Both the position numbers and the translations under genes were made by a program. A stretch of 64,000 nucleotides of DNA from Blepharisma japonicum (lineage: Eukaryota; Ciliophora; Heterotrichea; Heterotrichida; Blepharismidae). Below the pieces are notes generated by a model, which saw nothing but the letters and a program-made list of their open reading frames with translations, was not told the origin of the DNA and did not search any database. Every line of letters begins with the position of its first letter. Position 1 is the stretch's first letter. Shown piece by piece: positions 1 to 64,000 of this stretch. Where the stretch lies: the NCBI GenBank assembly GCA_949751835.1, contig CATKHK010000045.1, positions 186,001 to 250,000 of the forward strand. Reading direction: 5' to 3'.

Positions 1-798
1 TTTTAATTTTATTATGAATGCTACCTTAAGTTTCTGATAATCTAAATGTCTATAATTCTAAGTGACTCTCAGAATAGGCAAATCAGGAGACTCCCTTAAA
101 ATTGAAATAGATAACTGCTAATGTCTTTGAGTAGCTAAAAATTAAAGAAGAGCTATTTCCAACATATCAAGAAAAGAGTCAAAAATATTTAAGACTAAAA
201 TTCGAAGCTAAAAGATTCAAGCAAGAATTAAATATAGAAAATTCAGCAAATATAAGGTTAAATATCATTCGCTTTACACTTTTAAATATTAGACACTTGT
301 TTGAAGACAATTTAGAAAATTTTTCCTCAGACATTTCATCGAGAAAATGGTAAATTCCAGAGCAAATGCCTGAGGATAAAAAGTTCAATAAAGTGCGGCT
401 AATAAACGAAAAATTCAGATTACCTAATAGAAAATTCTGTATTTAATTTATAGATGAATTTGCAAAGACTACAAATTTTCTTTATCCTTTTCAGCAAATA
501 GTGCAAATAAGCCGGATTATAATTAATACTTTTTCTAAAAAGAAACATAAAATTATAAATGTGTTTATAATAAATTATAATCAAGCCTTCATCTTACATA
601 TAGGATGATCTGATATATAAATATGAATGAATGTAATATTAAGTCTGACTAAATAAGCCCTACTAGAACTCTATAAGCTAATGCTAAAAATTATTTATTT
701 CTGATGATCTTCCCTTTTTAGTTCACATCCATACACATTTTCCCTCATTTTATTTAGAGCTAAAATAGATCTGACATCTAAAATCACAAATCTATAAA
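1..798. other. Upstream spacer, possible degraded coding fragment
   Basis: No gene can be defined here. One plus-strand frame is open from 135 to a TAA at 351-353 (about 72 codons). The same frame continues in protein-like composition to about 444, broken only by TAA/TAG. The stretch before 135 in this frame has several TAG/TAA codons. It could be the remnant or 3' end of a gene entering from the left, or chance. The last ~150 bp before 799 is the likely promoter and 5' leader of the giant gene. Confidence 0.25.
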
Positions 799-3700
799 AT
801 GAAAACTCAAACAGTAGTCAAGAAGGATAAGAAGAAAAAGAAAAATAGCAAGAATGAGCTCAAAGGAAATGGAAAAATAATTGAATCTGATGGTAAGACA
901 GATGAAAAATTAACTTTAGAGCATAATGATATCAAAGAAGAGAACGAGCCCACTAAAGTAGAGTCCAAGGATAATATAATATTAGAAGAGTACCAATTGA
1001 GTTTGGGAAAAACAGTTTTGGCTATTTATTCTTTTAGCAAAGCGCAATATTCAAGCAATGATTTGCAACTAATCGCCTTGAAGCAAGATAATTCCACATC
1101 AACTCAAGAGTTTGAGCAAACTTCTTTTAGTTATACGAATCCCATTGATAAGAGAAAAATCAGACTTTATAAAGCACATTATTATTTCAATGATGATAGT
1201 GCTCGTTTTAAGATGAGCTTGAAAAAGCATATAATGCTCTTATCAGATCCCATTTACTATGAAAAAGATGAACGTATTAGGATCTTGCCAGATGAAAATT
1301 TCGCATTCATTTTCGACTTAATGTTTGCTCCATGCTCAAGTTTCCTTAACAAGCAGCCAGCTGGAGTTCCAGTCAAGGATCCATTAATACACCTTATATG
1401 CTATTCTTATTATTTACTTGATCAAAGTGACTGGATTCAGACTATTCCAATTCTTGCTAGACAATTTTTTAGTTTTTACAGGATCCTTAATGCTACTAAA
1501 GATTCCAGTCTAGAAGCAATCAAGTTAATCAACACTGCTATCACATATATAGATCCCAATAAAATTGATGAACGGTCCTCCTATGCAATCTTATCATTAT
1601 TAGGGTGCTTGCCACATAGCATTCATTCTTATCAAATTGCTAAAATTGACAGTATAGATAGCTTTTTTAATATTTTTGGGAATTCTATATTATATACTTT
1701 AGAAGAATTAAAAAATTCTCAGCTTTATCCTGCAGTAACAGGATTAGTGCATATGATGATTTTTTCAAAAATTTCAAAAAAAGATGATTGAAAAATATTT
1801 TTAGCCCAAATAAAAAATACTGAAATAAAAGAAGAAGTCATTGACAAATTTATTGAAAATTCTAAGTCGCACCTTAATTTAGATTTCAATGATTGCGAAA
1901 TCTTATTTGAGATAATCGGAAACTTGGAAGTTAAAAAATTTATTGATTATTCCCTCAAAATAGCATTTTTATGCCAAAATTTCTCTGATTTCACTGTGTT
2001 ACTGAAAACTATTATTTACAAAAGAGAAGAAGATATCAATTTGGGTGAATGATTCAATAAATATTGAAGTCAAAACGAATTAATTACATTCATCAACAAA
2101 TATATAAGCAAAATGTGTATCCTAAATACAGAAGAAATTTCAAAGACACTTGAAGTTTTACATACAATGCCTTATGCTTTTAAAATTTTATTTTACGAAT
2201 CTAATTTAAGAAACTCAATAAATGCCAAACTAAAAGATCCTTACCCTATAACTGATAGCACTTTAATTGCTTTAAAGAGTATATATCGAGATTATTTTGA
2301 TGCTCAATTAATTGATGCATTAACAGCGCCATATGCTTGCTCATTCATAATAAAGCAAAAAACCTGTTTATTTTCAGATATTTTTCAATCCTTTGAATTT
2401 GATGAAGAAATCTGAAAAGAAAAATTCAATGAGTGATTAATTACTTTGCTTCCATTTGAAATCAATAATTATAGAGATAAAATAGATATTTTTGATCTCG
2501 AGATATTACGTATGCCTAATAATGAAAAAGATAAAAAATATTTTTGTAAAGAGTTTATAAACCTGCTAGGTGTTCGCTCTCAAAATAAACGCATTAGCCT
2601 TCTGAATTATATTTCAGAGTTTAATCGATGCCAATCAATAATATTAAAAGATGCCTACAGTAATTATTGTTATCAAAATGTTCTAAACAATAAAGATAAA
2701 GATCAAATAAAAACTTTAGAGAGTTATCAAGTAAATGAAAAGGACAATGGATTAGTAACTGCGTTTTTGAGCTATAAAATCGCGATAACTGAAGGCGACA
2801 ATGTTTCTGAAAATACTATTGAGGAGCATTTATATTGCAATCCTTCTCCGAATCATTTTTGATGCTTGCTCATAAATTTATTTGATAATTTTCAAAATGT
2901 ACAGTATGTGACATCATTAGTAAACGCCATTGCAGAATCAGCAGAAAATATTGTTCAGGGCAAAGTGAAAATTAAAAATTTATTGGCAATCAAAAAGTAT
3001 AGCGATGATCAAAAAGAAGCTTTTAATTTTTATATAAGAAGATGCTTACAAATTAAGAACAGAGAAAATATTGATTTCTTTGAGAATCTTGAAAATAATG
3101 TATTTCCGAATTTGGATGTAATCATAGTTTATATTAATGTGTTAAGAACTTATATCGATGTAGTCTGCAATGATGTAGAAGATCGCGATAATTTGGAAAC
3201 CCTATATAGTAATTCCACTCAGAATTATTTAGAAGTAGATATTGCTGATTTTGGATTTCAGGAAGATCTAGTTGCATTATTAGATATTATAAGGGCTATA
3301 GTTCCTGTGATAAATTCTTCGATTTATCTAAATTATTATCTTGCTTTGGAAAAAGAAAAGGAGCAATCACTAACTTCGCAAAATATTGGCGAAATTAGTA
3401 AAATTGCCTATGAATCAATGAAAAATGATTTCAATGAAATTATGGATGATATAAAGAAGTATTCAGCTGCAAAAATTATTGAGATTTTTGAAAAAGTTAA
3501 TGATTATGAAAAAGAGCTTGTACTCATAAATTCAATTTTCACACCAGATAAAGAAACAATTGATTATTTTGGATGATGCCTTTACTTCATCAAGAACAAA
3601 AACAATTATTTAAAAGCGTGCGAAAGCTTACTTAAGCTCCAAGATACCATAGATTTTAGTGATCAAGTCTATATTAAAATATGCACTAAATTTACAAATT

Positions 3701-6700
3701 TTATTCAAAAAATAAAGAAAAGAAGTGTTGCTAGTTTTTTCAAATTTTCAGAAAATGTAAGAACCAATTTATTTATGTACATTGATCAAGAGAGAGAAGA
3801 TAAATTGATTTCAGCGCTCGATGACTTATCTAAATCAGAAGATCTTATAAAATTTGCTTCAAGAGTCAAAGAAAATGAGCTAGAGCAGCTAAAAGAAAGT
3901 GTCAATGATTATGATGATACATATGTGACCACACAAGTGATCCTAGATTTTGAGTTTTTATGGTATTTTTTCAAAGAAATAGCGAATACTGCACATTCCT
4001 ATCAGAAGATGGCTCCTTTTATACTAAGTAAAATTGACAGCAAAGAAGGAAAATTGAAAGAAAAGTTCTCTAACTGTATAATAAATCTTCAAGGAATAAA
4101 AGAACTCCATAATGTATTGAACTGCAGAGAGGAAGCCAAGCAAAAGCAAATTATTGGAATTGTAAAGAAGTCAGCATTTGAAATCATTTCAGTTGGAGAA
4201 GAAAGTTATGATGTAAATCTGCTATATGAAAAAAATGATAAGCAAGCATTCAACCTTGCAAATTTGCTTGAATTAAGAGACAGATCTATGTTATTAATTC
4301 ACACCAAGACTCATTCAGAGCAAGAAGAAAATGGTGATACAGACATGACTTATTACACTAATTTTATTGAGTATTCTTTATCAATCCAAAATATTTTGGC
4401 CACCTTAAAAAATCTAGATGTATACGGGTATCCGAATTCTCAATCTCCTCAAAAAGTCTTCTCGTGCATAGATGGGGAATATGACGAAGTTAAGCAATTT
4501 GAAAAAAATCTTAATGAGATCTTCAGTAATTGAGAAAGAGATTTAACTAGCCATTATAAGTCAAATTACTATCTATCATTCATGAATGGCAAACAACTTT
4601 GGACATTAGAGAAATATATAATCTTAAAAGATCAAACATACAGAAGAAAAGCTGAAAATTTGTTGACATTTATGGGTAAGCAATCTTTTATGGCAAATAT
4701 CGAAAACTATAGTGATAATAAAGATGTTAGACATCGACTTCAGCTTCTGGCAACGATACTAGATGAAATACCAAATTTGGAAGATATGAAAATGGATAAG
4801 GAGTATGATATTGCTCCGCGCTCAGCTATTTCACAAAATAACGGCGAAATTCTTTATATAGAAACTTCAAAACTAATCAATGCAGTTATTTCAGCTTACA
4901 TAAACTCTAGACATGCATTACCTAGAGCTGATCAGGTATTTTTTTGTCAGTATACAACTCATTGAAAAGATTTATTAGCATTCTTCCATAGATGCTTTTT
5001 AAATAAAAATGGCGAGCTTTATTTATTGATTAATTGTGAAAATTTATCACTGGAAAATCAAAATAAAGCCAAAGCATTATTCACAGAACTTATATTTGAG
5101 CGTGTTGGTGAGCTTCAGTTTAAATTTGGAATTATAACTTCTGACCCAAGATCATCTTTATCATCTTATTTTAAGTACCTTGATTCAACGAGAGTTATTA
5201 ATCTTCGAGAGAGTCAGATATTGATTGATGAAAAACTTAGGTTAATTATGCATTTAGAAGATAAAAATAGCATTGTTTATACTTCAGCATCAGCAGGATT
5301 AGGGAAAACAGCTGCCATACGGTCTAGGGCTAAAAACGAAGTAAAAGATCTTGTAACGTTTCCTATATCAGGAGATGTTGATTGTATTGATATTTCCAAT
5401 AGATTTTCTAATATCAATCTTAATGAAGACTGTATTTTGCACCTTCAACTAAGCTTTGTTAGCAACGCAGCCTTATTAAATGAAATTCTCATGAACATTT
5501 GCCTATTTAGAACTCTAAACTGCACAGAAGATATTATAATTTTCCCAAAAGACATGTTAATTTGTATTGAAGTCGCTAACACGTATGATAATATGCTTTA
5601 CAACTCTATCGACTATTTGAAATATTTAAAATGCGTTCCTATCAATGGTTTAGACCTCAATGAATTAATAGTAGATAATCATTCCTTTAAACTTCAATTT
5701 GTAGCAAGATATTTGCACTTATATGAGACTGGCAGAATTGAGGATCAGACTGTTAATGAGAGCGATCTTCATGATACAAATAAAGAAAGCATAGTTACTC
5801 TCTTAGAAAGATATTTTATTGATAGGCAAAACGATAAAGAACAGATTACTTATACACAAATCAGTGTTTTTATAAACATTCTTGACAGGCTATTGAGAAA
5901 TTTTACAAGAAGCCCTTTCAATCCAGAAATAATAAGAGAAATTATAAATGATTTGAGATATAATAACCTTGAATTTTTCATTGAAGATTTCACTACTTTC
6001 AGGGCTACAATAATTGATGCATTGCTACTTACTACAGAAGAGTTTACTACAAAAAGCATTAAGAGTGTCAGAAAATCTCAGTTTAAAGCATCACAGAACC
6101 TATGAAAAAACGAAGAAATTCAAGATGGCCAAGAAGACCTTGCAAATGCTTTTCAATGTACTTTGACATGGGAAAATTCCAATCATTTCACCATGGTCTT
6201 CTTAGAAGACGGATCATTTGTTCCAATTTACCGAGATAAAGACCAAGTTCCAGAGAGCATAAAAAAATTGATTTTCTGGCAGCACAATTTTAACAGGCCA
6301 GGGGAAGAGATTGCCAACTTGATAGAATCTCAAGAATATGAAATCGATGACTATGCCAACATGTCACATAATGCATTGCTCCAGAAGCTTCAAACTTATA
6401 ATAAGCATGGAAAAGATCTTGCGATAGAATATTCAGATTCTCACTATGTCATGACTCCAGATAACTTCTTAAAGATGAACTTGATTTACTTAAGAATTCA
6501 ATCAAATATTCCAGTTATAATCATGGGTGAGACAGGATGTGGAAAGACCTCACTGATTCAATTTTTCGTCGAAGAAGTCTTAGGAAATCAATTAATAAAA
6601 ATAAGTATCCATGCAGGAATTACATCAAAGCAAATTAAAGAAAGAATGGCAGAATTAATTGAAAAAGCATATAACATGAGCTACGAAAATGCAGATGAAA

Positions 6701-9700
6701 AATTGTGGGTATTCTTTGACGAGTTTAATACAACTGATAGTATAGGGCTAATATGCGAGATTATGTGTGAGAGAAGTATAGAGGGCGATCACTTGCCTGA
6801 TAATATAGCATTTTTAGGTGCCTGCAATCCTTATAGAGTTTCCAGTAAAAAAGCAGTATATGAAGAAAATGTTGGAATCAAAAAAGCTAATGCAAAAATC
6901 AGCAAATTGATGCATGTTGTTAAGCCGCTCCCAGACACAATGATTGAATATGTATGGGATTTCGGCTATTTAACTGAAAATGATTCAAGAAAGTATATTC
7001 ACACTATGCTGAAAACAAGAATCAATACTAATTATCATGATTTATTCGTTTACTTGATTTGCTTATCTCACAAATACTTCCAATCGAAAGAAGATGTAAG
7101 CAGCGTAAGTCTTAGAGATGTCACAAGATTTATTATGCTCTATCTATGATTCAGGGAATCGATACAGTCCAAGCATAAATTAAGAGGAGATTTATTTTAT
7201 GAAAATTTGAAAAAATATGATTTAATTGTTGAGGATCAAGTAGCTGACGAAGATTTTGATTTGAATGCTGGAATTCTCGCATTTTCTCATTGCTATTATT
7301 TGAGGATTTCATCACAAAGAGAAAGAAATGAATTTCTAGAAGCAATTGTAAACGAGCTAGATGCTGAATGTTTAACTGTAGAAAAAATACTTAAAATAGT
7401 GGAAGAGGAACAGAATGATTATTTGGCCAGAATGGAAATAACAAAAGGGACAGCTTTAAACCAAGCTTTAAGAGAAAATATTTTTGCTGTAATTCCATGC
7501 ATTGTCAATAAAATTCCAATTTTTATATGTGGGAAACCTGGATGCAGTAAATCATTATCAATTCAACTTATTTTTGCTAATTTAAGAGGTGAAAAATCCA
7601 CTGATCCATATTTTAAAACGCTTCCAGAGTTAGCATTGGTACCTTTTCAAGGATCAGACTCATGCACATCAGAAGGTATATTAAAAGCATTTGAAAGGTC
7701 TAAAAAGTTCCTAAATTCAGACTCCAATCTGTTGCCAGTTATTGTATTTGATGAAATTGGGCTTGCAGAAATCTCTAAGCATAATCCACTTAAAGTCTTA
7801 CACTCTCTTCTAGAAATAGAAAATAATATAGTTGGATTTATAGGAATATCTAATTGAAGACTTGATGCATCTAAAATGAACAGAGCTTTATATCTTGCGA
7901 GGCCAGACCCTGATGAAGAAGATTTAATTCACACTGCTATGAGCATTTATACCTCATATAGTGATGGCCTCAGAATTTATGAATCAGTTATAAGCAGTCT
8001 AGCGAAATCATATTTTCTTCTGAAAAATGAATATAAAAATACCGAATTCACAGATTTTTATGGGTTGAGAGATTTTTATCATTTAATCAAACAAGTATCA
8101 AAAAATCTTGTCAATAGAAATATTTTAGAAAATCAAGAAATATCAATGACTGTCAAGCAAGGAATTGAAAGAAATTTTGGAGGAAAATTAGGCTCTTCCA
8201 AAAAAATGGGTGAATTTTTTGCCACAATTCATCATTTTGAGCATATTTACCCATATTTGCCAGAAATAAACGTTTTAGATCTCATTAATGATAATTTAAG
8301 TGATTCAAGCTCCAGATATTTAATGCTTATTGGAAGAGTGGATGTCATCACTTATATAATAGACAAGCATTTGAACTCATTAGCAGAAAGAAGAATTATT
8401 GTGGGGAGCAAGTTAAAAAATGATACTGATCAAGAAGAGTATAGTTTTAGGTCTCTGAGCGATATTATTCTCTATATGGAAAGAGGAATTTCTATAATAT
8501 TAAAAGATATGGATCACATATACAGTTCTTTATATGATTTATTCAACCAGAATTTTGCAGTTTCAGGAGAAGGGGAAGGAGAAAGAAGGTATTGCAGAAT
8601 TGCATTAGGTGCTCTTTTTAATCCAAGATGCTTTGTACATAGTAATTTCCATGCCATTGTCTTTATGAATGATGATGAAAATAATCTACTGAAGGCAGAT
8701 GCTCCATTTTTAAATAGATTTGAAAAGCATTACTTATCATTAGAATCTATGCTAAATGAAGAGCAAGCTGGCATTTTGGTTGAATTAGAAAATTGGGTAA
8801 ATTCAATTTTCTCATATCAAGATGATTCTGATCTCATTTTTACTAAAAACCATATTTTCCCAATTTACAATCGAGAAACACTGGCTTTGCAAATATTATT
8901 TGATGACAGTAAAAATAAAGAGCAAGTGCTAAGCGACTGCAAAAAAACTCTTTTAAAAATAGCCCCTGCAGACATACTGATATTACTTAATCTAAATTCA
9001 CTAGATCAAGAAGAGAAAAGCTTTATCAATAATCATTGAAGAGAATTTCACAGTCAAAAATTCCCTGAAGTTTTGAATTCTATGATTGAAAATCAAGCGC
9101 CTTTTGATAAATTAATTGCATTTACCTACGATAACAGATCAGCAAACCAAATTCAAGAAATAAAAAGGGATGAAATTGTTATAAATGAAATTAGTAATTT
9201 TGGCTCTGAAAGAGAAATTACTAAAGATATTGAGACATTTTATTATAGTGAAACTAAATCATTATACATTTTAGAGCTTGATTTTTCCAAGGATATTAAC
9301 CATCTTTCATTAATAAAATTCATTATTGATCGTGAAGAAAAAGAAACTAAAAATGATTGGAAATGCAGGAAATTAGTGTGCGTGATAATTCATATGACAA
9401 GAAACATAAAACATGACAGCTCTGTCATTTTGTTTGGATCATGGGAAATTAGAATGTTTGATGATCTCTCAATGGAAACCCTTGAAATTTCTGATGAGTT
9501 GTTGAATAAAACAACTAAAGAGCTTATCTTTGAAAATCAAATAGTAAACTTCGAAGAAAATATTGGGTCTTTAGTAGAAAATTGCATTTTGAGGTTTAAA
9601 TATGAGCAAACTATTTACGCTAACAAAGAAAAATTAAATACATACCTTCTAGATATTATTGATAAAGTCGCAAAAGATAAAATTCTTATTGAAGCTCTTA

Positions 9701-12700
9701 AAGAGAAATCGTTTAATCTAATTAGACAGAAACCGAGAATTAAAGATTGAAAAATAGAGATCTTTTATAATAGTGAGCTTGTATCAGACTCAAACCGATT
9801 ATTTACAGCAATTACTTCGGCAATTTCAAGAGAAATAGAAAGTGCATTGACTATCCTTATTTATCTTTTGGAAGAAAAATCGGCATTATTAAGCTATTTT
9901 AGTGAAAAAGATCAAGAATATAGCGAAGAAAAAAGAAATATTTGGTTTTCAATTTTTAAGACTATGAAGACAGGAAATATTGCACTGCAAAATGTAAACC
10001 AGGGAAATATATTAAAGCTTGAATTTGAGCTTCATTTTCCATTCTCAAAGCCAGAGTATAGAACTATTATAGAGTTCTACAAAGTATATAAGGTAAATAA
10101 AAAAAATAAAGATGCTCTAGAGGTTTTTATTGAAAGTTACAGAGAGAAATCTGTTTATAAAGATAATTTAGCAATGATAGAACAAAATGAATATTTACAA
10201 AATGTTTTTATCAAAGATATGATAAGGATTTGCTTAGCAAGAAATTTAATGAGCATGGAATATGAATTCGTAGTTTTTAGTCTTTTTAGCTCAAGTGTCA
10301 AATATATTGAAAGCTTCGAAGAAAAATTAATTTCTTTCATGAATTTTGAAAACTTATTAGTACTTTTGTGTCAAATCTTCAGCACATCTTTGATTTCTGC
10401 TGAAAACTTGCTTGGGATGATAAACAATTCTCTGCAAGCAGAGAATGAAGAATATAAATTAGGAGAATACGCTGAAAGTGAGGAGGATAGCAGAAGCGAG
10501 TCAGAAGCAAGTGAGGAGAGTCTCGAATCATCAGTTGAGAATGATTTTAATGAATCATTAATCCAGTTAATTACTCATATCCTAAAAGTCCTTACAAAAG
10601 AAATGATGCCCAAATTTGAAACATTAGCAGTTGATAAAAATGGTCTAAATTACCCCATCAGAGTTGAAAAACTCTACAATTTGCTTGCAGAAGCTGAATT
10701 AATAGGAAATTTTGAGTTAGAAAACTTGGATGAGCTAGAATTTTGGGTTTCATTTAGCTCGCTTGTTGCAAAATCAAAGATAGATCAGCTAATATTATTA
10801 GAAATTCATGAAGTAGGAAAATTCTATGCTGAAAATAATGATAGCTATATTTATAATCAAAGCTTTGTCGATTATGTCTTTGAAAAGATAAATGCAGATG
10901 ACAAATTTCAAGAGCAAGCAAACGAAAATGATCTTGCAGCTTTTAAAGCCTCGTATATGAAATTGCTTTTAAACCAGAATGCTGAATATATATTAAATAT
11001 AGCAGGAGAATTTGAAAATAGCGAAATATGGAAATATTCAACAAAATTAATTACAATTGCATTAAAGAAATCTGGTTTAATTGGCGCTATAAGCGAAATT
11101 TCTAAAAGAATAGGAGAAGGTGAAAATCCTGACTTCGAGATTGGTGAAAATCCTTATTTAAATACAATCGAAAGAATACTATCAGAAATTAGATTAGATT
11201 GCAAATTTGCTGTACTTTTAAGCGATACAATTTACAAATTTATTAAGGATGAAGAGCAAGAGGAGCCTAATGAAGAATCAAAAGAGGCTGACAATCATCA
11301 TGATCAAACTGATTTTTATAAAGAATTATTAATTTCTAAAGCTCCAGTTGCTGGCTTTTTTAATAATTATCTCACTGATGACTCTGGAAATTTTTCAAAC
11401 ATTAGAAAATTAATATCTGCTGTGCAAATAAGAATTTATCTAGAAATTTATTCTATGCTATTATTAGAAAACTCCACTAATTTTGAACCTGAACTACGGT
11501 ATGCTATGGGCAATGTAAATCAATTTCTTTGTGAGTCGCAATATGGAGAAACTTTTAGATTATTTTGTTTAAAAAATATTTTTTATCACAATCAATTCAC
11601 AATTGATGATCTTTCTAAGTTCTTAAAAGCTAAGAGAGGAGTTGAATGAATTAATCGAATAGGCCAACTCCAGGTCGAAAATAAATTGGAGATAATTCCT
11701 TATATTCCAAATTTGAAGAAGCATTATATTGAAACAGTGGCTATTCTTAATGGAATTATTCAAGGTCAAAATTTTTATGGCGAACTTTCTGCGAAAATTT
11801 TAGCATCAGAACTTTCACATTTAAGGCTTGCTTTAGGATTAGCATTTATGAATGAAGTGTTTACTTTGTTTACTTTAAATGAACAAATAAATGATAATTT
11901 AGCCAGATGGCTTGAAAGTAGCAAAGAAATAGTTGTCGAAGCTCTTGGAGATGAATTTTATTCTCTTCTTTTCAATTTCCTGCATAATTTCCCAAGAAAT
12001 TCTATTTTACATCTTTCTGTAGGCCAGAATCAAAAAGAAGTACATCAATCTCTGCTAATCTGCATGATTCTGATAACTCTTTTCGCTTATAAAGATTCAG
12101 CTAGCCCTCTAACAAGTATTTTCTTTGCCAGATCAGGAAAAATTGATCGAAATTTACCCAATCGATTCAATAATATGTTCATTTTCGCTTCTGAGCCAAG
12201 CCCTATGCTTCAATTCACAAGATCAACTCTAGAAAACTTCAATAATCTGATTTCAAATACTTTTTTAGCTCGTTATGCCAGAGGAAGTACTTACAAATGT
12301 TCTGATACATGCGATTATATGTACTTTATCAGCAATTGTGGGGGTCCTACAGAAATAGCAAACTGCCCTTTTTGTGGCCAACAAATTGGAGGAATGGATC
12401 ATCAGCTTGTTCAGAGACCTGGACATCAAAATTTGTCTCATGAAGAAGCACTAGTATTTTTAAGAAATTCTATAGCAAGACAAGAAGCACAGACAAGCAA
12501 AGGGTGTAAACATTATAGAAATGCAGGAGAAAAAATTTATATGAGAGGACTCAAGCCTATAACTTCTCAAGTTCTCCATCTTATTCTTGGAAGCTCTTTA
12601 TATGGTCTTCTAAAGCTGAATTTAATTTCAGATAGAGATTTGAGAAATATTCTACCAAATAGTGATAACTATGAAAACTTCTTGAGCAGAAGCATTGAAG

Positions 12701-14550
12701 CTGACTTAAATAATATTGAAAATCTGCTAGGCACTAATGAAGGGCATATATGGCTATATGAAGTGTTTTCTCATTTGCCTTGAATTATTGAGCAAATTAA
12801 CAGAGAACCATCTGAAAAAGATGTAAGAGACTACTTTGAGAGGCTTTTTGAAAATGAAATTATTAATGGCAGGCTAAGCCCAGCTGCAGTAATAATGGAC
12901 TACAAAAACAAATTAAAATCAGATTTGGAGTTCGAAGCTTCGTTTAAAGACTACATTGAAGAGCTCAAAGGTCCTGAAGATGAAAATTATCCAATGCTCA
13001 AATTCTTCAGACACAACGAAGAGCCAAGCTTTGAAGCGATGAAAAATGCTTTTGAACTGGAAAGAGAGGACAAAAAATATGGACTATTGCGCATTTATTT
13101 CCAAAATTATGAAGATATCAAAAAAGTTGAAAGCCTTTATCCAATAATTGAGTTTACCAACGCTTTATTAGAAATTTATAATCATAATATTCCTCGTGAA
13201 GAATCTAGACTTCTAACAATAGATGATGCTATAAAAGAAAGCAAAAATGAAAATCTTGAAGCCCTATTTGATAGCTTTTTAAAGGCTTGGGAAACTAAAG
13301 GACTTGACGAAATGCAATATGGCTGCAAAGCCCTTAAAAATATTCATTTCAACAGATCAAGCAGTTTAAATTTCTTTTTAATTGACAATAAAGAACATGG
13401 GGGAGGTATGTATATGGCATCTGCAATACTAGAGTTGGCAGAAATCCAAAATAAAATTTTACTACAGATGAATAATGAAATTAGCTCAGAAAAACAAGTT
13501 GCAAGCTTAAATATCGTTGATCCTACATTTTATCCTTTACAAAAAATAAAGAAAGAAAACCTTTTGTCGTTAGAAATTGATGATATCACAATAATGAGGA
13601 TTTGCTCATTTAATAATCCTGGTTATGGGATGGGCAGTGAAATCTCTTATGATTTTGAAAGGTTGCAAGTAAATTTGGTGAAAAATATCATCAAAAAGAA
13701 GTTTTTAGATAAAACAAAACTTGATTTAATCCAATATCAGCTCGAATTACTGAATATGCAAAATGAGGAGTCTGGGCTTATTTTAGAAATCAGAAACTCA
13801 GTCCAGCAAAAACACTTTGATGAAGAAACAATGATAAAGGTAAACTATTTCTTAAGAGATTTAGAAATTCGAGAAAAAGGTGGCGTTTCAATAAAACTCA
13901 AAGAAATTTATGGCTCATTAAACTATATTTTGTGCTATCTCAAAAACTCAAAAGTATCTCCTGGAAAAGTCATATCAGAATTTTGTAGAGAAACACTAAA
14001 TACAACCAAAATCAGTGATTTCTTTAAAGGGAGAAGTCATCTATCTAGCATAAAACTAGAAAACATCATTGCTTTATATGAAAAAATCGAGCAAGCTTAT
14101 TTCCCTTGCATGTTGAAATTTATAAGAGCTGAATATAAAAAAGAGGATAATTCTGAGAATTTCGAGCAAAGAATTATTGAATTAATCCAACAATGTGACA
14201 GCGGCAATGCTTTTCCTGATAGGCATGAAGTTCAGAATGCACTCCTTAGATTTATTATAAGATGCTTAACAGCTGACTTGAACGAAGCTTTACCTATTAA
14301 AATGTATATCACAAAAACTGATTTTTGGGACTTAGACATTGGATTCGAAAAAATTGAAAATCTTGGTGCAGCTTTTTCAGATGAAATTTTAGTATCTCAT
14401 TCTGTTTTTGTTTTCAATAAAATTAAGACAATAAATGGAGAACTTGATAATCCTAGAGAAGTAACTATAGCAAAAGCAAAAAGAAATGTAGAGAAGTCTC
14501 ATAAAAAATCATCAAAAAGAATGCAGCAGATTGATAAAAATTTTAGATAA
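799..14550 (+). CDS. RNF213: RNF213-type giant AAA+ / RZ-finger E3 ubiquitin ligase
   Basis: A single frame of 4,583 codons ends at TAA (14548-14550). It contains 16 in-frame TGA codons read as Trp and no intron that I can find. The N-terminus is lysine-rich (about residues 1-60). A dynein-like AAA core holds three P-loops: SAGLGKT near 1498, GETGCGKT near 1910 and GKPGCSK near 2245. The second is followed by a Walker B (FFDEFNTTDSIG, near 1973) and the LGACNPYR motif; the third by FDEIGLAE near 2316. These are family hallmarks of RNF213/mysterin. The C-terminal part (about 3834-3872) carries an RZ-type zinc finger ending CPFCGQQIGG. Human RNF213 is about 5,200 residues and also has a RING. 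I find no RING-like cysteine cluster between the AAA core and the RZ finger. By family, it should transfer ubiquitin through the RZ finger, driven or gated by the AAA ring, in the cytosol or on lipid/pathogen surfaces. The substrate here is unknown. The family call is firm. Confidence 0.93.
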
Positions 14551-14598
14551 CTTTAATTCATATTGAAATTAAGATTTTTTAAAGATATTAAATTAAAG

Positions 14599-14663
14599 TC
14601 CACGTAGGAAAATTATATATAACTTATTTTATTGAGAATTTAAAATCTTTTCCACGTAGGAAA
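14599..14663. repeat. 13-bp direct repeat upstream of the divergent SAR1 gene
   Basis: The 13-mer TCCACGTAGGAAA occurs at 14599-14611 and again at 14651-14663, 52 bp apart and 51 bp before the start codon at 14714. It contains a CACGT core. It is not seen in front of the second SAR1 gene. It could be a duplicated transcription-factor site or a chance relic of local duplication. Confidence 0.4.
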
Positions 14664-14713
14664 TTAATATGGAGTGTTTATTACACAAAAATTAATATAA
14701 TTTTTTATTCCAA

Positions 14714-15289
14714 ATGTTTATATTTGATTGGATTTATAGAATTTTGGAGTATGCAGGGGTCTATCAAAGAAATCGTAATCTCATATTCCTTGGATTAGAC
14801 AACTCTGGAAAATCCACACTTTTATGAAGATTAAAAGAAGATAAACACAAGCATATAGAGCCTGGACAGAGTCCTCTGCAATCAGAAGAATTTGTAATAG
14901 AAAATATAAGATTCCGTGTATTTATGCCTTCTCCTTATTGAAAACCAAGAATTTTGAAAGAATATTTAGCTGTTGCAGATGGAGTTATTTTTATCGTTGA
15001 CTCTTCAGATAGAGAAAGATTTGAGGAATCTAAAAAAGAGCTTGATATGTTTTTAAGAGCAGAAGAGCTTAAAAGTGTCCCCTTTGCGATACTAGGAAAT
15101 AAAATTGATTTGGTGGATGCTGTAAGTGAAGAGGAGCTAAGGCTTGAACTAGGTCTGGACACTTATGGATGTATTGAGAATGATGAAAATGCTTCTGAAG
15201 GCGCAAGACCTGTTAAATTTTTTATGTGTTCAGTAGCCAAAAAATGAGGATATCCTGAAGCTTTTAAATGGCTAAGCCAGTATGTATAG
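14714..15289 (+). CDS. Divergent SAR1-like small GTPase, degenerate switch regions
   Basis: 191 residues, with three in-frame TGA codons read as Trp. The N-terminus [13 protein letters not shown] matches the SAR1 amphipathic helix. The G1 loop GLDNSGKST and the G4 motif GNKID are intact, and the C-terminus (WLSQYV) is SAR1-like. The switch II signature DLGGH of SAR1 is replaced by MPSPY with a one-residue deletion, so the glycine and the catalytic histidine are absent. Switch I is also altered. The gene lies 154 bp before an intact SAR1 paralogue in the same orientation, which points to a tandem duplication. It can probably still bind nucleotide but not cycle normally. A regulatory, decoy or GTP-locked role is possible. 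It remains a full-length open frame, so decay has not yet broken it. Confidence 0.85.
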
Positions 15290-15443
15290 TAATTAATAAT
15301 TTAACTGCAATTATAAGTTACAAGCTAAAGACAATTAGGTTTTAAATATCTAAGAATAACGAATTTATCTTCAAACATAGGATTTTAAAAATGAAGTCCA
15401 TATTATGCTCCCCATTTTGCAATTAATATAAAAATTATACCAA

Positions 15444-16022
15444 ATGTTTCTATTTAACTGGATTTATAATGCTCTTAGCTATTTAAGCCTCTATCACAAG
15501 AATGCCAAGCTTGTCTTCCTTGGTTTAGATAATGCTGGAAAATCAACACTCCTCAAAATGTTAAAGGATAATGAATTTTCAGAATTATTACCTACAACTC
15601 ATCCTCAATCAGAAGAACTTATAATGGGAAACATTCAGTTCCATACTTTTGACCTTGGAGGACACGAAAGCGCGAGAAAAATCTGAAAAGACTATTTTGG
15701 GCTTGCAGATGGAATTATTTTTGTATTAGACTCTTCAGATCGAGAAAGATTTGAATCAGCAAAATATGAGATTGATGAGCTATTAAAAATGGAAGAACTA
15801 CAAAATGTCCCCATTGCAGTTTTAGGGAATAAAATTGATTTGGATGAAGCTGCAAGCGAAGATGAGCTAAGGTTTGAATTAGGAATTCAAAGCTATGGAT
15901 TGATTGGGAAAAGTGGAAAGCTTCCTGAAGAAGTAAGACCAGTTGAACTTTTTATGTGTTCAGTTAGAAGGAGAACTGGATATGCAGAAGCATTTAGATG
16001 GTTGAGTCAGTTCTTGGAGTAA
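15444..16022 (+). CDS. SAR1: SAR1, COPII coat GTPase
   Basis: 192 residues. SAR1 recruits SEC23/24 at ER exit sites to start COPII budding. Visible features are the N-terminal helix [17 protein letters not shown], the P-loop GLDNAGKST, switch II DLGGH with the catalytic His, NKID, and the C-terminal FRWLSQFLE block typical of SAR1. One in-frame TGA encodes the conserved Trp of RKIWKDY. The usual switch I sequence PTxHPTSEEL reads [10 protein letters not shown] here, so the Mg-coordinating Thr of the family is Gln. The start is the only ATG that gives the SAR1 amphipathic helix. It is the intact member of the tandem pair. Confidence 0.95.
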
Positions 16023-16376
16023 TTTTAATTGCATAATCAATATAAAAAAATTTTGTTTTATAGGATAAAGAAACTTTGAATGAAAAATATGGTGACTTAT
16101 TTTAAGGATAAGGAATATTCTACCCTTTTTTATATTTGTAAAGAGCAAACACTAGACTCGAATTCTTGTGGCTAATTGGCTAATTTGTACAGGCTTCTAT
16201 TTTATATATTTTGGAGGAAGTAATTTGGCTTTCTTCCTTGTTTAAACCTCTAATTTTATCATATTTATTTCAGCTATCATTTAAATAATACAAGCATTAG
16301 CTTTTAGACAGCTATTAATCTAAATAATTTTGTATTATGCGTTTATATATCAACAATATTTTTGCTTTTATTATAA
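16023..16376. other. 354-bp intergenic spacer
   Basis: A+T-rich, with TAA/TAG in all frames. I see no gene, tRNA or repeat. It should hold the SAR1 3' end and the promoter of the next gene. Confidence 0.6.
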
Positions 16377-17540
16377 ATGTCAAGAAGACGAGGCTATACT
16401 GATACAAGCATTCCAAAATCTCCACAATGCACTCCTCTTTATACATCCTCCGCATTGCTTATCCCCGATGCAAGCCCTCCATCTGCATCATCATTCAACA
16501 TTCCTCACTCTTTGACAACCTATAATAAAAAATCCGCTTATAAATCTCCAAATTCTTCCCTTAATACAAGCCTCACAGGGTCTCCTGTTATTCAGTCAGA
16601 TTATTTAGAAACCACAACATCAGGTAAAGATTTTTCCTTTACATCAAAAATAATCCTGGATCTAAAATTAGAGCTTAAACAAAAAGAATATCATATTAAT
16701 GAACTTGAAAAATTAGTTGAACAAATGACGATTACTTTAGATGAATTCGAGAATAAAATTGAACTGCTTGCACAAGAAAACGAAAAGCTCAAGGGAAAAT
16801 ATAAAAACAGACAAACAAATGATATGGCTAAATTAGCTGAAAAATGAGAAAAAGAATTAATTAAAAGAAACGAAGAAATTAGGAACTTGGAAAAGGTTTT
16901 TGAAGAAAAAGAGAAAAAAAATAAAATAATGATGAGCATTGAATTAGAAAACTTGAAAAAAATTATTCAAGAGAAAAATAGGGGAATGAAAGAATTAGAA
17001 CTTCAAATAATAAGAAAAGATGATAAAATTAGAAATAGATCGTCAGGTACAATAAATAGAGTTCAATCTTTGCAGGAAGCAAGAAGTGAAGGAAATTTTA
17101 AAAATTTTCGAAGGTCTGTTATAATTGATTTAGATCAAAATGAAATTAAACAAGAAGAAGAAAAATTATTTACTCAAAAGATACAAGAACTTGAAAAAAT
17201 AAACGAAATATTATCAGCAGAAAATTCAAAATTGCTTGAAGAAAATGAAATGCTGATGAAGCAGGGTGATGGAGGAAATTTATTATATTTTTCTTCAGAT
17301 ATCAAAAAAATAAAGCGAGATGTTTCTCAAACATTGAGTGTTCTTAAAGAGCTTAAAGAAGGTAAACAAGTTAATTTAAAGGTAATTTTGATGGGAGAAG
17401 AAAATAATTATACTAAATCTTCAGCCCATCAAATTTCTCGAGATTTGATAGGCATAAAAAATGATTTAGATTCCATAAGAAGCATTATAGCAGATATTTA
17501 CTCTGATCATACTGAAGGAAACCTTTGTGTAACCCAATAA
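16377..17540 (+). CDS. Coiled-coil protein with Ser/Pro-rich N-terminus
   Basis: 387 residues, one in-frame TGA (Trp) after residue 156, TAA stop. Residues 1-90 are basic and Ser/Thr/Pro-rich with several SP/TP pairs, a low-complexity tail likely to be phosphorylated. From about 95 the protein is a long heptad-rich coiled coil (for example LKQKEYHINELEKLVEQM), interrupted near 235-260 by a basic segment. A second helical block around 285-380 is acidic and leucine-rich. I recognise no catalytic domain. The layout resembles cytoskeletal or basal-body scaffold proteins, but no family can be named. The start ATG at 16377 is the first in this frame. Confidence 0.85.
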
Positions 17541-17585
17541 ATATGCTAATTATAAATATTTATTATATGCAAGTCATTAAATTAA

Positions 17586-20018
17586 TTATTCTTTTTTCAA
17601 TGTTGGTGTAGCAATACTTTCACCTTTTGATTTATCAAATATCTGTGCAAAGACTTTTAATTTCTTGGTAGGTCCATTTTTATCGAAGTCTAGCTCTCTT
17701 GATGATTTTTGAGGCAAAATTATACTTATACTATTGCTGTGTGATGGAGATTCACTTACTGCAAACAGTGCTTTTGTTCTAGGAGTTAAAAATGGAGACT
17801 TTATAGGAGATTTCGGAACAGTGAGTCCTAAAGTGGGCTGTGCAAATTGTATTGCTGGGATAACAGCTCTTAATGGGCTTTCTGGACATAACTGCCCAAT
17901 TCTGGGCAAATCCATAAAGCAGTTCGACTTTAACTTATCTTTCATTGAAGGTATATAAATTTTATTATAAAATTTAATAATATCTTCATATCGGCCTGGC
18001 TCAATATAAACATGATTAAATAATCCTTCCTCCTCATAATAGAATAAATTATATTTATCCATAAGTATTTTGAAGCTCATAGGGAATTCAGTTAATTTAC
18101 AAATTCCATAAATTGTACATAAAATTAGCTGATCTAAATGCCTATTTATTAGTATTTCAGTCCTTTCACTTAATAAATATTTTAAGCTGCTTCAAATTTT
18201 TTCTTTAGTTTGCTCTTGGATATTTAATGCGCTAGTCAAATCCAAAATTTTTTGAGCAGCTTGACTCAAAAATCTCCTAAAAAACATTTCAAATGATTTA
18301 TGGTTTATATCGCAAGATTCATTATTTGAAATTACTTGTCTAATTACACCATAAACTGGGCTATTTTCTTTCCATCCTAAATGAGAAAGAATTTTTATTT
18401 CGATTTCTTTGAAATGTCTTTTTAATTGAAGCGGCATTGAGCTATCAATTTTCCCAAATTTATTAATTTGCTTCCAAAACTCAAAAGGAAGGACACTGGT
18501 AAAATTTAAAACATCTTCAAATGTTATAGAAGTTACACTATAGGCATACAAAATTGATTCTAAACAGCACGCATAAAGAGATTGGTGAAAAACATCTTTT
18601 TTTAAGACTAATAAAACATTTTCCAGTTCTGCTTTACTCTCTTCTTCCTTTATCATTTTAATTAAATAGCACTCATAAAGTTTTTTAACCTCCTGCACTT
18701 TATGGTTACTTTTTGATGTAGATGGAGCTATCATTCCATCAATTGAGTCAAAATACTGAACTAGGCACCCTCTGTCACTATGATTAATGCTAATTACCCC
18801 TCTTTGAATAAATAAATTCTCTATTATATTGCTTTGTCTCTCCAATCTAGCTTCAATTTCATCAGCAATATCTGGGCTTAAGTTTTTGCAAATTTCTCTA
18901 AGCTGATAATCAAGATTTTCATCCAAAACATTGGAAAGCCATATATTCATTTCCATAGCAGAAGTCATGGGAGTAGGAGGAACTATAAATGGGGAGGTTT
19001 GAGCAGGAATTTCATTCAGATTCGAATGAATATCAATTTTATTTTCATTTTCGTCCCAATTAAGTGTTTTGCCATTTACTCCTTTTTTAACGATTCCTCT
19101 TCTTGTAAATGGCGTCAACCCCATTCGGCTTTTCATAGGGGTAGCAATTTTATTGGTTGGACCAGATAAATCTCTCTCATCAATATCGTCCAAATTCATC
19201 GATTTCTGATAGTAAGCTTCTAAGCTGGTGATATTGAAATTTATCACATTCTCTGCGAAAATTCTGGCGGTTTGGTGATTAACATTGTATTTAATAAGCC
19301 CCTGTTCTTTCATTTGAACAATAAAGTGAGACAGCTTCTCAATCCAAGGCAAAGCTTGGTCTGCTTGGGCTTGAAGAAGCGAGCACAGATAAGGGAGAGC
19401 TGATGCATTCATAGCGACGGATACAGAATTTGGCAAATTAGTAAGAACTAAATGCAAAACACTAATAATCAAGCATCCAAAATTAAAAAAATCTCCATTT
19501 CTGCCTAGCAAATAAGCTCTTGCTGTAATTAGTAGGAGCCACGCTGTATGGAAAATTTGATGGATATATTCCACATCACCTTGAAAATTAATTTTTTTTC
19601 ATATTTCCTGGAATTTTTTATAGATTAATAGAGATCTCGCAAAGCTCTGTATCATCCTATGAATATCATGCGATAAAGGTTCGGGGATGTTTACAATTGA
19701 AATAAACTCTTTTAACTGGTGAATCATAGAGTTCATATCATAATCGGAGGAAATTTTAATTATTTGAGATAGACTGAGCATATCTCCTTTGATTTCTTCA
19801 CCTTCAACTGTATGAAGGACCACGGATTTCGAAGCCACAAGAATGGCACACTTTTTGACATTATTGGCTTTGGTTTCGCTCCAGTGAGGATCGTGCTGCT
19901 TAAAATAGGCGTACATCTGTTGTGCTTCCTCTAACGTCTGTCGACCAATATTTTGAATACCTTCTAAATTCTGCATAAAATCATTCTCTTGGACATTCGC
20001 GGCTAAATCTCCACTCAT
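17586..20018 (-). CDS. Retinoblastoma-family pocket protein
   Basis: 810 residues, continuous except for in-frame TGA codons. The N-terminal part (about 25-210) resembles the RB N-terminal domain, including HTAWLLLITARAYLLGRNGD. Pocket A covers roughly 230-480. Pocket B includes RHLDQLILCTIYGICK near residue 625, closely matching the B-box cyclin fold of RB1 and RBL proteins. The C-terminal tail has clustered TP/SP sites (SPIKSPFLTPRTK), the expected cyclin-dependent kinase targets. By family it would bind E2F/DP and LxCxE proteins to restrain S-phase genes. Its 3' end lies 45 bp from the convergent coiled-coil gene. It is an RB/RBL orthologue in the broad sense; a closer assignment is not possible. 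Confidence 0.9.
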
Positions 20019-20155
20019 TTTTTATTACTTCGCGCCAATTATAATCATAAAGGTTAAAAGAAGGCCAGAAAATTAGATGAATATTTTAATAACGTGAAAA
20101 TAACAATATTGTAAATTCCATATTAATTAAGGCTTAATTTGAATAATATCTTTAG

Positions 20156-20767
20156 TTAGGCTGATAATTCTAGCTCTGTCACTCCATTCTGAATATTTCT
20201 TACCTTGTCAGCGATTTTGATGATGAATTCAGGCTGAGCAACTAAAAACCTGGTCTTCACCTCATTCACGCATTTTTTGGCGACTTCCTTGGCTTCCTCA
20301 AGAGTGATGTTCTAAATAAAATTTACAGGACTCCACCAATTGTCTAAAAGCCCGAGAATAAAAGATCCAGCATGACCATGAGACCCCACACGAATTTTTT
20401 GAACCACGCCTAAGTAGTCAAGATAATATAGGGAAGGGCCATTTTCATCAAAGCCTGCTAATAGCATATCAGTATATGATGGGCTTTTTCTCAGACCTTC
20501 TGCAACGTAAGTTCTTATAAAATGAGCAGTACCATGAGTGCTTAATTTGATTCCATTCCTGAGATGGTATAAATGCATGTTCTTTTGCATTAAACTTCCG
20601 AAATCAGAACGAAGATTGGGATCTCCAGCTGTTGCTAAAAGTTTATTGTTGTCGATTGAAAAAATTTTATCTTCAGAGTCTGTAAGTCTCACAATAGAGA
20701 AATTAGTTGAGCGGTCGGCACCTAATAGAACGAAATCTGCCCCAACAAAGCCGAAGATGGTGTCCAT
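20156..20767 (-). CDS. PSMB2: 20S proteasome subunit beta-4 (PSMB2/Pre1)
   Basis: 193 residues after removal of two 15-nt introns, 20312-20326 (GTAAATTTTATTTAG) and 20189-20203 (GTAAGAAATATTCAG). The protein starts MDTIFGFVGADFVLLGADRS with no threonine-releasing propeptide, as in the inactive beta-4 subunit. The second intron is in phase 0, is a multiple of three and has no stop, so it could be read through as VRNIQ. Removing it restores IADKNGV, matching the family's IIDKNGI near the C-terminus. Length fits the ~200 residues of the family. It is a non-catalytic structural subunit of the core particle. It is divergent from the next gene, with a 158-bp shared promoter space. Confidence 0.95.
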
Positions 20768-20925
20768 TTTATGATTATTTTCTGTGACATAATGATATGA
20801 AAAGGCTACTTGAATTAGTGATTAAAATACTTGTTTGTGAGAATTTAGGTATATTTTGCACGTTTAATATATTTGAAAGATCGTAATAAATGTATTTTTA
20901 AACATAAAAATAATCTCATATAAAT

Positions 20926-23900
20926 ATGCAAGTTAAAGAAGATATAGCGAAATGGCTTCGTAATGCTGGGATTATTGATGAGCTACCTCCTGCATTCGGA
21001 CCTAATAAAATAATTCAATTAGATGCGTTCACCACTCAGCATCTAGAGTCAGGTCAACTTATATTACCCCTCATAAGACGGTTACACACGATCATGTCTG
21101 CGAATAATAGAGAGGTTTCATCGTTACCAGAATCAAAAGCAATGAAAACAGCAGACTCAGCATCAGCGAAACTGTACAATTGAAAAATAATTTACAGAGC
21201 ATTAGATGCTGTTGGCGTAAATGTTGATGAAGACAAAAAGCTTTTGATAATGGCTGGGGATAATGACATTGTCATTGAAATCTTAGAAGAAATAATGGAA
21301 AAAGAGAAATCCTCACAAAGATTTCTACCTAAAATTTCAAGCACCCCTACGCTAAAGAAAAAAGGGAAAAAACCAAAAATCGCAAAAGATGGAGCGCTTT
21401 ATATTGACAGCGTCAATGTCTATAGAGGCTTAGATAGCACAGATACATGCTTGGAGTTTTTATTGGTCACATTTTGCCAATATTTTGAATTAAAACCAAA
21501 GCAAGCTGCAGGCTTATTAACTCAAGGAAATAAATATCTTGCCCACATAATTGTCAAAGGCCTTAAAGGAAGTTTAAAGCCTATCTATTCATGGTATAAA
21601 ACGATTTTTGAACATCTAAGCCGCTTGACAGATCTCATGATAAATGAGGAACCAAATGGGTCAATTAAGCTTGTGCTTTCTGCTTTTAGGCCTGGGTTTT
21701 TAAGTAAAAATGAAGATATTGCTCATGTCTGCTGTGATGTATACAACAGCTTATTCGAAGTACTCATAGAGAAAAATATGATGGGTGCTTTATGGGACTG
21801 ATTTCAGTCTGAAGGAGTCAGTGCTTGTGTGATTTCTTTGCAGAGACTTCGAGAAGGAATCGCAAATAATATCACTGATCTCTTTGTAAAATTTGGCCCA
21901 GACAATCTGAATAACATTGTATGCAATATAATGAGAGAAACAGCAGAAAATAGTAAAACTTATCTTTCTCTCTTGCAAACTCTGTTTGAAGGGTTAATAA
22001 ATCATAAAGAAGTTTTCAAAAGAAGTGGGCTATTTGATTATTATATAGGAACTGTATTGAGAGAAGGCGACTATGACTCAAATAAAGATTTAAGTACCAG
22101 ACATATTGGGATAAATTTGCTTTGCAATATGTGGATGGAGTATCAAGAATATTTCAAAACCAGAGAAGACATTACTAGCTCGTTTTTAAGTGTCCTTAAA
22201 CGTGGATGCCGTGATAAATCATGGATGATTCGCATAAGCTGCTTATCAAGACTTTTCGCATTGTTGGATTCCTTTTACGAGACGAAAAATCTTTATGCTC
22301 CAATTCTTTTTAAAACGCTTACATTTTTACTAATAGAAAATTACAGCTCTGAAACTATGAGAGAGTTTATTATGAGCAACATGATTCAGCTTTTAGAACA
22401 AATCCAAAGCTTGCCTGTAGGAATTATTGTTGAGCCTTTATTCAAGCAGCTTCAAATCCTTGAAGAAATTTCTATGAATATTTTCGATTTTGATTTTTAT
22501 ATTGCAATCGCAAGGCATCCAAGGATTTCTTCAGAAAATGCAGTGCAGATGTTGGATTCATTAGGAAGGGTTTATTTAAACGATATTCAATTTTCCAAAG
22601 CAGCTTCTACTCCATTTGTTTTGTTAACATCTAGGTTTTTTGATAAGCCAATTGTACAAGAATATATTGTAAAATACTTGCAAGTTGCATTGAATATGAT
22701 AGTTGCTTCTGAAAAACAGAAAAAACCGCTGCAAAAGAAGCTGCCTAGATATTTAAATCAGCCTGTAGTTTTAGGGCAACCACTTACAGTTGAAGATTTT
22801 GATGAAGAAACAACAATTCTTCACAAGCGAAATTTAATATTAGATTTAACAGCCAAGCTTATGAAGCTTGAAAATTCAGATTTTAACGAAAAAATTAAAT
22901 TAATTCTGTTGCAAGGAAATCGGACTGTAAAAAGATCAACAGGGAATAATTTTAAAGGCTTTGAGGTACTGTTAGAAATAATTGGAAACAGTGACGAAAT
23001 GATAAGAGAATATGAAAGCCAAAATATGTCGATTATGCCATATAGAGAAGCCTTGAGTGATAGAGCTGAGTCAGGAATTATGTCTCCAGCAATTTATCGA
23101 CCTCCACCAATAACAGGTAAAATTGCGGATGATTTGGAAAAAATCAAGCATAAAAAAATACAATCAGAAAAAGCGAAAAAAGAACAGGAGACATTTTTTA
23201 AAAATAAATCAATGAAAATGCTACAATCATCAAGAACAGTTATTGAAAGAAGAAAAATCGAGCTAGGACTTTCAGAGACTGCTTTGATTGCACCTAAAAT
23301 CCTCCCAGAAATTGGAGGAAATATGTATTACATAGATTTGAATGAAGAACCTCCAAATGAAGTCAGCATAATTTCAAAAATAACTAAAAGATATGCACTA
23401 CCACTAAGTTTGCTGTATAGAAAATACCAGAAATATCAGAAAATATCAAAAAATAGCACTGAGCTACATAAAATTCCTCTAGAAGATGTCATAAATGAAG
23501 CTCAAATTTTACTTTTATTGAAAGATCATTGTATTTTTGGTCAATTTATGAAAAGAGAAGACGCAATTTGGATTATTAAAGAATGCGCTAAAAGAGACCA
23601 AAAATCAGAATTAACATTTGACATGAAAGGGTTTGTAGGAATTCTCATACAAGTTGCAGGGAATCTTGCAAGCAACTATAAATCCCAGGCAATTTTACCA
23701 ATATCCTATAACTACTACAGCTTATTAATGGAGTTTAGAAATAATGGTGGCAAAGCTACATGAATTTATGATGAGCCAGACCCAGGAAATGGAGACAGAG
23801 AAGTAGTCAAATATTTGAACTCTATGCTAAAAGAAAACCCAGAATATGAAATGCCTCCTAATTATCAAAAATTCACAGATCATGATATAGAGCTCTCATA

Positions 23901-25338
23901 TTTTATCCCAGAGGAAATTGGGCTCAAAGAATCTCAAAAAGATTCTATCGAAATATTAGATGAACTTTTATTTGATACTTTGGGTGTTCATTTTCTCCAC
24001 CCTCAGCTTTCTTTAACTCCTATAACGCGTGCAAGAGGTTATAAACCAATGAAAGCCCAGAGCCCTCGGCATAAAATTCTTCCTCCCTCTTTGCCTCCTT
24101 ATATAAACCTTTCGTCCGTCATTCGTTTTGAACTTTCACAATTGATAAATCGATATCCTACAGATCATGCCATTGAATGCGCCAAAGTATTAGAGGATTT
24201 ATTATACAGCGTCGAAATAAATAGTGCAACTTTAGTCTCAGTTTCCCCTCTTCCTCCTAGTAAAATTCAAAACCAAATTTTGCTCAAAAAGGAAATGGAA
24301 GCTGCTGCACAAAGACTGAATCAACAGAAATCCGAAGAAAAATACCAAAAAATTAAAAAACAAACAGAAGCTGAACATCAAAAATTGAAAGAAGAAAAAG
24401 AAAGGAAAGAAAGGGAAGAACAGAAGCTAAAAGAAGAACAAGAAGCAAGAGAAAACGAAAGAAAAATGAAAAAGGAAGAAAAATTAAAAGAAAGAATAAA
24501 AGAAAAAAAGAAAATGGTGCAGAATTGGAAAGAAATTAAAGAAAAAGAAGAGGCTGAAAAACTAGAAAAGGAAGAGATGGGAAAAAGACGGAAGGAAAGC
24601 CAAAGAGAAGAAATTGAGAGAAAGCTGAAGGAAAGAACTCAAAATATGATTGCTGAAATGAAAAAAATCACTCAGGAGAAAGAAGAAGCAAAGAAAAAAG
24701 CTTTAGAAAGTGAGGAAAATAATAAAGAAAAATTAAATGAGCTGAAAATGAAATCTATGAAGTTTATAGATAAGCAAAGGGAAAAAAGAAGCCAAGAGTA
24801 CAAAGAAAAACTAGCACTAAATCAACTGTCAGTAGACCATGAAATTAGATCAGTTCTTGAAGAATTTTCTAAGTCTTTAGAAGTTTTATTTGATATTTTG
24901 GCTAAATCTTCGAAAAAATCTCAAATTGAAGCCTCATGCGGACTTGATTATGCGGGATTTCTTAAGTTTGCTCTCAATTTTGTCTTGATCCCTGGAATTA
25001 TTCCACAAGAAAGGCTTCTTAAAATATTTAGAGCAATTACCAAAGATAAAGTTTCTGACCAAAGCATTTTATCTTTTCCAGAATTTGAAGAAGCTCTAAT
25101 AAGGATCGCTGCTTATGGCCAAGATTATATTCATAGATTTATCAAAAAGCCTGTCGAGTCTTCTGATCTATTAAACTGCACTGGCGACACTTTAAGAGGA
25201 TTATTAAAATATATGAATTTAACCCAAGACTCAAAAGAAACAATGGTCCTAATGCAACAAATAATTATCTCTAAGCCCTTAATAGCCAGAGATCGTAAAA
25301 AACTTGCCATCGACATTTTGCATGAAAATTCCAATTAA
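20926..25338 (+). CDS. CH-like / HEAT-repeat / coiled-coil protein, probably ciliary
   Basis: 1,470 residues in one frame, with TGA codons at 21181, 21799 and 23761 read as Trp. Residues 1-120 look like a calponin-homology-like (CLAMP/SPEF type) domain: IAKWLRNAGII at the start and NWKIIYRALDAVGVNV with MAGDNDIVIEILEEI at its end. Residues about 180-690 are alpha-helical and HEAT/ARM-like. About 1120-1300 is a long, highly charged single helix or coiled coil (KKEEKLKERIKEKKK). The last 150 residues are helical, with EF-hand-like spacing but no calcium loops. CH-like plus helical-repeat layouts are common in axonemal proteins, which is the basis for the ciliary guess. The exact family is not recognised. 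Confidence 0.85.
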
Positions 25339-25388
25339 TGATTTTTATTATTAACTAGCTAATTTACATTTTCTAAAAGAATTATATA

Positions 25389-26243
25389 ATGGATATTGAA
25401 GCAATCATAGCGTGGATTTTAAAAAACCCTCAGCGATACCCAGGGATGCATTCAAGATCTCAGCCCCGTTCTAATCCTTCTTTAAAACCTCTTGAGCCAG
25501 CTTCCCAAATGCAACTGATCTGGAAAGCCACAGTTGAATACGTCCATGAAAAACTGTTACAAGGAAAAGGCGTAAACATCCCAAACTTCGGAGCTTTCAC
25601 TTTCAGCATTGAAACTGAGCTCCCAAGGATTGGGTCTATCAATCCCAATCTTGGAGACATAAATGAGCAGAGACTAGAAAGGCATCATCTCCATAAGAAT
25701 TATCCCATCTTTGTTCCTGATGCATCTCTTCAATATGTATTGTCAAGATATCATGGCAAGAATTTCTTAGAAAAGCCTGCAAGTCAAAGCTCGATTTATC
25801 AAAGAGGCTTTCAAATGATTTATTGCAACCCAGTACCGATTTCTATGGCATGCTATTTAGAAAAAAATGTAGTCAGAGACACTCATAATGCAATATTTAA
25901 GGCTATTAAGGATCTAGCTAAATTAGGAAGAACTTTGCATATTCCCTTTGATTTTGCTGTCATTGCTATTAGCAATTTGGCATTAGATGCAAGATTTAGT
26001 AAAAATTTTACGAGGCAGGTGAATGAGAAAGGCTATGAGTTTAAGATGAGGAGGTCTGATGACCCTTGTGCGACGTTTTGGAAAACAACAACTCAGGCGA
26101 AGTGGAGACAGTCAACACTATCTCATTTGTGGACAGCTCCGAGCCAAGAAAGAACTCAAAATATGAATGAAAAAACACTTGCGCTGAAGATTATGAGTTT
26201 AGATTTGGCTAGTACCATAAGGCCACATACCACAGCTAATTAA
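25389..26243 (+). CDS. CCDC81-like HU-domain protein
   Basis: 284 residues, no TGA, no intron. Residues about 40-80 contain IWKATVEYVHEKLLQGKGVN followed directly by IPNFGAFTF, a close match to the eukaryotic HU domain of CCDC81 (bacterial HU/IHF fold used in centrosome/cilium proteins). A second, weaker helical domain with similar layout follows at about 135-200. The C-terminal 80 residues are basic and lack the coiled coil of animal CCDC81, so the protein is shorter. By family it is a centrosomal/basal-body or axonemal component rather than a DNA-binding protein. It starts 50 bp after the preceding gene. Confidence 0.8.
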   Translation: MDIEAIIAWILKNPQRYPGMHSRSQPRSNPSLKPLEPASQMQLIWKATVEYVHEKLLQGKGVNIPNFGAFTFSIETELPRIGSINPNLGDINEQRLERHHLHKNYPIFVPDASLQYVLSRYHGKNFLEKPASQSSIYQRGFQMIYCNPVPISMACYLEKNVVRDTHNAIFKAIKDLAKLGRTLHIPFDFAVIAISNLALDARFSKNFTRQVNEKGYEFKMRRSDDPCATFWKTTTQAKWRQSTLSHLWTAPSQERTQNMNEKTLALKIMSLDLASTIRPHTTAN

Positions 26244-26390
26244 TGAAAGTTATAAGTAGAAATAATTGACTCATAATCTATAACTATTCTAGATAAGACT
26301 ATCACTTATATTTTTAATATAACATAAGTTATAAGAAATTGGCAATATGAAATGATTAAAATTTCAAGAATTGCCTTTATAATAATTAAA

Positions 26391-26570
26391 ATGGAAAGAA
26401 AATACATGCTGCCTCCAACAGAGACGAGGCATACTCGGGTTGGCCCTCAATTTCAAGCCCAAATTCCTGGTGTTCGAGAGCGCCCTCAAAACCCCACAAA
26501 GCGTGAAGCAGAGCCCTTAGAACCATCTCCAGAAAAGCGTAAAAATAATGGAAATAACATGTTTAATTAA
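26391..26570 (+). CDS. 59-residue protein with ELM2-like core
   Basis: Starts MERKYMLPPTETRHTR and ends at TAA. The centre reads TRVGPQFQAQIPGVRERP, which matches the conserved VGxxYQAxIP core of ELM2 domains (RCOR, MTA, MIER, MIDEAS), the part that grips class I histone deacetylases. There is no SANT domain, and the rest is short, basic and Pro/Glu-rich. An upstream in-frame ATG at 26352 exists, but its sequence looks like leader. If real, it would be a minimal HDAC-binding microprotein. The gene fits between two compact neighbours and has coding-like codon use. ELM2 homology over so few residues is suggestive only. Confidence 0.6.
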   Translation: MERKYMLPPTETRHTRVGPQFQAQIPGVRERPQNPTKREAEPLEPSPEKRKNNGNNMFN

Positions 26571-26612
26571 ACCACTTTCTAATTTTCTATCTAAATTTAA
26601 GGACACCTATAA

Positions 26613-28787
26613 ATGTCTGATAAGAAAAAGCCTAAGATCAAGAGTTTTAAGCCCATTGCTAAAGCAGCTACTGAAGAAGAAACAGAAGAATTGCTTGGAA
26701 AAATATCAAAAGCCATCAATCAGATCTATAACTTTGAGACTTCAACATTAAGATACCAAGAATATTACGCATACTGCTATAAGCTGACCATGAGCAAAAA
26801 GGAAAAAATCCTATATAACTCGTTAAAATCCATTATTGAAGAAAAAACCAAAATTATCACTGAACAGCTTAAAGGCGTTCAAAGAGAAAATTTATTGGTG
26901 AAGTTCAGAGATCTTTGGGATACCCATAAAACATGCACAGGATATGTGAAAAATTTAATGAGCTATTTGGAGACAGGATATATACAACAAAATAGGCTAA
27001 CTCCAATTTATGATTTAGGGCTTATTACATTTAAAGAATTAGTATTTAAAGATGAAACACTATGCCCGAAATTAAATAATTTGCTGATGGAAATGATAAA
27101 TAAAGATAGGAATGGTGAAGTCATTGAAAAAGATGTGATAAAATCTATATCAAATATGCTAATTGAAGTTGGCTTAAATTCAAGGCAAATGTATAAAGAA
27201 ATTTTAGAGGATTCATTTTTGGTGCAAACTGATATATTTTATAATAATGAGGCAAAACTTTTAATTGATGAAATGCAGGTACCAGAATTTTTGAAAAAAG
27301 CTGAAGATAGGCTTGAGGAAGAAAAACGAAGAGTTTTTGCATATTTAGATATTTCTTCAATGGAGCCTTTATTGAGGCTTGTTGACAAGAATTTCATTGA
27401 AATAAACGCTAAAGCATTAGTAAAATCTGATTCTGGGTTAGCTAAAATGATTAATAATACAAGTATCAATGATATTTGCAGGATGTATAGGCTTTATCAA
27501 AGGACACGTGAATTGCAAAAAGAAATTCATGCCTGTTTAGAACAATATATTGAAGAAAAAGGTGAAGAAATTGTCAAAAGTCAAGATTCTATCAAAAATC
27601 CAATAAAGCTTATAAGCGATATTATTGAGTTACGTGACAAAATTATTTTAATTCATACAAGTGCTTTTAAACGAGATATTATGGCTGAAGTTTCAATTCG
27701 CCGTAGCTTTGAAAAAGTTTTCAATAAATATCCACGAATTGTTTTGGCTCTTGTACTTTACATTGACTATTTATTTCAAAAAGAAATAAAAGGAATAAGT
27801 GACGAAGAAATTGACCTCAAGCTGAATAAAATTATCGACCTTTTTAAATATGTTTCAGATAAAGACGTTTTCGAAAGCTACTATAAAAATTATTTAGCTA
27901 AAAGGCTTTTATCTGATAAAAGTCTTAATGACGAGGCTGAAAAATCATTAGTGAGGCAGATGAAAACTGAGTGTGGCTCTCAGTATACATCAAGAATAGA
28001 AGGAATGATCAACGATATGGGAGTGGCTAAGCAAGATTCCAATAATTTCCCAAATACAGCTCAGTTTGACTTCGAAGCCAGAGTCTTGACTCAAACTTAC
28101 TGGCCCCAAGACGATTTACCACCTATTTTGCTGCCTGCTCAGCTTGCTCAGATTTCTGAAAAATTCACAAATTTCTATATGACTCAGCATTCAGGTCGCC
28201 GCTTAAATTGAAAGCATTCCCATGGGAATTGCATATTAAAAGCCAACATAGGATGTGAAGGAAAACAATACGAGCTTTTAGTTTCTACTTATCAAGCCTG
28301 CGTTCTCCTGCTTTATAATGAAACTGACAATTACCCTTTAACTTCAATTATTTCTTCTTTAAGAGGCTTTAAAGACGAGCTTGTAAAACATATCCTTGGC
28401 CTTGTAAAGGCAAAAATCCTTACAAAGCCAACAAGAGGCAAAGATCTCCCTGACGACTCAGTGTTAACACTAAACACAAAATTTACAAATAAATTAAAAA
28501 GAATCCAAGTCACAATAATTTCTTCAAAAGAAAAAGAAAAAGATTCACAGTCCCAAACTATGGTGGATGAAGAAAGAAAACATGTGATTGAGTCTGCTAT
28601 TATAAGGGTCATGAAATCAAGAAGGGAGCTTGAGCATCCCAATTTAATTGTTGAGGTATGCAAATTACTAAGTCATAGGTTTACGCCTGATATTAAGAAT
28701 GTGAAGAAAAGAATTGAAAGTTTGATAGAGAGAGATTATTTAGAAAGAGATGAAAGGAATATTAATTTATACCGTTATAAAGCTTAA
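26613..28787 (+). CDS. CUL3: Cullin, CUL3-type scaffold of CRL ubiquitin ligases
   Basis: 724 residues, one in-frame TGA at 28209-28211. The N-terminus (KKPKIKSFKPIAKA, then IYNFETSTLRYQEYYAYCYK) follows the CUL3 pattern. Cullin repeats cover about 30-350 and the cullin homology domain about 370-600. The C-terminal winged helix contains VIESAIIRVMKSRRELEH with the neddylation lysine of the IVRIMK motif, and the protein ends in the usual YxRDxxxxxxYxYxA pattern. By family it binds RBX1 at the C-terminus and BTB adaptors at the N-terminus. A protein with two BTB domains is encoded at 61495-63930. Its stop codon overlaps that of the next, convergent gene. Confidence 0.94.
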
Positions 28788-29427
28788 TATAAAACGCATA
28801 CTTTGCAGCTTCTATTAGCTGCATTTTGTCTAGGAAGAGTTGAGTAATACCGTGCTTCTTCATCAATGGCAGCTAAAGATTGGTAGCCATTGATGTCTTT
28901 ATTTTCACCACCTCTGCTCATTCTATTTAAAACTAGTGCCATGTCTTGCAAGTCATATAACTCCTTTGAAATTTGTTTTATAGTTTTTCCTGGGATTTGG
29001 TCTTGGTTTGTTTTCAATGATTTAGAATCATATCCGTCTCTTGTTAATTCATAAACTGACCAGTATTCGTTGTTTCATGTATCCTGGAAATCGCACCCTA
29101 ATTCATTAAATTTTTGGGTATCGTCTAGAAGTCTCTAATTGGTCTTTACTTGCTGCATTTTAGCAGTTTTTGCTGACTTTGGAAGCTTGTCTAAGCCATC
29201 TAGAATTGACTCTTCCATATATATGTATTTCGCCATCAGCTACATACAAAATACTTCACTAATTTCACTTTTCTTTTTATTGGGGATTTTAAGTTCTTGA
29301 ACTATTGAATCGAAAATATCTAAACAATCTTCAAGATCATAGATATCTTGCTATATATAAAGCCTACAATGTCATAACTCTTAACTTCTGCACTCACCAT
29401 AAAGATAGATTCTCTTTCTCTTTCCAT
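28784..29427 (-). CDS. Unrecognised 198-residue protein, three mini-introns
   Basis: Starts MERERESIF. Three introns must be removed: 29351-29367 (17 nt), 29240-29254 (GTATTTTGTATGTAG) and 29135-29149 (GTAAAGACCAATTAG). Doing so joins three short open stretches into one acidic, helical protein (DIYDLEDCLDIFDSIVQEL; EESILDGLDKLPKS). One TGA encodes Trp in FQDTWNNEYW. It ends in a cysteine pair (SCKVCVLY). No family is recognised. The stop TAA (28784-28786) overlaps the cullin stop (28785-28787) tail to tail. The 17-nt intron is the longest in the window; its borders are the only ones that keep the frame open. Confidence 0.75.
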
Positions 29428-29761
29428 ATTTTGAGCTTATATATTATGATAAATTAATACCAAACTTTACGTATCTTATGCTGACGAGAAAAATGGATTA
29501 TAGCAAATATTTTTCGTTGGATTAATCAATAACATAATTGAGATCATTATGAAGATTTACATATTTTTTGTATTCAGTCTAGCATATCCAAAGTTGAAAT
29601 AACGATGTTTATATATGTTCTCAATAATAAATAGAAATAATAAATCATCTTTTATACTGAAAGCTTCTTACTGATTTTTATATAGAATAATAGCAAAATC
29701 TATTGTCAAATCCTTATAACTCCACATGCATTAATTTTATTATATTCACTCTGGTGATAAA
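29428..29761. other. 334-bp divergent intergenic region
   Basis: It separates two genes transcribed away from each other and so should contain both promoters. It is A+T-rich with frequent stops in all frames. I see no motif or RNA gene. Confidence 0.6.
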
Positions 29762-30889
29762 ATGGACGAGGACAATAAGTCAGACACCTCAAGCAACAAC
29801 AGTTCTTTCGTCGACCCGAACAAGTCCATCTATGACGTTTATATCGACATCGCCCCAAACGAACAACAGTGAAAAAAAGACAAAGTTTGCCACATATGTA
29901 AAAAGAAGTTTGGTAGTAAAATTTCTTTGATAAATGAAAAGAAGTTCAGGTGCAAGTTTTGCTGGAGAGGAACATGTGGAGACTGCTCAAAAACACGAGC
30001 CAGACATCCTGACTTTGACAAGCCTCAAAGAATCTGCAATTCCTGCTTCCAAAAATCAAAGGAGAACAAAATTTCTGAAACCTATACTTATGAGCTTAAT
30101 AAAGCCCGTGGCGAAAATGATGAGCTACAAATACAGTTAGAATCAGCAAAAAGAGAAAATGAGATGCTGATAAGAGAAAAAGAACAATTAGAAGAGAAGT
30201 TGGAGCAAGTACAAAATGATGCGAATTACCGAGTGGAAGAACAACAGCAGCAAGCTGACATTCTAAAGGCAAAAAAAGCGAAAATCTCAAAAAAATATGG
30301 AAAGCTGAGGAATAAAATCCAGGCTACAGAAGAAGAGAGGGATGGACAGTATGGGAGCTTAAATATATTGAAAAATGAATCTGAATCATTAAAAGAAGCT
30401 TTGGAAAGCGATAAGAATGAATTAGAAGAAGTTAGGAATATAATTGCAGAAAAGCAAGCAGAAAAAGAAAGACTTCTGAAAAAGCTTGAAGAGGAAGAAG
30501 CTCCTCCAGTCAGAGAAAATAAGACAAGAAAACGAGGAGAGAAAGAAGAGAAATTAATAGACGAAATCGAAGCAGCTTTAAACCAAATTAAAGAAATCAA
30601 AGGTGAAAATAAATCGCTAACTCAAGAGTTAACAGACTTAGACACAGAAATAAACACCATTGAGGAAAAAACACAAAAAATCCAAAACGATATAGACCAA
30701 GGCTTAGCCCCTCAAGAGTCAGGAGTCCGCTCTGTAAGACAATCTATGGTTGCTGAAGAAGAGAAAAAAATAAAAGAGCTTAAAGAAACTATCCAAGACC
30801 AGCAGCAAAAAATTGAAAGGCTTAAAGCAGAGATCCAAAGCTCTAAGGCTTTAAATGACAGAGAAATGAGCAGCGCAGACTATAATTAA
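29762..30889 (+). CDS. FYVE-like zinc finger plus long coiled coil
   Basis: 375 residues. Residues 37-90 form a FYVE-related zinc finger. The motif WKKDKVCHIC matches the WxxD and first CxxC; three further CxxC pairs follow (CKFC, CGDC, CNSC). The first Trp is encoded by TGA. The lipid-binding RHHCR motif of true FYVE domains reads KKFRCKFCWRGTC here, so PI3P binding is doubtful; Rab-effector or FYVE-related fingers are alternatives. From about 105 to the end is an almost unbroken Lys/Glu-rich coiled coil. By architecture it could be a membrane-trafficking tether. Start and frame are clear, and it ends 44 bp before HSCB. Confidence 0.85.
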
Positions 30890-30933
30890 ATTATTATATT
30901 TAACTTAACTTTTCTCCAGCCAATGTAATAAAT

Positions 30934-31561
30934 ATGTTGGGTTTTCTTTCTCGAGGATTTGCTCACAAATGCAAAGCTTTAATGAAGCATCCCCACTATT
31001 GCAAACTATTTTGTCCTCTCTGTTATGACGAAGCTCAAGCTGTTCTAGAAGCAGGGGTAAATTATTACAAGTTATATATTATGTAATTTTCATAAAGGGA
31101 GCAAAGCTATTTGATAGACAAAGAAGATCTTCACAAGAAGTACAAGCTTTTTCAAAAGGTTTTGCATCCAGATGTATTAAGGTCTAATGGAATTACAAAT
31201 CCTAATTACTCGAAATTCTTATCAGAAGCATACCAAACGCTGAGTTGTGACGTACAGAGAGGAAAATACTTGGTGAGAAACTAGTTAGCTCAAGCTGCAT
31301 AATGAAAATATTGAAGATTCCGCAATGGATGATATTGAATTTTTGGAAGAGCAGATTAGCAAAAGGGAGACTCTTCAACAGCAAGGAGCTAGGGCAGCCA
31401 AAAAGATATTGAGAGAAGTGCAAAAAGATGAGGAAGAACTCAAGAAGTGTATAGATACAGGATTCAAGCAAGAAAATTGGATGGCAATTAGGGAAGCTCT
31501 GTCAAAGCTGAGTTTTCTTCAGAAGCTAGAGGAGGAAGCAAAGGATTTGGAAGAGTTATAG
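30934..31561 (+). CDS. HSCB: HSCB/Jac1, J-domain co-chaperone for Fe-S cluster assembly
   Basis: 193 residues after removing three introns: 31057-31071 (15 nt), 31083-31097 (15 nt) and 31273-31288 (16 nt). Only 11 nt of exon lie between the first two. The J domain has the HPD motif (KVLHPDVLRSNG), and the helical C-terminal domain starts after GKYLLKLHNENIED, which matches the family's YLLKLHG. The N-terminus carries a CPLC pair, as in eukaryotic HSCB with its cysteine-rich front. By family it delivers ISCU-bound clusters to mitochondrial HSP70. The start ATG gives a basic, hydrophobic leader (MLGFLSRGFAHKCKALMK) that fits mitochondrial import. Confidence 0.92.
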
Positions 31562-31653
31562 CTAATGATATTTAATTATTATAAATAGATAAAAGCAGGA
31601 ATTTGTATTTATGTAATATCTATGATATTTTATAATTTTTAATCTACGAGGCA

Positions 31654-32466
31654 TTAAACAAACTCTAACTTTGGTGCACGAAATTTAATGACCTGTAGAA
31701 TGCTGTCTGGAATTTCATTATCTCTTAAACCCAGAGTTTTCAGATTTGTAAGTGTGGTTGCCAAAAGCTCCAAGTTGTTTTTAGAATTTACAGTTAAGTC
31801 GTTATATCTTAACCCTAAATACTTCAATTTCGTCATATACAGTAAATTCGGTATCAGTGCAGCTAACCCTTCATCCTGGATTTTATTTTCATCCAGCGCT
31901 AGCTGCTCTAAATTTGAAATTGATCTCAAGCATGGTGCAAAACTAATTATTCCTTCGTATCCTAACTGATTTTCACTCAAATACAAAGTCTTAAGCTGTC
32001 TAGTTTTACGAAGAATCCCTGATAAATATTTTCCCCCTTCAGAATCAATATTATTTCCCTGAAAATTCAAATTTTCTAGCTTTACCAACGTCTCAAAAGA
32101 TTTGGAAAGCCTTTTGAGATCTCTTGATACTATCCCTGTTTTCCAAAGACTCAGAGATTTCAAGTTCTCAAAATATTGCAGAACCGTTTTTATGTGGTAA
32201 ATCCCTACAACATCAATTTTTGTGAAATTTAAATTGATTTCTTTGGTGTCCAAATGGTCTCCTGAAAAAATGATTTCGAACAGTTGTTTTATTTTTCTAT
32301 GCATTTGGCTTCTAGCAGCAGCATAATAATCCAAAAGGATTTTTCTGTTTACATGGCTGCTGTATCGTTTATCGGCAAGGGAGTGCTCAGTTTCTTTTAT
32401 GTTTGTGTTGTCGATTTTGATAGAAACAACTTTATTAGCAGAATTGGCAGAAACACAAGTGCCCAT
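31654..32466 (-). CDS. N-myristoylated leucine-rich-repeat protein
   Basis: 270 residues, no TGA. The N-terminus MGTCVSANSA is a strong N-myristoylation context (Gly2, Ser6) with a Cys4 that could be palmitoylated. From about 95 to 265 there are about six LRRs of the ribonuclease-inhibitor/RAN-GAP kind, for example LKTLYLSENQLGYEG, LEQLALDENKIQDEG and LKTLGLRDNEIPDS. No catalytic domain is present. It is likely a membrane-anchored interaction scaffold. The partner is unknown. Confidence 0.85.
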   Translation of the reverse strand: MGTCVSANSANKVVSIKIDNTNIKETEHSLADKRYSSHVNRKILLDYYAAARSQMHRKIKQLFEIIFSGDHLDTKEINLNFTKIDVVGIYHIKTVLQYFENLKSLSLWKTGIVSRDLKRLSKSFETLVKLENLNFQGNNIDSEGGKYLSGILRKTRQLKTLYLSENQLGYEGIISFAPCLRSISNLEQLALDENKIQDEGLAALIPNLLYMTKLKYLGLRYNDLTVNSKNNLELLATTLTNLKTLGLRDNEIPDSILQVIKFRAPKLEFV

Positions 32467-33136
32467 ATTATGTTTATGTCATAAATTTTTTTTTATGAGA
32501 AGATGAGGATCTCAGGTAATCTTTAAATTTTGCTATATCATTTTGGGAATAAAATTTATAATTTGTGGGTGAATAGAAGAAAATGGTAATTTTGAGTTAT
32601 TACTGACGAAGACTTAAGAGATGATAGAAAGAAATATTTGATTATAATAAGTTTTTGATAGCGTTAGTAATTTAGAGAATACATAATCTTAATAGATTGC
32701 TAAACTCTGGAATTAGAATCTTAACTTTTTTTTCCGGCAGCAATAGAATACTTAAATGGTAAAAAATTATGGCCAGAACTTATTGAGTTAATATGTATAA
32801 TCTGGAATTTTTTGACAATAAAGTAGTAATAATTTATGAAAAGTATTTTAATTAGTAAAGTCGGAGAAATAATGATAGAGTTAATTAATTATAGACACTT
32901 GAAATATTTATAAGATTTTAATAAAAATAAAGCTAAATTCACTAAAATTGTTGAATTTAAGCTAATAAAGTCCTGATTATTTTCCGCAATATTATTAAAA
33001 TATTTTAATTGTCATTATAGATCATATTATAAGCACTCATAGTGATTTGGCAAAAAATTAAAAAACTTTAGGAAATACGTTTAGTCTCATTATTTTTCTT
33101 TAATTTACTATCAAAATTTCATGCCTATATTTTAAA
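32467..33136. other. 670-bp divergent intergenic region
   Basis: Very A+T-rich, with stops in all frames and no recognisable gene or RNA. It lies between the LRR gene and the gene at 33137, which point away from each other, and must hold both promoters. Confidence 0.6.
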
Positions 33137-33643
33137 ATGGATTCAAACTCGCTTATCAGGAGCAAAACTGATATAAGCTGGAGACTTCGGCCTGGAGCAA
33201 TAGCAGAAAGCATTTCAGCTGCATTTGGAGGTGCCAACCCTCCAAAAACTCAGCCTCCCATATCTGCTGGCACTATCACAAAGAAAAGGCTAGCATCTTT
33301 AAAAAATAAAACAACCGATAAGGAAACATTCCTTACTGAAGCTGAAATTAATGAAATAGAAGAGCAAATTCCAGCTGACTATCAGCCCATGTCATTTGAA
33401 GACATGATCAAGGAAGTCGAGAACATGACAAGCGGGCTCAAGAAAGGGGACGATGATTTGGCAGAAATCAGAAAAAGGCTAGCAGTTTGTAGTGAAAACA
33501 TCAATGTAAGATCTACAACCACTGACGGAATTCAGAAAAATGCAAAAGAAATTGACTCTCAGTTCAAGAGCATGATAAAAGATATAGAATCTTATCCTGA
33601 TCTCGGAGAACTGTCTGATGAAGATGTTAAAACTAATAACTAA
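33137..33643 (+). CDS. Unrecognised 168-residue protein
   Basis: An intact frame from [12 protein letters not shown] to TAA. The N-terminal 50 residues are Pro/Ala/Ser-rich and likely disordered. Residues 65-165 are helical and acidic ([33 protein letters not shown]). No TGA or intron. It lies only 24 bp upstream of the CFAP97 gene in the same direction. I recognise no family. Confidence 0.75.
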
Positions 33644-33667
33644 TTTCTTTAATTTTCCTCTTTATAA

Positions 33668-34252
33668 ATGGGAGATTATATAGACAACAGACTCACACAA
33701 TTAAAAGACTGGACCAACTTAATATCTAAACACAAACAAAAACTAGCCGAAATAATGAAAACTCCCAGCCGAAGAATCGATAATTTATTGCCTAGCTTTT
33801 ATCATTCAGCGCCTTGTAAACGCAAAAATAAATCCCCAGAGAAAATTAACTGACTTTTTGAAGAAAATAATAGGTTCCTACACAAGCTATTAGATGTGAC
33901 TTCTGGCATAACAATTGTAAAAGCACATAAGAAAAAGCACAATCTCAGGAGACTTTCGTCAACAATGAAGGAAAAAAATAGAATTGAGTATGATAATTTA
34001 CAATTTGCAGACAGACTGATCAATATTCGTCCTACTTTATCTGTGAAAAAATGAGAGGCTGGGTATAAAGCGTCAAGGAAATACAAAGAAATTATTTCTA
34101 GACCACATTTAACCGAGACTCCGAGAAGGAGCTTGCCGAGCACAGCATTTGGAGGAAAAAGGCCAATTACTGTGCAAAACGTGGATTTCAGTATTAATGC
34201 AAACTCAGAATTAATAGAAAAAGAACCGCAACCGATTTATCAAATACTTTAG
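33668..34252 (+). CDS. CFAP97/hemingway-domain protein
   Basis: 194 residues, two in-frame TGA codons (NWLFEENNRF and KKWEAGYKA). The family signature runs from ENNRFLHKLLDVTS to RPTLSVKKWEAGYKASRKY, with the characteristic xIxxRPTxxxxxWExxY element. It is a short CFAP97D-type protein. By family it is needed for axoneme stability in motile cilia or sperm tails. Its start sits 24 bp after the preceding gene and its end is 20 bp from convergent VPS53. Confidence 0.8.
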
Positions 34253-34272
34253 CATATAATTTGAAAACTAAT

Positions 34273-36435
34273 CTAAAAGTTAAACAGTTTTTTTGCAGGC
34301 TTTGTAAGGGTTTCCCAGGGGTGATCACTCTTTTTTAAGCCCATAATAGTAAGAAGCTTTTCAAAATCCTGCTGATTCGGGTTGTCAATCAATGAAGAAT
34401 AGTTTTCTTGTACCCTTTCAGGTGGGCTACTAATAATTTTGAGCAACCCTTCAGTTTTATGGAACAGCCTATTAACAATACCGCTGAAACTTGAATTTTT
34501 TGCTTGGAGAGTCAAAAACTTTTGTTTTAGCTCAAAACAATCAAGTAAAATTTGCTGAGCTCCAAACTCCCCAATTCTTTTGCACTTATAAATACTTGTG
34601 ACTAATTTCATATTAATCATCCTACATAAATGATACTCAGCAAGCTTATTCAGAAAAGTGACATAATAATCTTCATTTAGCACTGTCGAAATGTTTTTAC
34701 TATAACCTAAGACCACTTCATTGAGTTTTACGATGTATTCACTTTTATCTCCTACTCCTTCTAGAAGCCAATTCATTCTGGTCATTGTGACAAAATTAGG
34801 TTCCATCTTTGTGTCAATCCCCAAAATCAAGCTTTGGACTCCTCTTCCAGCAAGTCTGCATAATAATTACTCTAAAAATGTGTTCACCTCTGGGTAAAAT
34901 TCTACATCATACTGAGTTTCAAGCTTAGCTCTAATAGTAGTTTCCATTTCAACTATAGTATTTCGACAGTATTCAGCTGTATTTATAATAAAAGCTATCT
35001 TTATTTCTTCTCCATCTGCCAATTTTACAGGCTTATCCACTTTTGGTAATTGTTGTACAAGCTTTTCTGCATAGTATTGCAAAATTCTTTTAAAAACTTC
35101 GCAAAGCTCACTCAATATTTTTCCAGTAGTAAATGAAAGACATTTATTAAAAGTCTGCCTTATTGAACTGAATAGCCTTATACTTGATGGCAAAACAGTG
35201 CCTTCTGATAAGTTATCTTCATTTAAAAACGTCTCCACATTTTCTGTCAATTTGTTCTCTTCATCTTCACAAAATTTGCTTAAATATGGGTTAAAACATA
35301 TTGAAATGACACCTATAAACTTAGGGGTTGGAGGTGCTTTTTGAGGTGCTTGCGAATAACTATATGGGTCATAATCACCTAATGCTCTATCAAGAATCAC
35401 AGGTTCTGATTCTTTTGGCTGCTGAACATGTGCAGCAAATCGCTTGTGCATTTCTTGTTCAAATTGCATAGTCTTCTGTAGAGCTACCACAAGTCCTCCG
35501 GTGTCAGTTTCTCCTTTATCTAAAAGCGCTATAAAGTGTTTTTTAGTGAGCTCACAAAATTCTCTTGCAATTAAGGATAAAACTCCCCAATGGGGTGGGA
35601 AATTTTGTAAATGATTATCCTTAATATCTCTTAAGCATCTTTTAAGTCACGCATAGCGGCGTTCTACATTTTCAAACCCAGCATGCATTTCTCCAGGCTG
35701 AAACAATTTTAAGTAAGGCTCTAAAAAATGGGAGCACAAGAAATCGCAGACATCAGCCCTTGTTTCTTCTCCTAATTCATCAGCACATATGCATGCTTCA
35801 GCCAATATTTCAGGAGCCACATTTGCCATTTCTCTAAAATCTTCAAGAACTTGTAAACGAAGCTCCGAAGCAATATGATCTCTACGTTTTTTTAAAGTTA
35901 CTAATGATGGTGAATTTTTGCAGTCTTCAAATTGTGAAAATAAATCAGTTGTCGCATTTAGTAAAGCTGCAGCCATTCTATATTGCTTTTTTTCGCTGAC
36001 ACCTTCTAATTGGTCAATTCCGTGTGTGAGCATCCCTAGTCTTTTTAATGATGATACCACTTTAGTTAAATTTTTTTTGGCAATGTCAAGACTTCTTATA
36101 TCTTGGCAGATTTCTTCGACCATTTCTTCTGATGTTTCTGCCTTTTTCTTCATAATTAAAATTTTGTCTTGAAGCTCGCTGATGGTCTGTTTAGAGTTGG
36201 ATAGCTCAGAAATTGCAGAATCGCGCAGGTTGGCTTGCTCCCTTATTAATTGGGAAATTTCACTTGTTACATTTGAGTATTCTTCTTTTAGTTTTGCTTG
36301 AACTGTTTCTATGCCTGATAAGCTCTGTTCGTTGGGGAATTGAGAATTTATGTAAGCAACTGGGTCGAAATCTGGAGCGTCCAATGGGTCATTGCTCGGA
36401 AAAAGCTCTTGAAGGGCTTGCTCAAGCTTTGACAT
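34273..36435 (-). CDS. VPS53: VPS53, GARP/EARP tethering complex subunit
   Basis: 720 residues. The N-terminus matches VPS53: DFDPVAYINSQFPNEQSL, then a coiled coil, then KKAETSEEMVEEICQDIRSL and KRLGMLTHGIDQLEG. The middle (from about 270) continues in helical-rod CATCHR style to the TAG stop. TGA codons are read as Trp. I choose the ATG at 36435 (MSKLEQALQELFPS); an earlier in-frame ATG would add only MIIIKY from A+T-rich leader. By family, VPS53 with VPS51, 52 and 54/50 captures endosome-derived vesicles at the trans-Golgi network. Confidence 0.93.
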
Positions 36436-36470
36436 ATATTTTATTATAATCAAATTTAGATAAGTGAAGA

Positions 36471-36983
36471 TTAATAACTATAATTTGATGGAAATGTGAC
36501 ATTTGTACGAGAGCCTTCGATTTTAAATATAAATCCAACTATTGGCTCGATTTCTAATTTTACTTTGGCTAAAGCATTTTTTCCTCGTAAATTGTACCCC
36601 TTGTTCTTAAGTGTGTATTTTCCTTTTTCTGATTTATAATCTATTTTAAAAGGCTTATAAGAAAACCTAGGTGTTATTTTGTCTCATATAATAATTGCGT
36701 TTCTCATAGGAGATTCATACTCTAGTTCTACATAAATATATATATAATTCACATTTCAATTAAAAACTTCACTAAAATCTCCTTTTAAATCGAATGATAA
36801 TTCTGCCTCTTCCCAATGGAATCTTGAATTATTTATAAATTTATTGATGTGAATATTTTGAATGCTCGTGTCAACTCTATAATCCACAAAATAGGTGCTT
36901 ATCACATTGATTCCAGCCAAAATCCCTAACACAATTACACCAAATCAAAAAGGTGCATTAAGTCTTCATAGAATGCTGTGCAT
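36471..36983 (-). CDS. SPCS3: SPC3/SPCS3, signal peptidase complex subunit 3
   Basis: 170 residues, visible only when four TGA codons are read as Trp. MHSILWRLNAPFWFGVIVLG begins the single N-terminal membrane anchor (about 10-29). A lumenal beta-rich domain follows, with FNWNVNYIYIYVELEYES and IIIWDKI, both hallmark SPC3 blocks. NVTFPSNYSY ends the protein. All four TGA positions coincide with aromatic or conserved Trp sites. By family it is an essential non-catalytic subunit of ER signal peptidase. It sits 35 bp from VPS53 and 25 bp from ALG2, all on the minus strand. Confidence 0.92.
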
Positions 36984-37008
36984 TTAATTTTATAATAATT
37001 TATCTATC

Positions 37009-38226
37009 CTATAAAGTTTCAAATTCTTCTTCTAATTGATATTTCATCCCCTTGAGAGAAAAAAATTTATTTGCATGTTTTTTGCCTTGCTCCCCAAACT
37101 TCTTCCTGAGATTTTCTTTGCTTTCTAGAGTTTCCATATAATTGCTCCACCCTTCTTCATTTTCTACAAGAAATCCGGTTTCACCATGGATAACTGACTC
37201 AGTTGGACCTCCGCTCTTCATAGCAATGACTGGTGTTCCTCTCCCCATTGCTTCAACTGGCACAATTCCAAAATGTTCTGTATAAAAATTACCATTTTCT
37301 GGAGTATATAAAACACAAATTGCATGCTGAAGTGCTTGTTCTCTTTCTCTATGTGATAAATTTTTAACAAAATATACATCATAGCTTTCTAAAGGTTTTG
37401 AAAAATCTTTAACTTCTACACATTTCAGCCCAAATGATTCAGCTTTTTTTCTGAGTTCTTCAATATGCTCAACGTTTTCAGCCATCCTTGGGTCCCATCC
37501 TCCTCCTATCACTAGCTTTGCGCTTCTTTTTTTCAAATTCGCATATCCTTCAATAGCTCTTTGTATATTTTTCTTTCTTTCATACCTATTCAAAGAGAAA
37601 AAATATTTATTTCCATCTAAAAATCCAGGTGGGCTATCAATTTCTTCATAAGTTAAGTCGACACAAGGATAAACCACATTGATTTTATCAGCATCTAGAG
37701 CTTTAAATAACCCTGTTACCACCCCTTTTGTGAAATTACTATTTACAAAAATCCTGTCTGCAGTTTTTAATCCTAATCATTCAGCTTTATCTAATGGAAA
37801 TCTATATATTCTTTTCAATAATGATGCTCTGTTTACGCAAAGCAGCTGATCAGGATAATGGCAATAAAAAACTACCTTACTAGGGCAAATCCAAAAAATT
37901 GGCAAAATAGCTGAAACTTGATCTACTATAATAATATCATATCTTCCTGCAAATAAAACCACAAATAAGCTTGCCAAAAGCATACGAATCAAAGAGCATA
38001 ATGCCACAAATCTTCCAAAAATCGTTGGTGGGCATATATTTCCTCTCACTTCCACAGATAAAGTCCCATCAGTAGTTTCCTTAAATGCTCTTGATGGATC
38101 ATGATGAGGTGTATAAATTCTGACAAAATTTCCCGAAGCTTGTAATGCTAATGCAATATTAACGATTAATTGTTCTGCACCTCCAATACCAAGATCTGGA
38201 TGTATAATCGCGATGGTTTTTACCAT
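37009..38226 (-). CDS. ALG2: ALG2, alpha-1,3/1,6-mannosyltransferase
   Basis: 405 residues, one seam at TGA (KAEWLGLKTADRIF). GT-B fold: the N-terminal half opens HPDLGIGGAEQLI, and the GT4 donor domain has LNRYERKKNIQRA, the GGGWDPRMAEN block and the EX7E motif EHFGIVPVE. These are typical of ALG2. By family it adds the second and third mannoses to the dolichol-linked precursor on the cytosolic ER face. Length is close to the family norm of ~410. Confidence 0.95.
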
Positions 38227-38357
38227 TTATAAGGGTACGTGTTTATCTTTAATAATAAATTGGCTGAATTAATATGAAAAGCCAAGTATGAAAAGCAGAA
38301 AAAATTTTCCGTTCAGTCTTCGCTGGTGGGAAACTTTGTGCGAACCAAGAAGGGACT

Positions 38358-40481
38358 ATGGGATTTTCGCTATACAAAGACCAAGTTATCTGTTTTAGCT
38401 TGGAAAATTACCAAATCCTTTCTCATACAGGTGAAGATGTCACCTGTTTTGACCTCACAAAAAGTGGGACTTTAGTCACTTCTAGAGTCGACAACATCAT
38501 AAGATACCACAAAGATCCACCAAAGATCTGGAAAAGTGATTGCGCCATTACAATACTCCAAGTCGATCCAAGAGATGCTTTGCTAGCTACAGGTGGCAGC
38601 GATAACTCAATTAGAGTTTACCAGCTTGAACAATCATATTTAACACACTGCTTCAAGCAGCATTCTGGACCTATTTTATCTTTATCTTTTCATCCTACAG
38701 AATTCCTTCTGGCTTCTTCATCTCATGACTACACAATTAGAGTTTTTGATTTAATGAAATATTCATGCAGACACACAATAACAATGCAGCACCCAACTAG
38801 ATTTGTCGCTTTTCTTGAAAAATCACTGGTCACTTGTACGTCAGATGAAGCAAAATTGTGGAGCATTAAAAAGTGGGAAGAGAAAGGGGTGTATAAAGCA
38901 GAAGGAGATATAAGCGCAATTGAGGTTTTGGGAGGCGTTTGGATTGGGGAAGAAAGCGGAAATGTGGTAAATTTATCAAAAAATAAACTAGAAGTAAAAA
39001 GGAAAAAGCAAGTGACTATTTTTGGGATTAATTTGATCAAACATATAAACAATGAAGAAATTTTGGTATCGAATCAAGAATTTTCTATGTATTTCTTGAA
39101 TAATAAACTTAAACTACAAAAAGAGATTATTGGAGATATTGATGAAATTTTAGATTTGAAATGGATCAATGAAAATAAGGTAGCTCTTGCCTTAAATAGC
39201 ACAGAAGCAAAACTTTTCGATATAAACACATCGCTCGTGCAGAGTCTTAAAGGTCACACTGATAATATTTTATGCATAGATATATTTGGTGAATACATAG
39301 CCACAGCGTCAAGAGACCAAACAATGAGATACTGGCACAACACAAAATGTTTAGCTGTATATAAAGGCCATACAGAAGAAGTCATCTCAGTTGCAATCTC
39401 AAAAAAGAACTTTTTAGTCACGTCAAGCCAAGACCGCACGATCAAAATCTGGGAAAAATCAGAAGGAGAAATAACAACAGCTTTACAAACCACAATTGCC
39501 CATGAAAAAGATATTGGAGTTGTAAGATTATCCCCAGATTCCAAAAGAATTGCATCTGGCTCTCATGATAAAACGATCAAGCTATGGAACAAAAAGCTTG
39601 CTAATTTACAAACCTTAGAAGGGCATAAAAGAGGCATATGGGATTTAATATTCCACCCCTCAGATAGAATTTTAGCATCATCAAGTGGAGATATGACTGT
39701 AAAACTCTGGTCATTAGAAAACTATAGCTGTATAAGAACTTTAGAAGGCCACACAAATGCAGTTTTAAAGCTCGCATGGATACCATCAGGGATTGCTAGT
39801 GTTAGTAGCGATAATCTACTGAAAATTTGGAATTTTAAGACTGGGACTTGTGTTTTAAGCTTAGAAGAGCATAATGATAAGATTTGGGCAATTGGAGGTC
39901 AAAAAATTGGCGAAGAATCATTCTTATTAACGGGAGGAATTGACTCAAAATTAATCCTTTGAAAAGATATCACCGAACAAGAAGAAACCAAGCAATTAGA
40001 AGAGAAAAGGGAATCTATGAAGCAAGAACAGCTAATGCAAAACAAATTGAAGAGCGGAGACAAAGTAGAAGCTGCATTAATTGCTCACAGGCTAAAAAGA
40101 CCACAAATGCTATATAAAATTACACAAGAAATGACGGAAAAAGAAATAATTCTGTTTGTTGATACACTTTTGGAAGATCCAGATGGTCTGCTTAGTTTGC
40201 TGACACACATAAGGGATTGAAATTCAATGAAAAAATACTCATCACTTGCACAAAGAATCCTTTATGAAATTTTCGATAGAGTTTCTTATAGTAATTTCCC
40301 TAATGTTTCAGAGATATTGCAAGCTATTTCTGTATATTCACAAAAACATTATCAAAGAGCTGAGAAATTGTGTATGCAATCATATCAACTCGATCACATT
40401 CTTAATGAAATGACATTGCTGCCAAAGAAAAGAACAAAACAAGAAGATGTGCTTGGTAATAAAAAGATTCACATTTCATAA
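38358..40481 (+). CDS. UTP13: UTP13/TBL3, WD40 subunit of the SSU processome
   Basis: 707 residues. Two seven-bladed WD40 propellers cover about 10-535 (for example GGSDNSIRVY, SSSHDYTIRVFD, ASRDQTMRYW, SGSHDKTIKLW, SSSGDMTVKLW). TGA codons at 39960 and 40218 encode Trp; the first completes the last blade (KLILWKD). The C-terminal helical domain (about 550-690) has LKSGDKVEAALIAHRLKRP, the Utp13 family block. By family it is part of the UTP-B complex with PWP2, UTP12 and others in U3-dependent 18S rRNA processing. It is divergent from ALG2, with 131 bp between the starts. Confidence 0.92.
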
Positions 40482-40578
40482 ATAGAATTTCTAATAATCT
40501 TTTTACCTCAAATAAATTTTCATTTAATTAATATCTAAAAATTCATTTTCTCTTTAACCGAAATGAATAGCATGTAAT

Positions 40579-42628
40579 ATGGAGCTTGGTCTTGTCGAGA
40601 GATGGCAGCACGGACAGGATGTCGAACTTTTTTATAATTCAAGCCAACGAAGGCTTATACTAAAGAAATTTCAATATATGTACTCTAAAGGGGTAGATGA
40701 TCTTATAACATATCCCTATATTGATTTGCAAGGATATGGGTAACGATTTATTCAGTCTAAAATTACTTTCGCTTTGTCTTTCTCAAGATAATAAAATAGT
40801 TGCATTTCAAAGGTCTAATCATGAGCTTGTAAAAATAATTTAGGATGTCCTCAATTTAGAAACACAAGACCACACACAGATTATTGGTGGGAAAAATCGT
40901 AAAATTCTAGGCTATCATTGAACAGGTGGACGATCCGCTTTTTGTGATTTTGTTATGGTTACTAATGCTGGGGTTGAATTTTACAAATTAACTGAAGGGA
41001 GCTTGAAATTTTCTAATATAAGAGGATATCAAATTAATATAGGGCATTATTGATTCGAACCAAGCGATGGAGTTCTTGTGGTATCAGCTTCCCCACCGAA
41101 ATTGGGACAAATTGATACGTTTTTTGTATACCAAGATAAAGGACCCAAATTTTTCCACGGACCAAGGTTTTTTATTGATATTAATCCTTCAGTCACAGAT
41201 AAATGAACAAGCGACCAAACTAATGTAAAGAACATAAAAGATATTGAAAGTAACACAGAACAAGATCCGCATCACGTAGAACTATTAAAAATTTATGAGT
41301 CAGTTTATTTAGTTCATGGAAATTGTGTAAAAGGACAGCTAAATTTGTATAAATTGACTCATGAGAAAGTCGCTTTAGATAGAGAAACTATAAAAATTAA
41401 GCCCGGAGCTTACGGAATATGCACGATAGACAACCTTTTATTGATTTTTAATTACACTTTACAAGAAACTTATATTTTTGATATAAAAAGCGAAAATTAT
41501 AATGCTAAACCTTTTTGCACACTGTGAAATGGAATGTCACTTGACCCTCCAACAATCACATACAAAATGAAAGTTATTATAGAAAAACCTAACATTATAG
41601 TATTGCCTACCTTATTATTTGATGGTAAACAAATTTCAACCTTACAAGAATTTGATAACACATCAGGAAAAAATGGGCAAGTCATAGATTGTCTGATGCC
41701 CTTAGATCCTTCATTAATTTATGTCGATCACGATGCTTGTGTTGATATAAAAAATGGTCGATGCTATAAGCTGCAGCTGTTTCCTGATAAGCTTGTGAAA
41801 CACCACCCAGACCCTATTGAGTCAATTTTGTTTTTACTTCGAAGAGTTGGATGCAAAAAACAAGCTTTTGAATTGCTGAAGCATTATTTACGTAAAAAAG
41901 TAGACTTAAAAGGTATTTCCTACCTTTTTTCAACTATAAATAGAGTTTATAAAATTGCAGCTCTGGAGAGAAAAGGAAGCGCTCAGAACGATGACCTAAG
42001 GAGAAGAACTAGCATGTCAGTTTCTCTTAGCAAAACAAGCTCACCAAGAAAATACTCACTTTTCCAGAACGCAGATGGAGAATCTGAAATGAGGTTAGAA
42101 ACAGGAATGACGGTTCTATTTCAAAGCGATCTAATGTCAATCGTATTTCATCCTTTATTTTTAGATGGCTCTATAAGTATCGGCTATTTATCATCTGTAA
42201 TATTAGAGTATCATCGCACTTTGGTTGAACAAGATTTACAAGTTCATCTAGATTTACAAATTTTGCTAGCAAAAGTCTTGGTAAAAGGGAAAAATCTCAA
42301 TTTATTGCATCAATTAGTACAGTATAATGTTTTCAATGACACAAAAGAGTTTGCAAGCTTATTAATAACGCTGGCAACACCTAATAATCCTAATTATTAT
42401 CCGCCAGCCTTGCAGTTAGCTGTAGATATGCTATATAGGATGAGAGCCTTTGACGTCCTAACTGATGCTTTTATTGAAAATCAAATGATTTATGAGGCAA
42501 TGTGCATGCTTGCCAGACATCCCTACCCTGGGTTCGATGTCAAAAAATTATTATCGAGAACTGAAGGGTTAGGGGATAGAAGAATAAAGGAAGTAGTAGA
42601 GCAATTTGTTAGCGATGCCAATCTTTAG
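40579..42628 (+). CDS. RMC1: RMC1 (C18orf8/Mic1), MON1-CCZ1 complex subunit
   Basis: 672 residues after removing introns 40740-40755 (16 nt) and 40829-40843 (GTAAAAATAATTTAG). The N-terminal beta-propeller region has LSQDNKIVAFQRS, ILGYHWTGG and VTNAGVEFYKL, which match the family's SLDNKxLAVQR, ILGFCWT and ITDQGIEFYQV. The C-terminal Mic1 domain has LAKVLVKGKNLNLLHQLVQY and YYPPALQLAVDMLYRM. At least four TGA codons encode Trp. By family it helps MON1-CCZ1 activate Rab7 on late endosomes. Confidence 0.9.
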
Positions 42629-43548
42629 GAATTTTGGTAATTTTTTGAGTTTAATAACATAAATCAACCATTCCAATATTTAATCATAACTAAAATTTAT
42701 ATTTTTAAAAGAAGTGCTATACTTATGTTGAATAAAATATAAGGATTCGGAACGAATACACATGCAAAGGCATGGCACCAGATAGAGTCCAATTGTTTTA
42801 CGCAATAGCCAGGCCAAGCGAAAATTGTTCGAGTATTAGTAACTGGAATTAAATATAAAGGCATTTTTTATATTTTTTGTTAAGGGTTATTTAAATTATT
42901 GAGATTTATTTTTGCACAAGTTTTTTGACTAAAAGATTTACTGCGAGTATAAATTTTTTAAGCCTGAAAATTCAACGCAAATATTGGAAAATAGACTGAT
43001 GCATGAGAAAATTCTTAAAGATTCGTCAATTTTACAAGATATTTTGCGAGATAATCTTGCATTTTTTATTAAGATTATTAAGTAATGCATGAAAGTTGGC
43101 AAGAGCAATCTATCTTTTTACGAGACATAGAAAATCTATTATCTGAGGAAACCATTATTTAAGAGAAGCTTATACAGATGGTTGCTTACTATATATAAAC
43201 CAATTTATAATTTAGTAAGAGAATTGTGCAACTATGAATGTGATGGTAAAGCATTGATGAATTTATATTATTCAAATAATGATATAGATTGAAATGTTAT
43301 AATTTGCTATAAATTGTTTTTTTATAAATTTTGATAAGTTTAAAAAGATTATGCAGCACATTCCTATTTTAAATTATTTTAAACAATTTATAAATTTTTT
43401 TTATTTTTAAATAAATCTTGTAGCCTAATATAATTTATATTAATCTCTGCCTTTTAATCAATTAATTAATATTCCGTAGTTATTATATCTTTTTTAAATT
43501 GATTTATTACAAAAAAAAAGTGACTAATCACAACAATTATTATTTTAA
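42629..43548. other. 920-bp intergenic region with a possible gene remnant
   Basis: No intact gene. From about 42893 to 43330 one plus-strand frame reads protein-like (for example FKPENSTQILENRLMHEKIL, then ILQDILRDNLAFFIKIIK) but is broken by TAA/TAG codons. A second frame takes over near 43088 (SWQEQSIFLRDIENLL). This pattern suggests a decayed coding sequence, or a gene whose small introns I cannot place. The left part holds the structured element listed separately. Confidence 0.35.
42743..42850 (+). ncRNA. Possible structured RNA with consecutive hairpins
   Basis: This ~108-bp island is less A+T-rich than its surroundings. It contains two perfect small hairpins in tandem, 42745-42757 (ATTCG, loop GAA, CGAAT) and 42761-42774 (CATGC, loop AAAG, GCATG). 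Further pairable segments and an A+T-rich, T-tract tail follow it. It does not fit a tRNA, U6 or other snRNA that I can recall. Strand is unknown. It may be chance. Confidence 0.25.
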
Positions 43549-44262
43549 ATGGGCTGTAATATAAGCTATTGTCGAAAATCTGATAACCCTTGCAAGTCGA
43601 AAATTGGCTCAGGATTTATCCAATTTTTCCGAACTGGCATCCTTAAAATTGACACCTTCTACACAACTTGCGAATCTTTGACATCTCAAGCATTTGCAAA
43701 TATGCGATCATTTAAACACAACAAAAAACTTTTTTACGAGCAGCTGAACTTTGGCTCTCAGTGCGAAGAAATCTATCCTGGAATTCCATTCAAAACCTTA
43801 ATTGCCACTTTACAAGCAGATGGTGAAGAAATCAATTTTATTTCAGAATACCCGTATTTAGAGTATAATGGAGATAGTCCTCTATTTATGTCCTATATTA
43901 GTTACACAGAAAGCTTACTATTATGTAAAGAAGTATTAGAAAACGTAAGACCTAAATTAATAGAAAATTTGGGTATTGCGGTAAATATCACTTTCTCAAT
44001 TGTTCAGATTGCTGAAAAAGAAGAATTAAATTTAGAAAAAAAATTATTGGCTTCAATGACTGCGCAGCAAAACTTACAAAGATTGAGAGAGGCTGAAATG
44101 AAAATAAAAAGATACTTTTATAGAACTCAATCTGAATTAAGAGCTTTAGAAGACAGCAAAGAGGAGTGTGAAACAAAAATGCCGCAGCTGGCAGATATGG
44201 CGGATTTGAATATGGATCTTACGCTTCAATCTCGTATCAATATTGATGGAGATAATATATAA
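43549..44262 (+). CDS. Unrecognised N-myristoylation-type protein
   Basis: 237 residues, no TGA or intron. The N-terminus MGCNISYCRKSDNPCK has Gly2, Cys3 and Ser6, a dual acylation (myristoyl plus palmitoyl) pattern followed by basic residues. The middle has no recognisable motif. Residues about 150-215 form a helical, coiled-coil-like segment (NLEKKLLASMTAQQNLQRL). It is likely a peripheral membrane protein of unknown function. Confidence 0.75.
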   Translation: MGCNISYCRKSDNPCKSKIGSGFIQFFRTGILKIDTFYTTCESLTSQAFANMRSFKHNKKLFYEQLNFGSQCEEIYPGIPFKTLIATLQADGEEINFISEYPYLEYNGDSPLFMSYISYTESLLLCKEVLENVRPKLIENLGIAVNITFSIVQIAEKEELNLEKKLLASMTAQQNLQRLREAEMKIKRYFYRTQSELRALEDSKEECETKMPQLADMADLNMDLTLQSRINIDGDNI

Positions 44263-44646
44263 AATCTTAATACGTTTATTAATCATTGTAATATTTTTGA
44301 AGAAAAAAGTTGGATTACTATTTACTTATGCTAATTTTTAATGCACTAAATAAGTCACTTATCGATTATTGGGACATTATTTGAGTTATAAAATATTTTA
44401 TAGTTAGAAAAATAAAAGCAAGTGTAATAACAGCATACTCAGAAACTATCTTAAACGTGACTCAAAAACTCATTATATTTATAATTTTCATTTCCTTTAT
44501 TAGAATCATAATATATTCTAGAAATCTAAGCAATCTAATTTAAATAAGCTACTTTTAGACTCTAAGTGGTAAACATTTTTTTTGTCACTTGGGAGGATTT
44601 TTATCCAATACTTATAGTCAATATTTTAATTAATTCTTCAATTTAA
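44263..44646. other. 384-bp intergenic spacer between convergent genes
   Basis: A+T-rich, no open frame of note, no repeat or RNA recognised. It contains the 3' ends of two convergent genes. Confidence 0.6.
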
Positions 44647-45264
44647 TTAGATATTTTTCTTGGTTTTAGGTTTCTTCCACATTTTTACAAACTTTGAGGC
44701 TCCCAAAGTTAAAAATATAGAAATTAAAAAGCCAGACAAAAAGTGCCAAACATAAAAGTATGACAACAATCCAAACACACCATGAGTAGAGAGTGGCAGT
44801 TCTTTATTGGAATATGCTAAGTACGTTTCATTTCTGATTATTGACAGGATTTCTTCCATCTCAAATCCTATCGTCAGGTTATAATAAGTTCCATGAGTCA
44901 CATAAACAGCACTCGGCTGATTATAAAGTCTCAGTCTCTTGAAATTTTTACTATCGCGATTTATATCTACTTTTCCAAAAGTGACATTATATCCCTCGTA
45001 TTTTATATACCTTGCCGCCAAATTCCAAGTTGAGCTCACAGAAAATGCTGACTTTTCTGATGAGTCAAAAAATAGAATAAACCAGTCTTCTTCTGAATTA
45101 TAAAGCAAGAAATCGAGTTCGTCATCATTTAAATTCACCAGTGCTGCTCCTGCTTCTATCGTAATCTTTCCTTTAGTTTTTTCAATCTTTTGGAACAAAT
45201 TTTCCACCAGAGTTTGGCTGGAAACAACAGTCAAAAGTAATAAGAAAAGCTTCATCATTTGCAT
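44647..45264 (-). CDS. ER thioredoxin-fold membrane protein without CxxC
   Basis: 205 residues. A cleavable signal peptide (MQMMKLFLLLLTVVSSQ) is followed by a thioredoxin-like domain (about 45-140: DWFILFFDSSEKSAF, FGKVDINRDSKNFKRLRLYN with PSAVY). The usual active-site CxxC is absent. A membrane helix lies near 165-190, and the cytosolic tail ends KTKKNI, giving a KKxx di-lysine ER-retrieval signal. The layout matches TMX-type or MagT1-like ER proteins that lack redox cysteines. It probably acts as a chaperone or scaffold in the ER membrane. The inference of family rests on fold-level similarity only. Confidence 0.75.
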   Translation of the reverse strand: MQMMKLFLLLLTVVSSQTLVENLFQKIEKTKGKITIEAGAALVNLNDDELDFLLYNSEEDWFILFFDSSEKSAFSVSSTWNLAARYIKYEGYNVTFGKVDINRDSKNFKRLRLYNQPSAVYVTHGTYYNLTIGFEMEEILSIIRNETYLAYSNKELPLSTHGVFGLLSYFYVWHFLSGFLISIFLTLGASKFVKMWKKPKTKKNI

Positions 45265-45313
45265 TATTGGCTTATAAAAGGCTTAATAAAGCCATATTGC
45301 TTATAGTGTTTTC

Positions 45314-45553
45314 ATGAATCAATTTGGAAATTTACCTCCTCAGAAGATTGCGAAAATAAATCAAGATTTCATGTTAGGGTAACATTGATATAGCATGCAG
45401 AAAAACTGTTTAAAGAAGTGCATTCCTGAGTATAAATCTGCTGATTTGAGCAATGGAGAGAAAAACTGCGTAGATAGGTGTGTTTTCAAATACTATGAAG
45501 CGAATGAACACTTAAGCAAGCTATTTTCTCAAGACAAATTGGCAAACGCTTAA
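45314..45553 (+). CDS. TIM10: Small Tim chaperone, TIM10-like
   Basis: 74 residues after removing intron 45379-45393 (GTAACATTGATATAG). The protein has the twin CX3C motif CLKKC ... CVDRC, spaced 16 residues, and the TIM10-like stretch LSNGEKNCVDRCVFKYYEA. By family, TIM9-TIM10 hexamers escort hydrophobic precursors through the mitochondrial intermembrane space. TIM10 is the best fit, by LSxGExxCxDRC; other small Tims cannot be excluded. Without splicing the frame breaks after about 27 codons, so a scan for long frames would miss it. Confidence 0.9.
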
Positions 45554-45648
45554 TATTTTAACAAGTTTTTAGGATTGATTTGCTTGCATAAGAAAATAAT
45601 GAGCTTAGTCTATTACCAAATATCACATTTTTTATCAATAAAATTATT

Positions 45649-46890
45649 CTAACTTAAATTACTTTTCTCCTCTGCAAGCATCTTATCAGGGAATTTCAAT
45701 TTTTGGTTTCTCACCTCATTATACTGAGATGTAATTTGCTTGAAATAATTCTTGAAATAATCTAAATCTTTTTTAGGAATATCCTCGATGGATTCAGTCA
45801 AATACAAAAATGGATTTGTCACATATTTTGCACCCCATACTTTTGTGTCTAATAGCATATCAAATAAAGCTTGCTTTTCAATTAGCATTTCTTCAGTCTC
45901 ATTTGGGATTTTTGGAGGAACATAAGTGGCTTGTGTATAGTTAATCCCCATTGGCGGACCCACCCAATATCTTTGAATTGGAATATAGTGAGGATTTCCT
46001 AAAAATGCAGCCGTTAAAGCTCCAGCAGGGAAGGTTTCTTTAAGCATAGTAGTGATATAAAGATCTCTTGGCATCTGGAAAATGTGTGGAAAGTAGCTCA
46101 TTGTCATTTCTTCCATGGTCATCAAGACGCCTGGGTTTTCTTTGTAATGTTCATTTAATTTTTCAACGACAAAATGATAGATTTCTCTGACTGTGGCAAG
46201 AGGAATTGTATTTCCCAACTGCAAGCGTAATAGCTGCTCTGGCATATCTCCTAAGATAACTTTAGATTTTCCCATAAGTGCGAGGTATAGGATATTATTG
46301 ATATAATGATATTTGCTTCATTCTCTTCCAGCAATATGCTCAGTAATAGCATTAATAAAAGGATTTGTTAGCTGTTTATGAATGTCATAAGCTTGCAAAG
46401 TAGGGTACGAGTATGTCCCAAACCCTTTAGTATAATCCAATTCTTCATAAGATTTATTCTGAGTTATACTATCAAGTGTAATAAGATTCACACAGCATTC
46501 ATCCCAGCTTAAAGGTATTGGATTATCAAATGAATAGGTAGCTTTTCTATTATATTCTTCATTATTCTTCATCGCTAATTGATATGAAATGTATCGCTGC
46601 CTGGTAATATAGTGCATAGGGTTGAACTGGAGATAAATTAAATCAGGCTTGTAAGTGTAAAGGGTGTTATATAAAGGATCGTCAATAATATTTTCTTTCT
46701 TAATAGGAATTTCAGGAACTGCGTGGAGCAAAACTTTTTCATCCTTTTTCATTAGACCTCCATCAGCTGCAAGAAGATCAGGCATTTCAAGGCGATCGAC
46801 GTTCTTGGCAAGCTGGGCAATCCTCATGTTTTCTCTGTATTCGTCACGGTTCATCACTTTATAAGCCCTTCTTGCAAATCTTCCTAGCAT
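45649..46890 (-). CDS. Mitochondrial protein with degenerate TraB-like domain
   Basis: 413 residues. The N-terminus MLGRFARRAYKVMNRDEYR is a basic amphipathic mitochondrial presequence. The core has a block like the TraB family: VLLHAVPEIPI at the start, PDLIYLQFNPMH where the family has vVELcxxR, and KSKVILGDMPEQLLRLQL where it has the GDRPxxiTL element. The Arg of GDRP is Met here. One seam contains TGA codons near 46276-46317. Function is unknown; animal TRABD proteins affect mitochondrial physiology. The TraB link is moderate. A ciliate-specific mitochondrial subunit is the alternative. Confidence 0.65.
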
Positions 46891-46980
46891 TTTATAAGTA
46901 ATTAATAGAGCTGATTAATTTAGAAAATATAGTAGATTATTTTATGGAATTATAGAATGAAAATGTAATAAATATTCCTG

Positions 46981-49395
46981 ATGAGATCTGCTGCCCATAA
47001 AGTTTTTGCCAAAAAGCAAGCACAGCCCCAGCAAAGTGCTCCAGCTCAGCCATTTGAGGATCAACATCAAATAAATCAGCAATACCTTATGAACGTACCT
47101 CAGCAGAGCCAGCAAATGTATAATGCTCCAAGCGGAAACATATATCCGATGCAACCTCCCCAGTTTATCAATCCCCCTTTTAATGTTCCGCAAAAGAAGG
47201 CTCCAGCATTTTTTCAGCCCAACCAAGTTGTCAATAAGCCCTATCCAAACCCTTTTGGACCTCCCCCACTAATGAATTTACCTCAACCTCCTAGGCCTCC
47301 TATGATGAACGCACCTCAACCAAGTTCTTCTGATGATATGCTATTTTCATTCAGCAAGCCTAACAACCCTCCTTTTCAGCCTGCTTCACAGCCAGAATCA
47401 TTAAACCCTGGGGTCGGTTTCAATGCGAGCTTAAAAGGAAAAAAAGTTAAATTAGTAAAAAGCAGCACCAATGAAGAAGTCAAAATCGGAGAAACTAAGC
47501 CTACATCAGTAAAAATGAACCCTCCTAATCCTTTTATTCCACCACCTAAATCGATTCTTATACCTCCACCACCACCAATCCCTCAGAAAATCCAAAATGC
47601 AATACCAATTCGAAATATTGTGCCTCCTCCATCTTTTAGCCAACCACAAATGGTGAATCCGATGATGTGTCAGATGATGCCTCCAATGTTTCCACCAAAT
47701 TTTAGTGCTCCTCAATTCCCAGGTCCTCTGCAGCCTCCAGATCTTGATGCAAATGTTACTGAAATTTGCATGGATGAGCTGGCTAAACAAAATGCTTTTG
47801 CAACTGGTGACCCTGTATTCTGTGAAGGATGCCACGCAGTATTTAATTTTTTCAGCAAACTAACACCAATTGCTGACAGTGAAGAACAAAAATGGACATG
47901 CGAATTTTGCAATTTCGATAATATCGTCCATTTAGAGCCTGAAGAAATCCCTACTCAAAGCAAACTTAATTACCTTGTCGAGTCATCACAACAAGTGGCA
48001 GCTCAGCTGCAAGGCCCAGATGACAGCTCAACCATCATATTTTGTATTGATATTTCTGGCTCTATGTGTGTGACACAACCAGTTTCTGGTAATATTTTAC
48101 TGAAAACAAACAAGCTTAAAGACTTACAAAATCAGTTTAGAAATGACATTGAAGGGCCTCAATATATGCCTAGAGAACAAAGAAATGTCACCTATGTGTC
48201 AAGGCTTGAATGTTTGCAAGCCGCTATTGATTCTCAGCTCACTGAAATGCAAAGAGGAACTCCTAATAGACATGTAGGAGTTGTTACATTTAATAATGAA
48301 GTTACTATTATTGGAGATGGAAGCCAAACTGTTGCAATCACGGGGGATAGGCTTAACAACTTTGATGGGCTGCTAAATTTGGTTGAAAATAAGCATAATG
48401 AGTTTTTGGGACATACAATCAACGAAACAAAAGAACAGCTTAGCGGCAAAGTTTTAGGCTTGGAAGAAGGTGGGGCCACTGCTTTGGGCCCTGCACTTTT
48501 AGTTTCTGTAGGCTTAGCTTCACAAGGTGGACCAGGGTCAAAAGTTATAATATGCACAGATGGGATTGCTAATGTAGGGATTGGATCTTTTGAAAATCTG
48601 CAAGACTTGACCCAAGCAAATTCTTATTACCAAAGAGTTTCTACTATTGCAAAAGAAAAAGGAGTAAGTGTTTCAGTTATTTCTATAGCCAGTGAAGACT
48701 GTAGATTAGCAAGTTTAGCTGAGGTTGTAGAAGAAACTGGGGGTGAACTTACTAAAGTTGATCCTGAAAATGTCTCTGCTGATTTTGCGAATATTTTGGC
48801 TCAACAGATTTTGGCAACAAACGTAGTGGTAACCGTGAATCTCCACAAAGCTTTATCATTCAAAAATCAAGATCCAGCACTTATTCAGGAAGGTGGAACT
48901 AGGCTAATCAAAAAGTTCGGAAATGTCACTGAAGATACCATGTTTACCTTTGAATATAATGTCAATAACACAGAGAATCTAGAAAAAGTCCCATTTCAAG
49001 TAACTATTGAGCACAGAAAAATGAATGGTATGAAATGTGTCCTGGTTGATACCCAAATTTTTGAAGTAAGCGACGATCAAGAAGAAATTATGCAAAACGC
49101 TAACTTTGAAGTCCTGGCTAGAAATTGCAAATTACAATCAGCAAGTTTAGCTAAACAAGGAGAGTATGGCCAGGCAGTGCAAAATATTAATAATTGGAAT
49201 CAATATATGTTTTCAAATCAAAGAAATATGCAGCAAATGGCTCAAATAAATGAAATGAATGAAGATATCATCCCTTCTTATCAAGTTATGCTTGCTGAGC
49301 AGCATAATTCAATCCCAGGATCAGCTCTAGTTTCAGATAAAGCAACCATAGCAAGTCATCAATTGAACAAGAAGAAGATCAATAAAAAGAATTAA
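46981..49395 (+). CDS. Proline-rich vWA protein with SEC23/24-type zinc ribbon
   Basis: 804 residues. Residues 1-270 are Pro/Gln/Asn-rich and disordered, as in SEC24. A zinc ribbon lies at about 279-315 (CEGC ... CEFC), like the SEC23/24 ribbon. A vWA domain begins near 350 with an intact MIDAS, CIDISGSM, followed by LGLEEGGATALGPALL and IICTDGIANVGIG. A beta-sandwich-like C-terminus follows, and the protein ends basic (NKKKINKKN). The helical and gelsolin domains of true SEC24 are missing and the vWA MIDAS is intact, which SEC24 trunks lack. It therefore belongs with the vWA/zinc-ribbon proteins seen in protists, probably an adhesion- or metal-dependent binding scaffold, not a COPII coat subunit. 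Confidence 0.8.
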   Translation: MRSAAHKVFAKKQAQPQQSAPAQPFEDQHQINQQYLMNVPQQSQQMYNAPSGNIYPMQPPQFINPPFNVPQKKAPAFFQPNQVVNKPYPNPFGPPPLMNLPQPPRPPMMNAPQPSSSDDMLFSFSKPNNPPFQPASQPESLNPGVGFNASLKGKKVKLVKSSTNEEVKIGETKPTSVKMNPPNPFIPPPKSILIPPPPPIPQKIQNAIPIRNIVPPPSFSQPQMVNPMMCQMMPPMFPPNFSAPQFPGPLQPPDLDANVTEICMDELAKQNAFATGDPVFCEGCHAVFNFFSKLTPIADSEEQKWTCEFCNFDNIVHLEPEEIPTQSKLNYLVESSQQVAAQLQGPDDSSTIIFCIDISGSMCVTQPVSGNILLKTNKLKDLQNQFRNDIEGPQYMPREQRNVTYVSRLECLQAAIDSQLTEMQRGTPNRHVGVVTFNNEVTIIGDGSQTVAITGDRLNNFDGLLNLVENKHNEFLGHTINETKEQLSGKVLGLEEGGATALGPALLVSVGLASQGGPGSKVIICTDGIANVGIGSFENLQDLTQANSYYQRVSTIAKEKGVSVSVISIASEDCRLASLAEVVEETGGELTKVDPENVSADFANILAQQILATNVVVTVNLHKALSFKNQDPALIQEGGTRLIKKFGNVTEDTMFTFEYNVNNTENLEKVPFQVTIEHRKMNGMKCVLVDTQIFEVSDDQEEIMQNANFEVLARNCKLQSASLAKQGEYGQAVQNINNWNQYMFSNQRNMQQMAQINEMNEDIIPSYQVMLAEQHNSIPGSALVSDKATIASHQLNKKKINKKN

Positions 49396-49441
49396 AAAAT
49401 TATATCGATAAAAATAGTTTTTATATAAAAATTCAAAATAA

Positions 49442-50041
49442 TTATCCGAAATTAACTTTTGCAGCTCTAAGGCGACTTGCTTGTTTATTCAAAATATTTG
49501 CCTTGATCGCTGTAGGAACATTTCCACTGGGATCATAGTTTAATACAAGTGTTGATTTTGTTGTATTCCCTGCTTGTGGTTCAAAAATGTATCCAGCCAT
49601 ATAATCTCCTCTGACATGCTTGGCATCAGTTGGAATATTTGGTAGATCAATGCTTCTTTCTATCAAATATGTCAAGTTTCCTTCAGTAAATGATTTGGTG
49701 ACATAAAGAAATTCACGATCATCAACAGGCCATTTGTTTTGAATTTGATATTTGATTAGTTTCACATCCCCTGATTGCTGCAATAATATTGCGTTTTTCA
49801 GATTATCCACCCACTGTCTAATATTATTGGAGTCTGAGAAAAATCTCACAAGGTTTTCAGGAGATGTGTTTATGGTTCCTGTTGATCTAGCTAATAAGGA
49901 ATTTCCTATAGTTGTGTTGTGGATTGATATATTATTGGTGTCTTCTATATGGTTCCAGCTTGCTGAGGCAAGTCTTGTCTTTATTTCGTTAAAAGTTTGT
50001 TCTAATAGTGTGTGAGCTCTTCCTGACCAGTCAAGATCCAT
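49442..50041 (-). CDS. START-domain lipid-binding protein
   Basis: 199 residues, no TGA. A stand-alone START domain: WNHIEDTNNISIH at the first strand, LLARSTGTINTSPENLVRFF, QNKWPVDDREFLYVTKSF (the conserved xxWPxxxRExxx block) and HVRGDYMAGYIFEP, ending with an alpha-helix. The hydrophobic C-terminal helix that caps the lipid cavity is present. There is no membrane anchor or targeting signal. Ligand unknown; by family a sterol, phospholipid or ceramide carrier. Confidence 0.9.
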   Translation of the reverse strand: MDLDWSGRAHTLLEQTFNEIKTRLASASWNHIEDTNNISIHNTTIGNSLLARSTGTINTSPENLVRFFSDSNNIRQWVDNLKNAILLQQSGDVKLIKYQIQNKWPVDDREFLYVTKSFTEGNLTYLIERSIDLPNIPTDAKHVRGDYMAGYIFEPQAGNTTKSTLVLNYDPSGNVPTAIKANILNKQASRLRAAKVNFG

Positions 50042-50367
50042 ATTTATTATTATCCATATTTTTAATTAAAGACTTCTGTTAAAATCATTAAAAAATCTGG
50101 CAAACATATATTTGTTTTTACCAGAATAGTAAAAATCAATTATTTTTATACTTGGTTCTTTTATAGTCGTTGCTTGATTATTTTAATATAATTAAAATTA
50201 ATGTTTGCATATCAAAGAGTATGCCATTGATGATAACAAAAATTATAAATTCTAAGAAAAATATAATTAATATAAAGTTTTATTTTTCATACATCTAAAC
50301 GACACTAATTTTAGTTGCTTAAATCAGAAATCCATTTCTTTCTATTGCCCACATTTTAAAAATTTAA
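50042..50367. other. 326-bp divergent promoter region
   Basis: A+T-rich space between two genes read away from each other. No motif, repeat or RNA gene is recognised. Confidence 0.6.
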
Positions 50368-51912
50368 ATGGGGAAAAAGATCTTTAAAGTTCACAAAAGG
50401 AGACTTATTTTTTTTATGAAGCCTAGCCCAGAGGCTACCAAACTTAAAAAGCTTGTATATGATCATGGAGGAATCTTGTACAAAGCAAATCGAAAACCAG
50501 AGTATATAGCTTTAGCACCTTATGAAATTGACTACCTTCTTCCACAAAATCAAAAATACCCGGTTTATTCATTTCGATTCATATATGATTCAATAAGAGA
50601 ACGAAAGTTGCTGAATATTGATAACTATGAACTGCGAAGCTTAGTTAGGAAACGTCTTCAATATACAAGGGAAGATGAACAAAAAATGATAGAATATGTA
50701 AAGACAACAATTGGAAATCCAAATAATAAAGATTTTTGGACAGGACTTGCAGATATAGGTATAAATCATAGTAATGAAAGTTTGAGATACCATTGGAGAA
50801 ATATAATGACAGGAAGAGAGAAAGCTGAAGCAGAAAAAATATCAAGTAGAAACTTAAAAATTAAATATGATATTATAAAGCCAGATGAAGCTGAAACTCC
50901 TAAGAAATCACAGTCTCAATTTGCTTTAGAGAGCTTAAAAAGTGAGCAAAATTTTCTCGATGAAAATGATAATAGAACTCCTAGTTTAGCGAAATGCTTT
51001 GAAAATCAGTTTAAAAGAAAAAGAGATATATCAGTTGAGGGTGAGAAAAAGATAAGAGAAATCTATAGCAGTGAAAACGAATCCTCTAAAATTTCCAAAA
51101 GTAAATCTGTCACAAAAGAGCTACGCACCCAAAATACTCAGGATATTGGTCGCGAAGAACCTGAAAGGATACAGCAAAGCCAAAACAGAATTCCAGGCAT
51201 TATATTAGATTCAAAAACTGAAAGAAATGATGAAATAGAAAGTATTTCAGTAACTCCAATCGCAAATAAGATTAGCCAAACTATTTTGTTTCACAGTTCA
51301 AATCAAGAAATTCAGATGCAAGAAAAATCCCAAATTATATGGCAGAAACCTGTTGAAAAGGAGAATATTCATCCAAATAAAAGCATCGAAAATCCAAGAA
51401 CTGAGAAAAAGGACTTTCATTCTTCCATACCTCTCCAGAGTTTAGCTTCAGAAGAGAAAATAAACCCTTATCCTGAAGAAAATCAAAGCAATAAAATTGA
51501 AATCAATAAAGCTATTCAGTCGGATTTGATGAGAAAAACATTTGAAAAAGCAAATATTCACCTTCCAACTTCAATTTTATACAATAGCCCACCAAAGATA
51601 AAAGAAACAGTCCAGTCTTATCAAATTCAGAAGGCAAGTGAGCAATATGATCTTCATGATATGTTTCCCAAAAAAGAGGACTTTCTTGTTACATTTAATA
51701 CTCACTCTCGAACGGTTCATGATTTGAGACCACTAAGACTTCTCTCAACTGATTACGACATAGATAATCAATTTTTAAAATTAGTAAAGTTGTGCCAAAA
51801 AATAAGCAAAAAACATCTCACTGAAAAAGAAGTAATTTCAGCGCTTGAATCTAAGGATGGGGTGGTCGCTGACACAGTTTCGTATTTTTTAGCTCAAAAA
51901 GTTGTTATGTAA
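50368..51912 (+). CDS. RAP1: RAP1 (TERF2IP)-like telomere protein
   Basis: 514 residues in one frame, no TGA. An N-terminal BRCT-like domain (about 10-90) carries FFMKPSPEATKLKKLVYDHG, closely parallel to the RAP1 sequence FYVRPSPAKRRLSTLILHGG. A Myb domain (about 95-150) has YTREDEQKMIEYVKTT and SLRYHWRNIM, with the W-x(n)-W helix layout of RAP1. A long disordered linker follows. The last ~50 residues (QFLKLVKLCQKISKKHLTEK, then EVISALESKDGVVADTVSYF) match the RAP1 C-terminal (RCT) domain. All three RAP1 domains are present in order. By family it binds a shelterin-type partner through RCT, or telomeric DNA through Myb. Tryptophan use is low and no intron is seen. Confidence 0.82.
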   Translation: MGKKIFKVHKRRLIFFMKPSPEATKLKKLVYDHGGILYKANRKPEYIALAPYEIDYLLPQNQKYPVYSFRFIYDSIRERKLLNIDNYELRSLVRKRLQYTREDEQKMIEYVKTTIGNPNNKDFWTGLADIGINHSNESLRYHWRNIMTGREKAEAEKISSRNLKIKYDIIKPDEAETPKKSQSQFALESLKSEQNFLDENDNRTPSLAKCFENQFKRKRDISVEGEKKIREIYSSENESSKISKSKSVTKELRTQNTQDIGREEPERIQQSQNRIPGIILDSKTERNDEIESISVTPIANKISQTILFHSSNQEIQMQEKSQIIWQKPVEKENIHPNKSIENPRTEKKDFHSSIPLQSLASEEKINPYPEENQSNKIEINKAIQSDLMRKTFEKANIHLPTSILYNSPPKIKETVQSYQIQKASEQYDLHDMFPKKEDFLVTFNTHSRTVHDLRPLRLLSTDYDIDNQFLKLVKLCQKISKKHLTEKEVISALESKDGVVADTVSYFLAQKVVM

Positions 51913-52108
51913 ATTAATAAAACTTTTTGCTAAATTATATTTTTAATATACTTAATTTTCAGAATTAAAATAACCTATCAAACTCCTCAATGTTTCCAAG
52001 GATGATTAATTAAAAGAAAGCCTAACATTGTGATGAAGATAAGCGCAGAAAAATATATCGAAACTAAGGTATCGTAATTGAACATAAACTTAATTAATGT
52101 TAAAATAG

Positions 52109-54205
52109 TTAATATCTTGGCCGATTAACTGAAAGCGAATTATAAAGTCTACAGTAGTTACATTGAGTATCTGATAAAAGATTACATCTCCCGCAACTGC
52201 AAACCCAAAACATTTTCAAACAGCTTTCACAAATAGTTGGAAAATCTATATCTTTTCTATTGCAAAATGGACAACAGCCATTATAGCTTGATTGCTCAAT
52301 CCTATTTTTGCAATAATTGCATAATCAATTCATTAGTATTTTATTGCATTTACAGCAAAATTTTATTTGATTTTGAGAAGCTGATTCTCAGCGATTATTA
52401 TAACCTTTTGTCCTTACTCTACAATCAAGGCAAATTTTCAAATTAGATGTCTGTTTTCCACATTTTTCACATCTATCAACAGAGTCTTCTTTTTTATTCC
52501 TACAATTTTTGCACATAGAAGCTCTTGAAGAGTTTGGAGTGGCACAATATTTGCATTTTCAATATTGATCTAACCTTGGATTTTTGCACCTGCTGCAGAT
52601 AGTTGAATTTATTGAATTTTCAGCGCTGCATATCATGCAGCTTCAAACATGTGGAGATGAAACATGCTCGAGCTTTTTTTGGTCGCAAGATTCGCAAATG
52701 GAGGAATTAATGTCATTTATAAAGGTGCAGCTTTTGCAAACTCAGCCAGTTTCTCCAGTCTTGAGAGAGCTGCATCTGCTGCAGAGACTTCAATTGATCT
52801 CATTTTCGCTTCCACATTTGCAAGTTCACTTTTTTTTTTCAGGAATTTGATATACAATTTGATTGGGAGGCTCCTGACTTATCGCACGTGTAATTGGGGT
52901 TGGTGTGGGCTCATGATTTATATTTGGTTCTTTTGATTCTTCTTCAAGTTCATCAAATAGGCAATTTCTTTCAAGCTCCAAAAGTTTTGAATTTGATAAC
53001 TCATAACTATCTCTTAAATTTGAGATTTCATAAAATAACCCTACAGGATATTGCTTTGAGTTTATCATATCTTCAATAAAATCTTCTCATCTTCCTTCAC
53101 CAATAATTGATTCTTTGTCATCATCACATTTATATCATTGATTTCTCCTTTTATTGCGAAAACAATATATATAGTGCCCAAGCCCATAAATTATCATGCT
53201 GTGAAGAGTATAGAATTGTCGATTTAAATTGGCATAAACTGATTCTACACTAATAGAACAAGATATACTTGTAATAACTTTCAAAATATCAAGTCTTTTC
53301 TGATAATACCCATTTCATACTAATTGAAATATCAAAAATTGCGGGCTTGTTCTCAATCTCAATTCCTTTGCTGAAGAATTATATCTACAATTTTCTCTAT
53401 CTCCAGCACATTTTTTAACAGCATTATCCCTTCATTGCGCTTTAATAAAATCTGCCAATCTAAATTTAAAGGGTATAATGCTAGAGTTTCTCGCAAAATT
53501 ATTGATTTCTTCCATATCAACCCTCATAAGAATACTCGAATCGATTTTTTTACTTTCTTCTAGTATATCATTGACATAAAACGGATGTGAAAAAGTGCAA
53601 TAATCCCATTGTGTAATACTTTCAGCTTGACAACCACAAATTAATTTTTCTTCAATTATAAAATCACATGCGAAATGTGAAGGACATTTTGGTTCACACA
53701 GAATATTTGAAGCATTCATGGAGTCGTTATGAATATAGGCACTGTGCATGGTATTTAATATTTCAATTAAAGCTTCCATGCTATCTGCTGACGAATTAAG
53801 CTTAAATTCGCCTGACTCAATATGTAGATTAGCAAAATTACTTCTAAGTTCGCTTGCATCAAAATTTACTCTGTTAGATTTTCTTGACATTTCATTAATT
53901 TCTTCAAAAATTTTCTTAAGGCCACAAAGAATGCATCAGTGGTTCCGATTTGAGGGGCAATGCAAACCACATCCTAAGATATTTTCTTTTATAGGTGTGA
54001 TATGCCATCTAAATAAGATTTACAATGCTTGCAGAGCTGCATTTAAAAAACAATTCATATCTCCAAGATTATTTTTAAAGCCTATTGATGCTTCGATATC
54101 TTTCTGAATTATAGTATCACCCAAGTGCTTTAATCATTGTCCACAATATTTTTGATGTTGATCGCCAGAAAAAATTGGTCTTTTGCAATAACAACAACTT
54201 TTCAT
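52109..54205 (-). CDS. USP deubiquitinase fused to a tandem zinc-finger array
   Basis: 693 residues after removing intron 54009-54023 (GTAAATCTTATTTAG). A USP catalytic domain fills about 40-375. The Cys box GFKNNLGDMNCFLNAALQ puts the catalytic Cys at 52; NHWCILCGLKKIFEEI follows; the His box YGLGHYIYCFR (His about 339) is followed by WYKCDDDK with the third catalytic residue. The Cys box resembles the USP53/54 and plant type (xxxNCFLN). From 455 to the end there are eight C2C2 fingers. Five fit the RanBP2/NZF pattern W-x-C-x1-2-C-x3-N-x6-C-x2-C, and the second (WVCKSCTFINDINSSICESC) has the Thr-Phe pair of ubiquitin-binding NZFs. Four of the five signature Trp are TGA. By family it removes ubiquitin; the finger array may choose chain type or substrate. 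Intact open frame. Confidence 0.9.
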
Positions 54206-54418
54206 TTAATTATTTATATACTAAATAATTTAATTGCTTTTAAAAGAGTAAGCATTTTACATTTATAGATATGATTTATTTTTATTTAAAATTTAAATCA
54301 AAAAAATAGTTTAAATTAATCATTTCATGTTTATATTATTAGAAAGCTGTCGAAAATATAAATTTTGAAATTTATGATTGAACTGTTTTTAAGCCATTTT
54401 TAAAAATATTTACGAAAT

Positions 54419-54844
54419 TTACTTTACTAACTGTAGCTGCTGAGAGAGAATATTATTTCTTCCTTCCCAATTTGCTCCAATAACCCATTCATTTCTGATT
54501 CGTTGGGGCATACCCATAAACTCAACAAAAAATTGGCTATTTGTTGCACAGTCAGTTCTGACGAGATCTTGCAAATATCGTTCCAAATCTTCCTTTCTTT
54601 TATTTATTTCTTCTGGTTTCAATTTTTTGAACACTTGCTTCCAGATCAGTTGTCCAGGAAAGTGAGGAAGTGGCTTGCTTAAAACCCTTCTCATGAGTTT
54701 CATAACTTGATGGAGTTCTAACAGCTCAGAATATCTTTTCTCTATAGTGTTTCGTCATTCTCCGAATACGATCTCTATAGTGTAGAGAATATAATTTTTA
54801 TTCCCAACTTTTGCTTCTCTAAACCCTGGAATACTTATTTCCAT
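54419..54844 (-). CDS. Single-domain PX protein
   Basis: 141 residues. The whole protein is a PX domain: FREAKVGNKNYILYTIEIVF, then RYSELLELHQVM, the LPHFPGQLIWKQ proline loop and the RKEDLERYLQDLV helix. One in-frame TGA encodes Trp in FGEWRNTIEKRYSE, so a standard-code reading would cut off the first 40 residues. By family it binds phosphoinositides, usually PI3P on endosomes. There is no other domain. The RYSE arginine that contacts the 3-phosphate is present. Confidence 0.9.
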
Positions 54845-55674
54845 TAATATATTTGTAATTTATGTCCCTATTAGATTGTATCAATTTTTTGAATTTGCTG
54901 GTTTCATATTGATCCATTTTGATCAACACCATTTAGTTGTTTATTTGATTAACTTAAATTCCTAATATGTGGCTATCTAATATTTATAAGTAAATAAGAT
55001 TATTCTATAAATTAAATTTTATTTATGAGTTATTTATAATTTAAGGATAAAATAGTTACCCTCAATTGTTTTGATTATTAAGAGTTTCTCATCTTATGTG
55101 AAAAATGCTTTCATTTTACACCAAGAGTGTTAGGTTCAATGATTTTCAATAAATTAAAATTAAAAACATTGAAGATTAGAAGTCTTATCAAGTTCATGCC
55201 AAGATTAAGTAAAATATCTTTAGAATTATCCTCTGTAGTTAAGTTGAGACAAGTACCATTGCATCTTTATTTTATCTGAGAATCTAGCTCGGCAAATTTA
55301 GTAACTTGAGCAATTAAGAACTGATATTATGTGATATATTGTAGTTTACCCTTGACTTATTTAGAGTCAAAATAATTTTCTATCTTCGAGTACTTTAATG
55401 GAATTTTTATTTTGATCCTTTAGCGAATTAAAGATAAAGATTTTACATATCAACTTTTGCAAATGCATTCCAAGCATTACTCCGCAACAATGAAAATTAT
55501 CAATTAGCATAAATTATGAGCTATATTTATATTTATGGACACTAGCATCTTTTAATTATTAGTAGTTTCTTAAATGTTGCGATAATTCTGTTAAGTCTTG
55601 CGTAAATATTTTATGTAATCGATAGCTAACAATCAAAAATAATCAATCGAGTCCCATTGCAGTATAAATGAGAA
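54845..55674. other. 830-bp divergent intergenic region
   Basis: Between the PX gene and the PRL phosphatase, which point away from each other. TAA/TAG occur in all frames at about the density expected for A+T-rich DNA. A short inverted repeat lies at 54909-54926 (TTGATC, 6-nt loop, GATCAA). No gene or RNA recognised. Confidence 0.55.
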
Positions 55675-56203
55675 ATGATTAACAAACCTTCATTGATTTC
55701 GAGCGGAGGCTTAAAATTTATTGTGATGGATGCACCTTCCGACGAAAATGCAGAAATTTATGCTGAAGAACTAGAACATTTAGGAGTGGTTCATTTAGCT
55801 AGAACATGTGAGGGAATGTACGATGATAGAGTTTTCGAAGAGCGAGGAATTGAAATCCATGTAAGAAACTAAGTAGAAATTGAATTTTACTGATGGATCA
55901 GCTCCTCCTAAAGCAGTAATACTCAAGTGGCTCAGTCTGGTAAAGAACACATTTTTTGAGAATGGAAAAATTAAGGTCACACAAGGAAAATCGCCATGCA
56001 TAGCCGTACATTGTCTGGCTGGGCTGGGAAGGGCTCCTGTGTTAGTAGCTATCGCTCTGATCGAAGCTGGTTTGGATCCGAATCACGCAGTTAGTCTAAT
56101 CAGAAAACATAGGCAAGGAGCCCTTAATTTTTATCAGATAAAATTCCTCAACTCTTACAAAAAAATTGGTGTCTATAGACCATCCTGCTGTGTGCTTCTA
56201 TAA
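55675..56203 (+). CDS. PTP4A: PRL-type (PTP4A) prenylated protein phosphatase
   Basis: 170 residues after removing intron 55861-55876 (GTAAGAAACTAAGTAG). Exon 1 opens MINKPSLISSGGLKFIVMDA. The catalytic P-loop is HCLAGLGRAPVLVA, the CX5R motif with the Ala-Pro that typifies PRLs. The C-terminus RPSCCVLL ends in CVLL, a CAAX box with Leu at X, so geranylgeranylation rather than farnesylation is likely. Family members bind CNNM magnesium transporters or dephosphorylate phospholipids at the plasma membrane and endosomes. Length (~170) fits the family. Confidence 0.93.
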
Positions 56204-56248
56204 ACTGGCAAACAGTTTAGATTAACTTAAGGAATTATAACAATATAT

Positions 56249-57140
56249 TTATTGTAAAGCTTGTTCAAATTCTTCAAAGGAAATCTCAATTTTGGATTCC
56301 CCAGTAATTTCTTCAACTTTTGAAAATGAAAAGTTTACAAGATCAGTAAAATTAGTCTTGCTGCGTTTTTTCTTTGAAGCCATGCTTAATGCAATTTCAA
56401 GGCCTACTTTGTCTAATAAATTTCTTCTGCGGATATCGACAAATCGAAAGAAGACTAATTTTATAATTACATAAAAGAAGCTGCATGGTGATATTGGCCC
56501 TGAATTCAGGATCTTGAGCTAAAATAGTTGAGTATTCCATAATAAACTTCTGGAACTCTTCTATACACCTCGTGAAATCAGATAAATTGACTCATAACGT
56601 ATCTTGAATATTGCACATTGCTATATCTAGCATCCGTAATGACGATATCGAGCAGTCCAGAAAAAATTGTTTAATATTCGACTTGTGTATTTCATGAGTT
56701 CCATTATGCACTCTTGCGCCTTCTTGGGTGCGGTGGATAGAAAACAAGTACAAAAAGTTTTTCCTGATTAAATCATATTCTTCATCACTGTCTGACTATG
56801 TTTTACATAATTTATTTTTCTGTTTTCAGCCTATATCGTCAATGCTATTTAATCCTAATTTTATTTCGTCTGAACTGGTGAGCTTGAAAGGGTCAGATAA
56901 AGCTTGCATGAGTGGCGGTGAGCTGCAATTATTGAAATTTCGACTGCTACGGCTAGATCTAAATGATCGACGATATAATTCTGGGATATCTGTAAATAAA
57001 ATAGATTTAGTTGGTCTTCTGGATACGCGATATTTAACTAATTGTATATAGAAGCACCTGAGTATTGAAAGCTTGATAGAGTCATCCCTTAAATCTTCTA
57101 AGGACATATAGAGGTTTTCTTTAAGTAAGCCTAGATCCAT
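56249..57140 (-). CDS. Unrecognised protein, two mini-introns
   Basis: 286 residues from MDLGLLKENLYMSL. Introns 56792-56806 (15 nt, ends GTCAG) and 56455-56470 (16 nt, GTAATTATAAAATTAG) must be removed to join the frame. TGA codons encode Trp (DDIGWKQKN; DTLWVNLSD). An Arg/Ser-rich patch near 75-85 (SFRSSRSSRNF) interrupts two helical parts; the C-terminal half is helical and hydrophobic, ending in an acidic tail (FEEFEQALQ). The order of exons is firm because each splice keeps the frame open, but I recognise no family. Confidence 0.75.
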
Positions 57141-57338
57141 TGTTGATATAATTGGTTTTTATGAGATGAAAAATAAAAGTAGATATACAAAAATGTGCAT
57201 AACAATGGTTTATATTATGGATTAGGCACAAAAAAATTTATTGGCCTGAGAATAGACTTTTAAATAAGCGTTAGATGGTTAGAATTAATTTAAATATTAA
57301 TGAATAATGTTTATTTATTGAGTCAAAATTTGTATTAA

Positions 57339-58877
57339 TTATTGAACAGGTTTCACATTATCGTACTTCATTTTATGCCTTCGGAGATTCTCGTATGCTT
57401 TAGTGTGAGCTTTCAAACTGATTTTATTAGAAATTGTTTGCGAATTATAGCCGTTAACCCTAACAAAAAGTGGATTTTCTGTTTTATTTGGAGTCTCACC
57501 ATCTTTATCTGAACTGCTTACATCAGAGCTTCTTTCATGCTGCTTTATAAGGTTTTTCAGTGAGTTTTTTTCTTTTTTATAGCGAAAATCTTCTAAATTT
57601 TGATTTTCCACCGAATTTGTATGCTCTCTTGTTGTGCTTATATGCTTAAGTCATTTCCTTACGCTATTTTGGATAATTCTTGCACTTTTATCTCTTATAG
57701 TTAAAATTCTATCGGATGATGCTTGAGAATCCAAAGACTCTAAGTCCATTGCTTTTAAAGGTTTGCAAACTTCTTCGAACTTGCATAGCTGTCTCTTAAG
57801 ACTTTCAATTTTTTCGCTAATTGAAGTAATTCTATCCATTTCTGGCTTCGGGGATTCCGGTTTTTTTATAAGTGAACCTTCGCTTGAAGCTTGAGAATTT
57901 TTTTCACTTGTAGACTGCTTTTGAAGAATCCTGATTTTCCTTCCAGATTTCGATTTTAATACTTTTCCGTCAGGCTCTTTTGGCTTGAATTTTTTTAGTC
58001 CTTCAGTCATCCTTGGTGATGGTTTTAATTTCTTTTGGCTGCCAACTTTCACAGCCCAACTATCGTCACCTTTAGAATAGTCGCAAGATCCTCCTTTAGC
58101 TACGCTGATTTCAGCACGTGTTGGCTTTATTTTTGGATTTGATGAAGACTCAGACGCTTTTTGGCTCTTATGAATCATTTTTTGTGAATTTAAGTGGTCG
58201 AAATTCTGAGCAGAAGTTTTCGATTTTATTCTGAAATTCGGCATAATTTTCTCAGCTTTTGGGATTTTTTTGTATCTTAAGCAAGCATCGTTATAGTTAT
58301 TTTTGATATATTCGACTAAAGATTCGTTAGGCGATAAATTGCAGCTTGCTAAGTCATGACTCATTTTTAAGTTGTCAAGCCCTTCTATAATTCCCAGCTG
58401 AAGCTGTTCAGAACCGATATTGTAATATGCAATTATCACTGTTGAAGAGTTGTTTTCGTTATTTTCTTGAAGGGTTTTTAAGGCCTTTTGTGCATGAGCG
58501 AGCGATTCCTTATGAAATCCAAATGAAGATTCAATTGCACTGATATTCAAATAAGTGCTAGCAATTTCTTTGTAGCCTGATGATAATGAGGAGGCAACCT
58601 CCAAAGCTTCATTGAGAATTTCTTTGGCTTGCTTTATGCTGTTTATTCTCATATAAGCACAGCTTAAATTGTTGAGTGTTGTTAACTTGAGAAGATGGTT
58701 GCTATTTGATGGAAGATTTTTTGTAATCTTATAGGCTTTTTGAAGTAGGTCTAAGCCAAGCTCGAGGTTATTTGATTTCATGCATTCAACTGCGAGTTTA
58801 TTGTAATTAAAGGCGACTGCTTGGCTCTAATTATAAATTACGCCTAAAGCTGAATCAACTAATCTTTTATTTGACAT
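57339..58877 (-). CDS. TPR protein with IQ motif and Ser-rich tail
   Basis: 507 residues after removing intron 58827-58841 (GTAATTTATAATTAG), which adds a first exon MSNKRLVDSALG. Three to four TPR-like repeats (about 20-150: LNNLSCAYMRINSIKQAKEI, STYLNISAIESSFGFHKES, AYYNIGSEQLQLGIIEG) are followed by a basic, Ser/Lys-rich disordered region. An IQ-like motif is seen near 400 (SARIIQNSVRKWLKH; its Trp is TGA), which suggests calmodulin binding. Similar TPR-plus-IQ proteins are numerous in ciliates. The C-terminal 90 residues are basic and charged. Confidence 0.85.
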
Positions 58878-59186
58878 TTTATTATGCATTTTGAATATGA
58901 TATATTATCTTTAAGCATTTTCTCTTGTATTTATGTGTTTCAAAATCCATTTTGAAAGCTCAAAACTATTTCTGAGTTAAAAAGAATTGAAATGTAGCAT
59001 TTTTGGTATGCATTTCAACTAGTTTAGATAATTCAAATTTTACAGCATCTAATAGATATTTATTATTTAAAAAATACACCAATAGTTTGTTGAATTAGTT
59101 GAAAATAAAAATCTTTATTAGTTAGCAGAATTCATTAACTTCTATTCTGTAATCGATTTTGATTTTAATATCATAATTTACAAGAA
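58878..59186. other. 309-bp divergent promoter region
   Basis: A+T-rich region between the TPR gene and the VAMP7-like gene, which are read in opposite directions away from it. No site or RNA gene recognised. Confidence 0.6.
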
Positions 59187-59852
59187 ATGTCATCAATTAT
59201 ATATGCTCTTGTAGCAAACGACAATAATCCTACACCTCTTGCTGAAGTTTCTCTAGCTGAAGGCAATTTTCAACTGATGGCTCTAAAAATACTTCAAAAA
59301 ATAAAGCCAAACTCCTCAATATCATATTCCTATGAAGATAAATATATTTTTCATTATCACAATGATTCTGGCTTCACATATCTATGTATGACAGATGCTG
59401 CGTTCTCAAATAGAGCTACTTATAATTTCTTATTCGACCTAAAAGAAAAATTCCAGGCAAAGTTTGGTGAAGAAGCTCAGAAAGCTATTGGATTTTCTGC
59501 CAGCAAGCAATTCGAAGATGTAATGAAGCAAAGAATGGAATTTTTTAACACAGATCCTAATGCAGATAAACTAAAGGTTGTTAGACAAACGCTAGATAAG
59601 ACAAGAGACGTTATGATTGAAAATATCGATAAAGTTCTTGCCCGAGGAGATAAAATTGAGCTTTTGGTTAGCAAAACAGCATACATGAGTGATCAAGCAG
59701 TTACCCTGAGGAAAACCTCTACAAGAGTCAAAAGGCATATGTGGTGAAAAAACTTCAAACTCAGTTTGATTATTATTGCAATTTTGTTAGTGGTGATAGG
59801 CTTTATTGTTTTACTTGCATGTGGTGGGTTTACTTTTCCTAATTGCAGTTAA
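59187..59852 (+). CDS. VAMP7: VAMP7-like longin R-SNARE
   Basis: 221 residues. Longin domain at about 1-110 (MSSIIYALVANDNN; FTYLCMTDAAFSNRATYNFL). R-SNARE motif at about 125-185 with the zero-layer arginine in VLARGDKIELLVSK. After RHMWWKNFKL, where the second Trp is TGA, comes a C-terminal membrane anchor (LSLIIIAILLVVIGFIVLL), then a short tail with cysteines. The longin-SNARE-anchor order fixes the family. By family it works in late endosome/lysosome or contractile-vacuole fusion. A standard-code reading would lose the membrane anchor. Confidence 0.95.
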
Positions 59853-59949
59853 TATTAATAAATCTTAGAATATATAAAATCCAAAGAAAACTCTTCATAT
59901 TTTAAATTTCTAGATTTTATGTAAAAATATGCTGCTCATATAAATTATC

Positions 59950-61464
59950 ATGAAAAACCACAATCATTCATCTAGCATCTGCAATACCATTGCCTTGGAT
60001 ACTATTCATATGAAAGATCTTAAAAAATTACTCACAAAATACAGAGAAAATTCTCCTACGAAAAAGCTTGAAAATCCATCAGCTTGTGCATATAATTTTA
60101 CATCTCCCGAAACAAATACCAATATTAATCATTCTAATAAGAAACCGCAAAATAAGCCTAAATTTACTGATTGCGCCAATACGACTGATGCTAAAGGGAA
60201 TGCTGCGTCAGTTAACGAATTTAATTCAAAGCAAAGCAATGAATATATAACAAAGCTGCTGAGAACAGTCAGAGATAAACTTGTCAGCCTTGAAGAATGA
60301 AGCGCAGCCTTAGATAGAAGACAAAAAGAAATAGAAAAAAGAGAAGAAAGTCTTAAGCTTTCGTCTGAAATGGCCCCAAACCAACATAGGAAAAATCTTT
60401 CAGAAAAAATAAATATTGATGAAATTATTGACAAAAGTTTAGCTGAATTAAAGAATACTGATAATAGGCAAAATAGTCAGAACAGCACTCATAGAGAAAA
60501 TGCTGATAATGAAATGATACGTTTTTCTGAATGTTTAGAGAGAAAAACCCGAGAGCTAATGAGCAAAGAAAAGTATCTCACTCAATGAGATGCTGAATTA
60601 GCAAAAAAAATTAAATTTGTTGAATTGAAAGATAAAGAAAATGCTGCCAAAGCTAATAAACTTGATAGCCTTTATATTGAATTTGAATGTAGGCTTAAAA
60701 TAAATGATTGCATTTCTCAAATTGAGAATGATGACATAAAAGAAAAATATGAATTTATTAAAAAAAAAGAAATAGCTCTTTCAAATCAGATAAATCAATG
60801 AGAAGAAAAAAATAACGAACTAATAGCAAGAGAATTTATTCTAAAAAATAAAGAAGCACAGTATAATGAATTGATTTCAAAAATAGATATGTATGAAATA
60901 GACGAAATGCAAGTACAGCTTATGGAAAAAGATAATGAGCTGATAGAAAAAGAAGCAAATATCAGAAATCAATTAAGTCTGCTAGCCAGAAAAGAAAACG
61001 AACTAAATGAAGCAAAATTATTATTTGAAAATGAAAAAAATGACTTCTTACAGCAAAGCATAAGGGAAAAACAAGAAATAGAATATTCACAAGAAATTCT
61101 ACAAAAAGTTTTAAAAGAAATAGAAAAAAGAGATGAAATTATCTGCGAAAAAGAATTAGAAATATCTGAAAAATATAAGGAAATGTACGCAGAAGAAGTA
61201 GCATTGGAAGATAGAAAGCAGAAATATATCAAAAGTTGGGATGATATGATTAATAAATTTGAATATCTTCAAGATTCTTTTGTCGAAAGGGGAGATTCAG
61301 ATAAGCAAAATGAAAGTATATTGCAATATATTGACAAGCCAAAATATCAATCTGATTCATCTAATTCTATAGATTTAGCTAACGAAAAAGATCAATCAGA
61401 ATTTATTTCAATTTACAACGAAATCAGTTTCGATACTGATATTCACAATTTTATTATAAACTAA
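59950..61464 (+). CDS. Long coiled-coil protein
   Basis: 504 residues with TGA codons at 60298, 60586 and 60799 read as Trp (EEWSAALDRR; TQWDAELAKK; NQWEEKNNEL). The three sit at regular places in heptad repeats: each follows an ~70-100-residue segment and begins a new W-x-x-[DE/A] coil, perhaps a diverged internal repeat. The first 90 residues are polar and Asn-rich; 100-440 is coiled coil; the tail is acidic. No family recognised; a basal-body or cortical structural role is plausible for a ciliate but unproven. Confidence 0.8.
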
Positions 61465-61494
61465 TAATAACCAAAACCTTAAATATCAATAACA

Positions 61495-63930
61495 TTATCT
61501 ATAGCATTTATTAAATCTCATAATCTCCAAAATGCTATCTTTGTCCAGATCCTCGAAAGCCTGCGTTCCAATAACTTGATTAAAGTGCTCTTCAATATAC
61601 ACTAAACAAATCTCCTTTAGCCTTCCACATTGGAAATTTTTCGCATACTTAAACAGCTGTGCAGCTCTTTCTACACTCAAGCTTGGCACTAGCTGAAATT
61701 CGCCCCTTTGTTTCACTCCAGGCACAGAAAATCTTTCACACAATGTAAACAAATCCAGAACCGTATCAAGGTCAATTTGTAGTTCATCACTATAACAATA
61801 CCTTAATAAATTCATCATTCCGTTGTAGGTAACATCTCCAATTTCAACTATCCCTTCTCTAGCTTCTCGGAATCCATGGCTATATAAAGCAGAAAAATAC
61901 TGGCTTTGTGCAGCAATTATGACTCTATGAGCATAAATAGGTTTTCCTTCAACAATTAAAGTGACATCGCTGAATTCAGGCGAATTTAGCTCTTTAAGCA
62001 AATTCATACCCAATGGATACAGTCTAGGCTCCACTTCTGGAGAATTTTGGTCTCTAGCATCAAGCATTATAGACTCTTCTAGCATTCTTTGATAAGCAGC
62101 TGATGGTAAAATTGCAGCTCGCCCATCAGGTAAGAATATTAGCCCTTTCAAATTATTTCCATGGTCTATTGGTAAAGGATCTGGTATATACGGTCTTAAA
62201 ATTTGCATTAGATGGGTTTGGCAGGCTTTTTGCAGTTCACTTAATTTAAAATTATTTGCTAATTCTAAGAGCTCTACAACTTGATCATAAGATTTGCAAG
62301 ATGATATTGTTTCCAGCAGTATTTCCATATCATCCAAATAGATATACTCAATTACTTTGTTGAATGCTTCTTTTGAATATGTTATTTCTATTGTCGAAGT
62401 ATTTTTTAATAATTGTTTAAAATAGTCAGAGCGGCTTGCAAGTACAATTTTATGGCAACTTATAATTTCTTCTCTTGTTCCTATTTTAAACACAAAATTC
62501 ACATCTGTAAATAGCCCTTGTTTAAATGAAGAATACAAATCTGCAGCAAGAGATTGAGGTGATGGCTCTGCTATAACAATATTATGAACTCCCCCACAGG
62601 CAATTGATAACACCTTTCTAGATAGCAATTGAGATATTAGTTTAGGAGTCGGCTGGTAATTAACTGATTTTTGTTCAGAGTCCCTAATAGATCTTGCAAT
62701 CCTTCTTTTTGTGTTGTCTGTGAGATCTTGTTGAAGAAGTCCAAGTTGTCCACAGCTTGAAGCGCCAAAGCTATATAATACTCCTCGATCTGTGAGTACC
62801 AAAGTATGGGCTTCTCCACATGCGACTGAAGTAACGATTTTTCCTTTTAGCTCAGTAATCAGTCTAGGTAAAGGTTCATAAGGAGATTCTTCTTGGTCTT
62901 TTGGCAAATAGGCTGTATCTTCAATGCCTAGTTGCCCACAAGCAGCAGCTCCCCAGCCATATAATTCTCCATTTACTGTAACAGCCATACTATGAGAATC
63001 TCCACATGCAATATAGGAGATTTTTGTCTTTTTGAGGGTTTCTATTTGTTTAGGAATAGGCATAAATGGACAATCATCTACATCTACAGGTAAGTTTTTT
63101 ATGTTTCCTAAACCTAATTGGCCGAAACTTCCACCCCCAAAGCAATATAAGCTTCCTTCTTCTGATAGAGCTAGAGTATGTACATCTCCACAAGCTGCCA
63201 TTTTCAGCTTATAAGCTCTAAGTGCAGATACTAATTTCGGGACTGGATGATATGGGTACCCATCTTCATCCAAAGGAAACACCGATGTATCCGGATGTCC
63301 CAGTTGCCCGCATGCTCCAGCCCCTCACGTATACATAAGTCCTTCTTCACTTATCGCTACTGTATGCGCTTTTCCACAGCTTATATGTTTTATTGATACA
63401 TTTAAAGAGTCCACTATCCTTGGTTCAGGCTGAAACGGGCATCCATCATCATCTTTTGGCATATTTAAAGTATCAGGATGGCCTAGTTGTCCACAGCCTC
63501 CTCCACCTCATGTAAGTACAATTCCTTCTGATGTGAGTGCAGCTGTATGTGCATCTCCACAAGAAACTAGAACAATTTTGAAATCTAAAAGTCCTTCAAT
63601 AAGTCTGGGTTCTGGATGATAGGGATATCCTTCAGAATCTTTGGGCATTTGATCTATATCGCTTAGCCCGAGTTGGCCACAGGCACTTGCACCCCACGAA
63701 TAAACCCGGCCATTACTTGTAACTGCAAGAGAGTGGCCATCGCCACCGGCTACTTGGGTGATGACATAGCCTGATAGTGTTTTTATTGGGACTGGAAAAG
63801 GCTGATATGGAAAACTTTCTGAATCTTTAGGCAGTTGGGAGACTTCAATTGGTGAAAATCCTAGCTGTCCCATTTCACCTGAGCCCCATGTGAAAACTTC
63901 ACCTCCGAGATCTTCATGATCTGATTCCAT
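61495..63930 (-). CDS. RCC1-repeat protein with two BTB domains
   Basis: 811 residues. Seven RCC1 blades (about 1-410), each with [W/F]GxxxxGQLG and an insertion with PxxxExxPYxPxP; the TGG and TGA codons alternate at the blade Trp. Then two BTB/POZ domains, LFTDVNFVFKIGTREEIISC (about 445) and PEFSDVTLIVEGKPIYAHRV (about 640), the latter followed by a BACK-like helical region (VKQRGEFQLVPSLSVERA). Architecture resembles the RCBTB/LZTR1 group. By family, BTB domains recruit CUL3; a CUL3-type cullin is encoded at 26613-28787. The RCC1 propeller would bind substrate. It is unlikely to be the Ran GEF itself because the PYxPxP insertions and double BTB are unlike RCC1. Confidence 0.92.
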
Positions 63931-64000
63931 TTTAAAATATTGTTAAAAGTGGGTGTTTCTGGAAAATAAAGAACTTTAAATATAAGAAAAAATGAGATTG
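63931..64000. other. Right edge, 70-bp spacer
   Basis: Upstream leader of the RCC1/BTB gene. An ATG at about 63992 near the right edge may begin a plus-strand gene that runs off the window; too little is visible to say. Confidence 0.4.

Follow-up and report, generated by a model that had tools for sequence, protein, structure and literature searches.

Human USP53 and USP54 stood annotated as inactive until their activity was reported in 2024. As far as the available text of Wendrich et al. (PMC12037411) goes, these two enzymes are the only human USPs with the elongated Cys loop, replacement of the loop by LGNTC abolishes cleavage, and in USP54 the loop is held by Arg100. According to the same text, USP53 and USP54 have a second zinc site in the thumb that other human USPs lack, H132 of USP53 is tied to the zinc sites, an S2 site within the catalytic domain takes part in recognising K63 chains, and F161K (USP54) or Y160K (USP53) disrupts the function of this S2 site. 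As described in excerpts of two articles (PMC4386640, PMC4386031), the Thr-Phe/Tyr dipeptide (the T-F/Phi rule) is needed for the binding of the NZF fingers of TRABID, where the change of T-Y to L-V in NZF1 abolishes binding, and a hydrophilic Gln at the third contact of TAB2 goes without mono-ubiquitin binding while K63 chains are still bound.

Here, we analyse a gene of the ciliate Blepharisma japonicum that encodes a USP domain followed by an array of zinc fingers. The gene lies in a window of 64,000 nucleotides (the whole stretch of DNA under study, C45:186001-250000), and the searches within the organism's own genome were run on its 224-contig, 45.2-Mb assembly.

Results

Gene structure

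The frame running from 54205 to 52109 on the minus strand is open only when TGA is read as Trp, and it holds a single in-frame TAA (codon 62). This stop falls inside a 15-nt GT..AG stretch (54023..54009) whose excision restores ...LNAALQALWHI..., and among the 14-17-nt GT..AG stretches listed for the gene no other contains an in-frame stop. The resulting gene model reads as follows:

52109..54205, minus strand: whole gene, TGA read as Trp; spliced product of 693 amino acids; stop codon TAA at 52109-52111
54024..54205, minus strand: exon 1, codons 1-60 and two bases of codon 61
54009..54023, minus strand: 15-nt intron GTAAATCTTATTTAG, splicing predicted from the sequence
52109..54008, minus strand: exon 2

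A paralog (C23, see below) carries a 15-nt intron at the identical codon and in the identical phase. Both the 15-nt intron and the reading of TGA as Trp fit Blepharisma, since the available text on Blepharisma stoltei (PMC9942806) gives UGA as a Trp codon and describes tiny introns, predominantly of 15 and 16 bp.

Three neighbours were noted within the window. The product of the gene at 50368-51912 (plus strand) begins with a BRCT domain, and its Myb-like stretch and C-terminal region may resemble those of RAP1/TERF2IP. A PX-domain protein is encoded at 54419-54859 (minus strand), and a tyrosine-phosphatase-like protein, which we take to resemble the PRL phosphatases and which ends in CVLL (a possible prenylation signal), at 55877-56203 (plus strand).

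Catalytic domain

Pfam UCH (PF00443) matched residues 45-373 with 76.2 bits (cut-off 23.9; E 4e-21). The initial annotation had named Cys52 and His339 as catalytic, and both are present in the spliced numbering together with Asp357, so that the triad is intact in the alignment with USP54:

53015..54097, minus strand: USP53/54-type catalytic domain, residues about 37-392 (Pfam UCH; best PDB match USP54, 8c61)
54050..54052, minus strand: predicted catalytic Cys52, after the elongated Cys loop NLGDMN with oxyanion Asn45 (alignment with USP54)
53174..53176, minus strand: predicted catalytic His339 (alignment with USP54)
53120..53122, minus strand: predicted catalytic Asp357 (alignment with USP54)

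When the PDB was searched with the window protein alone, USP54 (8c61) ranked first (E 3e-13), and a profile built from five members of the family, C23 being excluded, scored 146.9 bits against USP54 and 49.5 bits against the next chain, yeast Ubp6. Identity between the window domain and USP54 is 24%. Asn45 aligns with the oxyanion Asn35 of USP54, and the spacing between this Asn and the catalytic Cys is 6 residues, as in USP54 (N35, C42), compared with 4 in yeast Ubp6 and 5 in paralog C24. Arg116 is the equivalent of USP54 Arg100, a residue that C65, C78 and C24 share and that C27 and C23 have lost. H149, C169 and H172 align with the thumb His/Cys residues. Equivalents of USP54 H133, C150 and H153 occur in all six paralogs, and another Cys lies one residue off C145; column for column USP54 C69, C145 and C164 are unmatched, with a Cys nearby for C69 and C145. 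Blocking loop 2 is short, as in USP54, and is aligned with it free of gaps in the profile alignment.

At the column of the S2-site aromatic (Phe161 in USP54, Tyr160 in USP53) the window protein has Glu180, and its paralogs have H (C65 and C78), L (C24), C (C27) and K (C23), a comparison that concerns one column of a divergent alignment. Judged by its sequence, the window domain belongs to the USP53/54 type, because it has the elongated Cys loop, the oxyanion Asn, the Arg100 partner, the thumb His/Cys residues and the triad, and it does so without the S2 key residue. Two scans for viral and prokaryotic relatives of the catalytic domain gave 44 and 195 pattern matches, none of which was confirmed.

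Genome-wide, 143 UCH matches were recorded, many of them close together (32 on C107, 20 on C46, 5 on C170). Two USP genes in L052 (C107:62800-67500), one of them cut by the locus edge, encode a USP domain preceded by a hydrophobic stretch at the N terminus, and both carry an identical 15-nt GT..AG stretch at an in-frame TAG. These contigs possibly harbour a large array of membrane-anchored USPs.

A family of finger-USPs and a pseudo-DUB

A search of the genome with the whole protein recovered, on other contigs, four paralogs with fingers (C65, C78, C24, C23) and one without (C27). In another search, C56 gave an additional UCH match of distant kind (E 2e-4). USP and finger halves thus occur together and in the same order in five of the six members, and C65, C78 and C24 have them in one ORF free of TAA and TAG. 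The initial annotation had placed USP and finger array in a single gene, which is borne out by the 693-amino-acid spliced frame with both halves. It had also stated that no USP with this order was known; four more are now found in the same genome, and the statement holds as far as the best matches in the open-licence literature go, among which no description of a USP with RanBP2/NZF fingers was found. Being present in five genes of one genome, the predicted USP-finger fusion is real and inherited.

In a tree that includes USP54, the five finger-USPs group together to the exclusion of C27 and USP54 (ultrafast bootstrap 99), and the window gene pairs with C23 (support 72). The triad of C23 is replaced throughout (Cys to Ala, His to Ser, Asp to Gly), while its spliced frame of 865 amino acids (L026 1486-4125) retains the thumb H, C and H and the fingertip Cys. 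We consider C23, going by these residues, a natural pseudo-DUB with a finger array, in which the Phe of the second finger is replaced too and most zinc residues are kept. The simplest reading of the family is that the array was gained once and then duplicated, one copy later becoming a pseudoenzyme; alternatively, C27 may have lost its fingers.

The finger array

The initial annotation counted five RanBP2/NZF fingers and three other C2C2 fingers, and this count holds: RanBP2-like fingers start at residues 455, 483, 516, 544 and 662, and three C4 fingers accompany them. A C2HC motif at residues 4-21 had been overlooked; similar motifs are seen by eye in C24 and C23, a weaker one in C65 and none in C78.

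54143..54196, minus strand: putative N-terminal C2HC finger, residues 4-21, C-x2-C-x9-H-x3-C (from sequence; no Pfam match)
52772..52828, minus strand: finger 1 (F1), C-x-C RanBP2-like, residues 455-473 (pattern; aligned in five finger-USPs and four U-box-family copies)
52685..52744, minus strand: finger 2 (F2), NZF, Thr489-Phe490, Ser501 at the third contact, residues 483-502 (pattern; PDB matches)
52586..52645, minus strand: finger 3 (F3), RanBP2-like, residues 516-535 (pattern; best Pfam RanBP stretch 516-540)
52502..52561, minus strand: finger 4 (F4), RanBP2-like, residues 544-563 (pattern)
52421..52471, minus strand: C4 finger, residues about 574-590 (limits by eye)
52310..52357, minus strand: C4 finger, residues about 612-627 (from sequence; limits by eye)
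52220..52273, minus strand: C4 finger, residues about 640-657 (limits by eye)
52151..52207, minus strand: last RanBP2-like finger, C-x-C type, residues 662-680 (pattern)

Residues 449-693 contain seven matches to W/F/Y-x-C-x1-2-C...C-x2-C; over 5000 composition shuffles the count averaged 0.06 and never exceeded 3. Counted without overlap, the five finger-bearing proteins hold 36 pattern matches (6 in the window protein, 14 in C65, 5 each in C78 and C24, 6 in C23), a count outside which most C4 fingers fall. The domain search for zf-RanBP proposed by the initial annotation succeeded in part: C65 passes the cut-off of 27 with 28.5 bits, but the window protein (16.9) and C23 (18.6) stay below it, and C78 and C24 have no Pfam RanBP match at E<=1. 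With TGA read as stop, the genome-wide Pfam RanBP search returned 8 matches, none on the contigs of the five finger-USPs; as the conserved Trp is often encoded by TGA, such genome-wide finger counts are lower bounds. Structure prediction from the single sequence gave models of low confidence, with a pLDDT of 41 for the finger array and 58 for F1-F2, and Foldseek with the predicted model returned one match (E 9.9); none of our conclusions draws on these models. Serotonin-receptor chains matching residues 489-556 in the whole-protein phmmer search (best E 0.0036) were taken as chance matches.

F2 (CTFINDINSSICESC) fits W-x-C-x2-C-x(10)-C-x2-C and carries Thr489-Phe490. In the PDB its best 13 rows are chains of HOIP, HOIL-1, NPL4, TAB3 and TAB2 (E 2e-4 to 0.05), with YAF2, ZRANB2 (E 0.08) and Nup153 ranking below these ubiquitin-binding NZFs; the same search with F1 gave no significant match (best E 0.61). 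A Thr-Phe/Tyr dipeptide occurs in 4 of the 36 pattern-matched fingers, always in F2 and always in a protein with an intact triad (TF, TY, TF and TF in the window protein, C65, C78 and C24, with Ser, Met, Val and Ile as third contacts). The pseudo-DUB C23 has Thr-Ala, an association of triad loss with dipeptide change that amounts to a single event. The window F2 has Ser501 where a hydrophobic third contact would be expected 10 residues on. The earlier proposal of at least one finger of ubiquitin-binding type with a Thr-Phe pair is thus upheld, and F2 is likely a ubiquitin reader of NZF type.

The initial annotation had further seen in the C-x-C starts of the first and last RanBP2 fingers a hint of internal duplication, which the comparison did not support: outside Cys/Trp the two are 14% identical in the window protein, and F1 and last fingers average 16% across the paralogs, compared with 18% between F1 and window fingers 2-4 (a weak test, with 14 positions and last fingers averaging 17% identity among themselves). 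Within the window protein F1 is closest to F3 (43% identity outside Cys/Trp), and the F1-F3 and F1-F2/F3-F4 resemblances, on very short sequences, give hints of a different, local duplication. The C-x-C start itself is old, as F1 has it in all five finger-USPs and the last finger in three.

RBR-like ligases that end in NZF-like fingers with Thr-Phe/Tyr were also noted, as was a HECT-like protein with such fingers (L001 on C68, L003 on C9, L005 on C10; ligase classes by eye).

A finger pair shared with U-box proteins

A search of the genome with the F1-F2 pair of C78 gave 12 matches at E<=1, of which ten reach E<=0.011: the five finger-USPs and five places of a U-box family (C117, C212 twice, C189 and C165). 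The remaining two are weak (C23:371507, E 0.06; C212:6043, E 0.13), and the places of RanBP2 fingers found by Pfam on C68, C44, C9, C10, C84 and C18 are not among the matches. Since these searches read TGA as stop, the list is a lower bound. The U-box genes on C189 and at C212:4081-5487 are open, with U-box (E 3e-16 and 2e-16) and DUSP (E 2e-10 and 9e-11) matches above the Pfam cut-offs and a RanBP finger below its own (17 and 24 bits vs 27). Of the remaining copies, that on C117 is partial, and that on C165 and the second one on C212 are spread over more than one frame or interrupted by stops.

When nine pairs were aligned, omitting C165, the window pair showed 39-50% identity to the eight others, the linker K-x-G-x2-G-W was found in seven of the nine, and F1 was invariant at its Trp, its four Cys, an Asn and the Lys following the finger. 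Outside Cys/Trp, F1 of the USPs and F1 of the U-box proteins share a mean identity of 25% (43% between the window protein and C117). In shuffles that left Cys and Trp in place, the window pair scored z 5.4 against the C189 U-box pair (none of 2000 shuffles as high), and two other finger pairs scored z 2.3-2.4 against this U-box pair (29/2000 and 44/2000). The window F1-F2 reached z 5.0 against its own F3-F4 (0/2000 shuffles), so a resemblance of this size between pairs does not by itself establish a special link with the U-box family. The F2 dipeptide of that family is Asn-Leu or Ser-Leu (C189, C212) and Lys-Tyr in C117, and the usual mode of binding to the Ile44 patch may therefore not apply to these fingers. 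To judge from the residues, this speaks against a shared ubiquitin reader in its simplest form.

The U-box proteins on C189 (L028 895-2328) and C212 (L029 4072-5550) end in a C-terminal DUSP domain, whose usual home is in USPs. Their stretch after F2, the DUSP included, is 55% identical to a stretch of C35 near a UCH match, and for this reason the E3-like U-box family seems to be built with USP parts.

Discussion

We think it rather probable that the window gene encodes an active cysteine deubiquitinase of USP53/USP54 type, which a C-terminal NZF would help to engage chains and whose finger array was most simply gained once and then duplicated. In such an enzyme the elongated Cys loop and the short blocking loop 2 would favour the cutting of chains over that of mono-ubiquitin. 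F2 has the Thr-Phe residues by which an NZF would bind the Ile44 patch of a further ubiquitin, and it may thus supply the extra chain contact for which human USP53/54 use the S2 site on the USP fingers; the key aromatic of that S2 site has been replaced in the window protein. F1 and F2 would act as one unit, and the remaining fingers, which vary from paralog to paralog, likely serve for the docking of proteins. Counting against this reading are Ser501 at the third contact of F2, the Pfam RanBP score below the cut-off, the low identity of 24% to USP54, the unmatched columns of USP54 C69, C145 and C164, and the single alignment column behind the S2 comparison.

An alternative of rather low probability holds that F1-F2 is mainly a docking module for a partner common to finger-USPs and the U-box family, by which the DUB would be targeted to a complex, the ubiquitin binding of F2 being secondary or absent. 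That F1, which has no Thr-Phe, is also conserved (Trp, four Cys, Asn and Lys in nine sequences) speaks for it, and so do the U-box pairs, kept with Asn-Leu, Ser-Leu or Lys-Tyr where TRABID NZF1 loses binding on the change of T-Y to L-V; yet all four triad-intact finger-USPs keep Thr-Phe/Tyr, and the top PDB matches of F2 are ubiquitin binders. This last ranking also counts against fingers that bind RNA in the RanBP2 style of ZRANB2 and bring the DUB to ribonucleoproteins. The N-F-x2-R pattern marks RNA binding in ZRANB2-type RanBP2 fingers. The fold class is shared, ZRANB2 is among the weaker PDB matches of F2 (E 0.08), and fingers of the GDWNC...NFSFR pattern do occur elsewhere in the genome (C44, C84), but by eye N-F-x2-R is absent from the 36 finger matches, the nearest being N-F-P-T-K in the last match of C23, and we regard RNA binding as quite improbable.

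Of nearly the same low standing, though a shade less remote, is the view that the window protein is itself a pseudo-DUB that binds ubiquitin without cutting it. Its sister C23 (72% support, same intron position) lacks all three triad residues, and USP53/54 themselves were at one time annotated as inactive, but Cys52, His339, Asp357, Asn45 and Arg116 are all present in the window protein. Two separate genes, or an annotation artefact, would be an extremely improbable explanation of the fusion: the in-frame TAA has indeed to be spliced out, yet it lies inside the catalytic domain, nearly 400 codons upstream of the first finger, and four paralogs on other contigs, three of them stop-free, repeat the same order of halves. 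The initial annotation had named separate transcripts of the two halves as what would refute it; checked against these paralogs, such transcripts appear very unlikely, because the halves stay together in five of six family members and in one ORF in C65, C78 and C24.

The presence of the F1-F2 pair in predicted ubiquitin-attaching proteins hints at a targeting module common to writer and eraser. We advance, as a speculation that is less likely to be right than wrong by some distance, a matched writer-eraser system in which erasers of USP53/54 type and U-box/DUSP writers would share the F1-F2 reader and address the same ubiquitin mark or site, the module of the eraser would replace the lost chain sensing of S2, and the sister pseudo-DUB would compete for docking. 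If the sharing does mean co-targeting, it would be a simple way to pair writer with eraser. Returning to the active deubiquitinase that we prefer, a distant USP53/54 relative without the S2 key residue but with an NZF array would offer a test of whether chain sensing can move out of the catalytic domain to an appended reader, with the sister pseudo-DUB C23 as a natural control.

Comparison with known systems

F2 resembles the NZFs of HOIP (RNF31), HOIL-1 (RBCK1), NPL4, TAB2 and TAB3 in its sequence and its Thr-Phe pair; unlike them, it has a C-x-C partner in finger 1 and a Ser at the third contact. Within the same genome, the U-box/F1-F2/DUSP proteins (C189, C212) share the two-finger unit and its linker, but an N-terminal U-box and a C-terminal DUSP replace the USP, and their F2 has Asn-Leu or Ser-Leu.

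The catalytic fold of TRABID (ZRANB1) is OTU and not USP. TRABID is likewise a deubiquitinase with tandem NZFs (three in number) and would be similar in the outline of its working, whereas its NZFs are N-terminal and, in the available text, their linkers measure at least 28-35 amino acids, compared with 9 between F1 and F2 of the window protein (PMC4386640, PMC4386031).

For the catalytic domain, the closest system is that of human USP54 and USP53 (PDB 8c61; PMC12037411), which have in common with the window protein the elongated Cys loop, the oxyanion Asn, the Arg100 partner, blocking loop 2, the thumb His/Cys residues and the triad. They differ in that Phe161/Tyr160 is not conserved in the window protein and in that a finger array follows its catalytic domain, none being mentioned for USP53/54 in the available text of that article. 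In their working the two would be alike, a weak S1 site being joined by an extra site for the chain.
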